Source: Polyporus tsugae (lineage: Eukaryota > Basidiomycota > Agaricomycetes > Polyporales > Polyporaceae). From it: a stretch of DNA of 64,000 nt. Below the pieces are notes generated by a model. That model was not told the origin of the DNA. It saw only the letters and a program-made list of their open reading frames with translations, and made no database searches. The stretch spans positions 126,501-190,500 of the forward strand of contig JAHRBS010000006.1 of NCBI GenBank assembly GCA_024305745.1, given 5' to 3'. Numbering within the stretch: position 1 is the stretch's first letter; every line of letters begins with the position of its first letter. The translations under genes and the position numbers were made by a program. This document shows positions 1 to 64,000 of the stretch, one piece after another.

Positions 1-616
1 TACATGGTGGTCGTTGGGATACTGAGCAGATGTACAATTAAAGTGCTTTTGGAGACGTCTCGCGTACCTACCTACGTCGGAACGGAGAACCCCTCTCCGT
101 TTCCACCTTCCTCTCGAAGACGGCGTAGCTTTTCCGATCGGATGTGCGTTATCACCGGGCTGGGATGATGTGACGACCATCTGACGAGGACTTGACATAT
201 ACTGAGTTCAAGGGCGTAAAGCTGGAAACACCCTTTTCTCTCTCCTATCATCGTTCTCCCTTGTAAGCGGCATGTCAATCCTCGTCCACGTAAACGACTG
301 ATTCCACCCGTTTACAAAGTCGTTTCTTGTGTTCAACGACGCTGGTGCTCTGTGCTTTATGATGCGCTGGACTTTTCGTCTACGCAACATCGGAAAGGTA
401 TATTCTCATCGTCGTCATCCACTACATATGTTCATATAACCGTTCATGCAGCTTCGCACCTGAACGCGTCTCATAGGTTACCGGCGAGACAGCGCAGCCA
501 GAGGGTTCAAAGCTAAACAATGTACTAGGTTCATAACTTTCTCTTGCGCAAGATCTGACACTGATCAACATGCGCAGACGACTGAGCCTCTACGCTTAGC
601 TCAAGCTCTGAAGCCC
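1..616. other. 5' flank of R1, no gene seen
   Basis: No reading frame here has a signal peptide, a domain or credible splice signals. The short frames present are random or shadows. The last 100 bases presumably hold the promoter and leader of R1. Confidence 0.5.
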
Positions 617-2152
617 ATGGCAGCGCCTGGGGTGGACGCGAGAGCGTCTGGACGCCTCGGACGCCTGTTGACTCTGTTCATTTTGGCATGGTTTTTGCCG
701 ACAGGGAGCGGCTTCGCGATCACGTCTATCGGCAGTTTCGCCCAATGTTTCCCCACCGTTATCACCTGGGATGTCGGTCAATCGCTACCCCCCTTCACTC
801 TTTCCATCAGTTCCATCAGCACCGCTTCCAACCCCACCGACGCATCGCTGCACTTTACCGGATTCGAGGGTGTATCAGCCACCGTGACCCTCAATCTACC
901 AGCGAAGACACGAATCGATCTTGTTCTGGAGAACAGCGGAGGAGTCCTTGCTCAAGCGTTAAACCTCGTCATCCAGCCGGGGACGGATAGTGGCTGCGCG
1001 AATAGCGCTTTGAGCGGTTCTCACCCGCCGGAAGTCGCGTCCATCGTTTCCAGCCTTCCCGGTCTCTCCACAGAGACTTCTGACACTAGTACGTTCACAG
1101 ACGCACCCACGCCCCCAACTGTGACCAGTTCTTCTCCCCTGCAATGGACTTCTACTAGTCATTCGTCTTCCTCATTTACCACCGATCCCGCTTCAGGCTC
1201 CACAACCGCACCTCTTTCTGCCACTTCCGTATCCCCTCCGCACTCCCACAAACGACCGTCTTCTTCTCGAACTACTCTCACTGCCGCGTCTACATCTACA
1301 CGGAAACCTGACAATGTTCCGCCTCCCCCCCTTTCTTTCCCGATATCTGCCTTCCCCACGTTCTCATTCGTGTTACCGTCTGGGTCGTCACTGAGCGCAG
1401 TCACTTCAGGGACAGGGCTTCAACCCGGGGTCATCGGCGCGATCGTTGCTTGTGCTATCCTCGGCCTCGCGTTCGTGCTGGCACTTCTGTTCTGGTGCAA
1501 GAGAAGGCGCCAGGACCAGCGCGAGATGCGAGGTATGAGACTTCGTAAGCATATCCTCCCTTTCTCCTTAGGCTCCAGACCACCGTTCGGGCCACGCCAA
1601 CGTTCATCGCTCTGCTCTCCAGATTCTCCAGGGCCGAGCGTCTCCTCTTTCCGAACGTCAGTCAGCGGCGCGAGCATTCAAGAGCTGGCTCCACCATCGA
1701 TCTTTTGGCGGGAACCACCTTCGCCGAGATCAGTGGGCGCAACGATTGGGGAACCCTCTCCGGAGGCGATTATGGGTAAGCCCGCCCGCCCGCCCATGCG
1801 CCGTACGCTCCGAATCGTTGAGTTTTTTTTTTCTCCGGTCTCAGAGCACAGGAACAAGCCTCTCCCGACTCCTGATACGCCGTCTGGGACAGCGAGGACC
1901 GGCTCAGGCTTCGCGGCGAGCTCTCCCGCCGGGGGGACTAGTTCGCCGCAGCCGATGGGTCGCTCGACGTTGGTGACTTCGACTCCAAGTATCGTCACCA
2001 TTGGCATGGGGCATTGGAGGGGTTTTGCAAGATCGACCCGGGATTCGAGCCGGTCCGCCCGGTCCGTCTCCAACTTCTCCAACGTGTTCGACGACACGTC
2101 GAGCGAGGTTCCTTCCACTGCGCCTCCTCCGTATGACTGGTACTACGAGTAG
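617..2152 (+). CDS. R1: type I membrane protein with PPPY tail
   Basis: The 511-codon open frame starts at an ATG followed by a signal-peptide-like segment (LTLFILAWFLPTGSGFA). A short ectodomain follows with the family motif QC..VITW and a conserved Cys, then a long Ser/Thr/Pro stalk (about residues 140-265). One TM helix (GVIGAIVACAILGLAFVLAL, about 272-292) is followed by KRRRQ. A 69-base segment at 1776-1844 has perfect intron signals (GGGTAAGC, poly-T, TCTCAG) and is a multiple of three; splicing it gives 488 aa without changing frame. The tail ends PPPYDWYYE, so it carries a PPxY WW-domain ligand. Family features suggest a cell-surface sensor or receptor; the ligand is unknown. It is the most divergent member of the array. 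Confidence 0.8.
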   Translation: MAAPGVDARASGRLGRLLTLFILAWFLPTGSGFAITSIGSFAQCFPTVITWDVGQSLPPFTLSISSISTASNPTDASLHFTGFEGVSATVTLNLPAKTRIDLVLENSGGVLAQALNLVIQPGTDSGCANSALSGSHPPEVASIVSSLPGLSTETSDTSTFTDAPTPPTVTSSSPLQWTSTSHSSSSFTTDPASGSTTAPLSATSVSPPHSHKRPSSSRTTLTAASTSTRKPDNVPPPPLSFPISAFPTFSFVLPSGSSLSAVTSGTGLQPGVIGAIVACAILGLAFVLALLFWCKRRRQDQREMRGMRLRKHILPFSLGSRPPFGPRQRSSLCSPDSPGPSVSSFRTSVSGASIQELAPPSIFWREPPSPRSVGATIGEPSPEAIMGKPARPPMRRTLRIVEFFFSPVSEHRNKPLPTPDTPSGTARTGSGFAASSPAGGTSSPQPMGRSTLVTSTPSIVTIGMGHWRGFARSTRDSSRSARSVSNFSNVFDDTSSEVPSTAPPPYDWYYE

Positions 2153-3143
2153 CGTCGCGTGACGACGCCGAAGCCATGGTGGTCTTGTTCCTATGGTGCA
2201 CGTACGGCAGTATCGACCCAGCAGAGTTTTTCGTCTCCACTGCATGGATTATTTTGGACATTCAGACATTCGCATCTTGTTGCATAGCCGCGCCCCCCGC
2301 CGGACGGTGTGTCGTAGGACAGTATGTAGTTCGTAAGGTTCATAGCCTCCTGTATCTGTATGAATACATCGCATTCTTTCAGACGGGGGTGAATGTCTAA
2401 TCTCACCGCGGGGCGATATAATAAATAGCATGGTCGAAAAAACTCCGTGGCTGGCCGCGGACTTGTTGAAAGGCAGCGGCGGTGTCGCGCCTATCTCGCA
2501 CTGCGCGCGGGGGCGCTCCGAACGAGTCAACGTGGCACTTTTTCATCATCGGATCCGACCGTGCGCGCCGCTTCGTATCTCCCTCCCGGCTCTCTCTCTC
2601 TTCGTCCTGGAGCCCTCATACTCTCGCTTCTGGCAGTCCCCTACGAATACAATATCGTGATGCCAGCACTGACATATATTCTAGGCCTCTGCGTTAGCAA
2701 GAGCTGAGACCAAATTGCCACTGTGCCACAACAGGATCGTGTGAGAACGGTAAGTATGTACTTCCAGACTGTTGGCATCCCGCGCGCCCATCTCATCATC
2801 CACAGCTGAATTGCACCGCCCACTCGAGTTCTTCCATCCGCGCTGCGGATAGATAACTGTATCTGTGTGGACTGCCATGCCCACTCGTCCAGTGTCCTGT
2901 CGCGGTTCCAGGATCACGCTCACCAGCAGGGCTATGCTCTTCGCCGCATTCCCGCGCAACTTCTCTCCCATGCACCTACAAGCCGGCGAGATAGGATACT
3001 GCGGACGAAACTGAAGAGAAGGCGTTTCATCCCGGCTGCCCGGTACTCCACCTCTCTTTCTTCTCCCGTTTACACTAACACACTCTTCTGAAGCTATTGG
3101 GTGGCCCAGTAAAGGCGGAACTCGGAAGACGTCCTTGTCGAGC
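2153..3143. other. intergenic between R1 and R2
   Basis: No complete gene is seen. The last 100 bases (from about 3080) are closely similar to the region upstream of R5 at about 10.56 kb, so R2 and R5 were duplicated together with their promoters. Confidence 0.5.
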
Positions 3144-4608
3144 ATGACTATGTCTTTGTGTGGTTTTCCAATGACACGGTTCAATGGTGAGCACTTTCAA
3201 AAGTTATCCCTCCTAGCACACACTGACATCGTCAAGATCCACACGACCCACTGCTCCGGTCTTTCCTGCCTCCTTGGAGTAACAACAACTTCCCGCGTCG
3301 CATTCTACCCCTCTTCTTGCTTTCACTCTTCTCGTTCTCGACGCTCCCTATGGCCTCCGCCCAGGGGGGTCCACACATCGACCCGTTGTTGTTTTCCCTT
3401 CCTCAACAATGTGGATCATTCACGTTCACGTGGTCGGGAGGAATTCCCCCGTATACTTTTCGCATAAAGGAGATAAACAACACCACTCTCCGAGACCCTT
3501 TTGACGACAATCCAACTGAAAATACAACCTACACGTGGAATCCGGTCGACATTCCAGGAGGAACCTCCCTGGTGGCGGAGGTGAAGGACTCCGATCAGCA
3601 GAAGGCAATCTCGGATATGTTCGTGATACAGAGCGGCGGTGACAGTAGCTGTCTTGGAACGGTGCGTCAGACTAGTGGACGGGTTACCTTTTTGTCTGAC
3701 CCAGAGGACATTTGTAACACAGGACAGCTCGGCATCGTCAATGCCGTCCTCTACGTCTTCTGGAGACAGTGGTGGTGAGTTACTGCGTATTTTATTTGTG
3801 TTATCGGAGTACTATTCCCTAACTAAAGACGGTAACGCTTCACAATTGTCAGCATCGACCACTTCATCGACCCCGATCCTACCCCTGTCGAGCTCATCTA
3901 CACCGACTCCGTCTAGCCCATCATCGTCCTCAAGTCGGAAGTCCTCGGACAGACTGAGCACAGGCGTAATTGCAGGTATTGCAGTCGGGCTTGCGATCCT
4001 CATTATTCTCGCCACCGGTGCATTCTTCTACTTCCGGCGCAGGAGGAGGGCTGTTCGGGGGGTAGCAGGGCTCCTTGGCGGGGCGAAGTATCGTGGTACG
4101 TCTTCCGGCCTTCCTCCCTATGGGTGTGACAGACGGTTGACATGCACTCCTTGATGTCGGTGCCCGTACAGCTGCCCGAAGTTCGGCTGGCACCTCGACC
4201 AAGTCCACCGAACTACCCGCGACGTTTTGGGACGCGAACTTGTTCGTCCGCGAGAAGACGGCCACGACGCAAGTGAGAGACAGCTTACTATCGCCGCTCA
4301 TTCCGTATCCTGATCTCGGTCCCCAAACCCTTGCGCCGCGCGGCACGCTCGCCCTGCACAGCAAGCGTGATGACGAGCTCGTGTCGCTGGTGGACCCAGA
4401 CTCGGACTCGGACTCGGACTCGGACTTGGACGCGTCTGAGGTGTTGAACACCCGCTCTTCGCATCCCCCTCTCTCGCCGACTCTCTCGCCGACGTCTCCT
4501 CTCGACACACCTGCGAACGCATCCCGCGAACACTTGCCCGACGGCACAGAGCGGGCCAGCACAACGGGAGGCGATGCTGGCAGCCGGTCGCACGGATCGC
4601 GCCCATAG
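3144..4608 (+). CDS. R2: type I membrane protein with FWDANLFVREK tail
   Basis: My model is five exons: 3144-3186, 3237-3661, 3723-3774, 3853-4095 and 4172-4608, totalling 1,200 nt (399 aa) in frame. Exon 1 is a 14-codon leader. Exon 2 supplies the hydrophobic signal (ILPLFLLSLFSFSTLPMASA) and an ectodomain with QQCGSFTFTWSGGIPPYTF, ending at a Cys (SSCLGT). A Ser-rich stalk leads to the TM helix (GVIAGIAVGLAILIILATGA) and RRRRR. The tail contains FWDANLFVREK and an acidic SDSDSD run. Intron phases are 1, 0, 1, 1. The ectodomain and TM exons are near duplicates of R5, but the tail differs. The weakest point is the first exon, because no in-frame ATG lies closer to the signal sequence. Confidence 0.78.
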
Positions 4609-5549
4609 ATGCATGCGGCAGAGGGCGGCGGTGGCGACGCTGATGCGCGCCGTCACTGTAACATTAGGCCCGAGCTTGAAGCTCGAAGGACGTGTACATT
4701 ATCACCCGGTTCGAGGCGACAGTTCTCTCTATTGCGAGAGATGGACGCTGATTTCTTACGCTCATGATGTACGGGTCGAGTCACGAATGTTAGAAGTCCC
4801 ACGTACCCTTGAGTCCCGCCGAATTTACGTCACGGATGCACCTTCGACGGCCCGCGAGAAAAATCAGTTTGCCGAGGGTTTCTTGGGGGGGTATCTCCGA
4901 CCGTGGTCGGAGTCGGGTGTAGAAGGTACTTCCCAACAGACACCGAGCGATCCGCCCGGTCCTCGTGGCCGTGCAATGGTGAGTTCCTCAACACCTAGCT
5001 TCGCCCTCGGTCCACATCCTAACCTCTGCTCGGACGATCGGCTTTTACGGGATAAAGCTATGGACAACCGTCGAACAGCATCGCATCGTCCAAGACAGTC
5101 GTATTTAGCGTCACGGCGTGCATTCCAGGCACTGCGAACTGTCAAGAATATCAAGGGTCAGCATGCTGTGTCAGGCTGTGGGAGACTTCTGTTCTATGAT
5201 GCGCGTTTAAGGGAATCATATTGACGACCGGGCCCGCTGAGTACAATGGAAGGAAACACCATGATCGTATAGAGCCGGGCTGATCCCCCGACCCGCGAAT
5301 GCTCATCTGTGAAGTACATCGCCCTCCTCTCCTCCATCGCCGCTCCTTCATGCGTATCGTTCGTTAGCTTCAGAGTTTTGAGCCCCGTTCCTGATCAAGG
5401 TGAACCATATTTACAATGCCGTTACTAGGTTCGTTCTGAGCGCTGAAACTCCAAGCAATTTTAGTGTCAGGGGAAGACACGTCAAAGGAGTGTGTGCCGC
5501 AACGACCCACTGAACCGCTGCCTTCGACTCCTGCGGCCCTCCGTCCACC
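4609..5549. other. intergenic between R2 and R3
   Basis: A 650-base open frame covers 4574-5224, but its product has no hydrophobic segment, recognisable motif or family resemblance, and it begins inside the R2 tail. I see no supported gene here. Confidence 0.45.
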
Positions 5550-6908
5550 ATGACGTTCCCTTCACTACCACCCTCAGGCTTTCAAATTATCTCTGCAACA
5601 CTTCTATTATCACTCCTTGCTACCGGCGTCCGCTCGCAGGCTCCGGGGATTGGCAGGTTCAACGTAGACACGCCGAATCCCGTGGGGGAGTGTGAGACCT
5701 CGAGATTCACTTGGGAAGGTGGCCAAGCCCCTTTCATACTCCACATCAATTTCCAGAAAAACTACTCGATCTTTTATGAATTTGCCAACCTCACTGGCAC
5801 CGCTCTGACCTGGCAGGCAGCGATCCCGGCTGGTAATGTGTTGTACCTCGAGCTCTTCGACTCGAGTGACAGCAGTTCCTCGGTCTTCTCGCATTCTTTC
5901 ACCATACAACCGGGACACGATGCATGTCTGCCGTCCGCGACTGCTACTAGTTCGAATACCAACACAGGTACTTATACACCGTCACGACCTCTCTCCTCCG
6001 AAAGACATTGATAATTGACCGCTTCTGATTAGCAGGAGCCACCAATTCGGACTATCCAAGCACGGGCCAAGGATTCACAAGTAGGTCGATGAATATCGAT
6101 GTTCCGGAAGCATTGACAAATTCCCTTTCCAGCAACGTCTTCCCCCGTCACGCTGCCGTCCGATCCTGCGGCGGCTGGTCCTTCTGGCAAAGTCTCGACG
6201 CGCGCCCTCAGCACTGGAGCGATCGCCGGTATCGCCGTAGCATCTTTGGTCGCTGGCCTCTTAATCGCGCTTGGAGTCTGGCTCATCCGGAAACGAAAGA
6301 AGCCCTCGAGCAGCCCGAGGATACCGGCCCAACGGCAGCTGGACACCTATCACTATCCACGTAAGCTCGGGTCTCTTCTTTGCATAGCTAGAGACGTGCA
6401 GTCATCGCTGACTACCATCAATGGCCACGTAGAACCATCCAGGTCAGACGACGGGTGGTCTGTGACGACTCCACGCGATCCCGAAGACGAGATTCGCTCC
6501 CAGGCGGACGAAGACAAGACCAGTCCGTCCTGGGACCCAACTCTGTTCGTTCGCGAGAAGACCCCATCGCCAGCTCCTCCCATGGATCACCGGGTCGTGA
6601 CGAGGCAAGGTCTGTACATCCTCGATCTCCCATCTTCTCACCGTCTGTAGTGATATCCGTACTGAAAAAAGCCTCTATCAACAGACATCCACCCTGGGAT
6701 CGCTACTAGGCCCCTCTCGTCGTATCCTCCGCTCATACCCATGCCGGCCCCAACGCCTATGCCATCCCGCGACAGTGGAATGTGGGGAGATTCAACGATA
6801 TCTGGGGCGAGCCTATCCAGATCGTCGACCAATCCGTTCCGCGCTCGCATGCTCGCAGCGGCGAACTCGGAAGCGGCACAGGCCGGGGTCATGGGGAGCA
6901 ATTTGTGA
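5550..6908 (+). CDS. R3: type I membrane protein with LFVREK and NPF tail
   Basis: Exons 5550-5967, 6036-6080, 6133-6360, 6433-6609 and 6685-6908 give 1,092 nt (363 aa), and all four introns are phase 1. The signal peptide (IISATLLLSLLATGVRSQA) precedes an ectodomain with ECETSRFTWEGGQAPFILHI and IPAGNVLYLELFDS, then a Cys. A 45-nt stalk exon and a TM exon (IAGIAVASLVAGLLIALGVWLI, then RKRKK) follow. The tail holds SWDPTLFVREK and, in the last exon, STNPFRARM; NPF is a classical EH-domain ligand. The donor of the last intron (GTCTGT at 6610) is non-canonical in sequence, so the link to the NPF exon is the least certain part. The alternative is a stop at 6650. Closest ectodomain relative: R15. 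Confidence 0.78.
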
Positions 6909-7971
6909 GAACCTTGCGGATGGCATGGTATCGAGGGTGTTGTTGGGATGCGAGGCCCGACAGGCCCGAAACCTTCTCGTCGGGCTGACCCGGTCGCACT
7001 TCGACGTTGGCCAGCGGAGCGATGGACACGTGCGGAGGTTGGAGATCCGACGAGTCTTGGACTCTGGCAGTTCGCCCGTTTTCGTGGATGCGGTGAGGAT
7101 GGATACTAATGCACATACAAATAGTCCTTAATTATTACCGGTGTTGTTTCTCTTACTGCAGTGTTTGTAGACTGAGTAGTACAGTAGTTCAGAGTGATTT
7201 TCTGACGTCACGGCGGCAGACGGTGGATGCCAGAAGCGCCCATGTTAATTTTGTGCGTCTACGTGCCAGTGCTGCTCATCTCTTTCCAGCTTACCATGAC
7301 GACCGTCCGTTGAGTCTTCTCTCAATGTCGATATCTGTCCAACTTTCTGTTCATCCCGAGGCTGTACACGAACGGCGGCCGGCCGTACACTACATGTATG
7401 ACCGCTGTACAATGTCAGAGCGGGGGCAGGCATCGGAGGGCGAGTCACGGTGCGTCGCGAGTTCCTCTTTGATTCGTAACCCATCTTCTCAGTCGCCACA
7501 CGATCTAGAGCTGTGCTTTTTCTATTAATGCTTATGAGAACGAATATGCATCTTTCTGGCTCTTCTTGTCTTGGGATGCGAGCATCAGACGGGAGTTCCT
7601 TCCGATCCAGTAACCTGACTCGAAGACCATAGTCCGTGACATACATCGCGGTTACTGCTTGCAACAGTCAACGCCGCGCGGTCCAGTCGTCGGGATCGGA
7701 CACGCAGTGTCCCCCTCATATCCTGGATACTCGCAACCGCGGTGAGGCATGGCTCTACTTCGGACACGACTCTTGAAAGGACATTCTCTACGCTAGTCCC
7801 GGCGGCGCCTTCCTTCTGCTCCCCTCTGGTAAGCGGGGCATACTTCCCTTCGAGCGTCAAGGAATACCGCTCACGTCGTTTGTCAGAAGTCTGAGTCGAA
7901 ATATCTCCACCAATCCAGGACAGACTGCGGTTTGCACACAAACCACGACGTCATCCCTACGCAGGCCCGCA
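6909..7971. other. intergenic between R3 and R4
   Basis: No gene is supported. The frames present on both strands lack signal peptides, motifs or splice-consistent continuations. Confidence 0.45.
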
Positions 7972-9438
7972 ATGGCTCCTCCGATGTCTCGCATTCTTGT
8001 GGTGCAGTTTATACTCCTTTACGCCGCCATCCTCCCAGTCTACTCGGACAACCCGCCTAGCATCACACTTAGTCCTATTAGTCCCACTCCCACTCAATGC
8101 GAGACGTTTACGTTTCATTGGACCGGTGGCACTCCTCCCTTCTTCGTGAGCCTCATCCAGCAAGGAGGGTTGGGTCAGCGCCATCTGGGACCGACAAACG
8201 ATTCGTTCAGGTCGTGGGACTCGGACTTTCCTGCATTGACTTCACTGAAAGCACAGGTAATGGGTTCCGACTCTGAATCCGAACCAAGCATATTTTTGGT
8301 GCAGCGCGGGCTGAAAACCGACTGCCTTGGCCCCCCCTCTCTCGTCCCAACCGTCTCTCCCACGTCCAATACGGCTGCATCCTCAACGGACTCTATAGGA
8401 AACGTTTCCTCAGCTGCCACAAGCGACGCTGGTCCCTCCCTACCGACTTCTCTGACGACAAGTCCTGCGCCTACCCAAATGTCACCTTCCAGCGTGCCAT
8501 CAGACGCAACTGTCCTCTCGCAGAAAGGTGCCCAAACCTCCGCAGCTCGTTCATCGTCCCGACCGGGACTGCCATCACAGGCATCTACCCCCAATCCCGC
8601 CACAGCCACGGTAATCTCTCAGCCTTCCGCTCATGCCAGTGGGATAGCGAGCTGGGACACGAGCTTGCCGTCTTCGCCCCCTCCCGGCCTCGCCTCTGTC
8701 ATCACTTCCCCAGCTTCCCCGTTGCCTCAACAAAGCACTTCCCATGGACCTAGTAATCGTGGTCGCGTTGCGGGTATCATCGTGGGGTGCCTTGTCGCCG
8801 CCCTTCTGGCTGCGCTCGCGCTCATCTTGCTTCGGAAGCGGAGAAGGGCGAGGGGTCGGTCTCGAGTCACGTCAATGGCGACCCTTGATACGTTAGCGTT
8901 CACAGGTGCGTCTTCGGTTCCCCGCGGTGTATAATACAGGGTCTTGCTTACCGCGCGTCATGCAGCTACCACTTGGTCCGACCTGTCCCTGCCCGAGCCC
9001 GGAAAGCCGCTCGGGTCGAACAAGGGCATTTCAGAGTGGAACGCGGACCTCTTCGCCCGCGAGGGTCCACGAAAGTCTCAGAACGCCCCGCCCGCATCCT
9101 TCGGGCCCCTACTGCATCCACAACCTCCCTTCCGAAAGGGTCCCAGAATCACATCCTTGTCCACCATTGCTGAGGCGAGTGCCGAGTCGAGCCTACCCTC
9201 CCCCGTCGAGTCCGACGAGTCGGCGAGTACCGCACAGAACCTCCACTCGTACCCTCCTCTCGTGCCGCAGACCCTGCCAACGTCGGGCCGGTCTCTGCGG
9301 GAGCATGGGTACTCGCCTGCGGTCCCCCCTGCTGTTCAGGTGCCCGTAAATCCGTTTCGCGCGCGGTTGCTGGCGGCGAGGAGTCGCGGAACCTGGGCGG
9401 GGAACGACGACTTGGGAGATCCAGATCCGTTCAGATGA
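7972..9438 (+). CDS. R4: type I membrane protein with LFARE and NPFRARL tail
   Basis: Two exons, 7972-8905 and 8966-9438, join in phase 1 to give 468 aa. Signal peptide: VVQFILLYAAILPVYS. The ectodomain carries QCETFTFHWTGGTPPFFVSL and ends around DCLG. A long Ser/Thr/Pro stalk (residues about 125-260) leads to the TM helix (VAGIIVGCLVAALLAALALILL) and RKRRRARGR. The tail contains EWNADLFAREG and VPVNPFRARLLAARSRG, so it combines the LF[VA]RE module with an NPF endocytic-type motif as in R3. A decayed copy of its TM/tail region lies at 15.06-15.47 kb. Confidence 0.88.
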
Positions 9439-9840
9439 TAGGACTCGGAGCGGATTCCAATCCAGATCTGCTTGCGTTTCGCTCTTGGAATGTATAATAT
9501 GGACAAAGAAATTTGGGTGGGTAAAGGGACGTTTAGCTTGTAGTTGAAGGATTTCCTCTAAATGGTCGCTTGGACGGCCGATGCTCTCGTTGCAGAGTCG
9601 GGGCTAGCCGAAGTACTATACTCGTCGTTCCTGTGTCCCAGCTACGACGGACTTGAGTCCCCTCCGAGTCGAGAAAATATACAACTTGAATGCACCACTG
9701 CCTCCGGGGTTTCGATTAGGAATCAATGCTGACCAGACCAGGTTCCGAATATTTGTGAAGTTCGGAACAATAATTCGGAACTTGGAGCTGTAGTTCGGGC
9801 CATTCGTCTCGCCTTCGCAGACGCCCGAGGGGGCAGTGCA
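9439..9840. other. intergenic after R4
   Basis: No gene or repeat is seen here beyond the presumed 3' end of R4. Confidence 0.4.
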
Positions 9841-10460
9841 TCACGGTCCATCGATATCTCGCCGCTCGCGACGTGGCGGTTCGAACGTTAACGGCAGTCC
9901 ATCTCGTGTCCAAGACGTCCAACATCCCCCGTCTGCCACACCAGTACCCCCCACAAGCGACATGCATATGTGTTCTCGGACGACTATTCTCGTCTTCTCA
10001 TCCCTACGCCACAATCTGTCGATGCTACGCTCTCTCGCCGAATTCGAAGCTCCCCTGCCCCTCGCATTCGTTCTTGTTTCCATCTCCATTGTCACCGACT
10101 CAGGGCTGAGCTCAGTAACATCATAAGTAACATCAGGCCCGAAGTGCCTCCTTGAATCAGGCGTCGTCGGAGCAACCATCACTTGTGCCATTCGCCGACC
10201 CTGCGCTCTCGGACAAAGGCTTTTATTCTGGTCTTGAAGAAAGACTAGCGCGAGATGCGGACTCCACGTGTGAGAGTCCAGAGCAGTACGTCCAGCGGGT
10301 CAATATCCTGCGCGCTCATCTCCGCATCTTTCCCAGGTTAGATGCACAGCCCATCCGAGTTCTTTCGACGGACTGTGGGCACACGAGGGAGATGTTATGC
10401 GGTCGAGGGTCGAAGAGCATAGCCCTGCCGTTTGACATGGTGATGCAAGAACCTCAGTAG
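9841..10460 (+). pseudogene. relic of an R1-like stalk/TM/tail
   Basis: The stretch around 10145-10260 aligns by eye with the R1 transmembrane region near 1425-1535 (shared blocks such as GGCGTCGTCGGAGC versus GGGGTCATCGGCGC, and AGCGCGAGATGCG in both). The upstream part resembles a Ser/Thr stalk in broken frames. No continuous frame spans it. I infer a dead copy of an R1-type gene. Confidence 0.5.
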
Positions 10461-10617
10461 GACGCTTGACGAGCTGGAAAGCCATTAGGCGCAGTTACGT
10501 CTGTCTGTCTGCGGTGTAGATGGATATATTGTGAACAAAGTTGAGGAGGCGTCACATCCCGACGCAGCTATTGGATGGCCCAGTAAAGACGGAATCCGGA
10601 ATACGTACTTGTCAAGT

Positions 10618-12417
10618 ATGACTATGCCGTTGTGTGTTTTCCAGTTACCCGGTTCAATGGTGAGTACTTTCAATAGTTATACTTCCAGCGCACGCTGACA
10701 TCGTCAAGATCCACACGGCCCACTCCGGTCTTTCCTGCTTCCTTGGAGTAACAACAACTTCCTGCGTCGCATTCTACCCCTCTTCTTGCTTTCACTCTTC
10801 TCATTCTCGACGCTCCCTGTGGCCTCCGCCCAGGGGGGTCTACACATCGATCCGTTGGTTACCATTCCTCAACAATGTGGATCATTCACGTTCACATGGT
10901 CGGGAGGAGTCCCCCCATATACTTTTCGCATAAAAGCGACAACTTTCGACACCACTCTCCGAGACCCTTTTGACGCTAATGGGACTAAAAACACATCCTA
11001 TACGTGGGATCCGGTAGACATTCAAGGGGGAACCTCCCTGTTTGCGGAGGTGGTAGACTCCGGTCAGCAGAACGCAATCTCGGATACGTTCGTGATACAG
11101 AGCGGCGGTGACAGTAGCTGTCTTGGAACGGTGCGTGAGACTAGTGGACGGGTTACCTTTTTGTCTGACCCAGAGGACATTTGTAACACAGGACAGCTCG
11201 GCATCGTCAATGCCGTCCTCTACATCTTCTGGAGACGGTGGTGAGTTACTGCGTATTTCGGAGTACTATTCCCTAACTCATGACGGCAACACTTTACGAT
11301 TGTCAGCATCGACCACTTCATCGAGCCCGATCCTACCCCTGTCGAGCTCATCTACCCCGACTGCGTCTAGCCCATCATCGTCCTCAAGTCGGAAGTCCTC
11401 GGACCGACTGAGCACAGGCGCAATTGCCGGTATTGCAGTTGGGCTCGGAATCCTCGTTCTCGCAGCCGGTGCATTTTTCCATTTCCGGCGTAGGAGTAGG
11501 GCCGACCGGAGGGCAGCAGCGGGGCTCTTTGGCCAGGCGAAACATCGTGGTGCGTCTCCCACTTCCCCCGCCGTGGATATGGCGGATGTGACACCCGGCT
11601 GACCCCATGCGGTCCTCCATGGCTGCCCGAAATTCCACAGGCCCCTCGTCCAAGTCCACCGAACAACCCGACCCGCTTCAATGGGACGCGACGCGTGCGC
11701 GGCCGTTCACAGGTATGTGTCGCCCATTCGTGTCGCATTCGGTGCTTCACTTCCTGTCTCGAGGCTGACATCGCCGCTTTTTATTCATAGGCGGTCGCGA
11801 ATTTGGAATCTCGAATTTGCATGCAGGCGCGTCTTCCTCAGACATAGATTGCACGGGCGATCAAAGGGAGCTCGATACCTCCGAGGTTCAAACACAAACC
11901 AATAGTGAGTGGAATTGTTGAGCTCGAGGATTTTTTTTCTTCAGCAACTTAGGCATCTGTCCGGCAGGTTCGGTGGTGGCTCGGGCGTCCTCCGTCGACT
12001 CCCGCGCACCAGACCCCGTCGCGCATATCTCCAATTCCCATCGGAGGAGCAACGACGGACTCGTCCCATCTGAAAAGCTCTTGCGGGAACTGAGGAGCAG
12101 AGTGGCCCCAATGTCTGAATCCGCCTCGGGTGGAGTGTGCGAACAGACGGACGTTGCGGTCGGGGACTCCGTGCCCTCCGGCCATTGGATCGAACATCGT
12201 CGAGGTCCACGCCACCAAACGGACGGAGGAGTGAGGGTAGCGGGAGGGAGAGTGGACGAGGCGGTCGCGGACGACTTCGACTGGCGCAGCGTATCAGATG
12301 GGTCGACTTTGCTACCCCCGTATTCTTCGCACTTCGGAGCTGAGCCATGGTGCGTGTGCTTTCGAACTGTCTTTCACAACGCCGTATTTTCATCGCAGTT
12401 GCTCTAGATTTTGCAGA
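10618..12417 (+). CDS. R5: type I membrane protein, chimeric PPxY tail
   Basis: Exons by homology to R2 and by splice signals: (10618-10659), 10709-11130, 11192-11240, 11307-11549, 11641-11712, 11791-11904 and 11968-12349, with the stop TGA split over a last intron to 12417. If that intron is retained the frame ends at 12407. The ectodomain (QQCGSFTFTWSGGVPPYTF) and TM exon (GAIAGIAVGLGILVLAAGAFF) are near copies of R2, but the tail ends with LLPPYSSHFGAEP, a PPxY module. Exon 5 keeps only a degraded start of the R2-type tail (LQWDAT). One problem: the putative leader exon is 42 nt instead of 43 in R2, so as read the start is out of frame. Either another start is used or the gene is damaged there. 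Confidence 0.65.
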
Positions 12418-13150
12418 CACTGAACGAATGCTTCCGCTCGCGGCATGTTGGAACAGACCGTGACGACGCGTCTGCGCGCGGAGCTGCGAGGTACAAAGAG
12501 TGCGGCGAAGGTTGACAGGGAGGCACCGGCGACGACGTCACTGAGTACGGATCGGGAGGCGGGCTACTTATTTCAAGTTCGTCTGCTAGGCAGCCTAGGC
12601 TGGAAGTAGTGAGAACGAGGTCAGGCTCAACGCGACTACTTCCGAAAGTCTGAGGCCTCCCTGACTCCTTTGGTACTCAGTGGATTGGGGCCCACTGTGC
12701 GTTCATGTCCGAGTCTAGGCTTGTCCGAGTTAATGCTAACTAATGTACGACGAGTACTAGTAGTCCGTGTCGGAGTCCGGTTTCGCCGGAACTCCTTTGA
12801 ATGAATGGATATATGGCAATACGTATGCGTACTACTTACTTCTGTTAGACCACGAACCGAGGCCGATCAGACCGCAAAAATCTGCGCTTGCCGCCAGGCT
12901 TAAGTTTGAAGCTTTCAATAAGCTAAGGACTAACTTCTTCTTGCAGAATTTCGCAGGCGCCCGAGCCTGGGGCGGTGGGTACATCACGTGTTTCTGTTGG
13001 CTCTCGGGACGTGGCGACTGAAACGTCCTTCTTATCATCCACTCGGCACCCAACTGTCGACCGATCGTCATGGAGCACATTATCTGGTCTTCTCAACGGA
13101 AGAACACGTCGTGAGGAGGGGATACGTGCTATCCTTAAGTTGCAAGGTTG
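12418..13150. other. intergenic between R5 and R6
   Basis: No gene is supported. From about 13150 the sequence becomes similar to regions near 21.75, 25.73 and 26.51 kb, the repeated upstream region of the R6/R9-type genes. Confidence 0.45.
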
Positions 13151-13450
13151 GTGATAGACGTCGGAATCCGATTATCCAGTTCAGTGCTCATCATCGCTCA
13201 GTTCTTCTGTTGTTGATAGTGATACCATCTCCTGCTCAGTGGACCGCCTCAATTCAGAACCGCCCCCTTCGTTACTACGACGTCTTGTCCGTCTGAGTGC
13301 AGATGGCACGCCTGCGCAGTCAAACCTTCTCAGAACAAGGACGGGAGTGCGCCGCGTGGCGTGCGCTACTGGCGCTCCTTTAAATGCGATCCTCCACCCA
13401 CATTCTGTGGCTGTCCCCGCCCCTCTTCTCTGAGCAAACTGCTGTTTCTT
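13150..13450 (+). repeat. copy 1 of the repeated upstream region of R6/R7/R9
   Basis: The block 'CGGAATCC...CAGTTCAGT...GATAGTGATACCATCT...' recurs in the same orientation at about 21750, 25730 and 26510 upstream of, respectively, R7, an R6-type fragment and R9. The copies are diverged but colinear over about 300 bases. They presumably mark promoters plus the first exon duplicated with the genes. Any signal-peptide exon in this block is not resolvable with confidence. Confidence 0.6.
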
Positions 13451-13611
13451 GGAGCAGTCGTCGAGGTAAGCGAAGTCTACTTATCGGCCCCACTTGATTT
13501 ACGTCGGGCTCATCAGGCCTTACAAGGTTGTTTTCGACACCGCACATATCAAGGAAAACACTTTCCTGGTTCCCGGACGGTCACGCATTTCGCAGGCTGC
13601 ATTTTCTTGCT

Positions 13612-15032
13612 ATGGCGGTAAAAAGCGTCGTCCCCGTCATTCTTGGCGTAAACTCTCGGGATGGTCCCTTGTCCACTGCTACACCCTCCTATTATCACCT
13701 TGTTCAGAGTATTGGGCAACAGCCGTCCCATATCCAGTACGAGCGCGGCGCCGTTTTGAGTGGCAAAGGCCGACAGTTATGCAGCGTTTTTCACACTGAG
13801 GGCCTTTGCAGTGCGGTCGCAGAGTTGCTCCCTCACCAAACTCGGGACCCGCACCCTACTGTTACAGGTACAGAGCCGCCCCCCGTGAGCCCTCCCCGGA
13901 TATCTACATCGTTGCCCTCTCCCACAAACACGCCAGGAACGCCAGACCCGGTCTCTCCCTCTCAACCGTCGATTACCCCTGTCGCTACCACCACCCCGAG
14001 CGGCCAGAACCCAAGCCTCAACAGTCATCCCTCTCCTTACTCATCAAGCCAGTCGACCACGACTGAAGCCTCCACAGGAAGCGGACCTCCTTCCGGAAAT
14101 GAATCCTCTGCCACATCCTCAAATGGATCGAATCAAGGTGGTGTCAACCCATCCGAGTCATCGGCCTCAAATAGCATATCTACCGTTACATCGCCCTCGG
14201 GGGCAGCTTCCTCCACTGAATCTTCTCCTCCGCAAAACCTACCTCCCTATATTATGCACCCATCGCCGTCTGGCTCCCCTTTACCGTTTCCCAGTCCTTC
14301 ATTGCAGACCCCGCGGACCCCGCCCCGACGGCTCAGCACCGGGGCGATCATCGGCATCGCTGTCGGCGCACTTGCAGCAATTGTGTGCACCGCCCTTGCG
14401 CTCTTCCTTCTCTTCCGCCGGCGCGCGCGAAGGAGATCGAAGCGTATGTCCATCGAAAGCTCGCGGCGGCGCCTCGAGCCACACTCGTACGATGGTGCGT
14501 TCGACTCGGCCTGGAGTCTCATCCGCGCGCGTAAGGACATCCTGCTGATTTTGCTTCGACCTGGGATTTCGTGTGTTTAGATGGCCCCAGCCGCCCGGTC
14601 AGCTCCGTGTGGACGTGGTTCGGCTCCGTGTCTGTCGACCCAGACTTCGAGCCCCAGTCCGAACCCAGCGCGCACTCCCTCGACTTCCAGTTTGCGGAGA
14701 AGCCGCACGCGAGTTTCCAGCGCTCGGAAGCGTACGCCCCGTCTCCGTCTCCGTGTCCCTCGCCTTCCCCGGCCGTGGCGGAGACGCAACCATTGGCGCG
14801 GGGCATGTCGCCTTTGCCGCTTGCACCATCGCACGAGGATCTTTCCCATCTGCGAGTCCCCAGCCCGGCCCCAGGAGCGTTGTCGTCGCCGGACCTCCTC
14901 GTGCTCGCTCGGACGGATTACGCCGGAGTCGTAGATCCTTTGAACCACGGTGGGGCTGCAGGACGGAGGGTGTCAGGGGTGAGCCACACGACGGCGACCT
15001 CCGGCGATGTTCAGAGTGTAGAGGCGCTGTGA
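13612..15032 (+). CDS. R6: type I membrane protein with WFGS/VEAL tail
   Basis: Exons 13612-14494 and 14581-15032 join in phase 1 (444 aa from the first ATG in this frame). The ectodomain lacks the QC..F.W.GG motif and instead matches R7 and R9 (L...PV.FGV.AG region, then Cys residues near C.VF..EGLC). A long Ser/Thr/Pro stalk precedes the TM helix (IIGIAVGALAAIVCTALALFLL) and an RRRARRRSKR stop-transfer. The tail exon starts with DGPSRPVSSVWTWFGS, contains HSLDFQFAEK and LARTDYA, and ends GDVQSVEAL. I do not see the signal peptide; it probably lies in an upstream exon within 13.3-13.5 kb. Confidence 0.7.
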
Positions 15033-15062
15033 GCGGGCTTGTCGCGGAGCCAATGAGAGAGG

Positions 15063-15473
15063 CTACGGACGCGGTATCGTCATCGGGTGCCTTGTTGCCA
15101 CCCTTCTGGCAGCACTTGCGCTCGTCTTCCTTCGCGAATGCAGAAGAGCGAGGTGGTCCCGAATCGCGTCCATGACGAATCGCAGGATATTAGCGTTCAT
15201 AGGTGCATCTTATTAGTCCCGGTGCGATATACCTTACTTACTACTTATATGATGGTGTGCAGCCACGGCTTGGTCCGACCTGTCCCCGCCCGAGATCGGA
15301 AAGCCGCTCGGGGCAAACAAAGGTGTGACAGAATAGAAAGCAGACCTCTTCACGCGCGAGTGTGCACGAAAGTATCAGAACGCCCCGCCTGCCCCTCTTG
15401 TGTTTCTTCCACTTCTGCAACCTCCAACACCGAGGGCAGTGCATCACGCTCACGTGCCACAGTTCGGAAGCAC
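15063..15473 (+). pseudogene. relic of an R4-like TM and tail
   Basis: Bases 15063-15210 align by eye with the R4 transmembrane/stop-transfer region at 8761-8905 (GGTATCGTCATCGGGTGCCT versus GGTATCATCGTGGGGTGCCT). Bases 15255-15400 align with the start of the R4 tail exon at 8961-9090. In-frame stops break it (for example AGAATAG where R4 has the WNADLF region). The transposon inserted immediately downstream. Confidence 0.7.
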
Positions 15474-15482
15474 GTCACGCGT
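15474..15482. repeat. left target-site duplication GTCACGCGT
   Basis: The nine bases GTCACGCGT directly precede the first base of the left terminal inverted repeat and recur, without mismatch, right after the right inverted repeat (21541-21549). A perfect 9-bp direct repeat is the expected footprint of insertion. Confidence 0.93.
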
Positions 15483-15748
15483 CAGGCTCCTTCCCATCCG
15501 CCGCTCTTTCGTTGAGGGCTTTATCCTAGAGGAGGGGTCGAGGTAGTATCCGAGAAAGCGGGACAGGTTGGATCATGTAAGCGCGCACAATGTTGGGTCA
15601 CGTGGATTCGTAGTGTTGGCCCTCAACTTCAGAGGGCGGCTGGCACCAAACACATACAAATATACGGAGCACGGCGCGTAGACGCTAGGACCCTCCCCGT
15701 ATGGAAGGCGGGAAAACACGGGCGCCAGGGATTTTCGAAAATTCGCCT
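15483..15748 (+). repeat. left terminal inverted repeat (266 bp)
   Basis: The outer 83 bases (15483-15565) match the reverse complement of the right end exactly, as do 91 inner bases (15619-15709). A roughly 53-base middle part is diverged. The inner identical block contains an AT-rich CAAATATA motif, so this TIR may also be the promoter of the DUF6589 gene 84 bases downstream. Confidence 0.92.
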
Positions 15749-15831
15749 CTCGGCTATTCACTTAGATCATCGATTCTGGATGTACAGTGGTGTCCGTCGG
15801 CGAGCTGTGTCCTCTCTGTTGCCTTACCACA

Positions 15832-18562
15832 ATGGACCCAGATCGTCTACGTTACCTGAATCAAGTGTTGACGTATTTGAGGTCAATAAATGTCTCGCTC
15901 ACTGAGCTCCTCTCTGCGGTCCTAGTTCACAACCTCTGCAACCGGCCGGAAGACGGCTTCCTCGACGATCTCATCCATTCAACTCGCGTCATCCTCGGGT
16001 CACTGCACCATAACCCGGCGACTGCTCATGCAACTTGCTCTTGGGCGCATGATCTCATGTGCTCGCGATACTCGCGTGCTGTACAGAATCTCACAGACCG
16101 GGACCATGGATGGCACTTTGGAGCAATGCATGCTGCCGGGCACCAGATCCGTGAGTTCCGTCTCGAGAACATGGCGGACTCGATGCGGAAGTTGGAACCG
16201 CAGCTCTGGGAGCTGGTCTTCTGTCTCTTGGGAGGGAGAGAGGCCCTGGCTGAAGACGCTGTTGACGAAGAAGACGCTCAATACTGGATCGGAGATGATG
16301 AGGCCGAGACATTAGCGGGATCTGGAGCCTCGCACTCAGATACAAAGGCGGGACGGAGGCTTAAAGACCGAGCCGTGTTGATACGCATTGTGAGTGATTT
16401 TTTGCTTTCAACAGGAATGGTTGTTCACGCTCTGCATATATAGAAAGCCGTCGTTGTTAACTCCATATTTATGCACGCTCTCGATCAACACTGCAACGCG
16501 CTACAGAGTACCATGGGCGTGTTTCTCCATTCTTGCAACGCGCCCGAGAAATTGGTGAAGGTCCTGTCAAGAATGGGACTTTCAATCTCTCTCACGTCAA
16601 TTCATCAAAGTGTCGAGTCCCTCTCAAGGCAGTCCCATGTCGACATTGAAGCGCTCAGTCGAACACTTCTCACCTCACATGCTTTCGACAACTTCGACAC
16701 CCGAATCGCTGCTCTTATCTCCATGCTTGATAAGCTGACCGAGGGACTCCTCCATCTCACATCAGGGACGCTGCTTCGCCTCCAGCACGTGCACGTGGAA
16801 GACCTTTGCTGTTCGAAGTTACTGTGGGACAGATTGGAGCGCAACAGACTCGCTTCAGACCCACGACCCTTCGATCCCAAGGCGACCATGTTCAAGCTCT
16901 ATACATTGCATCCTGAGCCCGACTTCGTGTCCCTTCCACCCGGGGCTACCAGTCCAGGGCTGAGCCGTCGCGGTCGCTTCCATGCATGGCATTTTGCGCA
17001 AACATTGTTGAAGCATGGTCCCGAGTCTTTGAAACCCCTGCTTGATGTTCTACCCAATCCCGAGCCTGTCGAGTCGATTTCCCTTTCCAAGTTGTACCAG
17101 ACACCTCTCCGAGCCATGGATATCAATCAGTCAACTGTATCCGGGAACATTGAGGCGATTTTGAACATGTTCAAGCAAGCCGGGCTTGGCAACCCGGTCG
17201 AAGATGCTGACTGTGTCGACCCTAGCGAGTATGTGGTTCTCGTTCATGGAGATCTTGGCACCTGCGAGCGGGTCCTTTCCGGATTACGGCGGCGGTCGCA
17301 AGAGCGGACCGCGTACGATCGGCTGCAGTCTGTGGTCTTCGTCATGGGCTTCTTTCATCTAAAGATGGCAGCTGTGGATGCGATTTGGCGGGTTCTTGTG
17401 GCGCCAAACGGCGTGCAGTCTGATGATACCAGTTTCATGAAGCTCGCCGGTGAGCTTCGACCAAATGAGAGCTCCCGCCTAGTGTCAAATGCAAAATTCC
17501 GACAGCAGCACGAGCTCATCGGGGATGTCGCCGTCCTTCTCGAGCTCGATGCGTGGCGAGTAGAGATCAAGAAGTGCTTCGGACACAGCACACTGGAGGA
17601 GTGGGCAGCCAAAAGGCCCACCATCGACGATGTTGAGGCTGTGGCTGACGCGCTGACGAAGAACTATGTAGAGGGCGAGGGTGAGGATCGTTGGGACCAA
17701 TCGTGCGCGGCTGGACGAGATCGAATCAAGGAGAACACCAAACGAACGCTCGAGTATTTGCTGCTATACGAAGAGCTCGCCTACGCAATGAATGCTAGGG
17801 ACATAGGCCGTGTCGAAACACTATTCCCGGCGTGGATCCAGATCTTCCGCGCAACAGGGAAGCACAAGTATGCGCATCAAATGCTCCGTTTCATCCACAA
17901 TCTGTACTTCGTCTATCCGGAGGCTCTAAGGTGTGTTCCATATGAACGTGGTCGGTCGCGGGAGCACTAGCTGACTGTTGCCATATCTAGGAAAATAATC
18001 AGGTACAATATCCTTGTCAATCCCACAGGGAAGGCGGGCGAGTTCCGGGCGGTGGACTGGATCGTCGAACTGCTTAATCTGTACATAAAGGTAAGTATTC
18101 AGCTGTTCACAATGTGGATTCTACCGGATATTGAAGATGGAGAAGGTGATCTACGGTGGCGAAGGGTCCAACTACACAAAAGACCGCATTCTCCTTGAGT
18201 CTGTGCTAGTGCTGCTATTCCGAAGCAGCCATGCCAATTTTGAGCGCAATTTTCGCCTACCTGAGTTGAGCTTTGCTCACGCAAAGAAGGACATGCGAGA
18301 AACCTTCAAGGAAATGCTCCAAAAGCTCAAGGTGCGCAAACCTAACGAGCACTGCGCGGCACGAGGTGGTACGGGGTACAACATTGCAAATGCATTAGCG
18401 GAGGGAGCTACAATACTCGCGCGAGAATGGTCGAGGCCACAAGGCCCAATGCATGGTACAGGAGAGGATGCGGGTGGAGATGACGAAGAAACTACAGAGC
18501 CGGGGGAGGAGATTGGTGACAAGCTGACAGAGGAGGATCTCAGTGTCGAAGGACTGTTGTAA
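15832..18562 (+). CDS. DUF6589-type protein, candidate transposase of the element
   Basis: Exons 15832-16389, 16444-17930, 17991-18090 and 18137-18562 (introns 54, 60 and 46 bp) give 2,571 nt, 856 aa, with no lesion. I recognise the fungal DUF6589 family from the blocks MDINQSTVSGNIEAI, VLVHGDLGTCERV, VVFVMGFFHLKMAAVDAIWR, KYAHQMLRFIHNLYFVYP and LVNPTGKAGEFRAVDWIVE. Asp412 (MDINQST), Asp456 (HGDLGT) and Glu708 (DWIVELLN) are spaced like a DDE/RNase-H-type catalytic triad; this reading is inference, as the family has no established role I can cite. The C-terminus is acidic. It converges on the helicase gene and appears to start from the left TIR. Confidence 0.85.
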
Positions 18563-18626
18563 AAATTAACTGCGCGCACATACCTTGGCGGAGTTTGGCT
18601 TCTACCTCCGCCGGACTAAGGATGGT

Positions 18627-21250
18627 TCATGTGTGCATGTATGCGGGGGATTCGATGAAAGAGCTGAAAAACCCGTCATAACCCCCGCTAGCGCGCGGGG
18701 GAGTGACGACGGCGCTGACACTCTGTAAGTGGCTGTGCACGTTGGTCGCACTACCTGATGCGACCGCAGTCCTCAATGCAGCGGCCTGAAGGGAAGGAGG
18801 ACCGCTGCTCAGAGCGTGATTCTCCTTCCTGTCGTACACCGCCGGGTTGTTGAACAACAGACATGTGCGGCTCCTCCCTGAGAGCCGTGATAAGGGAATG
18901 CATGAATAAATCTAGAACACGAGCACTTACTTGTATGCCCCACTTCACCACATGCACCGCACGTCTTCGTACATGCTGGTCATACATTGCCAGCGGCTGC
19001 AGGGACATTATCATTGCCCGTGGCGAGGGCCCCGGTGGGTGCGCTTTCAAATGGATGGGGATAATAACTGAGACAATTGTTAGCAATGTACCCGCGCTGC
19101 GTTAGTCATAACAGACGTACTTCTTGATCAACTCTAGCACCTGCTCCCCTAGCTCCCAGGTCTGGTCCCACTTCGTCTCCCGGTAGAGGTCCTCGAGAGA
19201 CCGGAGCTTGTAAGCACGCGCACAGTGGGCGATATGCTCGAGAATAGAATCGCCCATGATGAGGTCGGGCCTGAGGTTATTGAGGATCGCGAGCCCAAAC
19301 AGGATCTGGGTCCTGTCGCGTCAGAGCGTGTTGAGAGCTGTTTGGAATTCACGGTCCTTGTCGGACATCGTGTACTTGCTGGGTACTTTGGACGCCCGTG
19401 GACGCAGTGGCTGAGGGAGTGGGGCGGCTGGGAGGATGGTGAAGACTGGGTGAGCCGGCGAGTAAAGACAACAGCAGACAGATGACGGCGGGATGCAGCA
19501 GCGAGCACAACCCTCCTCCTCTTGAGAACGACACAGCAGGTGGTCCAGAACTGGATTATGTAATTGAACATAAGTTTCCTGAGAAGCACGGTGGAATTAG
19601 GGACTCACCAAATCAGTCGTTCGCATACAATGCCGTAATTGGCGCACGGTGGCATTTGAATGGACGTGTCCCAGCATTCACCAGGTTGTCCATCTCCACT
19701 CCCATCCCTTCGCTCTTCTCTGCCTGCTTCCCCTTCTTCTTATGGCTGGCGGTGCCTGACCCCTCGGATGCGACCTTGAATTGGACTCTCAGCTGCTCGA
19801 ACTGCGACAGCTCGCCCTCAACGCTTGGCTCGCCTGATGCAACAAGAGACTCGGCGGCGGGGAGGGCAGGGGCTGGTGGTTCGAGACGTTGGCGAGTCGA
19901 CGCAGTGTGAGTGCTCGCACTTTCCGCCTGTTTATGTTTACCTTGCTCCCTGTCTGCGGCTTTCTTTAGCTCCCTTTCATCCTTCTTTCTCGTCCATTCC
20001 TCTGCCGCCGCCCTCTGCTCATCAAAGTACTTCGTCTCCACAATCAAGATGGTGAGTGCATGGGTTCCAGGCCCCCGAGCAGCCCGACCGAACTGCTGCC
20101 ACAGCGTGTCCATATCGCAGGTCGTCCGCCACTGGACAACGAGTTCAATATTTGGTACGTCCATGCCCTAGTAGTATGTCTCGGTCAGCGTATATCCCGT
20201 GTATGTACCATCAGCAAGGCACATTACCATTCCGAAAGAATCTGTGCAAAATAAGCCTATCAACTCGCCCCATGCAAACTCCTGCGTCGCCGTCTTGCGT
20301 AGGCCAGTTGTAACATCAGAATTAATCCACATGATTTTGTGCCTGTGCTCGGGAGGGAGGCACTGTTGGATGTGTTCTGCGGCCTTCATGGAATCTTCAA
20401 TGCTGTCGAAGAAGACAATGAATCGCGGGACATGGGTACCGGGCTTCCAGTCATCCGGGATCAGGAAGTCCAGGTCTTTGAAGCTGGATACTGCATATTG
20501 CATTTTGTGAATGGCGAGGTAGACGTTCGGCCAGTCGTTCGAGCGATGGAACATGAGCGTCTTCTCACGCGGCACTTGAAGGGTATGCAGGACGGTGGAA
20601 AGTGCCTGCTCGTGTAGTGTTGCAGACGGAATGAGAAATTGAGTAGAAATTAAATTCCGAAGTCGTCCCGCCTGTGCGTATTCCGGGCGGAAGTCTGCCC
20701 AGGCTTTAATGCAGTGCGCCTCATCCCAGATCACCGAGATGAGGCGCGACGTGAATGCGGACTTCCTCCATAACCGCTGGAACCCGCCGCCTACCCTAAA
20801 GGCTACTTCGGGGTTCACGACGATCACGCGGTATTGCAGTAATTCGATAGCCTAGACCACACAAGTGTTAGTTGACAAGCGTCCAGGAGAAGCCACCGAA
20901 GCTAATCTTACCTCCAAATTCTGGTGCGTGGCTGTCTTCCCTGACAACGCGATCCCTCGAATGCCCACCTTCTCCAAGTCGGCAGTATTCTGACTTCCCA
21001 GGAGGTTCAGCGGCGTGATCACAACCTGGATACCCTCAGGCCGGAAGAGCAAGGGAATCCAAAACGTGAGGGTCTTTCCGGACCCAGTGCCCGAGATACA
21101 TACAATATCCTTGTCCCTGCGGAGCTGGGCTTGAGCGACCTGGCACTGCCAGAGACAAGGACTGCGACCCAGAACGGCGAGGGTCTTTGCCGTTATCTGA
21201 GCCACAGACGGGACTTCTTGCCTGCTTGACGTGCCCGCACTTGATGCCAT
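18627..21250 (-). pseudogene. RecQ-like DNA helicase with zinc knuckle, three in-frame TGA
   Basis: Exons on the minus strand are 21250-20912, 20851-20228, 20167-19609, 19550-19121, 19067-18931 and 18877-18627 (introns 53-60 bp), totalling 2,340 nt or 780 codons in one frame. Motifs: Q-motif-like PCLWQCQ (Gln37), Walker A GTGSGKT (Lys59), DEAH box WDEAHC (Asp156), SATL, FGMGMDVPNIELVVQWR (motif V) and QQFGRAARG (motif VI). A Cys-rich segment follows (GCARCCIPPSSVCCC), then a CX2CX4HX6C zinc knuckle near the end. The frame is interrupted only by three TGA codons (19615-19613, 19323-19321, 18982-18980), each one C-to-T step from CGA. I read it as a decayed helicase; an N-terminal product of about 505 aa with all helicase motifs could still be made. 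Confidence 0.82.
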
Positions 21251-21271
21251 GTGTACTTTGAGAAATGCATC

Positions 21272-21540
21272 GAGGCGAATTTTTGAAAATATCTGGCGCC
21301 CGCAGTTTCCTGCCTTCCATACGGGGAGGGTCCTAGCGTCTACGCGCCGTGCTCCGTATATTTGTATGTGTTTGGTGCCAGCCGCCCTCTGAAGTTGAGG
21401 GCGAACGTACCCAATTCACGTGACTTAATACAACCAGCGCTTACATGATCAAGCCTGTGTCCCGCTTTCTCGGATACTACCTCGACCCCTCCTCTAGGAT
21501 AAAGCCCTCAACGAAAGAGCGGCGGATGGGAAGGAGCCTG
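21272..21540 (-). repeat. right terminal inverted repeat (269 bp)
   Basis: Reverse complement of the left repeat, ending GGAGCCTG at 21540. The helicase ATG (21250) lies 22 bases inside it, so this repeat probably holds the helicase promoter. Confidence 0.92.
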
Positions 21541-21549
21541 GTCACGCGT
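21541..21549. repeat. right target-site duplication GTCACGCGT
   Basis: A perfect copy of 15474-15482, directly abutting the right inverted repeat. Confidence 0.93.
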
Positions 21550-21749
21550 TCCTTTTGGTGGGCAATTCGCAACGTGGCGGCTTAGTACTTCTCGTTTCCG
21601 TCTACTCGCACCCACTGACAGCACACCGCCACTGCATCATGCTCAGTGTCTCCCATCTAAGGGAAGCAGTCTTCACAGGGGAAGAATTGCTCCCCTTCTA
21701 GCCCGTAGCTTTTCACTTTTCAATCTGATGCACCGCCGGGCCGTGTACG

Positions 21750-22100
21750 TCGGAATCCAGTTCAGTTATCAGCGTCACTGAGGCAGAATGCTTTTGATAG
21801 TGATACTATCTGCAACCTGGCGGCGGCGGTTGTCGGCGAAAACGGACTTCTCTGTCCCCCTCAGTGCTCCGTGACTGCAGAGTCAGTTCAGAGCCGCCTT
21901 CACTGTTGCTACATACGATGCTTGGCCCATCTACGTGCATACGTTCAAACGTCAGGGCGACTCGGACAGTGCCAAACTTGACATAGGACAGGGACGGACG
22001 TGCACTGCACCGCGTGCGCTACTGTGCTCTACTTCAGCCTGGGTCATCTTGCGTGCGGTGGTGGCCTCATTTCCTGGCTACTTCCGGTCTGTCGAGGTGA
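21750..22100 (+). repeat. copy 2 of the repeated R6/R7/R9 upstream region
   Basis: Colinear with 13150-13450 and 26510-26870 (for example GATAGTGATACTATCTGCA and ACGGACGTGCACTGCACCGCG shared with 26.75 kb). It precedes the truncated gene R7. Confidence 0.65.
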
Positions 22101-22157
22101 GTTAAGTCATCCCCTCGGCCTATTGTATCCGCCTGCTTAAGCTTCGCTGCCCACCCC

Positions 22158-22691
22158 TTGCCAGTTCTAGCACCAGAGCCGTCTGAAGGAACGTTCCCCC
22201 AGTTCTGTAGCAGTCACGCATCTCGCAGGTTTCGCCGTCGACTCATGGGCATCCGGAACCTTGCCCCCGTCGCGTTTGGTGTGCAAGCGGGACATTGTAC
22301 CACGCCCATTCAAGCTACCTCCCTTCACCACGGCTCTATTGAGCATAACAAACGGCGGAAGTTCGGTAACAATGAACCTTTGCCATGTGTCAGTGATCTC
22401 TTCGATGTTCATTGCTGGCAAACGGTATCGTTATCCCCATGCTCCGTCGTCGCTTATTTCCTCAGTGGGTTCCCGATACCTAAAGAATCAGCATCCAGTG
22501 CTTCGAGTATCTGCACGCAAATATTCCCCTCCACAAGCGTGACAGGACCCGGAACCCCACACTCAAATACTCCGAGCCCTTCTCATGTGGCGTCCACTAC
22601 CCTTCAGAGTACAACCACGAACTCTCGTACGCTCCTGCTGTTGTATCACTGTGATAACTTATTTTCCAGGCAATACAGTTCAAGGAGATGA
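22158..22691 (+). pseudogene. R7: R6/R9-type gene with TM and tail deleted
   Basis: The frame encodes the R9-like ectodomain (LMG....L.PVAFGVQAG...HHGS) and the conserved FPIPKESASSASSIC stalk start. It then stops aligning with R9 near 22640 and resumes similarity to the R9 downstream flank (GATAACTTATT at 22657 versus 28516). About 1.1 kb containing the stalk, TM helix and tail present in R9 is missing. As read, the product would be secreted at most, or not made. Confidence 0.7.
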
Positions 22692-23138
22692 GTTCGAGGA
22701 CATCATGAATGCCACTTTCAGGCCCTTCCATTGTCGACGTCTTGTTCTACTGTCCTGTGAGCGTGTTTCAGTGGCAGCTAAACGACGTCACGACTATCGT
22801 TGCCGAAGTTCATGCTGACGTGTTCCATAGACATCTGTATATCCCACTTCGCTGATGTCGGGCCAGCTTGAGCCCGAGCAGTTGCCGGCTGTCGTGCCCT
22901 AGCAGTCGCGATTGTCTTCTTCGAAGGAGTGCGGACGTAAGTAGTTCATCGCGATATCATTCGTGTGGTATTCCGTGGCACATATACTCACGAAATGTCA
23001 GCATTTAATATCTTCGGCCACCCGGTTACCATGGATAGCCTGGGTCGCATTGTTCCTGGCTCATTCTATCGTAAAATTTGCCACGCCATGTCAAACTTTA
23101 ACCGCACAAGACATTACTAGTAGTCCGCCGTGCATACC
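22692..23138. other. intergenic between R7 and R8, copy of 28.5-29.2 kb
   Basis: The sequence is colinear with the spacer between R9 and R10 (shared blocks such as CATCTGTATATCCCACTTCGCTGATGTCGGG and AACTTTAACCGCACAAGACATTACTAG in parts). This shows that the two-gene block was duplicated as a unit. No gene is seen. Confidence 0.65.
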
Positions 23139-24741
23139 ATGACCGTGCTTTGTGTTTGTGTTTCTTCCTCGACCCTCGTTGTGCTGTTGGTGTGGTCGCT
23201 GTTGCGTATTTTGCCTCTGAGGTGAGGATTCCTGACCTCCATGCATGAGATCGACTGCGCTCACCGTGATTCAGAGATATCTTCAGCTCCACTCTTTACC
23301 CTTATGTGCAGCCTGTGGACTTCGCTCAACACGGCGCGCTGACCCTTCGCTCAGATACTCATCCAGAGAAGGCTCTGCGGATATCAGTCGGTATGCCAGC
23401 ATACAACTTCGATCCCCTCACTGCCGCCACCGCCACCCTTCACCGGGGTGCCAACCATCCCTTCATTTTCGCGTTCGCTGCCCCCGCGGAAACTAGTACC
23501 GTCTCAGGTGCCAGTGCAACCACGTTCCCTTTGGGCGTTGCTGTTTCCCGGGGTGCTGTCCTCCTCGCCGATCTCTCCGACGACTCCGACTCCGACTCCG
23601 ACTCCGACTCCGACGACGATTGCGATCAAGACTCTTCCAAGACTCCGCCAGGCCACGGGGGAACCCCACCCGGCCAGGAAAAGAAAGCGTGCCGTACGGG
23701 CAGTACTACCGCTGCGCCTACTACTTCAAGTTCGACAACGACGCCTTCTCCCTCGCAATCGCCTCCAACTCCCTCACAGTCGCCGTCTCCTCCAACTGCG
23801 CCTAGCCTTACTTTGACTTCTCCCGAAGTTGATCCATCGCAATCGACTCAGGAATCCAGTTCTACATCCGATACAGACGACTCGGCGACTTCGACAGGCC
23901 CGGGTGCCAGTCAACCTCCATCGAGCAGCACCCGGTCTCTGGGCCCGCAAGGAACCACAACAGGTTCCACCTCAACGTCCTCCACCAGCTATTCCCTGTC
24001 CACTCCCCTGGCGGCCTCATCCCACTCTGGGGTGCCCGCCGCGAACCTATCCACGCCGCCAACGCCGACGGCCCCAACGCCTACGCAGCCCTCCTCGGCC
24101 GGTGGCACTCCGGCTTCAGGACTCAGCGCCGGCTCCGCCGTCGGCATCGCGCTCGGGGTGTTCGCAGCGGCCGGTATTTTCGTCGCAGCCGCGCTCTTCC
24201 TGTTCCTGCTCCTCCGGAAGCGGAAGCGTCGCCACAAACTTCGCGACTCCGCTGCGGACTCGACGACATTGAAGCGGCAACTGACGTCGTCCGTTGAAGG
24301 TGCGCTCGCGCTTTCCTGCCCCGCTTCGGGCTTCCTGCACGCCCACTGACCCGCTTCCCACCTTTGAACGTTGTCGCGGGGACTCGGATGGCGCTAGATG
24401 ATTCAGACGGTACTTCCCCGAGCCGCCGGCCGCTCAGTTCGACCTGGTCGTGGTTTGGCTCGCTCCCGATCGGCTCGGAGCCCAGTGATCCTGATCCTGA
24501 TCATGATCATGAATACAGATACGAGTACGGAACGAGCCCGCATCCGCGCTCGCCAGACGACCCGTTCCAGGATCAGGACACAGAGAAAGGCGCGATTGTC
24601 GGCGATCTGCATCCGCGCGCACCCACGCGCGCGCCATCGCCGTACCGTGACTCCTTCGCTGCCCCAGCCCATGTCGAGCACGCACCCGCGCCCGCGCTCG
24701 CTCCTCAACCTGAGCCTGAGGACTCGGAAGATACTGCGTAG
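23139..24741 (+). CDS. R8: type I membrane protein, WFGS tail cut short by TAG
   Basis: Exons 23139-23221, 23275-24299 and 24407-24741 give 480 aa, with introns of phase 2 and phase 1. Exon 1 is a clean signal peptide (STLVVLLVWSLLRILPL). The ectodomain has a different motif set (DFAQHGALTLRS, ISVGMPAYNFDP, TTFPLGVAVSRGAV), followed by an acidic DSDSDSDSD run, a Ser/Thr/Pro stalk, a TM helix (AVGIALGVFAAAGIFVAAALFLF) and RKRKRRHK. The tail begins DGTSPSRRPLSSTWSWFGS. The frame ends at a TAG (24739-24741) just before sequence that would encode LFALAVMDYSAS, the continuation seen in R10, so the C-terminus is probably truncated. Confidence 0.78.
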
Positions 24742-25500
24742 CTGTTCGCGCTGGCTGTGATGGACTACTCGGCGTCCACGCTGCCTTTACACTCGAGTCC
24801 GGCCAGGCTGGGACACTGGCATGCCGGAGATGGGCGGGGATGGCGTCGGGGCACTAGGACCGCCGCGCGACCCGTTTATGGACCCGCGGGTCTCTGGGGT
24901 CGATGGAAACAAACTCTGTTGGGGTGGCGAACATGGAGGTTCTGTGAAAAAACGGAGAGGCGTAGAGGCGTGGGTGGAGTGGCTGGAGGAGACGGGACCA
25001 TTTGTAATCGATATGCCGCACTCGGACAATCGCTTGAAGTTCGCTGACGTATAATTATCTTTGCATTAGATTTGCATATAGTATCTCCATCGCGTTCAAC
25101 CCATACTGACCAATTGGCATGGGCTGATCCAACCGTCGGTTTCTTCCATGGGCGGGGGGACGGACACGAATACGCTCTCACCAACAGATTTCCAACTCCC
25201 CGCGACCGGTCCATGGCATCCACTGACGTCGTTATCACAGGTATAAGCAATTATGTAACAGCTCCGGCGCGGGAGGGAGCACTGCAGGCAGTTTCGAATC
25301 ACGTCCAGGACCGCTCTCGACACGCACGCTGTCCGCGGGAGACCTTCTCCGGCAATATGCCTTCCCGCCTGCGGCGCTCTTGCCCCCGTGTAGGTCTTTA
25401 TGCGCCCATGTCCGAGGCGCGCGCGATTGCTCGCAGCTGCGAGCAAAGGTGCTTGGGCGCAGATGCCAGAGAGATGACTGGCCGAGAGATCACCCAGTGT
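24742..25500. other. 3' remnant of the R8 tail and spacer
   Basis: The first 170 bases are the untranslated continuation of the ancestral tail (RDPFMDPRVSG.. still readable, matching RDPFADPRVSG in R10). Beyond 25060 I see no gene. Confidence 0.5.
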
Positions 25501-25509
25501 GACCGAGGG

Positions 25510-25560
25510 CAGTGCACCATGGTCACTTACTGTTACGTCACGCATTTGTCACCCTGGCTG
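25510..25560. other. paralogous unoccupied transposon target
   Basis: GACCGAGGGCAGTGCACCAT and TACGTCACGCATTTG here match the left flank of the element (CACCGAGGGCAGTGCATCAC...ACGTCACGCGT). The following bases (TTCTCGTTTCCGTCCACTTGCA...CATGCTCAGTGTCTCCCATC) match the right flank from 21549 onward (TTCTCGTTTCCGTCTACTCGCA...CATGCTCAGTGTCTCCCATC). Only one copy of the 9-mer (GTCACGCAT) and no insertion lies between. Confidence 0.8.
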
Positions 25561-25729
25561 GCTGGATGGCGACTCTAAATTCTCGTTTCCGTCCACTTGC
25601 ATCAAACCGCTGGCTGATCATTGTGGAGGACGCCGCCACATGCTCAGTGTCTCCCATCCAGGAGAAGGAGTCTTAAGAGGGGAAGAAGAAGTGACTGGCT
25701 TTAACTGTCAGTGCTCAATCTGCCACGGT

Positions 25730-26370
25730 ACGTCAGAATCCAGGCCAGTTATCAACATCACTGAGGTAGAACGTTCTTGATACATAGTGATACCATCTGC
25801 AGTTCAGCGGCGTTTGTCAACCCAAAACAACTTCTCTGCCACCCCTGTGCACCATCGCCTCAGTTCGGAGTCGCCTTCTCCGTTCAAGTTGCTACCATGC
25901 CTCCCCCCTCCACTTCCAAGCGCTATATCTGTGCTGCCCTTCTGGGACATGCACAGCTCGGTATGCAACACCGGGCCCTACTTTAACTCAGAGCCTCTAT
26001 CCGCCTGCAGAGGTGGTCTCCTCCTGGCTACCCGAAGGATTGCCCAGGTGAGCAAAGTCAAACGATTAGTTCGTCGGTTTACACCTCGCTTTAAGATCGT
26101 TTCCGACCCTTAAATCGACGCAGGAGGAAGCGTCCTAGTTTCTGTGACCGTCGCGTATCCTGTAGGATTCGTCAACACACAATGGTCGTCCAGGACGAAG
26201 CTCTTCCCGCTTCTCCCGCACTGAATCGAACTCTGAAACTCTGCATCATGTATGGGCTGCCTTCCGAGGGAGATCACGTCCAGTACGCCGCGCGTTTTTC
26301 ATTCTTCGGCCGGGGGTTGACGCCTGTTGACGTTGACGCGGCTTACAACGTGGCAAACCCGAATGCGTCT
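25730..26370 (+). pseudogene. fragment of an R6/R9-type gene start
   Basis: A third copy of the repeated upstream region (25730-26050) is followed by a short ectodomain-like stretch (SVTVAYPVGFV.TQW near 26130-26190) that resembles the start of R7 and R9. Stops follow, and no TM or tail is present before the next copy begins at about 26510. Confidence 0.5.
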
Positions 26371-26509
26371 TGAACTTGTTTCCGTCAACTCCATCTGTAC
26401 CCAAGTCACTGCCGCTCCCCGTTCATCGTGGGGCGCATCGCCCAGGAATGCCTAACATTGCGGCCTCCCGTTTACAAGAAGGCACCTCGAGAACTAGCTT
26501 TGGTTCTCT

Positions 26510-26870
26510 ATCTGATGTACGTCGGAATATACATGGTTCAGCTGTCCAGCGTCCGAGCTGATGCAGAACGTTCTTGACTGTGATAGCATCGGCAGCTCAG
26601 CGGCGTTTGTCCGCACAAAACGACCTTCTATGCCGCCCAAAGTGCACCACCGCCTCAAACGGTACAGAGTCGCCTTCGCCGTTGCTACGATACTCGTCCC
26701 ATCCAACATACGCTCGGACGCCGACGCCGGCGCCGTCAAACGTTAAATGAGACAAGGACGGACGTGCACTGCACCGCGTGCGCCACTACGCCATACTTCA
26801 GCTGGGGTCGTCTGTCTTGCGGCACACGGGGGTCCCATCTCCTGGCTACTTGCAGCTCGTCGAGGTCAGT
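26510..26870 (+). repeat. copy 4 of the repeated R6/R7/R9 upstream region
   Basis: Colinear with 21750-22100. It includes a 118-nt candidate leader exon (26747-26864, ATG AGA CAA..) followed by a GTCAGT donor, upstream of R9. Confidence 0.6.
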
Positions 26871-26969
26871 CAAGTCGTCCCCTCGGCCTATGGTGTCCAC
26901 CTGCTCAATCTTCGCTTCAGGCTCCTTTCCGGCTCTAGCACCAGAGCTATCTGAAGGAACGTCCCCCAG

Positions 26970-28433
26970 TTGTATGAAGGTGGTGTATCTCGCATGTTTA
27001 GTCATCGACTCATGGGCAACCAGGACCTTGTCTCTATGGCTTTTGGTGCGCAAGCGGGAGATGGTCCCACGCCGCTTGTTACCCCCTCTCACCACGGCTC
27101 TAATCAGCATATCGAACGGCGGCAGTCCAGTGAAAGTAATCCTTTTTCATGTGCGCTTGAGGATATCCCGTGCTTGTGCTCGTTCGTCACCCACGAGCCG
27201 CGACCTACTGGGATAACGATACCTAAAGAAGTGGCTTCTGTTGCGAGCAGGGTATGCCAGCTATTACCTTCCTCCGCGGGTACGACAGGAGCTGAAACAC
27301 CAGTCCCAAATCCCCCGAGCGCTTCCCCTGTGGCGTCAACTACCCCTCCCTTGACGTCTTCGAGTGCACAGAGTACAATCGCGAACTCTCCTACTCTCAC
27401 TTCCTCACCAACACTGACAACCACGGGTACCGCGCCGATGAGTAACGGAATCTCTAGCCCTTTCCCCTCTCCCTCGATGTCAAGTGGGTCGGATGGCGGC
27501 AACATGAACGCATTCGTATCATCCTCCAATTCCCAATCTTTCCAGGCCGTTGCATCCCACTCGACGGTAGCTGCCTCGGATTCTTCTGCGTCTCGCTCCT
27601 CGGCCCTATCTCCAGCTGCCACCATATCCCCTCTGCCCTATTCTCCCCTTTCGGGAGGGCCGAGTAGCGCATCGCCGACTCGGATGCCATCGGACTCGCA
27701 TCGTCTCAACGTCGGGACCATCATCGGCATCGCCCTTGGTGCATTCGCAGTGGTCATCTGCATCGCGCTTACGCTCTTCTTCCTCCTCCGCCGGCGCGTG
27801 CGAAGGAGATCGAAGCGTATGTCCGTCGACAGCTCTCGGCGGCGCCTCAAGCCATACTCATACGACTGTGCGTTCGAAAGCTCGTCCCACCCGCATGCAC
27901 GAGACCATCTTGCTGACTTTGCTGCGACTCTATCTCCACCCTTCCTGGTTATTTCGTGTGTAGATTCTCCAAGCCGCCCGATCAGCTCCGTGTGGACTCG
28001 GACGGGGTTCGGCTCCGTGTCGATCGCCTCCGAGTCGCACTTGGAGCCGGAGCCCCAGCCAGGACTCAGCCCGCACTCCCTCGACTTTCAGTTCGCGGAG
28101 AAGGACGCGGCTACTACCCAGCGCTCGTCGGAAGCGTACACCCTGTCTCCGTGTCCCTCCCCGGCTCTGGCGGAGGCCGAGCCGCTGGCGCGGGGCGCGT
28201 CGCCTTTACCGCTGGTGCCGTCAGCGCACGACGATATTTCTTACCAGACGGTCCCCTGCCCAGCTCCAGGAGCACTGTCGTCCACAGACCTTCTCGCGGT
28301 CGCGGTCGCGAGGACGGATTACGCCATTGCAAATCGTATGGACCATAACGATGGGGCGGTACGACGGAGAGCGTCAGGGGTGAGCACCACGACGGCGACC
28401 TCTGGCGATGTGCAGAGTGTAGAGGCGCTATGA
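26970..28433 (+). CDS. R9: type I membrane protein with GFGS/VEAL tail
   Basis: The open frame 26970-28433 has a 96-base, in-frame, splice-consistent intron at 27868-27963; the spliced length is 455 codons. The ectodomain resembles R6 and R7 (LVSMAFGAQAGDGPTPL, FSCALEDIPCLC). The stalk starts GITIPKEVASVASRVC, the TM helix is TIIGIALGAFAVVICIALTLFFLL, and the stop-transfer RRRVRRRSKR. The tail has SRPISSVWTRTGFGS, HSLDFQFAEK and LAVAVARTDYA, and ends GDVQSVEAL like R6. The true start is unresolved: no ATG with a signal peptide is in frame, and the upstream leader exon candidate (26747-26864) joins in the wrong phase at the obvious acceptor. The C-terminal two-thirds are secure. Confidence 0.7.
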   Translation: MYEGGVSRMFSHRLMGNQDLVSMAFGAQAGDGPTPLVTPSHHGSNQHIERRQSSESNPFSCALEDIPCLCSFVTHEPRPTGITIPKEVASVASRVCQLLPSSAGTTGAETPVPNPPSASPVASTTPPLTSSSAQSTIANSPTLTSSPTLTTTGTAPMSNGISSPFPSPSMSSGSDGGNMNAFVSSSNSQSFQAVASHSTVAASDSSASRSSALSPAATISPLPYSPLSGGPSSASPTRMPSDSHRLNVGTIIGIALGAFAVVICIALTLFFLLRRRVRRRSKRMSVDSSRRRLKPYSYDCAFESSSHPHARDHLADFAATLSPPFLVISCVDSPSRPISSVWTRTGFGSVSIASESHLEPEPQPGLSPHSLDFQFAEKDAATTQRSSEAYTLSPCPSPALAEAEPLARGASPLPLVPSAHDDISYQTVPCPAPGALSSTDLLAVAVARTDYAIANRMDHNDGAVRRRASGVSTTTATSGDVQSVEAL

Positions 28434-29215
28434 GTGGGCTCGCGCGGACCGGGTGAGATTGGTTTTCCTTCAAGTTGGCGGCGGCGGGCCACAGTGCTGG
28501 CTGAGGTTCCGGCTTTGATAACTTATTATTTGTAATACAGACCAAGGGGGTGAATTTGAGGACCTCGCCGCGCACGACTACCTCCGAAAGTTATGTGATT
28601 GAGTCAGAAACGGCGCAGGGTGTCACGGTCGACCGCTGCTCCGAGACGGCGCGCGCTGTTCGGTTTGCGGCACGGCCCGGGCCGGATCATTGCCGCATCA
28701 CAACATCTGAATCATCCACTGGGGTCACGCTCTTTCAGACCCTTCCATTATCATCGACGTCTTATTATGAGTACCCTGTGAGCGCGGGCTGGTAGCTAGA
28801 CGACGGAGTCGCGACTGGGCCCGTCGTTGCTGTTCATACTGACATGTTCCCTAGACATCTATATACTTATCCCACTTCGCTGATGTCGGGCTAGCTTAAC
28901 TTGCCCGAGCATTCACCAGCTGCTGTACCCTGGAAATGTTGCGGTCGTCCTCTTCAGAGACGTGCAGATGTAAGTAGCTCATTGCAACGTCATCCATGCG
29001 ATATTCCGTGGCACACATACTCATGGAGTGCCCGTTCGTATGCTATCGCATCCAACCTCTCCCCTCTCCCCTCAGTCGCGAGCATCAGCCAGATGACAGG
29101 CCGCCCGCCTGGTAACCACGGATAGCCTGGGTCGCATTGTTCCTCGGCCATTCTCCGGTCGGCTTCGCCACGCCATGTCAAACTTTAACCGCACAAGACA
29201 TTACTAGCAGTCTGC
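28434..29215. other. spacer between R9 and R10
   Basis: Colinear with 22650-23130. No gene is seen. Confidence 0.5.
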
Positions 29216-29229
29216 GCTGTGTACCGCCA

Positions 29230-30975
29230 ATGCTACGCTCTTCAATTTCTCCCTCGACCTCAACCTCGACTCGGACCCCCGTTGCGCGGTCGTGCTCGCT
29301 TCCGTGTGTTCTGTCTCTGAGGTGAGCGTTCTCGATCTCCTTGCGGGAAGTCGATTGCGGCCGCTAACCGCGATTCAGCGATCATATATCCAGCTCCACT
29401 CTTTAGGCATGTACGGGAGTTCATGCAACTCGGCGCGCTGTCCTTCGCTCAAATACTCACCCAGAGTAGGCATTACGGTGGATACCAGTTGGTATGCCAG
29501 CATTCAAGTTCGATCCCAAGTTCACCACCATCACCGCAACCTCCACTCTTCCGGGTGGCGGTTCTTTCACCGTCACGTTCACCGCCCTTGCGAAAACCAC
29601 CATCTCAGGCGCCACTACATTCCCTTTTGGTGTTGCTGTTTCCGGTACTGCGATCGTCCCTGTTCTCTTCGACAACAATTGCGATCCAAATGACAATGGA
29701 GGCGGCCACGATCACTCCGGGCCTTCACCTGGCCGTGGGGGAACCCCACCAGGTCGGAGGAAGAAAGAGAATACCGCGTGTTCTACGGGCAGTCCACCTC
29801 CACCCGCTTCAACAACAACGCCTCCTTCCGCACCGTCAACTGCGCCTTCCTCAAGCCCGTCTCCTCCGACCTCGACCGAAGTTGATGCATCGCAATCAGC
29901 CCAGGAATCAAGTCCTACAACACCTACAGATCACCCAACTTCAACGGGAAGACAACCTCCATCGACCACCCAGTCCTCAGACCCGACAGACTCCACAGCC
30001 GCAGGTTCCATCGCCACCTCGTCCCCCAGCCCTTCCTCGTCCATGTACCTCTCAGTCTCGTCGGACTCTGGGGTGTCCGCCACGAATCTGTCCTCCACAC
30101 ATCCAACACCTCCGACGGCCCCGACTCTGCCCACAAAGTCCCCCTCCGCCGCCGCTGGCACTCCGGCTTCAAGCTCAGGACTCAGCGCGGGGTCCGCCGT
30201 CGGCATCGCGCTCGGGGTGTTCGTGGCGGCTGGTATTCTCATCGCAGCCGCGGTGTTCCTGTTTCTGTTCCTCCGGAAGCGGAAGCGTCGCCGCAAACGC
30301 GAGTCGGAGGACTCGACGAAGCGGCAACTGACATCGTCCGAAGGTGGGCTCCGCCTGCTTCTTTCCCGCATCCCGCATCCCCACTGACCCGCTTACCCGC
30401 TTCCATCTTCTTTCTAACATTGCTATGGAAATGGCGCGGAATGTGGGAATGCAGATACCCCGAGCCGACCGCTCAGTTCGACCTGGTCATGGTTTGGCTC
30501 CCTCCCGATCGCCTCGGAGCCGGATCATGCACATGAACACGGGCACGGAGCGAATCCCTACATCAGCAGCGATTTGGGGCCGCGCACCGGCATGCCGCCG
30601 CACGACCCTACGCACGCCCAATCGGTGAGCCCAATCCCGCCCCCAGTCCAGGTCGAACACGCGTTCGCGTCCGCGCACGCTCAGGCCCCTCAGCCCGAGC
30701 CTGAGGACGGCGCTGCGCATCCAGTGCTCGCGCTGGCGGCGATGGATTACTCTGCCTCCCGTCTGCCCCCCCACAGCACCTCCGACAGCTCAGTCGCGCG
30801 CGGTAGACGACTTGGATCTGGGGCCCTGGGACGTGCGGAATGTCGGGCGGGACAATAACGGAGGGACACAAGGACCGCGCGACCCATTCGCGGACCCGCG
30901 AGTGTCTGGGATCAGTCGAAAGTCGACGTCGATGGCAACGAGTTCCGCTGAGGTTGCGAGCGTTGAGGCTCTGTG
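29230..30975 (+). pseudogene. R10: decayed copy of R8
   Basis: Homologous to R8 throughout. The central frame 29494-30343 encodes MPAFKFDP, TTFPFGVAVSGTAIV, the stalk, the TM helix (AVGIALGVFVAAGILIAAAVFLF) and RKRKRRRKR; an intron at 30344-30454 leads to DTPSRPLSSTWSWFGS. Two kinds of damage are visible. The region equivalent to R8 exon 2 has in-frame stops upstream of 29494, and the signal exon is degenerate. In the tail, a run of seven C (30766-30772) shifts the frame so translation ends at 30858; with six C the frame would run on to SAEVASVEAL and a stop at 30975. Expression of a shortened form cannot be excluded. Confidence 0.72.
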
Positions 30976-31915
30976 AGGGCTGAGGGCTGAGGGCGCGCAA
31001 AGTCGACGGCAGGCAGTGTTGGACTCGGACTGAGTAGATATGTCAATATACCGGAATCGGAGGAACGTTTGAACTTTGCTACTGTACTTTTGCATTAGAA
31101 AGTTTATGCTGTACATACTATCGCGCACATGCGCACTTGGTTATATCTGTTGCTGTTGGTCGTGATCAAGCTTCTCAAGTTCAGGACCCCGCGCGATGAT
31201 GTTCCTCGCGACACGTGCACTATGTGACCTGCTGCGAAAAGTCGCCTAGACTCGTGGCGGAGATTCGCGGCTTTCTTCTCGACTCGTACCTTCCTCCTTA
31301 CCATCTCATCCCAGTGAACGATGTAACATCTCCGACTGCCGCCACGGCATTCAAATGCATGGAGAAGAACTGTCAGTGCGTCATTATACTCTTCGCAGGC
31401 TAGGTACGTTCCCAGCGATGCAATGCGTGTCAAGTTCAAGTGGGACGGAATCTTCGCCATCTAGTGCCACCACGATTTATCATGCGATCTGTCAGACGGT
31501 GCCATACTTCTTGGTCCTATCTTCGCTGCATTGCGCATGGCGGAACGATTCGTGTCCGTTTTCGCGGCGCGACCTCGTTCTGGTCAGACTCCGCATGTTG
31601 GCCGCCCGCTGAGCGCTCGGAGAACGTACCCGCCATTGTCCACCTGGTAGTTCGATCGCAATGCGGTCAAACTTCCCTGTCTTGAGATGGAGTCGTGACA
31701 CTTTCGACCCCCCGTACATAGGGTTCGCTGGTGCAGTCACACATCTCGTACGGACGCTTGAGGTCTCGTTTGAAGAGTCCCCTGGAGTACGGTTCGCGTT
31801 GTCTCCTCATCAAGTGAGTGCGCCATTTTGGTTGTAATGTGATGTACTGACCAGATAGCGAACATGAGCAGCTCTTTTGTGGATATATATTGCATAGGGT
31901 CGACAGCTCAACGAC
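30976..31915. other. spacer between R10 and R11 with possible ectodomain relic
   Basis: A stretch at about 31690-31815 reads DPPYIGFAGAVTHLVRTLEV in one frame, before a GTGAGT donor. It resembles ectodomain starts of R6/R7 (VTH.AG) but is cut off upstream by stops. I treat it as a relic or unresolved 5' exon. Confidence 0.35.
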
Positions 31916-33477
31916 ATGCTCACGTCACGGCCTGCAATTTTCACTTGGCTCGTCTTCACCCTCACAGCCGAAGTTGTGAACGTTGCTGCAAAGGCTCCTC
32001 CCTCTTTCGACATTGGACCCCGTCAGGATGAAGATACATGTCAGGGGGGTCCATCGTGCATCTCCCCCACATCTATCGGAGGCACACGTTCGACTTCAAC
32101 ATCATCCAGTCCACCTACTAGTTCTTCGTCTACTGATTCTAGCTCTGCCTCTCGTTCCTCAGCTACCTCAGTACCTAACTCTACAACCTCTTCCACCATT
32201 TCTGCCCCATCCTCGCGCTCAGGTGCAACAAACATTCTCACCCCGTTGACTTCTGCAACTAACACTCCACATCCTCACGCGCTCCATCGCCCATATCACA
32301 TCAAGATACACAAGCGTAAGGGTCAGTTTCCGCCTCTTCGTTGTCATCCGGGGAAGGCGCTTCCTCAGTGCGTTCTGCTCTTTCAACTCCGATATCAGCA
32401 AAATCACATTCGACGTCTCAGGTTCAAACAACCACTGACAGTCCTCAATCTGTTTCCCTATCCTCCACCAATTCGACTATGCCAGCATATAGCCCATCGC
32501 CTACTATATCGCCCTTTTCGCCCGCATCTTCCGCACCTCCCGCACCGTCATCCTCTCTCGCGTCGTCACAATCCGACGGCGGAGCCACGACTACGCAGGC
32601 TTCTGTAGGCTCGGTATCGCCAGTAACATCAACCTCTTCCTCAATGTCTGCGCCTTCGAGCTCTGCAGATAGCAAGCTGAGTACCGGCGATATTGTAGGC
32701 GCCGTCGTGGCTATAGTCGGCTTTTTCTGGCTGGTCGCACTCGCGCTCTGGTGGCTCCTCCGGAAGTGGCGAGGGTCAAGGACAACACAGACCGCGAGGA
32801 CGGCCGGGCCAGTCTGGCATCTCGGCACGCACAGGTACGAAAGTGAGTACATCGACTCTTCGCGAACCGCCCCCGCGCCCCGTGCATCTGCCACAGATAC
32901 TTGCGTTCTGACGCTGTCGTTCTTCCATATCATATCTTTCCGAGCAGATGCAGATGCAGATGCAGACGAGGCGCCCAGAGATATGGAGACCACCTCGTCG
33001 GACGCGCTCCAGCCCGCGCCTCATCATGGGTACGACCAGCCTCCTGCTGCTCGTTTCGGCGACAAGGAGGCGATGCTCCTCAACGAAGCCCCAGCCCCTG
33101 CGTCGCGGCCGCCCACCCTACTCCCAGACCCACCGGCTGAGGAGGAGGCGAGGTCCCGATCCGAGTCGCCTGCGACGCTCGTAGAGCGGCCATCGGGGGC
33201 GGTGAGCCGCCCGGAGAGCGTCAAGAACATCGAGCTGCTCGCGCTCGCGGAGACGGACTACTCCGTGGCGGTCGCGAGGGCGCGCTCGTCCTCGGTCCCT
33301 CCCCCGCTCCCGACCATGCCGGCATACGGTGTCTATGGGGAACTGGGGGCGGAGCTGACTCGGCGGACGTCGACGAACCCGTTCCGTGCGCGGCTGCACG
33401 CGGTGGAGGTCGCGCGCCCGAAACCAGGTCTGGGCGACGGCGACGACGGTGACTGGTGGGCGGGGGAACGGGCGTGA
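31916..33477 (+). CDS. R11: type I membrane protein with DYSVA and NPFRARL tail
   Basis: Exons 31916-32222, 32327-32842 and 32948-33477 give 1,353 nt, 450 aa; both introns are phase 1. The signal peptide is IFTWLVFTLTAEVVNVAA. The ectodomain is almost only a Ser/Thr stalk with two Cys near the start (DTCQGGPSC) and lacks the QC..F.W unit. The TM helix (IVGAVVAIVGFFWLVALALWWLL) is followed by RKWRGSR. The tail has ADADADEA, NIELLALAETDYSVAVARA and TSTNPFRARLHAVEVA. Decayed copies of this TM and tail are scattered at about 35, 39.4, 42.5, 48 and 60 kb, so this subtype was once more abundant. Confidence 0.85.
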
Positions 33478-34140
33478 GAAGAGGGTCGCTGCCTCGTTTC
33501 ATGATAATTATTGCTGCAGAAGGGACCTTGCGGGTTTGCCTGTGTTCGTACCTCGCTCGATGGCAAACGATATACCCGATCTAAGTACCTCCCATTCATC
33601 CTATATCCACTCGCCGGATTTCGCGGCGTTCGATCGTATTGATACCTCTGCACCTGCAGCCTGTCGATATGTTGTGGAGATACTCGCGCAAGTTCCAGAT
33701 GAGGTTCTCAGTCAAGTCACGGTGCTGGTCACGAACGTGCGTCGTCCGACCGCAACTGCTGTTTGGATGCCGTGGATTCTGATGTTCTGATCAAGGATGA
33801 ATCCTGCTGCGACCATGCGCATGTTGTGCTCAGTTAGGGCATCTAGCTCTGTATCCTCCGTTATGAGACTGGAACGAGTCTTGAGTCGGGGTTTAGCAAC
33901 ACGATGAGGCTGCATAGACTGAGGAACTGTGCGGGGACCCTTATCGTCGTACTCCTTCGTCTCTCTACGAGAGCCACCGCCTTCGGTCAGTCATGAGTTG
34001 TGTCCTCTCGAAACTCGATGAATGCCACGAACTTGAATTCTCTCACCACATCGCATAACTGAGTTCCTACAGTTTACCAGGAATACGAACACCATTTCTC
34101 TGGGAGCAGCACAATGTACAGATATCAATGATAACTTATT
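33478..34140. other. spacer after R11
   Basis: A short frame near 33560-33790 reads VVEILAQVPDEVLSQVTVLV, and a similar phrase (VTLLISNVRGP) occurs near 55.58 kb. I cannot assign it and see no full gene. Confidence 0.35.
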
Positions 34141-34246
34141 GGAACAACACACCATGGAGGAATGCACACACCTTTCACGCAGGTGGCGCCGGACGAAGCT
34201 CGCCGATTTTTTGGGGAAGCGACAATGTAGGTCTGGAGGGACATGT

Positions 34247-34590
34247 CCTTGTTGATGTGGCTTACGTAGATCTTAATTCCGTGTACCCCCTGTGCAAACT
34301 TGTTCTTCTCCTCCAAAGGCAGAGCCATGGTCTCCCACCCCATCTCAAACATGTCGTCAATGTCGTCTACCCCATGGTTCTTGAGGCTAGGCAGCAGCTT
34401 GGACGCGGTTTATGGGAAGAGTGGCCATACGATACGTACTACCAGAACCCTAGGGCCTAATTCCGTCGCAGCTTTCCAAAGCTTGTCGATCTCGTCCTCG
34501 TCGCCGGCGGCCTTGACTAGCTTGTAGTCGACGACTCGCAGCGGACAAGTAGGGATGTCGGGGGGAAGGACTGGACGCTTTGCGGGTGAG
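34247..34590 (-). pseudogene. N-terminal remnant of a 2OG-Fe(II) oxygenase
   Basis: On the minus strand, 34575-34470 encodes DIPTCPLRVVDYKLVKA then GDEDEIDKLWKAATELG. After a 60-70-base intron-like gap, 34384-34250 encodes NHGVDDIDDMFEMGWET then MALPLEEKNKFAQG. This is the typical N-terminal part (DIOX_N) of isopenicillin-N-synthase-like 2-oxoglutarate/Fe(II) dioxygenases. The catalytic half with the HxD...H iron site is absent downstream, so this is a fragment. It is the only metabolic gene trace in the window. Confidence 0.72.
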
Positions 34591-34959
34591 TACTAGTGCG
34601 AGTCGGGACAACGGTCGGAAATGTTCCAGTCAACACGTTGGTGCCCCGCCTGTAAGAGCCGGTTGCGTGCGAAATACTGTAATCGAAGCTCAGCGCTATT
34701 TGTAGCACTGGCCCGACCTAGGAACGAAGAGTGCTTAGCCAGTAGATCGAGTGCGGGTCACGCAGCATGAAACTGGGATGGAAGGCAACGTAGGAGAACC
34801 TGGAATCGTCGTGGACAGTGGCCGCAATTGTTTGTCTCTATTTTGGTGGCAAGTTGATCGCGCGTGCGCCGATGACCTTCTCCCTCAATATAATCAATTC
34901 TCCCTCCGCATCAACCATCCTGTAGTCAATTATCCAACACTCTATACCACTAGCTTCTC

Positions 34960-35640
34960 TCTTACGTGCTGTCGATACGACCTCTATTACTTCGCTATGA
35001 TTCGCCAAGTACTCCGTTGTCCTCAAAGTTTGCAGGTGCCGGGGTCAGGGGGTCTGCCCGGGCCCGTTCCGAGGGGAGACGCATTCTCCATCGCAGCAAA
35101 GCATCTGGGCTCCGGGTCATCGAGTCGCTGCAGTGTGGCATGTGGAGAAGGGTATTTAAGGTACGTGTCTATTCGAATTCTCCTTGATATAGTTGTTTAA
35201 TGTGTCAGTCAAGGTAGCGCATCTGAGACTGCCTACGCGCAGGATCATGACGGCATCGTCGACCTGCTTTCTGCAAAGGCGACGAGAATCTAGGTTGCTG
35301 TAGACGCAACAGTCGGGTCGGCATCTTGACGGGCACAAGTACGAAGGTACGTACCTCGAGCTCAATCGTGGTCCGTGAGCCGTCCTAGTGACGGAGTATT
35401 CCCTTCTGAATTTATTCTGATCTATGGCACATCCATGTACATCCATATCCTCCCCGCTATATGCAGACGACGTCTCTTGTCATCGTGATACTTTATCAAA
35501 CTTGCTCCTGCCTGATCCTCAACATGAATACGAGTTCCCGCGCTCATGTCGCGATCGCAGGTGTGCACCGAGACGTGGTTCCGAGTCTCCCGCGACGTTC
35601 ATCGGCGCCGAGCAGAGCATCTAGTGACAACTTGCCCTGA
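34960..35640 (+). pseudogene. relic of an R11-like TM and tail
   Basis: The sequence around 35270-35370 (CAGTCGGGTCGGCATCTTGACGGGCACAAGTACGAAGGTACG) mirrors R11 at about 32805-32850 (GGGCCAGTCTGGCATCTCGGCACGCACAGGTACGAAAGTGAG). No open frame remains. Confidence 0.5.
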
Positions 35641-35899
35641 GGAACGTAGAAAGTGTGCAGGTATGTAGTTGATTCACAGACTACCTCGGTCGCGGTCGTA
35701 CGGTCGGTCCCCCCTCTTCTGGAGCCGGGGATGATGCCGCACGAGCTGACGAGACATGCCAGATGCGTGGCGCGTGCCAAACGAAAGGATATATACGGGT
35801 TTTACCAGTCTTGGGCGTATGGAGAAGAAGCTTTGTACTCTTCTCAGGTGTGTTCACAGCCATTGCACGTCTTGCGGTGATTGGCCGTCCTCATCCCTC

Positions 35900-36400
35900 T
35901 CCGCATCTGCATTCCGGCCGCCCACTTCCTACAACTCCATCACCGCGAATGCACCTCAGTCACATATACCGAAATCTGGTCCCGTCGTCGATCGCTGTCC
36001 CGCAGATGCGGCCGGAGGAGCGAGTGCCAGCTCGTGACAAGGGTGTAAGACGGGGTGGTGCAGCCGCTGGCCCTGCGGAGAACGACGGGCGCAGTGGCGG
36101 GACTTACGGTGTTGCGGGACGAGCTGACTCGGAGGGACTTCCTCCCAACGAAGGTGTGCCGCAGATGAGTCCGACCAACACAGCATGTCGGGCATACTCT
36201 TCACTGGTCGGTGGGATAACTGGTGGCGCGCACGATGGAGGAGGTGAGAGGCGAGCAGGCGGTGGTGGACGGCGACGAGAGGATGGGTACGGGACCCAGG
36301 GTCAAGCGGCTGGGGCGGAGGGGATTCTCATCATCGTGTTGCCAACAAGGTTTCCGGGTCTCTGAGGTGAGTTAACATCATGCCATGTATTCCTTATATT
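35900..36400 (+). pseudogene. possible relic of a PPxY-type tail
   Basis: The phrase GCCGCAGATGAGTCCGACCA at about 36157 matches GCCGCAGATGAGTCCGACGA in the R12 tail exon (38698). The rest is diverged, and no PPxY terminus is visible. Low confidence. Confidence 0.3.
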
Positions 36401-37256
36401 GATGCACGACGAAGAAGTGATATGTTAGGCTCACACCGACGTCAAACTTTGCCGGTACCCCATCATCAAAGGCGACCTTAACGCTCTCCTGAGCCAGTAC
36501 ATCGTCGGAATACCTGCCGAAGTGCCACGTAAACCGGCCCTCGTCGGACATCAGCGTCTGAAGCAGCCTCTTCCTCTCGCCCTCCGAGTACTGGTTAGAC
36601 CTATTGAGGAGCGTGCCGCGCGTGCTCGTGAGGCGTAGCGTAACGGCAATGTCCGCGACGGACTACGCATTGACAGTGTAGCGCGCCTGCAGGAGCTGCG
36701 CCACTTGATGTATGTCGCATTACTCCCGGCGTCGAGTTCCGCCGCAACGTTGACTATGGTTATGGAAGTCATGATATTATTATGTGGCGTCTCCTGCCCA
36801 TACAGTATGTTTGCGGGGGCTGTCATCGGCTTGCGCTGTCGCGTTCAATGCGGTGACGTTGTGTCACGGTTAAAGCTTGAAGGTGCGTCGTCCCGCGACC
36901 GCGAGCCGAGCAAGCGTCCGAATCTTGATATCTGTTTCCTAGGACGCCTTCGATGCGGACGGTATGCCAGGGCGTCATCAATGCTGTACCTGTCTAATAG
37001 ATATGGAGACGTTGTTCTCTCGAGGGATGGAATGGGTGCCACACCATGAGACGTCTCTATTGCAGCGGGCTCCTTTGCTCACTCTTCTTCACCTCTCTTA
37101 CTGCGCTACTTTCTCTTCCGTCTCGGCCAGTCCTACGACGAGGACCTTGGGTACACGATTTCCGGTGAGTCAACTGCTTTCCAACCCGCGGACATTTCAC
37201 AGATCTCGTTGTTTAGGAGCGAAAATCTGTTGTATTGTATCATCGCCGGCTGCGCA
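36400..37256. other. spacer upstream of R12
   Basis: A fragment near 36760-36880 (MFAGAVIGLRC in one frame) may be an ectodomain relic. Otherwise I see nothing. Confidence 0.3.
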
Positions 37257-38868
37257 ATGAAGTCGCGACCTAGCTCATCCGTGCTCAAGAGCGCAGTCTG
37301 GAACTCGCTAGCCGGCGTCATCATCCTGCTATCCTTTCCTGCCGTCACATACTCAGGCGTCCCAAGCCTTTCCTTGGACCCCGATCCGCCCAAAGAATGC
37401 GAAACGCTCACGGTTCATTGGGATACTGACCGGCCTGCTGCCATCCTGATTGGTGACCAGGGTCAGCAGCCAGCGCAGACACTGTTTCAAACGATAGTCA
37501 ACGTTCCGACAGGATCGGTGGAATGGGTGGTCTCCGCCACGAGTGGTGCTCTACTCCAAATTGTGTTCGCTGAGGGGCTTGGCATAGAAATGCACGCGGA
37601 CCGCACAGTTCAACCGGGCACACCGACCTGTTTCTCTTCGGTGTGTTACGCTCTTCTGTATCTTGCTCAGTCTGCTCACGTATCCAGAGGGGCTCGGATC
37701 CATCATCATCTTCGCCAGGTCCTCTTTTATAGATACTACCTGGACAATCGTCGGACGGTTCTGCAAGTACGCAAACGTCGGACACGCGTATCGTCGCACC
37801 AACAGGTTCCCAATCCTTCGCAACGCGTTCATCGTCCCAACCAACCGCGTCTTTCACTGCGTCTTCGAGTCTTGCCCCATCCGTGTCCTCTACGGCCTCC
37901 CCTGATCACACGACCTCTCCACCGCTCGTGACTCCGAGTCTTTCCTGGCCCATGCCGACTCCAAGTCTTTCCTCACCCACGCCGACCCCACTTCCAACGT
38001 CAGCCAGTCAGCCGCGTCTCCGCGCCGGCGCTGTTGCTGGCATCGCTGCTGGGGTTGGCGCTGGTGTAATCTGTCTAGCGTGGGTGTCATTCTCGTACAT
38101 CAAGCGACGCAGAAGCCGCGCGTCGACCGCGCGTGTGAACCCGTTCATAGGTCTGTACCATTTTTTTTCTTGCTTCAAGTCGGGGTTCAAAGCTGACGTG
38201 GCGGCGCTTCGTCCGTAGCTCGTCGTCAGTCGCGATATTCGAGTTCACATACAGACGCATCGTCCTCGGACGCAGACCGCGACGACGATCGAAGCAGTCT
38301 GAGTTGGACGACGACGTGGCACCTACACGGGCGAACAGTAGGTGCGTTCAGCGAGCTCGATGGCGTTTTTTTAGTAACGTAGGGATTGATTTGCCCGGCA
38401 GGTTCGCTGGTGGGTCGGGCGTCCTCCGTGGCCTCACGCCCGCCGTATGGCGTTGCACATCTATCACATCCCCGTCAAGAGAGCACCGACAGACTCGTCA
38501 AATATGAGACAGCCCTGCGAGAACTAAGGAGCAGAGCGGTCACGCGGTCCACATCGGGTCTGGTGAGCAAACGGACGGCGGACACTGCGGTTGAGGTCCC
38601 CATCTCCTCCGGTCGCGGAATTGGACATCGTCGAGATCCACAGTACGAAACGGATGGTGGGGTGAGGTTAGGGGGAGGGAGACCCGGGGAGCCTGTAGCC
38701 GCAGATGAGTCCGACGAGGACAGCGCATCGGACAGGTTAATCTTGCCGCCTCCATATTCTCCGCACTTCGGAGGAGAGACGGGGTGCGTGCGCTTTCACA
38801 CATACTTTTATCCGATCATACCCTGACTCTGTTTTCCACTGCTGCCACCGGGAATTCGCAGATGCTGA
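37257..38868 (+). CDS. R12: type I membrane protein with PPPY tail, possible frameshift
   Basis: Exons 37257-37640, 37733-38150, 38219 (or 38230)-38337 and 38402-38783, with a short last exon to a stop at 38868. The signal peptide (NSLAGVIILLSFPAVTYS) precedes an ectodomain with KECETLTVHWDTDRPAAILI, VEWVVSATSGALLQIVF and a terminal Cys. A Ser/Thr/Pro stalk, a TM helix (AGAVAGIAAGVGAGVICLAWVSF) and KRRRSR follow. The tail ends RLILPPPYSPHFGGETG. Exon 3 measured from the obvious TAG acceptor is 119 nt, whereas every paralog has a multiple of three, so the tail would be out of frame. An alternative CAG acceptor 11 bases later restores the frame with a changed 36-residue stretch. Confidence 0.65.
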
Positions 38869-39299
38869 ACGAACGTCGCTACTGCTTGTGGCACGTTCGA
38901 GCCAGCTTCGCATCCCCGCCAGGGCCGACTCGCTGGGAGCCACGAAGACCGTGGACAATCTGTTCTAGTGTGGGGCGACCGGCCAAGATGTTACCCAGTG
39001 AACATGGACTCACAGGCGGGATCATGTGGCGGGAATCCAGGGCGAGGTCAAAGCTGGAAAGGTTGGGACGCGATTACCTTCCAATTTACCCTAACGCCGA
39101 ACTGTCTGCTTTTGGCAACTCAGACGCCCGTCTTCGTGACATTCGGACGGACTCATTCTTGGACTCGGACTCGGACTCGGACTCGCGCTTTCTTGTCACC
39201 TCCGCTCTTTGTCCCTCACTTATGTCATTGCATCGTTTATCCTGCCTGCTTGGTCTTGCTACGGACTCATGTTCTCCCTCGGTCGCGTGGATATTGGCC

Positions 39300-39760
39300 T
39301 AGCACGGGAAGCCCAAGTTCGTTGTCATCGTTGTAGGCGCGACTAGTGTCGCATGGGAAGCCGCACTCGCGGTCTGGCTGTTTGGAAAGCAAAAACGACC
39401 ATCGAGGCGCAAGTTGATACCAGAATTGGGCTGGCGGTTCGGGGTGCATGGGTAAGTACTGCATTGTCACATCCAATTCAAACGTCGCCGTTCGCTCTGC
39501 ACCGCCCCTGTCCCCATGCGTCTGCCATAAATAATTTCTCACTCCACCGCTCTTTCCCTTCTCCGGGAGTAATTGCAGATCGTCTTAACATCGTGGTACT
39601 CGCTCCAGTCCGCGGCCCGTGATCTTCAAGTTTCCGTGGAGACGTCGAGGAAGGAATGCTTCCGGTTACACCGCGACCGCCTGGCATTCTCTCTCTGGAC
39701 GTAGAGCAGACACCAAGGTACGATTTCCGCCATTTTCGAGGTCCGTAGGCTCGGAACAAT
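39300..39760 (+). pseudogene. relic of an R11-like TM exon
   Basis: Bases 39322-39450 read VVIVVGATSVAWEAALAVWL, FGKQKRPSRRK and WRFGVHG, recognisable as an R11-type TM helix plus basic stop-transfer (R11: VGFFWLVALALWWLLRKWRG). An upstream stop and a downstream loss of frame leave no gene. An SDSDSD-type microsatellite lies just upstream at 39159-39185. Confidence 0.5.
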
Positions 39761-40575
39761 CGGTGACGGCGAGTCTCAAGGAGATCACGGACCGCGGGAA
39801 GCCGCGTCTCTTTACGACGACGGACCACTCGGTCACGGTCGCGCTCTTGATGCCTTCGCTAGCCGCTGTGCTCCCGGCCACCTAAATGTCCCAGGGATAG
39901 GGGGGCCGCGGAGCTGGGTTTGAGAAGTTTGTTGACAAACCTGTCCAGGGCGCGGCTGCGCGATCGTCGTGCTGTTGCATTCGGGGTCTTCATGTCGGGC
40001 TCCGGTCATCGGAGTCACTGTCGTGCACGGAATAATCCCTCTATATTCCGCATTCGGATTCGATGCACTGGTAAGCCATCTCGAGCTCGGCCCATCGTAA
40101 CCCTCTTGAATGATCATGTTTCCAGCATGAGGCTGTAGATAGCCGTCACAGAGTATTGTCCCGGCCCCGGGGTCCTATGTCGTCCGAGTCGAACGTTGCG
40201 AACTGTCACGAACCACCTGGCAGTGCAGGTTGTGGGAGACATGTTTTCACCATACGCAGAGAGACACATCGATGTCCGGACCGGCCGAATACTTATCATA
40301 ACGAAGACGCCGTTGAGTAAAAACATACAAGAGCTCACTAGTACTTCCCTCGGAGTTCTTCAAACCCCTCCCGGACTGCGACGTCGCGGCTCTTTCACGT
40401 GCTGCCACTTCGAGCGAACATTCTTTCCAGGTGAATTGCATGTTCACGCTACGGATTCTCTTCGCGCAGTGAACCTTCCGACATTTCCATTGACAGGTCG
40501 AAGGAGTAGTACCGGTGTGCGCTGGCAGCCACCCAAACACGACGTTAGAGTTTTGCGGCTCCTCTGTCGACTATA
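39760..40575. other. spacer upstream of R13
   Basis: No gene is supported. Short frames lack family features. Confidence 0.4.
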
Positions 40576-41652
40576 ATGTTCCCTTCACTTTCAAGCTCCC
40601 AAATTGTCTCGGTAGTTCTTCTGTTGTCGCTCCTCGCTGGCGGCTACCCGCATTCTTTGACGGGGGGAAATGGTGGCAATGCAAACGGTGGCAATGGTAG
40701 CGAGAGTGGCAATGGTGGCAACGGTGTGATTGCAGGGAATGGTGCAAGCGTGTACGATGTGAATGGTGAGTTTTGAGTGACACATATGTTATGTGCATCC
40801 CCCTGGTGAAATTTCAAACTGACGCCTCTGAACAGCGTCGGGGGCCAGTCACTGCCAGTCGCCTCTAATAATCGGCGCTGTTGCTGGCATCGTCGCCGTG
40901 ATCAGCATTGTTGCAACCTGTCTGGTATTGGCGTTGTTCTTGTACATCAAGCGGCGCAGACGCCACGCAGCCACGGCGCGTGCACGTTCGTTCGGAGGTC
41001 TGTATTGTTTGTATGGTTGTGCTTTCGAATCGGATGGGGTTCTCAGGATGACGTGGAAGTTCTCCATTCACAGCCAAGATCTCGAAGTCGTACGCAGAGA
41101 CGTCCTCTTCGAACGAAGATCGCGATGGGGACCGAGGCGAGCCTGAGATGCGAGAGGGAGCGAGAACGGGGGCTAATAGTGAGTAAACGCAACCGTGCTC
41201 GAAAACTACCTTTTAGTTACTGAGGTAGATTTTTGATAGGTCCGTTGCCAGTGACCCGGTCGTCCTCCATAGTCTCCCATGCACAGGATCCTCTTGCACC
41301 CCCATCGCATTCCCATCGGGGGGACGTCAACGGAGCATTCACGGGGGAAGGACTCCTGCAAGAGCCAAGGAACGGGAATCGGACTGTGTCAGCGTCGGCG
41401 GGCGGACGAAATGGGAACGGACAGACGGAGATGGAGGCCACGATCGAGGAACCTATCTCCTCTGTGCATGCCCTACTCTATGGCGAACAGCATGGGGGCC
41501 TACGACACGAAAGAGATGGAGGGGCGAGGTCAGTCGGAGGGAGACCGTATGGGTCGGACTCGGTCGCCAGGGACGACTTGGACCGGCACAGCACATCGCA
41601 CGGGTCTGCCTTGCCACCGCCTTCCTATACCTCGCACTTCGGAGAGACTTGA
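40576..41652 (+). CDS. R13: Gly/Asn-repeat ectodomain membrane protein, PPPSY tail
   Basis: Exons 40576-40765, 40836-40997, 41074-41178 and 41240-41652 give 870 nt, 289 aa, with all introns phase 1. The signal peptide (IVSVVLLLSLLAGG) is followed not by the usual beta-sandwich unit but by about 35 residues of GGNGGNANGGNG-type repeat. A minimal linker with one Cys (HCQ) then leads to the TM helix (IIGAVAGIVAVISIVATCLVLALFL) and KRRRRH. The two tail exons match R14 and R15 and end SALPPPSYTSHFGET. The C-terminus reads PPPSY, so the strict PPxY is altered to PPxxY. This is an array member with its ligand domain replaced by low-complexity sequence. Confidence 0.85.
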
Positions 41653-42330
41653 CGCGGATGCTTTGATATATGCTTACATCTTATCGCAATATTAGGGTCG
41701 TGGGGACACTACATTTCCTATCGCGAATCAAGTTTGTGCTAGTACGTAGACACATTGAAGGAACTGCAGCTCCGAGTTAACTGAGCATGTATCCTGGGGG
41801 CCTCGTATCGCCTAATGCCTAGAGGGCGAGGTCATTGAACCGGTCAAGTCTCAAGACAGTCGGGGGCTCGACGCCACGGTTTGGCATCTCGTTGTGGCGC
41901 AAGCTGGCTGCTTTTGGCAACGTAGACGCCTGTCGTCATGACGATTTTTACAGTCCGCCAAATTTGCTCTCGCTCTTCGCCTTACTACATACACTTCTTG
42001 GAAGTCATTCAAGCTACTCGTTCTGCCTGTTTACGAACACCTGGTCCCCTTGTCCAGTATTCCTTGCCGAGGTCTCTCTCTGCTACCTGTCTCTCGGATC
42101 TCCCAAGCTGGCAATGCTCCCCGAGTCCCGGGCCGGGTCTTGCGTTCTCGAGTTTCGGCGGGCACCTTTGGTTGTCTCCGACTTTACCTCCGTTTTCCAT
42201 GATTATAGGAATCCCCTCGCCATTCATCAAAGTTAAGACTAGATGATCAGTTTTCCGAAGCAAGGCACGTTTCGTATCGCAGCAAATGCCAAAGGCTCCA
42301 AGTTACGGCCATCACGACAGTAAAGATGGC
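41653..42330. other. spacer after R13
   Basis: No gene is seen. Confidence 0.4.
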
Positions 42331-43030
42331 TACCAGGTGTGCGTATCTATTCTGATTGTCCTCACTGTCGATGCTGGATGTACCCTCAACACTGCACGCT
42401 GAGTCCCTTTCAGCTGTATGAACCCTTCCCATCCACAAACCGGCTACCGGGCGGACACCTGGCCAGCGTCGCAGGCGCGATTGGCGTCGTGACTCGAGCT
42501 CGGGCTCTGAATTCTCCAAAATCGACGAGCATTGATCCAACAAATGACGCCAGAATCAGGCTGGCATCTCGGCGCGTACAACGTCCAGGTCAATCGCGGT
42601 TCGTGACCCACCCCCGTCTTGGTGCATCTGCTCTCCCCCTTCGTGTCTTCTGTGATAGATGTAGATGGTGCCTCCAGTCATCAGGATACAGTATCTCATC
42701 GGACTCGCTCCCGCCTAATCGTCCCCTGCGACATTCATGGGCCCGGTGCGTCCGGTGACGACCAGCTACCCGGAGACGATCAAGAGCTTGGAGTTTGCTC
42801 GCCATCGCGAAGATGATGGTCCACTCAACTGCTTCGTGGGCAGCTCCGCTTCCCCAGCGCCCTGTCTACTCCCCAGAACGATGTTGAGATCTGGGTCTGA
42901 GGTACATTCACGATGCCATCGACAACCCGGGCCCCGTTCCATGCGTGGATACTCGCAACCCCTATGCACGCCAGCATCCAGCTGACGCTGACGGGCGTGA
43001 TTGGTCGAGAGGGAGACGGGCCAAAGGAGG
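42330..43030 (+). pseudogene. relic of an R11-like TM and tail
   Basis: Bases near 42545-42600 (GCCAGAATCAGGCTGGCATCTCGGCGCGTACAACGTCCAGGT) mirror R11 near 32810. Bases near 42740-42810 (GGCCCGGTGCGTCC..GAGACGATCAAGAGCTTGGAG) mirror its NIELLALAE segment near 33200. The frames are broken. It lies directly upstream of R14, as similar relics do for R16 and R20. Confidence 0.55.
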
Positions 43031-43727
43031 ATACTTATGCGTTGCGCTCAAGGATCAGGACCTCTTCATGTTGCCATGGTTGCGTAGTTAGGCGTTCATC
43101 AAGCTTTCCCTTTCTCTCCCCCCTGCTCGATGGCAAATGATACACCCTATCTACCACCCCAACCTCTTCTAGTGCCCAGTTTCGCTTACGATGAAGCCTC
43201 AAATCATGCCGCACGTTAGCATTGACCGCACTGCTAGACAACACGAAATGGAATGTGGGTCGGACAAACATCACGCTATTGGATCGCACTCATCTGCTTA
43301 TCACGGCATCTTAACAGCGAACCTGTGCCTGCTCTCGATGAGGCAGGCAATTAACATTCACGAATGTACATTGTCCCTCGACTGCAGTCCAACGACCGCT
43401 GTTTTAATACCTATCTAGGACCCGGTCGACGGCACTCAGCGATGTGTTCGGATAAGGAGCTGCCGTGGTCCATTGGGGGGTCGGAACAAGACGATGCTTC
43501 GTCGACGAAGAAACTCCGCCGGCGTTCCCTTCCTCATACTCGTCGTCCTCACCCCCCGGCTGCTCTCGTCGCATCCCTTTCACTTTTGCTCGCCTCAATC
43601 TCTCCCCGACGACTGCTTCGGTTTTCTCGTTGTGGTGAGTCTACTGGATTTTGCGTAGTCATGCGAGGATGCCGGTTGACCCTCCACGTTCAGGGCCCTA
43701 TCGCACCGTCTCGCCATATATCGCGCA

Positions 43728-45352
43728 ATGAAGTTACAGTCTATGCTCAGGAACATCGGCTCGAATTCGCTCGCAGGCATACTCGTCCTACTCCTCTTCC
43801 CCGCCGTCACAGAGGCAGACGGGGATCTTTCGTTGAACCCCAATCCTCCCGGGGCATGCGAAACGCTCACAGTTCAATGGCCCCCTACGGCAGCGCAGTT
43901 TTACTGCGTCGCAATTGTCGATCAGAGTGACGGTCAGATACTATTCCAGACAAACATAACCGGTCCTACAACCTCGGTCGAATGGCCAGTGATCGCTACC
44001 AACGGGGCCTCCCTCCACTTTGCGATACACACTCCGCCGCACTTGAGCTCGCAGCCTTATGAAGCAACGGATTTCCAGGTTCATTCGGGGTCAACGCCTT
44101 GCCCCACTTCGGACCCTCCGGTACGTCATACCCTTCTGCATCTTGCTCTGCCATGGAACTAAGCGACGACTCGGCGAAATTTAACTGTCCACCAATACCC
44201 CACACTTCAAAACCCACTCCACTGTAAATCACAGATCAGCACAGCCCCTGCAACGTCAACGTTAACAACTAGCCCTACCCAATTTCCACTGCCCTCGATG
44301 TCAGCGTCCTCTGCGGCGACCCCATCAGCAATCGCGACGGTGGCATCGCAGACCTCGACGGCAGCGATAACACTGCCAGTGACCTCTCCGACACCGCCTA
44401 CGACCGCTGGGGCTTCCACTGCGTCGTCCACCTCGACATCTGATTCTCAGCTTCAAAGCGGAACCTCTGGGGATATTCCGAATTCAGGACCCTCGGCGTC
44501 CACCCAAATATCGAGTTCAGCGCACTCTTCGTCCGCATCATCCCCTGATACTTCATCTAGTCCATCCCGCACTCTGAATTCGGGTGCAATCGCCGGTGTC
44601 GTGGTAGGCTCGCTCGCAGGCATCGCACTCGTCGTACTGGCACTCTACCTTTGCCGGAGGAGGGCTCGGAGAAGGATAGGTGTTCGGGCGGTCTCGCCAT
44701 TTCCGTCACACATCGACTCGTGGCTGCCCCGGACATCTCGATCAAGCTACCAAGGTACGCCGATACTTCCTCCAAGCCAACAACCTCTCCGTCGTGACGA
44801 CTCTCCGTCCATAGCTCATCATGGGTCACGAAACTCGAATCCACCCCCGGGGGCACCGTCCTCAGACGTGGCTGATGGCGAGAACGATCGAAGCAAGGCT
44901 GCGGTGTATGAGCAAGTTCATACGCGGGCAACCAGTGAGTGAAGGGCGGGCTCGGGCTCGACGACGTTTCTTGTCACTCACTTGCAAGCATTTGTCCGGC
45001 AGGTTCGTTGGTAGCTCGGGCGTCCTCGACGGACCCAAGTTCACTCGATCGCGTTGCACATGTGCCCCATCTCCGTCGGGGGGAGTGTGTCGACGGACTT
45101 GTCACGTCCGAGAAACTGTTCCGGGAGCAAAGGAACCGAACAGCCCCGACGTCCGCGTCGGGTGAAGCGGACACTGGCAGACAGACAGACGCTGCGGTCG
45201 AGGAGCCGGTCTCCTCCAGTCAAGAAGGGTCGGACGTATTCACCCTGCCACCTGCCTATTTTTCGCACTTCGGAGAGACGTGGTGCGTATGTTCGAATTC
45301 GCGTGGAAATTGCCGTACGATCGTCAACTGACTTTCACTTTCTTGGTAAAGA
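43728..45352 (+). CDS. R14: type I membrane protein with PPAY/HFGET tail
   Basis: Exons 43728-44120, 44235-44754, 44815-44934 and 45003-45282 with a split stop (TG at 45281-45282, A after an intron at 45352) give 437 aa; unspliced, the frame ends at 45331. Signal peptide NSLAGILVLLLFPAVTEA. The ectodomain has ACETLTVQWPPTAAQFYCVA and VEWPVIATNGASLHFAI. The Ser/Thr stalk is followed by a TM helix (GAIAGVVVGSLAGIALVVLALYL) and RRRARRR. The tail ends FTLPPAYFSHFGET. 285 bases of exon 1 (43776-44060) are identical to R16, and similarity continues through the TM exon, yet the tail is unrelated to that of R16. Intron phases: 0, 1, 1, then 2. Confidence 0.85.
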
Positions 45353-46213
45353 ACGATGACTCGGGGTAGTCGTCGCGGACCCTAACACGGACGTTTGACA
45401 ATTCTTATGGGAGGTTTGCTGAAACTGAGTTATCCTTGAGGTCGGAAGGTTTAGTGCTGAGGAGGATAGGAACGATGGGAAGCCGTGGATGCTTCTGAGG
45501 ACAGTGCGTGGCTGGCAGTGGTGAGGATCCAACGGTGGCGCAAGAGGTCGATCCGCTTCCATCATGGTCGTTGGTAGGCCGGAGCATTTGGACAGTATCG
45601 CACAGTTCAGCCGATGCAATGTTACGGGAGACGCATGCTGATTCACACGTGTACATAAGGCTCAGCAGCTTTAACTTATGGTCGAAGGGATACCGCACCT
45701 GGCATAAGTATAACTGATTCCCGCAAGCCAGAATTATACAATGGCAAGTAAGTACCGCACAACTTCAACGCATCCTATTATAATCCAAATTAACTTATCA
45801 CGTTCTGATTATGCTGCCATGAATAAGTATGGCCATGTGCAACGTCCAAGTTACGATCTACTATCAAAGACTGCGATCTGTCAAGGATCACCCGGCGCTA
45901 GTACAAGTAGGGAGACATGTCGTCGACGCGCGATCGAGTCGAGTCGCGACAGTCGTCGACGTCCGTCGTCCGACCGAGGGCTCGCTTCCATCTCAGTCCT
46001 TCACCCTCTTCTCCCACATCGCAACTTTTTCATGCATATCGCTCGTTAGCAAACGTTCCTAGTCCAGGTGAATTGCCTATTCTCTGCTCTGCTTCTCTTC
46101 GTACTCAGCTTCTAAACGTTGTGACTATCAGGTGGAGACACGTCAAACGAGTGGCGTGCGTAGCAACCATCCAACGACATCCCTCAAGTTTTGCCGCCTC
46201 TCCATCGACCGCG
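45353..46213. other. spacer between R14 and R15
   Basis: No gene is seen. Frames from 45917 are open but become meaningful only at the R15 ATG. Confidence 0.4.
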
Positions 46214-47652
46214 ATGTTCCTTTCGCTGCGGCCGTCCTCTCGAGTCCTCCCTGGAATCCTTCTGTTATCGCTCCTTTCCCGCGTCCACTCACAGTCCGAT
46301 CCCGGGGGTAGTTTTAGCGTGGACACGCCTCTTTCCGTTGGGCAGTGTGAAACTACCAAACTCACCTGGAACGGTGGTCAAGCCCCCTTCACCCTCGACG
46401 TGGTTTTCCAGGGGAATGGTTCCTTATTTCAAGATTTTGAAAGCCTAAGCGGCCCCCCCTTATCTTGGGAAGCAACGGTCCCGGCTGGAACTGTCCTGGT
46501 TCTCAATCTGTACTCGCCCGACGGCATTGGTGGCGACTACGTCCGATTGTCCAATCCGTTCACGGTCCAGCCCGGGAGCGATTCGTGTCTTGGGTCCGTG
46601 ACCCATGGGTTCAACACTGATACAGGTAGCGATACAGAGCTCTCTCTGCGAAGCATCGAACTAATCTCTATCGCTAGCAGTGGCAATAGGCTCCAGTCAT
46701 ACAACCACTACCCGGGGATCGTCTAGTAGGTCAACTTAATCCATCCATCCCCATCACCTTCTACGCCTCCGTCGCGGCGTCCTACCCAGTCGTCTTCTTA
46801 CAGAGCGAACAAACAGACTGACAGACTCCTCACCAACAGGTTCCCAGCGCTCAGCGACGCGTTCGTCGTCGCAACCGGCTCAACTCTCGACCCCATCGAG
46901 TCAAACAAGTCCGGTTGCAGCGTCGGCCGCATCTGCCGGTCAGTCTGGTCTCAGCACCAGCGCCATTGCTGGCATCGTTGTCGGGGTGGGCGTCGTTGCA
47001 CTCTGTCTACTGTTAGCGTTGTGTTTGTGCATCCGACGGCGCAGGCGTCGCGCACCAATGTCGTTTTCGGACCCGTTCATAGGTTCGTCACAATCGCTTG
47101 TGCGGTGCATCGGGTCGTTTCGTCAGGCTGATGACTTGACTTGAAGCGGGTGCCCCTCGTTTATCATTAGGTCCGAGCGGTCGTGGACCGGGAGTTTCGA
47201 CTTCGACTGCATATGCAGGCACGTCGTTCTCAGGCGTAGATCGCCAGCGTGAAATGTCTGCGTTACAGACTCCCGAAACCAACAGTGAGTGAACGGGGAT
47301 TCGGTACAACTCGAGGATCCCAGGCGACTTATCTGTATGTGCGATAGGTTCGTTGGTTTCCCAGGCGTCTTCCGTAAGCTCAGGCGCACGGGGTCACCGT
47401 GCACGTCGTGATCAGGCTGGTCGGGAGGACGTCAACGCAGTTGCTGTGGCCGCAAAACTCCCCCTTGGTCATGAAGTCGACTGCGAGCAGCATTGGGTTC
47501 CACGACACGAAATTGACGCAGGGGTGAGGTTAGCCGGAGGGAGGGTTGGGGAGGTACTAGTCGCGGACGACTTCGCCCCCCAGGATAGCATGGTGACGTT
47601 GGTCGGCGATTCCCTCCCGCCTCCCTATTCTGCCCACTTCGAAGAGCTGTGA
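46214..47652 (+). CDS. R15: type I membrane protein with PPPY/HFEEL tail
   Basis: Exons 46214-46625, 46681-46725, 46840-47082, 47171-47284 and 47348-47652 give 1,119 nt, 372 aa; all four introns are phase 1. The signal peptide (VLPGILLLSLLSRVHSQS) is followed by an ectodomain with QCETTKLTWNGGQAPFTLDV, SWEATVPAGTVLVLNL and SDSCLG. A 45-nt stalk exon identical in length to that of R3, a Ser-rich stalk, a TM helix (AIAGIVVGVGVVALCLLLALCL) and RRRRRR follow. The tail ends DSLPPPYSAHFEEL. Ectodomain and stalk exons are closest to R3, but R3 has the LFVREK tail, another ectodomain/tail recombination. Confidence 0.9.
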
Positions 47653-47849
47653 TGTGCGTGCGCATAGTTTTAGGGATAATTCATGTTGTTATATCAAATC
47701 ACGGTTAGACTGTCGAGCTGTTTCCCGGTCTTTGACTTGGAAACTTAAAGCCTTGTCAATGACCAATCCGATATATCAGAACATTCTCCTTTTGGGAACC
47801 TAGACGCCAGTCGAAGGCGAAGTTTCTGCAGTACGGTCAGAGTCGTGCC

Positions 47850-48730
47850 ACCTTGTTGCTTGTGTTCTCGTCTTCAACTCATCAGGCTCTCCGATTCTGG
47901 TCATCGTATACCAGATGGGTCTCCATATCCTCTAGAAATTTCAAGTATTGTTCTCGGAGTTGTCTCGTCCAAGACCGGATCGTCGCGGCGCCAGCGTCGC
48001 AGCCACGTCCAGCGCACTGGTGGCGTGAGTAGTCACAGAGTCCCGTTCTGGTTCCTTCACGGGAGAGACGAGTATACCGATCCAGGTGGACTCCATAATC
48101 TGCATGGAGTGGAATCTCGAGACGGCAGGTAAGCACCTAAAGTCCATTCATGGTTCGCGAGCCCCTCCCTTCGTCAACGTGCATCCGAATCTACCATTGT
48201 ATGGGCTTTGACCCCAACACACTTCCGTGTCTTCTATGCCAGATCAGTATGACGTCCCGACCTACCCATCCATCATGATGGCCCATCCGACAGATACAGA
48301 TTCCGACTTGCTCCAGTCTACGCCTCTCCGCAGTGGATACATGGCACCTCTCTACACCGAGAGACAACGATGCTCAGCCTGGACACACCGCGACTACCCA
48401 GCCTGCTATTTCTGGGTGTGGAAGAGCCACCGAGGTACATTCACGTGTTTCCTGTGACGACCATCGTCTCGGAGCATGGCCCGGCGATGGTGGAGAACAT
48501 CAAGAAGTTGGAGCTGCTGCCCTTCATGAAGACCAACTACTCGGTCGCTGTCGCACGTTCAGTTTCCCCACCACCCCCTCTAGCGAGCCCGTGGATGTCG
48601 ACAATCAAGCTGCAGGGATACAGGATGGGAGCAGGGCTCGCGAGACGTCTAATACGCGGCGGGTCGCCACGCCCATGCGCGCCAGAATCCCGGTGGTGAC
48701 GAGCGCGGGACGAGCGTCATTGAAACGGCC
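47850..48730 (+). pseudogene. relic of an R11-like TM and tail
   Basis: Bases 48480-48590 still read MVENIKKLELL and MKTNYSVAVARS, matching NIELLALAETDYSVAVARA in R11. Upstream (47945-48010) is a decayed TM region. An open frame of 109 codons persists at 48370-48699, but no signal or TM is in frame with it. It lies directly upstream of R16. Confidence 0.6.
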
Positions 48731-49414
48731 ATAAGGAGGAGATGGCTTGTGCGGAAGTCGGATCAGGGTTCCCTTGTTGCCAGGTCGCGCGAACCCTATT
48801 TACCGTCCCCATTTGTGAGTCGTCCCCTCCGATGCTGGCCAGTTCCGAGTCGCTTGCGATGTCGACTCTGGAAGTCGCATAACCCTCACACTCGCGCCGC
48901 GCGTTGGTCTCGACCGCTCGCGGCTCCATCGGACAGACGTCGTGTTTCCCATCTGCTTATCATGACATCTTATCCACAAACCTGTGCCAGGTCTCAATGG
49001 GTCTCAATACGGCCACGGTTATACTTCATCAAGGTGCGTCATTCCTCGATTGCGAGTCGAACGACGGTTGGTCTGATACCTGTCCTAGAATCCGATTGAT
49101 TCGAACTCTGCGACGCGTTCCGGTACGGAGCTGCGACCAGCCGGTTTCCCGAGGGCGGCACGAGCGCGATGAGGCCGAAGTGAGGCTTGGTCGATGAAGA
49201 AACCCCGCATGCGCTCCCTCCTCCTCTTTCCTTATCTTCGTCAGGGCTCTCGTCGCATCCCCTTCCCTCTCGCTCATCTCAATCTCTTCCCTACGAGAGC
49301 TTCGGTTTTCTCATTGTGGTGGGTCTGCTCGCTTTTGCTAGGCATGCGCAGACGCCGATTGACCCCACGTTCAGGGAAGAGACCCTACTGCACCGTCTCG
49401 CCATAGATCACGCA
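48731..49414. other. spacer upstream of R16
   Basis: Colinear with the regions before R14 (43.1-43.7 kb) and R20 (60.2-60.87 kb), for example TCTGCTTATCA[TC]G[AG]CATCTTA blocks. It probably contains the promoter. No gene is seen. Confidence 0.5.
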
Positions 49415-50769
49415 ATGAAGTCACGGCGTGTGCTCAGAAACATTGGCTGGAACTCGCTCGCGGGCATACTCGTCCTACTCCTCTTCCCCGCCGTCACAGA
49501 GGCAGACGGGGATCTTTCGTTGAACCCCAATCCTCCCGGGGCATGCGAAACGCTCACAGTTCAATGGCCCCCTACGGCAGCGCAGTTTTACTGCGTCGCA
49601 ATTGTCGATCAGAGTGACGGTCAGATACTATTCCAGACAAACATAACCGGTCCTACAACCTCGGTCGAATGGCCAGTGATCGCTACCAACGGGGCCTCCC
49701 TCCACTTTGCGATACACACTCCGCCGCACTTGAGCTCGCAGCCTTATAAAGCAACGAATTTCCACGTTCATTCGGGGTCAACGCCTTGCCCCACTTCGGA
49801 CCCTCCGGTACGTCACACCCTTCTGCATCTTGCTCTGCCATGGAACTAAGCGACGACTCGGCGAAATTCAACTGTCCACCAATACCCCACACTTCAAAAC
49901 ATACTCCGCTGTGAATCACAGACCGCCACAACCACTGCACCGTCAAACTCAACAACAATTTCCTCTACTCAACCACTTTCCTCAATGCCAGCGTCCTCTG
50001 CGGCGAGCACATCAGCAACAGCGACACCGTCCTCGGCGGCGAGCACATCAGCGACAGCGACAGTGGCGTCGCAGACCTCGACGGCAGCGATAACGTCTTC
50101 GACACCGTCTACGACCGCTGGGGCTTCCACTGCGTCGTCCACCTCGACATCTGATTCTCAGCTCCAAAGCGGAACCTATGGGGATACTTCGAGCTCAGGA
50201 CCCTCGACGTCCACCCAAATATCGAGTTCAGCGCACTCTTCGGCCGCTTCGTCCGACCCTGATACATCATCTAGTCCATCTCGCGCTGTCAACCCGGGTG
50301 CAATCGCCGGAGCCGTGGTAGGCTCGCTCGCAGGCATCGCACTCGTCATACTGGCACTCTGTCTCCTCCGGAGGAGGGCTCGGAGAAGGACAGGTGCTCA
50401 GGAGGTCTCGTCATTTTCGTCCCACATCGGATGGCTGCCCCAGCTATCTCGATCGAGCTACCAAGGTGCGCCCGCACGCTTCTCGGCGACGGTTCGCTCG
50501 CGACTGACAGATATACGTCCTTGACATGGATATGGATATGGATATGGATATGGATCTCTCAAGCCGAATCGCTGTGCAGCGACTCCCATCTGTCCGAAGT
50601 GGAGTCCGAAAAGCCTATCACCGCATGGAACCCGCGGCTGTTCGTGCGCGAGCGTGAGAAGACGTACGCAGTGCCTTCGCGTTCGCCGCTCGTGCAGCAT
50701 TCGTCGCTGCCGTCTGGCACTACAGTGACGGTTGCGAGCGCGGAGGACACGGAGGGGACGCAGGCTTGA
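49415..50769 (+). CDS. R16: type I membrane protein with WNPRLFVRER tail
   Basis: Exons 49415-49807, 49922-50465 and 50564-50769 give 1,143 nt, 380 aa, with introns of phase 0 then 1. The ectodomain is nearly identical to R14. The Ser/Thr stalk and TM exon (GAIAGAVVGSLAGIALVILALCLL, then RRRARRR) are also close to R14. The tail exon instead starts AESLCSDSHLSEVESEK and contains ITAWNPRLFVRER, matching R20. The acceptor TCTCAAG at 50563 is shared with R20 and places the ATGGAT microsatellite (50524-50556) inside the intron. No PPxY is present. Confidence 0.88.
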
Positions 50770-51422
50770 GGCGAAGGACTTCTCGTTAGCACCTCGTCGA
50801 CACGCTGATGCCTCAACTCCATCCATCTATCCATCCATTGACGGCTGCTACGGTGGAGTCCACCCCGACATATCGCACCGCGACTGGCATCCATCCGGGT
50901 TCCGATGGGGTTGACGCACAGAGGGGGGATTATCGCGCTGGAGATGGATCTCAGTTAGTAACTGTCTATGTATGTTGATCGAAGTGCGGTTCTGATGCTC
51001 TATGTAATCGTGGCAATACCTACGCCCGTCATCCGAATCCGTGCTATATTCAGGAGACTGTCATGTCAACCGCCAACTGCGCTTGGTGGATCCGGCGGTG
51101 GGTCCGACGCGCGATTGGACTAAGGACAACGCCTTCCAGTGGTTTTATACGCCTCATGCGTCGAGGCTCTCATATCCAGTTGATCCTTCGTCCAGGTCGC
51201 TAACGTAATTGTACTATTGCAGCACTATATATGCGTCAGTTCGCGTGATTGCTCATCATCGTAACGTGTGTTCTCGAACACGACAGGCGGGCTTGACAAC
51301 TGCCACGCTCGTGGCGTCTCTCGTCAGTGTTGAAGTAAGGGCACACTGGTGTGTAGTTATGCTCGAATTGACTTATCTGTCGTAGGTGTTGCACCGCGGG
51401 TACACATCCAAACGCGATCCCC
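50770..51422. other. spacer between R16 and R17
   Basis: Colinear with 62.3-62.88 kb (between R20 and R21), for example GCGGTTCTGATGCTCTATGT and CTGTCATGTC[AG]AC[CG]GCCAACTGCGC. No gene is seen. Confidence 0.5.
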
Positions 51423-52750
51423 ATGGAGAGACTCCACGGCTGGATGTATGCCCTCCTCCTTTTCACCTTGGTCACCCTCACGATGCTCCCTTCGGGTATA
51501 GTCTGCAATATTCCTGCGGCACCGGCACCAAACGACTCGTTGTCGATACAGACTCCTGATCCATCGCCAATCTACGGAAAGTCCTTCACGTTCCAGTGGG
51601 CGGGAGATCGCCCCAACTTCACCTTGAAGGTCTTCGACATGACGCCTACCCTCCGCATGAACTTTTCAAACATATCCAGCCATTCATTCACTTGGAGTCG
51701 GGTCGACATCCCAAGTGGGACCGAAGTGTACCTCGTGCTCACGGACGCACTCTCGAACTCGACATACTCTGGCAACTTCACGATCCAGAGCCGCGGATGG
51801 CAGGCGATTGATACCTTCACCCCAAGCACAGAGTTAACCTCGGCTGGAGGTACTGCGGGCATGTACTATTCGCTTTCGAACGTCTGTACTGACTGTGACA
51901 TATGCTTATCCTCCAGGCCCTTCAACTTTTTCCGCCTCGATGATATCTCAATCTATAGTTCTTTCGTCATCCGCCCAAGCTACGATGACGGTGCCTGGGC
52001 ACGTTCCGTCAGATGCTGCCTCCCCCTCTGTTTCCGAGGACACTTCGGCTCGTGCCAGTGCCAGCTCCTCTCCAGCGGCTCTCAGCACCGGAGCGATAGC
52101 CGGAATCTCTCTCGGTGTCCTCATCGTCGTTACGGCAGCCATGGCGTGTCTCTTTATACTCTACAGATACGGGCGGTACCAACGTTCGGGCCGAATTCGC
52201 TCAAGATGGACTCGGAGGAGGGCGACGTTCGAGTCTGCTACGAAAGGAAGTACGTGTCTAAATGACTACGGCCCAAAGTCAATCCTTACTGACGGTTAGG
52301 TGAATATGTATTCAAGTTCCCCGGCTGTTCAACACAGAGGTCTCTAGTAGTACGCTCTCCAACTCCGAGTCCCCGGTACCCGTCTTCAAACCCCTTCGAA
52401 AATCCGGAGACAGTTGGAGCACGCAGTCATCCGAGACACGGCCGGAGAAGGCGGTGGCATGGAACCCCGGGTTATTCGCCCGCGACATCATGTCCGAAGA
52501 GGATGAGGATTGCGGCTCGCGTTCCCCAGGTCCTCTCCCGCCTGCGCATCAAAAACTATCGACGCATTCCAGTAGCCCTGGAAGCAACGCGAACACCACG
52601 TGCACGCCGCTTTCCCGCACAAGCACGGACCTCTCCATCACAAAGTCTCGGAGTGTCCCTTGCACCACCGTTTCCGACCATCCTTCCACACGGAAACCGC
52701 AAACCCCTGTCAGCATGGTTACGAGCGTAGACGAGCCAGAAGTTCATTGA
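51423..52750 (+). CDS. R17: type I membrane protein with AWNPGLFARD tail
   Basis: Exons 51423-51849, 51917-52249 and 52338-52750 give 1,173 nt, 390 aa; both introns are phase 1. The signal peptide (MYALLLFTLVTLTMLPSGIVC) is followed by an ectodomain variant with KSFTFQWAGDRPNFTLKV, HSFTWSRVDIPSGTEVYL and SNSTYSGNFTIQS, carrying several N-glycosylation sequons. A Ser-rich stalk, a TM helix (GAIAGISLGVLIVVTAAMACLFIL) and a basic segment (RSGRIRSRWTRRR) follow. The tail contains VAWNPGLFARDIM. R21 is a decayed duplicate about 11.5 kb away. Confidence 0.88.
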
Positions 52751-53636
52751 AAGTGGGCCATCGAATCAGGTTTACGATCCACGATGGTACAAAGGACTAT
52801 TTTTCGAGAACAGTGTACAGACAATGATCGCATCGAACTATCTCCATGTGTACTACACGCTAGTGAGGCTACTTTAGATGACTTGGGCTGTACGGACTCT
52901 TGAGAAAGGACTCATATGACTTTGACTTTGATACTACCTTGGACCTCTTCGACATGGACGTACGATTCACTTGTAAACATAGGACTTAGCGGATATCTCA
53001 TGTACTTGATTGTGAGTAGCTGGGACGCGGGCGGCAGGCGACCATGGCCACATATGAGATAGCAGCGACGAACGCGAGTGCTGGGAGCATTGACCGCATT
53101 GTAACCCCAGAAGCGTATCCGGAACTAGGAAACAAACATCCACCCCATCGCGGGAACCCATACGGCAGGACTCCGCCTAGAAACGGTGATATCGGAGTGG
53201 AGACAACTGCCAGTGCATGCAGTGAAGATGGTCAAGGCTTCCCGACGACTCGAACAAGTGCTACGACTCCGCTACCATCCATCCGGAAAGCACAATATTC
53301 CAGGCACTGACTCTACAACACCGATACGCTTCTCGATTCTATGATCTATCGCTTCCAACAGACGGACCATCAACTCAGTCGCCAGACACCGCCCATCTTG
53401 CATTTCTCATATCGTGCAACCCTACATCGTCTCCACCCTCTCGAGGCGGGGACGATGGATGGCTCGGAGGTCGCTCGGGCGACCGCCACAGAGAACATCC
53501 ATCGCCATGTATGCGTCGATGCGGGTTTTCGCCACGCAACTAGGACCAGCAAGCGCTAGGTGTCGGGAGATGAAAACCCACAGGGCTACACATATTGACA
53601 GTGAAGCAGAAAGGATACACGCTCTTTTACCTTCCA
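52751..53636. other. spacer between R17 and R18
   Basis: No gene is supported. Confidence 0.4.
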
Positions 53637-55111
53637 ATGTCTCGAGCTGTCATGGTTGTCCACAGCACTGAGGCGCCTCCCCGAGGTATGGTATTCCCGC
53701 TCTGCATGCAACGGTATAGCGAGGCTTTATTGAGATTGATGATACGCACACAGGAAAACCCGGGGAAAAGGCAACACCTCGCATCCGGCAACATGTACCG
53801 CAGACCCACACATTCCTTCACGCTATTGCCCTCATTATCGCTCTCCTATCCTGCGTTGTTGCGGGAATAGGCGCTACACCCACAGCCGTCACCCGGGGTG
53901 GGCCGCCTTTTGCTCTGGTCCAATGCTGTCCCGAGGTACAAGCGCGGAACTTGATATTAACGACTACCACCACCACAAAACACACGGCAAGGACTCGCAC
54001 CACCACCACCACCACCGCCACCACAACTACCACCACCACAAAGACACATGGTTCGCACACTTCAACACCTCAGACTACGCCTTCCGATTCAACGAGTACT
54101 TCATCCGCTTCGCTGGTATCGCCGCAAACATCATCGCGCACACAAACGTCAGCGAGTTTACAACTGACAAAGTCAGGACCATCTCCCTCGGCTTCCTCGA
54201 GCCTCGTTCTAGCGAAAACGAGCACGCTCAGGTCGAAAAATCGCCCTTCAGATAGAGGACTGCCGTCGTCATCCCACGTCACGCAAGGACTAAGTCGGGG
54301 AGCTATAGCTGGGATAACGGCCGGCAGTATAGCCGCGGTCTTTGGACTCGCCCTGGTCGCTTACGAAGTGCGCCGAAGGCGCATCAATAAAGCCCGCAAG
54401 GAGGAACTGGTCGCGCGCCCTACAGGTACGTTGCGACGAGCATGATCAAGGCCTGAGTGCGTTACGCTCATGCCCGGGCCCGCAATGTCTGACCCAGACC
54501 TGCGCCGTCCGCCAAGTCCAGATATATCGGTGCTGCCTCCTGCGAAGCCGCGCTCCTCCAGCAAGGCAGCTTTAGTAGCAAGGCTCGCCGACTCTATGTT
54601 CGAGTACTCCCCGCTCTCTCCGATATCGTTCGGGGCGCGGGAGGGCGACGATCTGTCGCTGCTGGTCGCGCGAGGGACCATCATGAGCGTGTCCGGTGTG
54701 GGCACAAGCACCCTAGAACCACAACATGTACACGAGCCAGCAAACACGTCGGAACGGTGGCGGATGAGGGCGCTCCCTCCCATCCCGAAAACCGAGAAGA
54801 GGAAGAGTCCCCTGAGCCCACTGGCCGCGCCCGCGATCGCGCGCCGAGTTTCGCCCTTCCTAACCCGCGCTGTACGCCCGCGACAACACGCGCAAGGCAC
54901 GCCCTCGAGTAGCAGCGCAGTGGGCTCGTCCAACTCTAGTGGGGTACGCAGCGCACCGGCGACGTCTGCCAGTCGCCAGGTACGCAGCCCGCGAGTAGCA
55001 TCGGACGGCGGGATACGCCTCGCGGGGGGGCCACCAGGAGAGGGTACGAGGCTTGGAGGAGCAGATGGACCAGCCCGGTCACTTCCACCTCCTTATGGGA
55101 TGAGAGAATAG
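53637..55111 (+). CDS. R18: Thr-rich mucin-like membrane protein with PPPY tail
   Basis: Exons 53637-53685, 53754-54425 and 54498-55111 give 1,335 nt, 444 aa; both introns are phase 1. A hydrophobic signal-like segment (HAIALIIALLSCVVAGIGA) lies about 38 residues from the predicted start, so the first exon is the least secure part. Instead of a beta-sandwich unit there is a Cys-Cys containing linker and a run of almost pure Thr (TTTTTTATTTTTTTK), then a Ser/Thr stalk, a TM helix (GAIAGITAGSIAAVFGLALVAY) and RRRRINKAR. The long tail ends RSLPPPYGMRE, a PPxY terminus. It is likely heavily O-mannosylated, by analogy with fungal wall sensors. Confidence 0.75.
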
Positions 55112-55700
55112 ACCATGGCGAAGTCCACTCGCGCATGGCATGGCGGATTCGTTCGAACTCACAGACATAGACATTTGGACTTGGTTGAAACAAGTATAGG
55201 ACTAGTACGCACCGTCTCTGTGTATTTCTCCACTATGTAGCATAGGATTATATGCCTCGACTTTGACCGCGGGGACATTGGGTGAATGATGCTTGTCGGA
55301 TACCGAATGTCAGGTAAAGATTTATGGGTAGCGCCTGATAGCTGGTATTTGAGAGTTCGCTATTCAGATCGTTGACTGGTCACGCAGCTGTTAGCATCGA
55401 GAATGGGGAGGACGGGGCAATGATGACGAGCTTGGGGAAGGGCGGGATCATCAGAGTCATACTGTAGATTGAGTCTGCAAATCGACTCATCGATTGCTGG
55501 CGGGCGCTATTACAAGTTGGCCATCAACGTCAACCTTGAGCTCGCCGCAGGCCCCGAGGGTCAATATCATGCAAACTGTCACGCTGCTGATCTCCAACGT
55601 TCGCGGTCCGGGTAAGCATTGCAACCTATATCTTATGCAGTCTGTGCTAATACGCTTTTCATAGAAACGATGGCTGCCGCGAGACTGAATCATCATCTCC
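55112..55700. other. spacer after R18
   Basis: No gene is seen. Confidence 0.4.
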
Positions 55701-55703
55701 GAG

Positions 55704-56225
55704 TTTCTTACCGACGTCCCTGACGTCCTCTCATTTGCCCTCATCTCACCCTCTACTCGTCATGCTGCAACACGAACACTGCTTCACATGGGTCCCATAT
55801 TTCTTACAGGAGGTCAATAAATCCGCAAATTCCATTCTTTCCTTTTCGCCGATGCACCTGCGCACGTCCGCGCGCTCGACATCGATAAGGGCCCACTTTC
55901 TCGCCTGCTCCCAGCCCAACCCGGCGATGCTTCTCTTCTCATAGAAATCCTCACTTCATGCCCAAACATCGAACACGTGTCGATTGTCATTCGCGACGAC
56001 GACCCGAGCCGACTTACCTGTGACTTGCGCATCATCCACGCGATCGCTTCCCTCCAGAGCCTCTGCTCGCTCTCTGTTGATAGTCCATACGCCACTAGGC
56101 TCATTCCACTCCTGCGCCAGGTCTGCGTGCCTCTACGTATGCTCAGTCTCCGCGGACGCACCGACGTAACCCACTGCCGCCTCGCTCGTCCGCCCGCTCG
56201 CGTCTTTGCAAAGCATCTTCCTTGA
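55704..56225 (+). pseudogene. F-box/leucine-rich-like protein fragment
   Basis: One frame reads FLTDVPDVLSFALISPSTRH then AATRTLLHMGPIFLTGG, typical of the start of basidiomycete F-box proteins. After a TAA at 55818-55820 it continues with HVRALDI, LIEILTSCPNIEHVSIVI and LCSLSVDS, LRR-like text. The start helix of the F-box upstream is out of frame, and the C-terminus is missing. I infer a dead F-box gene, unrelated to the array. Confidence 0.6.
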
Positions 56226-56939
56226 GACCCACGGGTGTCTCGCGAACTGGGACGTCGGTACGCAAGGCTCCTGGAAGGCGTATGAGCGGTGGCATGTGGC
56301 CCGGGCCTGGCGCGTCGGGGCACCTGGGCCCAGCGAGCCAACACTTGTGGAGCTGCACGAAGAGGTCGCGGAAACGATCGTTAGGAAGGAGGAACTGGTT
56401 CTCTCGGAAGGGGGACGAGGTCAGTATCGCCCCTTCATGACGCTTGAGAAATGAGAGCTGAGCATGATTCGGGCATGACATACCTCGACATACCCTTACA
56501 GTCGGCACTTCAAGTATACTCGGAGGAACGGCAATAGAATGCTTCTCCGGCGGATTCAGGATGTCCGCAAGAGGCTTGATACATACAGGCTGCTGAGAGA
56601 CAAGATGTAATTGATTAGATCAGATGCTCTCTGTCGAGGTGGTCTAGACCACATCCGTGAGCATTGCGGCGCCCGGTGGGCCATCGAATTCTCTGATGTC
56701 TACTCGACTATCTACCACGTCTCTATTCGCGTTCATCGTTCAACGCTCACCAGCATTTGAATGTGAGCTCTGAGGTTTCCTAGTGGTCATGGCCAGCACC
56801 CTGTGCCGTATAGTGAGTGTGGAACGCCACGTTGTACGTCGGTATGGACCACTGACGTCTTACTCCCCCGCCAGTTTGCTCGGCATCCCAGCTTCCTGCT
56901 AGAAACCACTCCCTATAAAGAAAGTAGGCCGTACATCAG

Positions 56940-58187
56940 GTGCGTCGTAAAATTGGTCAGACAGCCTCGAAACACTCAATGAGCCCTTGCATCCTTACTT
57001 CGTCGCCAGCTGGCCTTCCGTCGTCCTCGCTCACGAGCACGGCATCCTCTGTACGTCTGGCGCTCCCGACTGCATCCTCCGAGGCGTCTATTCCAGATCC
57101 TGGTTCTTTGACCCCGGTCCCCATGCATTCATTTGCCGTTCTTCCGGAGGACTGGTCTTTCCCCGTCGGGTGTTCCTTTCCTGGAGGACCGGACTTCTCT
57201 TCCGTGTTTGCCCATTCCAATGCATTTCCGGTGGGTTCTCCTCTCGCCCATCGTAGACCTCGAACTGCAACTGAGTCAAGCACCATTGATGTCTAGACAT
57301 CGTGGTTCTCGATCTGATACACCATCCTCGACCTCGACTTCGACTTCCAGCTCCACCTCTCCGAGCTCCGCTTCAGCTGACAGCCACGCCAGTTAAATCA
57401 ACCCTCAGCACGGGCACCGTCATTGGCATCGCTGTCGGGACAGGTGTCGTTGCAATCCTTGTGGCGACCGGGCTGTTATTCTGCGTCATGCGACGGCGCC
57501 ATCGTCGCAATGCATCCGACTCCGCAAGCGCGAGTCTGCTGCCAGGTTCGTCGCTGTGCTCGACGACTGGCAAGCCTGACTGACATCGACTTTCGTCCTG
57601 CCAGTCGCATATCCAATAACACGACAACGAGGTTCTCGCACCGGTGGGCCGTGGCCCCGCGGAACCATCGCCGCCCCCCAGCGAGCAGCATCATGGTATC
57701 GACGCCGTGAGCGACATAATCGTAGTCGGAGCAGAGCCGTCGCTCGTGAACTGTGAGCAGGTTCGATTGCGATCGTCGTTGGGGCGTCGGACTAACGAGC
57801 CCCTGTACACAGGTTCCGTAGTACCACAGCTGTCTCTTTCGTCCACGGACCCGCCTGACGGCGTCGAACAAGTGGGCCTCCTGTGCAAGAAGCACCGTGT
57901 AGAGCGGAGAAAGCTCTTCTGCAGCTGAGAGATAGGGATCGACGTGCTGCGGTGGTATGCGAGGTGGCGGCGGTGCCCGAAGGTTTAGGCATTCTCCATT
58001 CTCGTCTGCCCGAGGACATCGGAGCGAGATCCCACGAGCTGGTGGTCAGAGAGCTGGTCGGGTCGTCGTGGATGACTTCGACCTCTCTGCCGATCCCGAT
58101 CCCGACTCGGACTCGGACTCAGACTCAGACTCGCATTCTAGGGCCACACTCCCGCCGCCTTACTTGTCACATCCGAGTTTTGGGTAG
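56940..58187 (+). pseudogene. R19: broken type I membrane protein gene with PPPY tail
   Basis: Pieces of an array gene lie in three different frames. These are a Ser-rich stalk (56940-57296, ended by TAG; then SSTSTSTSSSTSPSSASA near 57320-57390), a TM exon (TLSTGTVIGIAVGTGVVAIL...RRRHRR, ending at a phase-1 donor at 57545), and a last tail exon (about 57990-58187). The last encodes VVVDDFDLSADPD, an SDSDSDSDS run and LPPPYLSHPSFG. No signal peptide or ectodomain is recognisable upstream. The order of parts follows the family, but stops and frameshifts separate them. Confidence 0.65.
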
Positions 58188-58650
58188 TAGGTTGTACAAC
58201 AGATTTACTACGTAGACGCAATCTTCTTTCTATCCAGACGGTGTTCCAAAGTCTGGTACGACGCACGACGCATGTGCAACGTGTCCGGCGCAATATCCAG
58301 GGTTTGTAAGTAGCAACGCACGAAGGGAGACATCAAAGTGAGCGTTATGCTGGAAGCCCTTGACCGGATGGCGCGGGCTTACATGTAGGGTGGATCAGCG
58401 ACCACAGCCTGATCTGCAATCCGGTCGCATCAGATATGTTCGCTTGCAACGTGCCGAACAGTTTTTACTATGACGGTCTTCACTATGAGCGCTGGATTCA
58501 AGTTCTGAGATATAGGCACCGTGTGGGGGGGAGGGGGAGGGAGGCGTGCCAGTTTGTACGGAGCTGACATATGGCGGAGCGTCGTCAGTGCGAGGGAGCG
58601 GCGATCGCGAGGAGCACGAGGACTGGGTCAATTCGATGACTCACGGATGC
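58188..58650. other. spacer with a G-rich run
   Basis: A G-rich stretch at 58534-58553 (four G runs) could fold as a quadruplex. No gene is seen on +. Confidence 0.35.
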
Positions 58651-58667
58651 CATTCTCCCATCTGAGC

Positions 58668-58850
58668 TCAGCTTTCGTACATTGCGCAAATTTCATGCCA
58701 ATAGGGAAACAGGAATCCAAAGTCCTCGGATTGGAGGGAAATTGAGAACTGATTCGAGCTTGAGCTGTTACCAAGCGTCCAGGATGTCTGTGGGATGGCC
58801 GCTGAGGCGATAACACCGGCCAAGGAGAGAAGCGAAGCAGCAGCCTTCAT
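58668..58850 (-). CDS. start of a possible secreted protein gene
   Basis: On the minus strand an ATG at 58850 opens MKAAASLLSLAGVIASAAIP then QTSWTL, a good signal peptide. A GGTAACAGC donor-like site follows after codon 27, so the real gene would continue by splicing toward lower coordinates. I could not find convincing downstream exons or a family match before 58.2 kb. It may be a truncated gene. Confidence 0.35.
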   Translation of the reverse strand: MKAAASLLSLAGVIASAAIPQTSWTLGNSSSSNQFSISLQSEDFGFLFPYWHEICAMYES

Positions 58851-59890
58851 GTTGCGCTGACGAGGTTGCGACTACTCGAGAGGTCCACCAAAGTTTGACG
58901 TTCACCGTACGCGCCGTGGAGATTGGGTTGGAACAGAACGTCGAGCGTTAGATGTGGTGGCCTGCTTCGTGCACGATGACTCACACCTCAGGCCTCAAAT
59001 CCCGGGACTGTGACAGCACAAGGGGGCGCTCCGATGAGGGCGACGCCGAACGAGAGGCCGAGGACGCGAAGGATTGGTTCATAAGTAATGCCAAAGAAAC
59101 CCTAGAAAGAATTCAGTGTTCCGTCCATGTGGAAAGGTAGCAGATAGAAGTTGAGTTCGCCATACCGCGGGGCCATATCATATGCCGTCTGTACTGCTTA
59201 GGCTTTTTACCATTTCACAAAATATGTACAGTCCGTGATGTACCTCCCGAATTCGAAGACAAGGCTTGAGCTGGGAGCATGGCTTTACTCCTTGACGTGG
59301 GTTACATACCGGCGTTCCTCATCCTGGTAGCCAATGGCTGAGACGAAGTAGTGCTGCTGCGTTTTCCGCCAGTGACAGCGTATAAGTACTGGGAATTTCG
59401 AGGTGTTGATGGTGGAGGAAGGGAGAAAAAGCAGGGCGGATGCTGACCGTAGCCCAGGCGCACGAAAGAGATCCCTGAGCCTTTGGCCCGGGCCGTGACC
59501 GTCCCACTCCCCGGGCCGAGTCTGTACCCTGACTACGCTCACTCCGAGTCGGCTCCTGCCAGAGGCTGCCACTGCACTGTGCCCTCCATCTCGATCAATC
59601 TTGAAACTCGTCATGGGATTCCTCAGTGTCTGAATCCTCCCCCAAATCCTCCTCTACGACATCATCTACACCGCCGAGCGAATCCGACCAGTCCGCGATG
59701 CCGTAGAGCAGTTTCCCCAGCGCTGGGCCGACTCCCGCAATCTTAACAGAAGGATAACGACAAGGACGTGAAGTGAGACCCGCGGCGCAGGAGATAGAAC
59801 AAAGCGTGGTGGCATTCTAGACACTGCTCGAGTCCCACCGACTCACACGCAGATGTCGCATCTAGGTGTGTTTCATGCCCCTGGATACTG
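58851..59890. other. spacer, no gene assigned
   Basis: A minus frame near 59400-59290 (QQHYFVSAIGY) and a plus Ser-rich stretch near 59630-59700 look protein-like but are too short to call. Confidence 0.35.
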
Positions 59891-60130
59891 CCAAGGTATA
59901 GTTATGATGAACTCGGAGCATCCGGTGATGAACAGCTGCCCAGAAAACATCAGGAACTCAACTCAGTCGCTCTCGCACGATCGGTTTCTCCAGCCCCCTC
60001 TCTGTCGATTCTGGCGATACTGACGTCTGAGGAGCGGGCCTCGCAAGACTGTCGAAGAAACCCACCATGCGTAGCTGCTCGCCACGCCTGTGCGCGCCAG
60101 AGCCCGGCTGCTGACGAGCGTGATAGGTGG
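59890..60130 (+). pseudogene. relic of an R11-like tail
   Basis: Bases 59950-59990 (ACTCAGTCGCTCTCGCACGATCGGTTTCTCCA) mirror the 48.54-kb relic (ACTCGGTCGCTGTCGCACGTTCAGTTTCCCCA), and the match extends about 150 bases with small deletions. It is positioned before R20, as the 48-kb relic is before R16. Confidence 0.55.
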
Positions 60131-60877
60131 GGAGGAAGACGGCTGTAAGGAGGCGATGGCTTGTGCAGAAGGATCAGGATCTGTTATTGCGGGGTTGCAT
60201 GTTGAGTCATTCTTCGAGCATTCCTCCCTTCCCCTCCACCCTCGAGGTCAAATGCTATCAGGGAACCCTATCTATCGCCCCAACGTGCAATGTGTCCCCC
60301 TCCAGCTGCCTAGTTCGCTTGCGGCGTCGACTGCGGATAGAACTCACATACAACGTGCCGCGTGTTGGTCTTGACCGCTTTATACAACACGAAGTGGCAT
60401 GTGAGCTGGATAGGCGTCATGGCTTCCCATCTGCTCATCACGACATCTTGTCGATAAACCTGTGCCAGGTCTCAATAGGCCCACAGGTGAGACTTCAGTA
60501 AGGTGCGTCATTCCTTGATTGCGGGTCGAACGACGGTTGTTCTGATATCTGTCATAGAATGTGGTTGACTCGAATTCTGCGACGTGTTCCGGTGTGGAGC
60601 TGTGACCGGCTGGTTTCCCGAGGGCAGGAGCGCGATGCGGCCCAAGTGAGGCTCCATCGAAGGAACCCCGCGTACGTTCCCTTCCTCCTGCTTCGTTGTC
60701 TTCGTCGCAGCTCTCGTCGTATCCTTGTTACTTTCGCTCGCCTTAATCCTACCAACGAGAGCTTTACTTAGCTCATTGGAGTGAGTCCGCTGATTTTTGC
60801 AAAGTCAAGCGACGTGCTGATTGACCCGCCGCGTTCACGAAAGAAAACGTTTACATCGTCTCGCCACAGATCGCCCA

Positions 60878-62293
60878 ATGAAGTCACAGCCTGGTGCATC
60901 TGTATTCAGGAGCATTGGCTGGAACTCGCTCGCGGGTATTCTCATCCTGCTCCCCTTTCCCACTGCCACAGCGGGAGACGGTCTTTCTTTGGACCCAAAT
61001 CCGCTGAGGGCGTGCGAAACGCTCACGGTTAGATGGCCTTCTATCGCAGTGCCTTTTTTCATCGTGAACGTTGTCGACGATAGTGTTCAAACAGGGGATC
61101 AGGCACTATTCCAGACAACGGTATACCCTCCATTCTCTCCAACGATCTCGGTTGAATGGCTAGCGAGTGCTACCAAATCGGCTTCGCTCCACCTTGCAGT
61201 ACAAATTCCACCGAACCCGAGCGTGCAGTACTACCTAGCAGCGGATTTCGAAGTTCATTCGGGCTCAACAACTTGTGCTCCTTCGGTGCGTTGGACTCTT
61301 CTGTATTCTGCACGCTATGGGACTAAGAGACAACTTGGCGGCATTTAACTGTCCACGAATACCCTACACCTCAATACTATATTCTGCCATGACCCACAGG
61401 CCTCTACAACCACACCGCCAAACTCCATAACGACTACCTCTACCATACTGATACCCACAAACCCGACATCATCCTCGACGGGAACCCCGTCACCAACGGC
61501 GCCACTGACGTCGCTGCCCTCAATGGTGAATCCAACGGTACTGCCATCTTTGACACTGCTTACAACCGGGGCTACGGCTGAGTCGTCCACCTCGACATCT
61601 GACCTTCAAACCAGAACCTCCTGGGATGCTTCGAACTCAGGACCCTCGGCGTCTGTCAACATTCCGAGTTCAGCGCACGCCAACCCTTTGGCCGCTTTGC
61701 CTCCTCACACATCGTCCTCCCCGCCGCCTTCTATAAGTCATAGTCCATCTCGCGGATTAAGTTCGGGCGCCATCACCGGTGTCGTGGTAGGCCTGCTCGC
61801 CGGTGGCGCACTCGTCGTCACACTGGCACTCTACCTCCTCCGGAGGAGGGTACGGAGAAGTCTCCCAGCTGCGCAGAAGTCCTCGTTTCCATCTCACATC
61901 GGATGGCTTCCCCGGACGAGCTACCGAGGTACGCTCGCGCCATTCTCGCTGCCGTTCACTCGCGACGGCGACTGACACATCCCGGGCCTTGCCATGGACA
62001 TGGATATCTCGTCTCAAGCCGAACTTTCGCTGTGCAGCGACTCCCATCTATCCGACGTGGATTCCGAAAGGCCTATCGCCGCATGGAACCCGCGGCTGTT
62101 CGTGCGTGAGAGAGGGGGGATGCCGCCGGATGTGGGGTACGCGGAGTCGCCTTCGCGTTCGCCGCTGGTACGGCATCCGTCTCTGCCGTCTGGCATCGCC
62201 ACAGTGGCAGTTTCAAGCACGGAGGAGGAGGAGGAGGAGGAGGGAAGCAGGCTTGACGAAGGACGTCCCGTTTCTGCCTCGTCAACATGCTGA
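60878..62293 (+). CDS. R20: type I membrane protein with WNPRLFVRERGG tail
   Basis: Exons 60878-61285, 61400-61928 and 62019-62293 give 1,212 nt, 403 aa, with introns of phase 0 and 1 at the same places as R16. The signal peptide (NSLAGILILLPFPTATAG) is followed by an ectodomain with ACETLTVRWPSIAVPFFIV, VEWLASATKSASLHLAV and a terminal Cys. The Ser/Thr/Pro stalk, TM helix (GAITGVVVGLLAGGALVVTLALYLL) and RRRVRR are followed by a tail with AELSLCSDSHLSDVDSER, AAWNPRLFVRERGG and a Glu run. It is the duplicate of R16 about 11.5 kb away and shares its tail type, while its ectodomain has diverged from the R14/R16 pair. Confidence 0.88.
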
Positions 62294-62879
62294 TGCGGAA
62301 ACGGCATCCATTCACGCGCCACGCCTGCTATGTCCAAGTCCACCCCGGAATATCGCACCGCGACCGTCCATCCGGGTTCCGATGGTGTTGACGCACAGAG
62401 GGGGGATTATCGGATCTCAGTTAGTAACTGTCCATGTACAGTATGTTGATTGAAGTGCGGTTCTGATGCTCTATGTAATCGTGGTAATGCCTACGCCCAT
62501 CCTCTGTGCTATGTCTAGTACACTGTCATGTCGACGGCCAACTGCGCTGGGTCGATTCGGTCGATTCGGCGCACGACTGGACTGAGGGCAACGCCTTTCG
62601 TGGTCTTATACGCCTCGTGCGTCCCATATCCAGTGGATCCTTCAATCGGCGAGTCGCTAACGCAAGTGCACTATTGCAGCACTACGTGTCAGTTCGCGTG
62701 ATTGTTGATCATCGTGGTATGCCCTCGAACACGACAGGCGGGATTTTATCGAGCAACTGTCACCGGGATCGTGGCTTCTGTCGTTGCTGAGGTAAGGGGA
62801 TATTGGTGTGTAGCCATGCTCGAATTGACTTACCTGTCGTAGGTTTTGCACCGCGGGTACACATCCAAACGCGATCTCC

Positions 62880-64000
62880 ATGGGGAGACCACACATCCAG
62901 ATGCGTGCTCTCCTCCTTTTCACCTTGGTCACCCTCACGATGCTCCCTTCGGGTATCCTCTGCGATATTACTGCGGCACCGGCAGCACCAAACGACTCGT
63001 TGTCGATACAGCCTCCTGATCCACTGGCAGCGCCAACCTACGGAAAGTCCTCCATGTTCCAGTGGGCAGGAAACCGCCCCAACTTCACCTTGAAGCTCTT
63101 CGACATGACGCCTACCCTACGCGTGGATGTTCCAAACATATCCGGCCATTCGTTCACTTAGAGTCGGGTGGACGTCCCAAGTGGGACCGAAATGTACCTC
63201 ATGCTCACGGACGCACTCTCGAACTCGACATACTCTGGTAAATTCACGATCCAGAACCACGGATGGCAGGCGATTGATTCCTTCACCGCAAGCACGGAGT
63301 CAATCTTTGTTGGAGGTACTGCGGGTGCTATTTGTTTTCGAACGTCTGTACTGACCGTGAGATATGTATATGTTTATCCCCCAGGAGCTTCAACCTTTTC
63401 CGCATCGACATCTCAGTCTATAGTAGGTCAAGTTTCGTCACCCGCCCAAACTACGACGACGGTGGCTGGGCACGTTTCGTCAGATGCTGCCTCCCACACT
63501 GTGTCCGAGGACACTTCGGTCCGTGCCAACGCCAGCTCCGTGGCTCTCCACCGGCTCTCAGCACCGGAGCGATAGCCGGAATCTCTCTCGGTGTCCTCAT
63601 CGTCGTTACGGCAGCCATAGCGTGTCTCTTTATACTCTACAGATGCGGGCGGCACCAATGTTCAACGGGCCGAATTCGCTCAAGATGGACTCGGAGGAGG
63701 GTGACGTTCGAGTCTGCCACGAAAGGAAGTACGTGTCTTAATGACTACGGCCCAAAGTCAACCCTTACTGACGGTCGGGTGAATATGTATTCCCGGCCAG
63801 TGTTCAACACAGAGGTCCCTAGTATGCTCCATTGCTCTCCGAGTCCCCGGTGGCAGTGCCCGTCGTACCCTTTCGAAGATCCAGAGACAATTAGAGCACG
63901 CAATCATCCGAGACAAGGCCGGGGAAAGCGGTGGCATGGAACCCTGGGGCTGTTCGCATGCGACATGTCCATGGCTCGCAGTGTTCCCTCTCCCGCCTGC
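62880..64000 (+). pseudogene. R21: decayed duplicate of R17, cut by the window end
   Basis: Exon-by-exon homologous to R17 (signal MRALLLFTLVTLTMLPSGIL, ectodomain MFQWAGNRPNFTLKL, SGTEMYLML). Three lesions are visible. A TAG at 63159-63161 replaces the Trp of HSFTW. A single-base shift near 63555-63565, just before the TM segment, puts the GAIAGISLG helix out of frame. An extra G near 63945 disrupts the AWNPGLFARD motif. The window ends before the end of the tail. Confidence 0.85.

What the first reader, a model, noticed from the sequence alone, without database searches (positions are those of the whole stretch)
15474..21549. A 6.06-kb TIR transposon with 9-bp target duplication carrying DUF6589 and RecQ-helicase genes
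Seen directly: inverted repeats of 266/269 bp, outer 83 bp identical, flanked by perfect GTCACGCGT repeats, with two convergent genes filling the interior. Mutator-like elements are known for long TIRs and 9-bp duplications, but neither gene resembles a Mutator transposase. A DUF6589-plus-helicase TIR element is a combination I do not know as a described superfamily.
Basis: partly seen in the sequence, partly recalled or inferred. Interest (0 to 1): 0.95.

Follow-up and report, generated by a model that had tools for sequence, protein, structure and literature searches.

The report
Helicase-carrying cut-and-paste fungal transposon
A 6-kb jumping gene, probably of a bracket fungus, carries its own cutting enzyme (listed until now only as a domain of unknown function) and a DNA-unwinding enzyme, and it most likely belongs to a known but little-studied transposon lineage.

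Summary
Window 15483-21540 (6058 bp) has terminal inverted repeats of 267/269 bp (outer 83 identical), perfect 9-bp target duplications and two convergent genes. Two full-length relatives in the same genome share ends and layout, each with its own perfect 9-bp duplication: 3 of 3. DUF6589 is very probably a DDE transposase: the predicted structure of a homologue matches hAT, P, Tn5, ISCth4, RAG and Transib enzymes in the top 24 rows, and D-D-E stands in 119 of 128 homologues spanning all three sites. The second gene is a RecQ-like helicase; a convergent helicase accompanies 8 of 9 DUF6589 loci. It is not Mutator. The combination is not undescribed: AcademH is reported to pair a DDE transposase with a helicase, make 9- or 10-bp duplications and be low-copy in Basidiomycota. 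No AcademH sequence could be compared, so membership rests on features, about 0.8. Apparently new: Pfam DUF6589 is this transposase (no relevant paper), and each end holds an inner inverted motif. Only 3 of 9 loci show ends; the window helicase has a stop in its last exon.

The parts
15474..15482 (.). left 9-bp target-site duplication GTCACGCGT
21541..21549 (.). right 9-bp target-site duplication GTCACGCGT
15483..15749 (+). left terminal inverted repeat (outer 83 bp identical to the right one, inner part 87%)
21272..21540 (-). right terminal inverted repeat
15511..15519 (+). inner inverted motif of left end, arm 1 (GTTGAGGGC)
15619..15627 (+). inner inverted motif of left end, arm 2 (GCCCTCAAC)
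21504..21512 (-). inner inverted motif of right end, arm 1
21394..21402 (-). inner inverted motif of right end, arm 2
15832..18562 (+). DUF6589 gene, here read as the DDE transposase; exons 15832-16389, 16444-17930, 17991-18090, 18137-18562; 856 aa without a stop
16687..16689 (+). codon of D268, proposed catalytic residue 1
17251..17253 (+). codon of D456, proposed catalytic residue 2
18067..18069 (+). codon of E708, proposed catalytic residue 3 (in motif DWxxE)
   Evidence: one search places residue 709 at 18070-18072 and has E708 in 45 of 45 sequences with a residue there
19126..21250 (-). RecQ-like SF2 helicase gene; exons 21250-20912, 20851-20228, 20167 to about 19613 (505 aa open), then a Cys-rich C-terminal exon about 19545-19126 with one in-frame stop (this exon inferred from similarity to the relative L007)

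Best explanation
A low-copy cut-and-paste DNA transposon of the AcademH kind in a Ganoderma-like polypore (host inferred from the best protein hits). Gene 1 (DUF6589) is a DDE transposase with an RNase H-like core and a large helical insertion domain. It binds the long inverted repeats, cuts at the outer CAGG/CCTG, and joins the ends to target DNA with a 9-bp stagger, which repair turns into the 9-bp duplication. Gene 2, a RecQ-like SF2 helicase, is an accessory that probably unwinds DNA at the ends or at the gapped and branched intermediates; the inner inverted motif of each end may be where transposase or helicase acts. Shown by sequence: ends, duplications, gene layout, homologous copies, conserved residues. 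Shown by prediction only: fold and triad. Inferred: chemistry, the role of the helicase, AcademH membership. The window copy has an open transposase gene but a stop in the helicase's last exon, so its present autonomy is doubtful.
Confidence: 0.8

Rival explanations
1. A separate DDE superfamily defined by DUF6589 that acquired a RecQ helicase independently of AcademH and happens to make the same 9-bp duplication.
For: No sequence comparison with AcademH was possible. The fold is nearest hAT and P element. Other lineages carry RecQ helicases too: KolobokH, and a red-algal Kolobok with the helicase on the complementary strand (PMC9587614 passages).
Against: Helicase type, fungal host, low copy number and 9-bp duplication all coincide with what is reported for AcademH.
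Confidence: 0.15
2. A Mutator-like element (MULE) with long TIRs and a 9-bp duplication, carrying a diverged transposase.
For: MULEs make 8-11-bp duplications and often have TIRs of hundreds of bp (PMC6446971 passages).
Against: No MULE domain in any of the six exon pieces scanned; 5 MULE matches elsewhere in the genome, none here. The DUF6589 model matches hAT, P, Tn5 and RAG enzymes; I know of no solved MULE structure, so the fold search cannot exclude MULE.
Confidence: 0.02
3. KolobokH: Kolobok transposase with a RecQ helicase, reported only from fungi.
For: RecQ helicase in a fungal DNA transposon (PMC9587614 passages).
Against: 9-bp, not TTAA, duplications in 3 of 3 (TTAA recalled). In KolobokH the helicase is downstream of the transposase domain; here it is a separate convergent gene.
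Confidence: 0.02
4. A non-autonomous or decaying copy whose two genes are passengers moved by some other transposase.
For: One stop in the C-terminal helicase exon; both relatives carry stops in DUF6589.
Against: Convergent DUF6589 and helicase genes recur at 8 of 9 loci, the distant helicases being only about 23-28% identical to the window's, so the pair is old; the triad is conserved.
Confidence: 0.01

Closest known systems
AcademH lineage of the Academ superfamily (Kojima 2020, Mob DNA 11:15; not held, known here through passages of citing papers)
   Same: DDE transposase plus SF2/RecQ helicase, 9-bp target duplication, low copy in Basidiomycota
   Different: Sequence relationship untested. 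I do not know whether AcademH ends carry the inner inverted motif seen here.
Mutator-like elements
   Same: Long TIRs and 9-bp duplications
   Different: No MULE transposase domain found; RecQ-like helicase present
hAT (Hermes) and P element
   Same: Predicted transposase fold: RNase H core with a large helical insertion
   Different: hAT usually makes 8-bp duplications (PMC12730594 passages), P 8 bp (recalled), here 9; no sequence match of the DUF6589 profile in the PDB; helicase gene present
KolobokH
   Same: Fungal DNA transposon with a RecQ helicase
   Different: 9-bp instead of TTAA duplication (TTAA recalled)

Membership tests
AcademH | 9- or 10-bp target-site duplication | tested here: met
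   9 bp, perfect, 3 of 3 full-length elements; definition from a PMC10045372 passage
AcademH | encodes a helicase (RecQ-like SF2) | tested here: met
   convergent helicase at 8 of 9 DUF6589 loci
AcademH | DDD/E transposase | tested here: met
   by prediction: fold of a homologue and D-D-E in 119 of 128; no biochemistry
AcademH | transposase groups with Academ in sequence or phylogeny | not testable with these tools
   no Academ reference held; paper not held
AcademH | low copy number in fungi | tested here: met
   9 DUF6589 loci, 3 of them full-length with ends, and 2 end remnants in 43.2 Mb (the tool calls such counts lower bounds)
Mutator-like (MULE) | 8-11-bp duplication and long TIRs | tested here: met
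   definition from PMC6446971 passages
Mutator-like (MULE) | MULE transposase domain | tested here: not met
   (six exon pieces, E up to 1)
KolobokH | TTAA duplication (recalled) | tested here: not met
hAT | usually 8-bp duplication (5-7 bp in some lineages) | tested here: not met
   9 bp in 3 of 3; definition from PMC12730594 passages
hAT | hAT-type RNase H fold with helical insertion | tested here: inconclusive

The most novel reading that the evidence does not exclude
DUF6589 defines its own DDE transposase superfamily, old in Agaricomycetes and nearly always paired with a convergent RecQ-like helicase. Its ends carry a paired inverted motif maintained by coordinated change, so the helicase may work on a folded or unwound end in a way not described for cut-and-paste transposons.
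Probability: 0.13. Interest if true: 0.65.

Novelty: new member of a known kind. Interest (0 to 1): 0.42.

Why it matters
It gives a function to Pfam DUF6589, a domain listed as unknown and found in many mushroom proteins: it is very probably a DDE transposase, so many hypothetical genes there are transposon genes. It supplies three bounded elements with exact ends, needed to test why some cut-and-paste transposons carry a RecQ helicase and whether the helicase sets the longer 9-10-bp duplication, as has been suggested for AcademH against AcademX (PMC10045372 passage).

Tried and rejected
Mutator, KolobokH and hAT membership: rejected on tested features (see Membership tests). TIR and duplication search at the six other DUF6589 loci (C1, C2, C3:2134 kb, C5, C13, C14): strict scan none; a relaxed scan allowing two mismatches in the duplication gave one weak candidate each at C2, C5 and C14, run without a control and not taken up; on wider stretches nothing above 5 base shuffles per locus. 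They may be decayed or have short ends. Strain presence/absence and empty-site tests: no fungal DNA collection other than the window's own genome was on hand; three open frames of 101-153 aa span the joined flanks and were not followed up, so I cannot say whether a gene was interrupted. Protein searches aimed at distant relatives gave no named hit that I recognise as outside Agaricomycetes; the word-based, capped search makes this weak evidence. Third catalytic residue: E630, D639 and E644 were considered first. E644 is replaced and E630 mixed (E 22, D 16 of 44) in the second clade, D639 is kept in both; E708 is preferred because it fits the Hermes range and is kept in both clades (131 of 134 sequences with that motif column). 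In one search the raw column for E708 read E in only 73 of 99 first-clade rows because of local misalignment; one search recounted E at +4 from the conserved D (91 of 93). Inner inverted motif: seen and compared by eye; the automatic alignment did not bring the arms into register and no covariation count was run. Single-strand DNA folding of the ends: one of four has a significant z-score (L008 left, -3.10), the other three do not (1.64, -0.89, 0.41), so a stable hairpin is not shown. Rfam at gathering scores: no match. PDB by sequence with the DUF6589 profile: none at E up to 1.

Full report
OBSERVATION. The element is at 15483-21540 (6058 bp). Its arms match over 83 nt at 100% and a further 187 nt at 87%. 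GTCACGCGT stands directly outside both ends. Gene 1 runs from 15832 to 18562 in four exons with GT..AG introns and reads 856 aa without a stop; its main exon matches DUF6589 at E 1e-71. Gene 2 runs the other way from 21250: three exons give 505 aa. Its first exon passes Pfam's DEAD cut-off, the other pieces match DEAD/Helicase_C below cut-off, and the joined protein is similar to RecQ helicases (below NCBI's curated RecQ cut-off). A Cys-rich C-terminal exon at about 19545-19126, homologous to an open frame in the relative L007, holds one in-frame stop in the window.

COPIES. A search of the 43.2-Mb genome with the left end gave 5 matches: both window ends, one lone end (C6:1035047-1035195), and one end each of two relatives on C15 and C3. 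The relatives are complete: 6346 bp each, 97.7% identical to each other, 71-80% identical to the window element over matching stretches of 100 bases or more, with both genes. Their ends are CAGGCTCCT..., and their flanks carry different perfect 9-bp repeats, GGAGTAACG and GCCCTCCGG. So 3 of 3 full-length elements have a 9-bp duplication. A search with the relative's end gave 7 matches, one of them a new end remnant on C1. These counts are lower bounds by the tool's own note.

DUF6589 IN THE GENOME. 17 Pfam matches fall into 9 loci. A convergent RecQ-like helicase lies next to DUF6589 at 8 of 9: the window and 7 of the 8 others scanned; the exception, C14, is a partial match. At the five distant loci the helicases are about 23-28% identical to the window's. 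Six of the nine loci showed no TIR with duplication above controls.

MECHANISM. Shown: exact ends, 9-bp duplications, two-gene layout. Predicted: transposase fold and active site. Inferred: transposase binds and cuts the ends and inserts with a 9-bp stagger; the helicase helps open ends or resolve the intermediate. Each full end has an inner inverted motif: window GTTGAGGGC ... GCCCTCAAC (same in both ends); relative's left end GGTTGAAGGGC ... GCCCTTCAACC; its right end GGGTTGAGGGA ... TCCCTCAACCC, the arms 97-110 bases apart, start to start. Judged by eye, the arms of one end fit each other better than those of another end. This rests on three independent ends and is a lead, not a proof; single-strand folding was significant in only one of four ends.

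COMPARISON. AcademH is reported to encode a helicase and make 9- or 10-bp duplications, against 3 or 4 bp in AcademX (PMC10045372, passages); to be low-copy in Basidiomycota, Ascomycota and Mucoromycota (PMC10799480, passages); RecQ helicase in Academ is noted in PMC3627910 (passage). The defining paper, Kojima 2020, is not held. The features I could test agree; the sequence test could not be run. Mutator fits on ends and duplication (PMC6446971, passages) but not on transposase. KolobokH has a RecQ helicase (PMC9587614, passages) but TTAA duplications (recalled). In the held library no relevant paper mentions DUF6589 (none) or PF20231 (one unrelated hit).

DECAY. The two relatives differ at 146 sites, 140 of them transitions, 111 in CpG context; the first 300 bp hold none and the last 346 bp two. 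Both carry stops in the transposase gene. This looks like methylation-linked C-to-T mutation.

VERDICT. A real, well-bounded transposon, most likely AcademH: ordinary in kind, useful in identifying DUF6589 as the probable transposase and in supplying exact ends.

Noticed in passing
L007 780-7125 against L008 2559-8904: Of 146 differences between two sister copies, 140 are transitions and 111 lie in CpG context; none lie in the first 300 bp and two in the last 346. Suggests methylation-linked or RIP-like mutation that spares the ends.
   Followed up: partly
window 15511-15627 and 21394-21512; L007 and L008 ends: Inner inverted motif in each terminal repeat whose two arms appear to change together between elements (judged by eye).
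   Followed up: partly
L006 5548-5696 (G000:C6:1035047-1035195): A lone 149-bp end copy that breaks off just after the inner arm of the motif, with no duplication found.
   Followed up: partly
G000 C1:4996600, C5:2120745, C7:4006859, C9:3280539, C11:2453580: Five matches to the helicase with almost the same score and range at 27% identity; the one on C5 lies within 12 kb of its contig end (2132190). Possibly telomere-linked RecQ helicases.
   Followed up: no
protein P0003 (Ganoderma boninense): A DUF6589 protein named 'ATP-dependent RNA helicase CshA' in UniRef; probably a wrong name or a piece of a fused gene model.
   Followed up: no
proteins P0057 and P0173: DUF6589 proteins with an extra Pfam domain (PF26138; PF03732, a retrotransposon gag domain as I recall), perhaps fused models or nested elements.
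   Followed up: no
window, ORFs of 230 aa or more outside the element: Nine of the twelve long ORFs outside the element were scanned; none has a Pfam match at E <= 0.001. Genes here are split by introns, so this says little.
   Followed up: no
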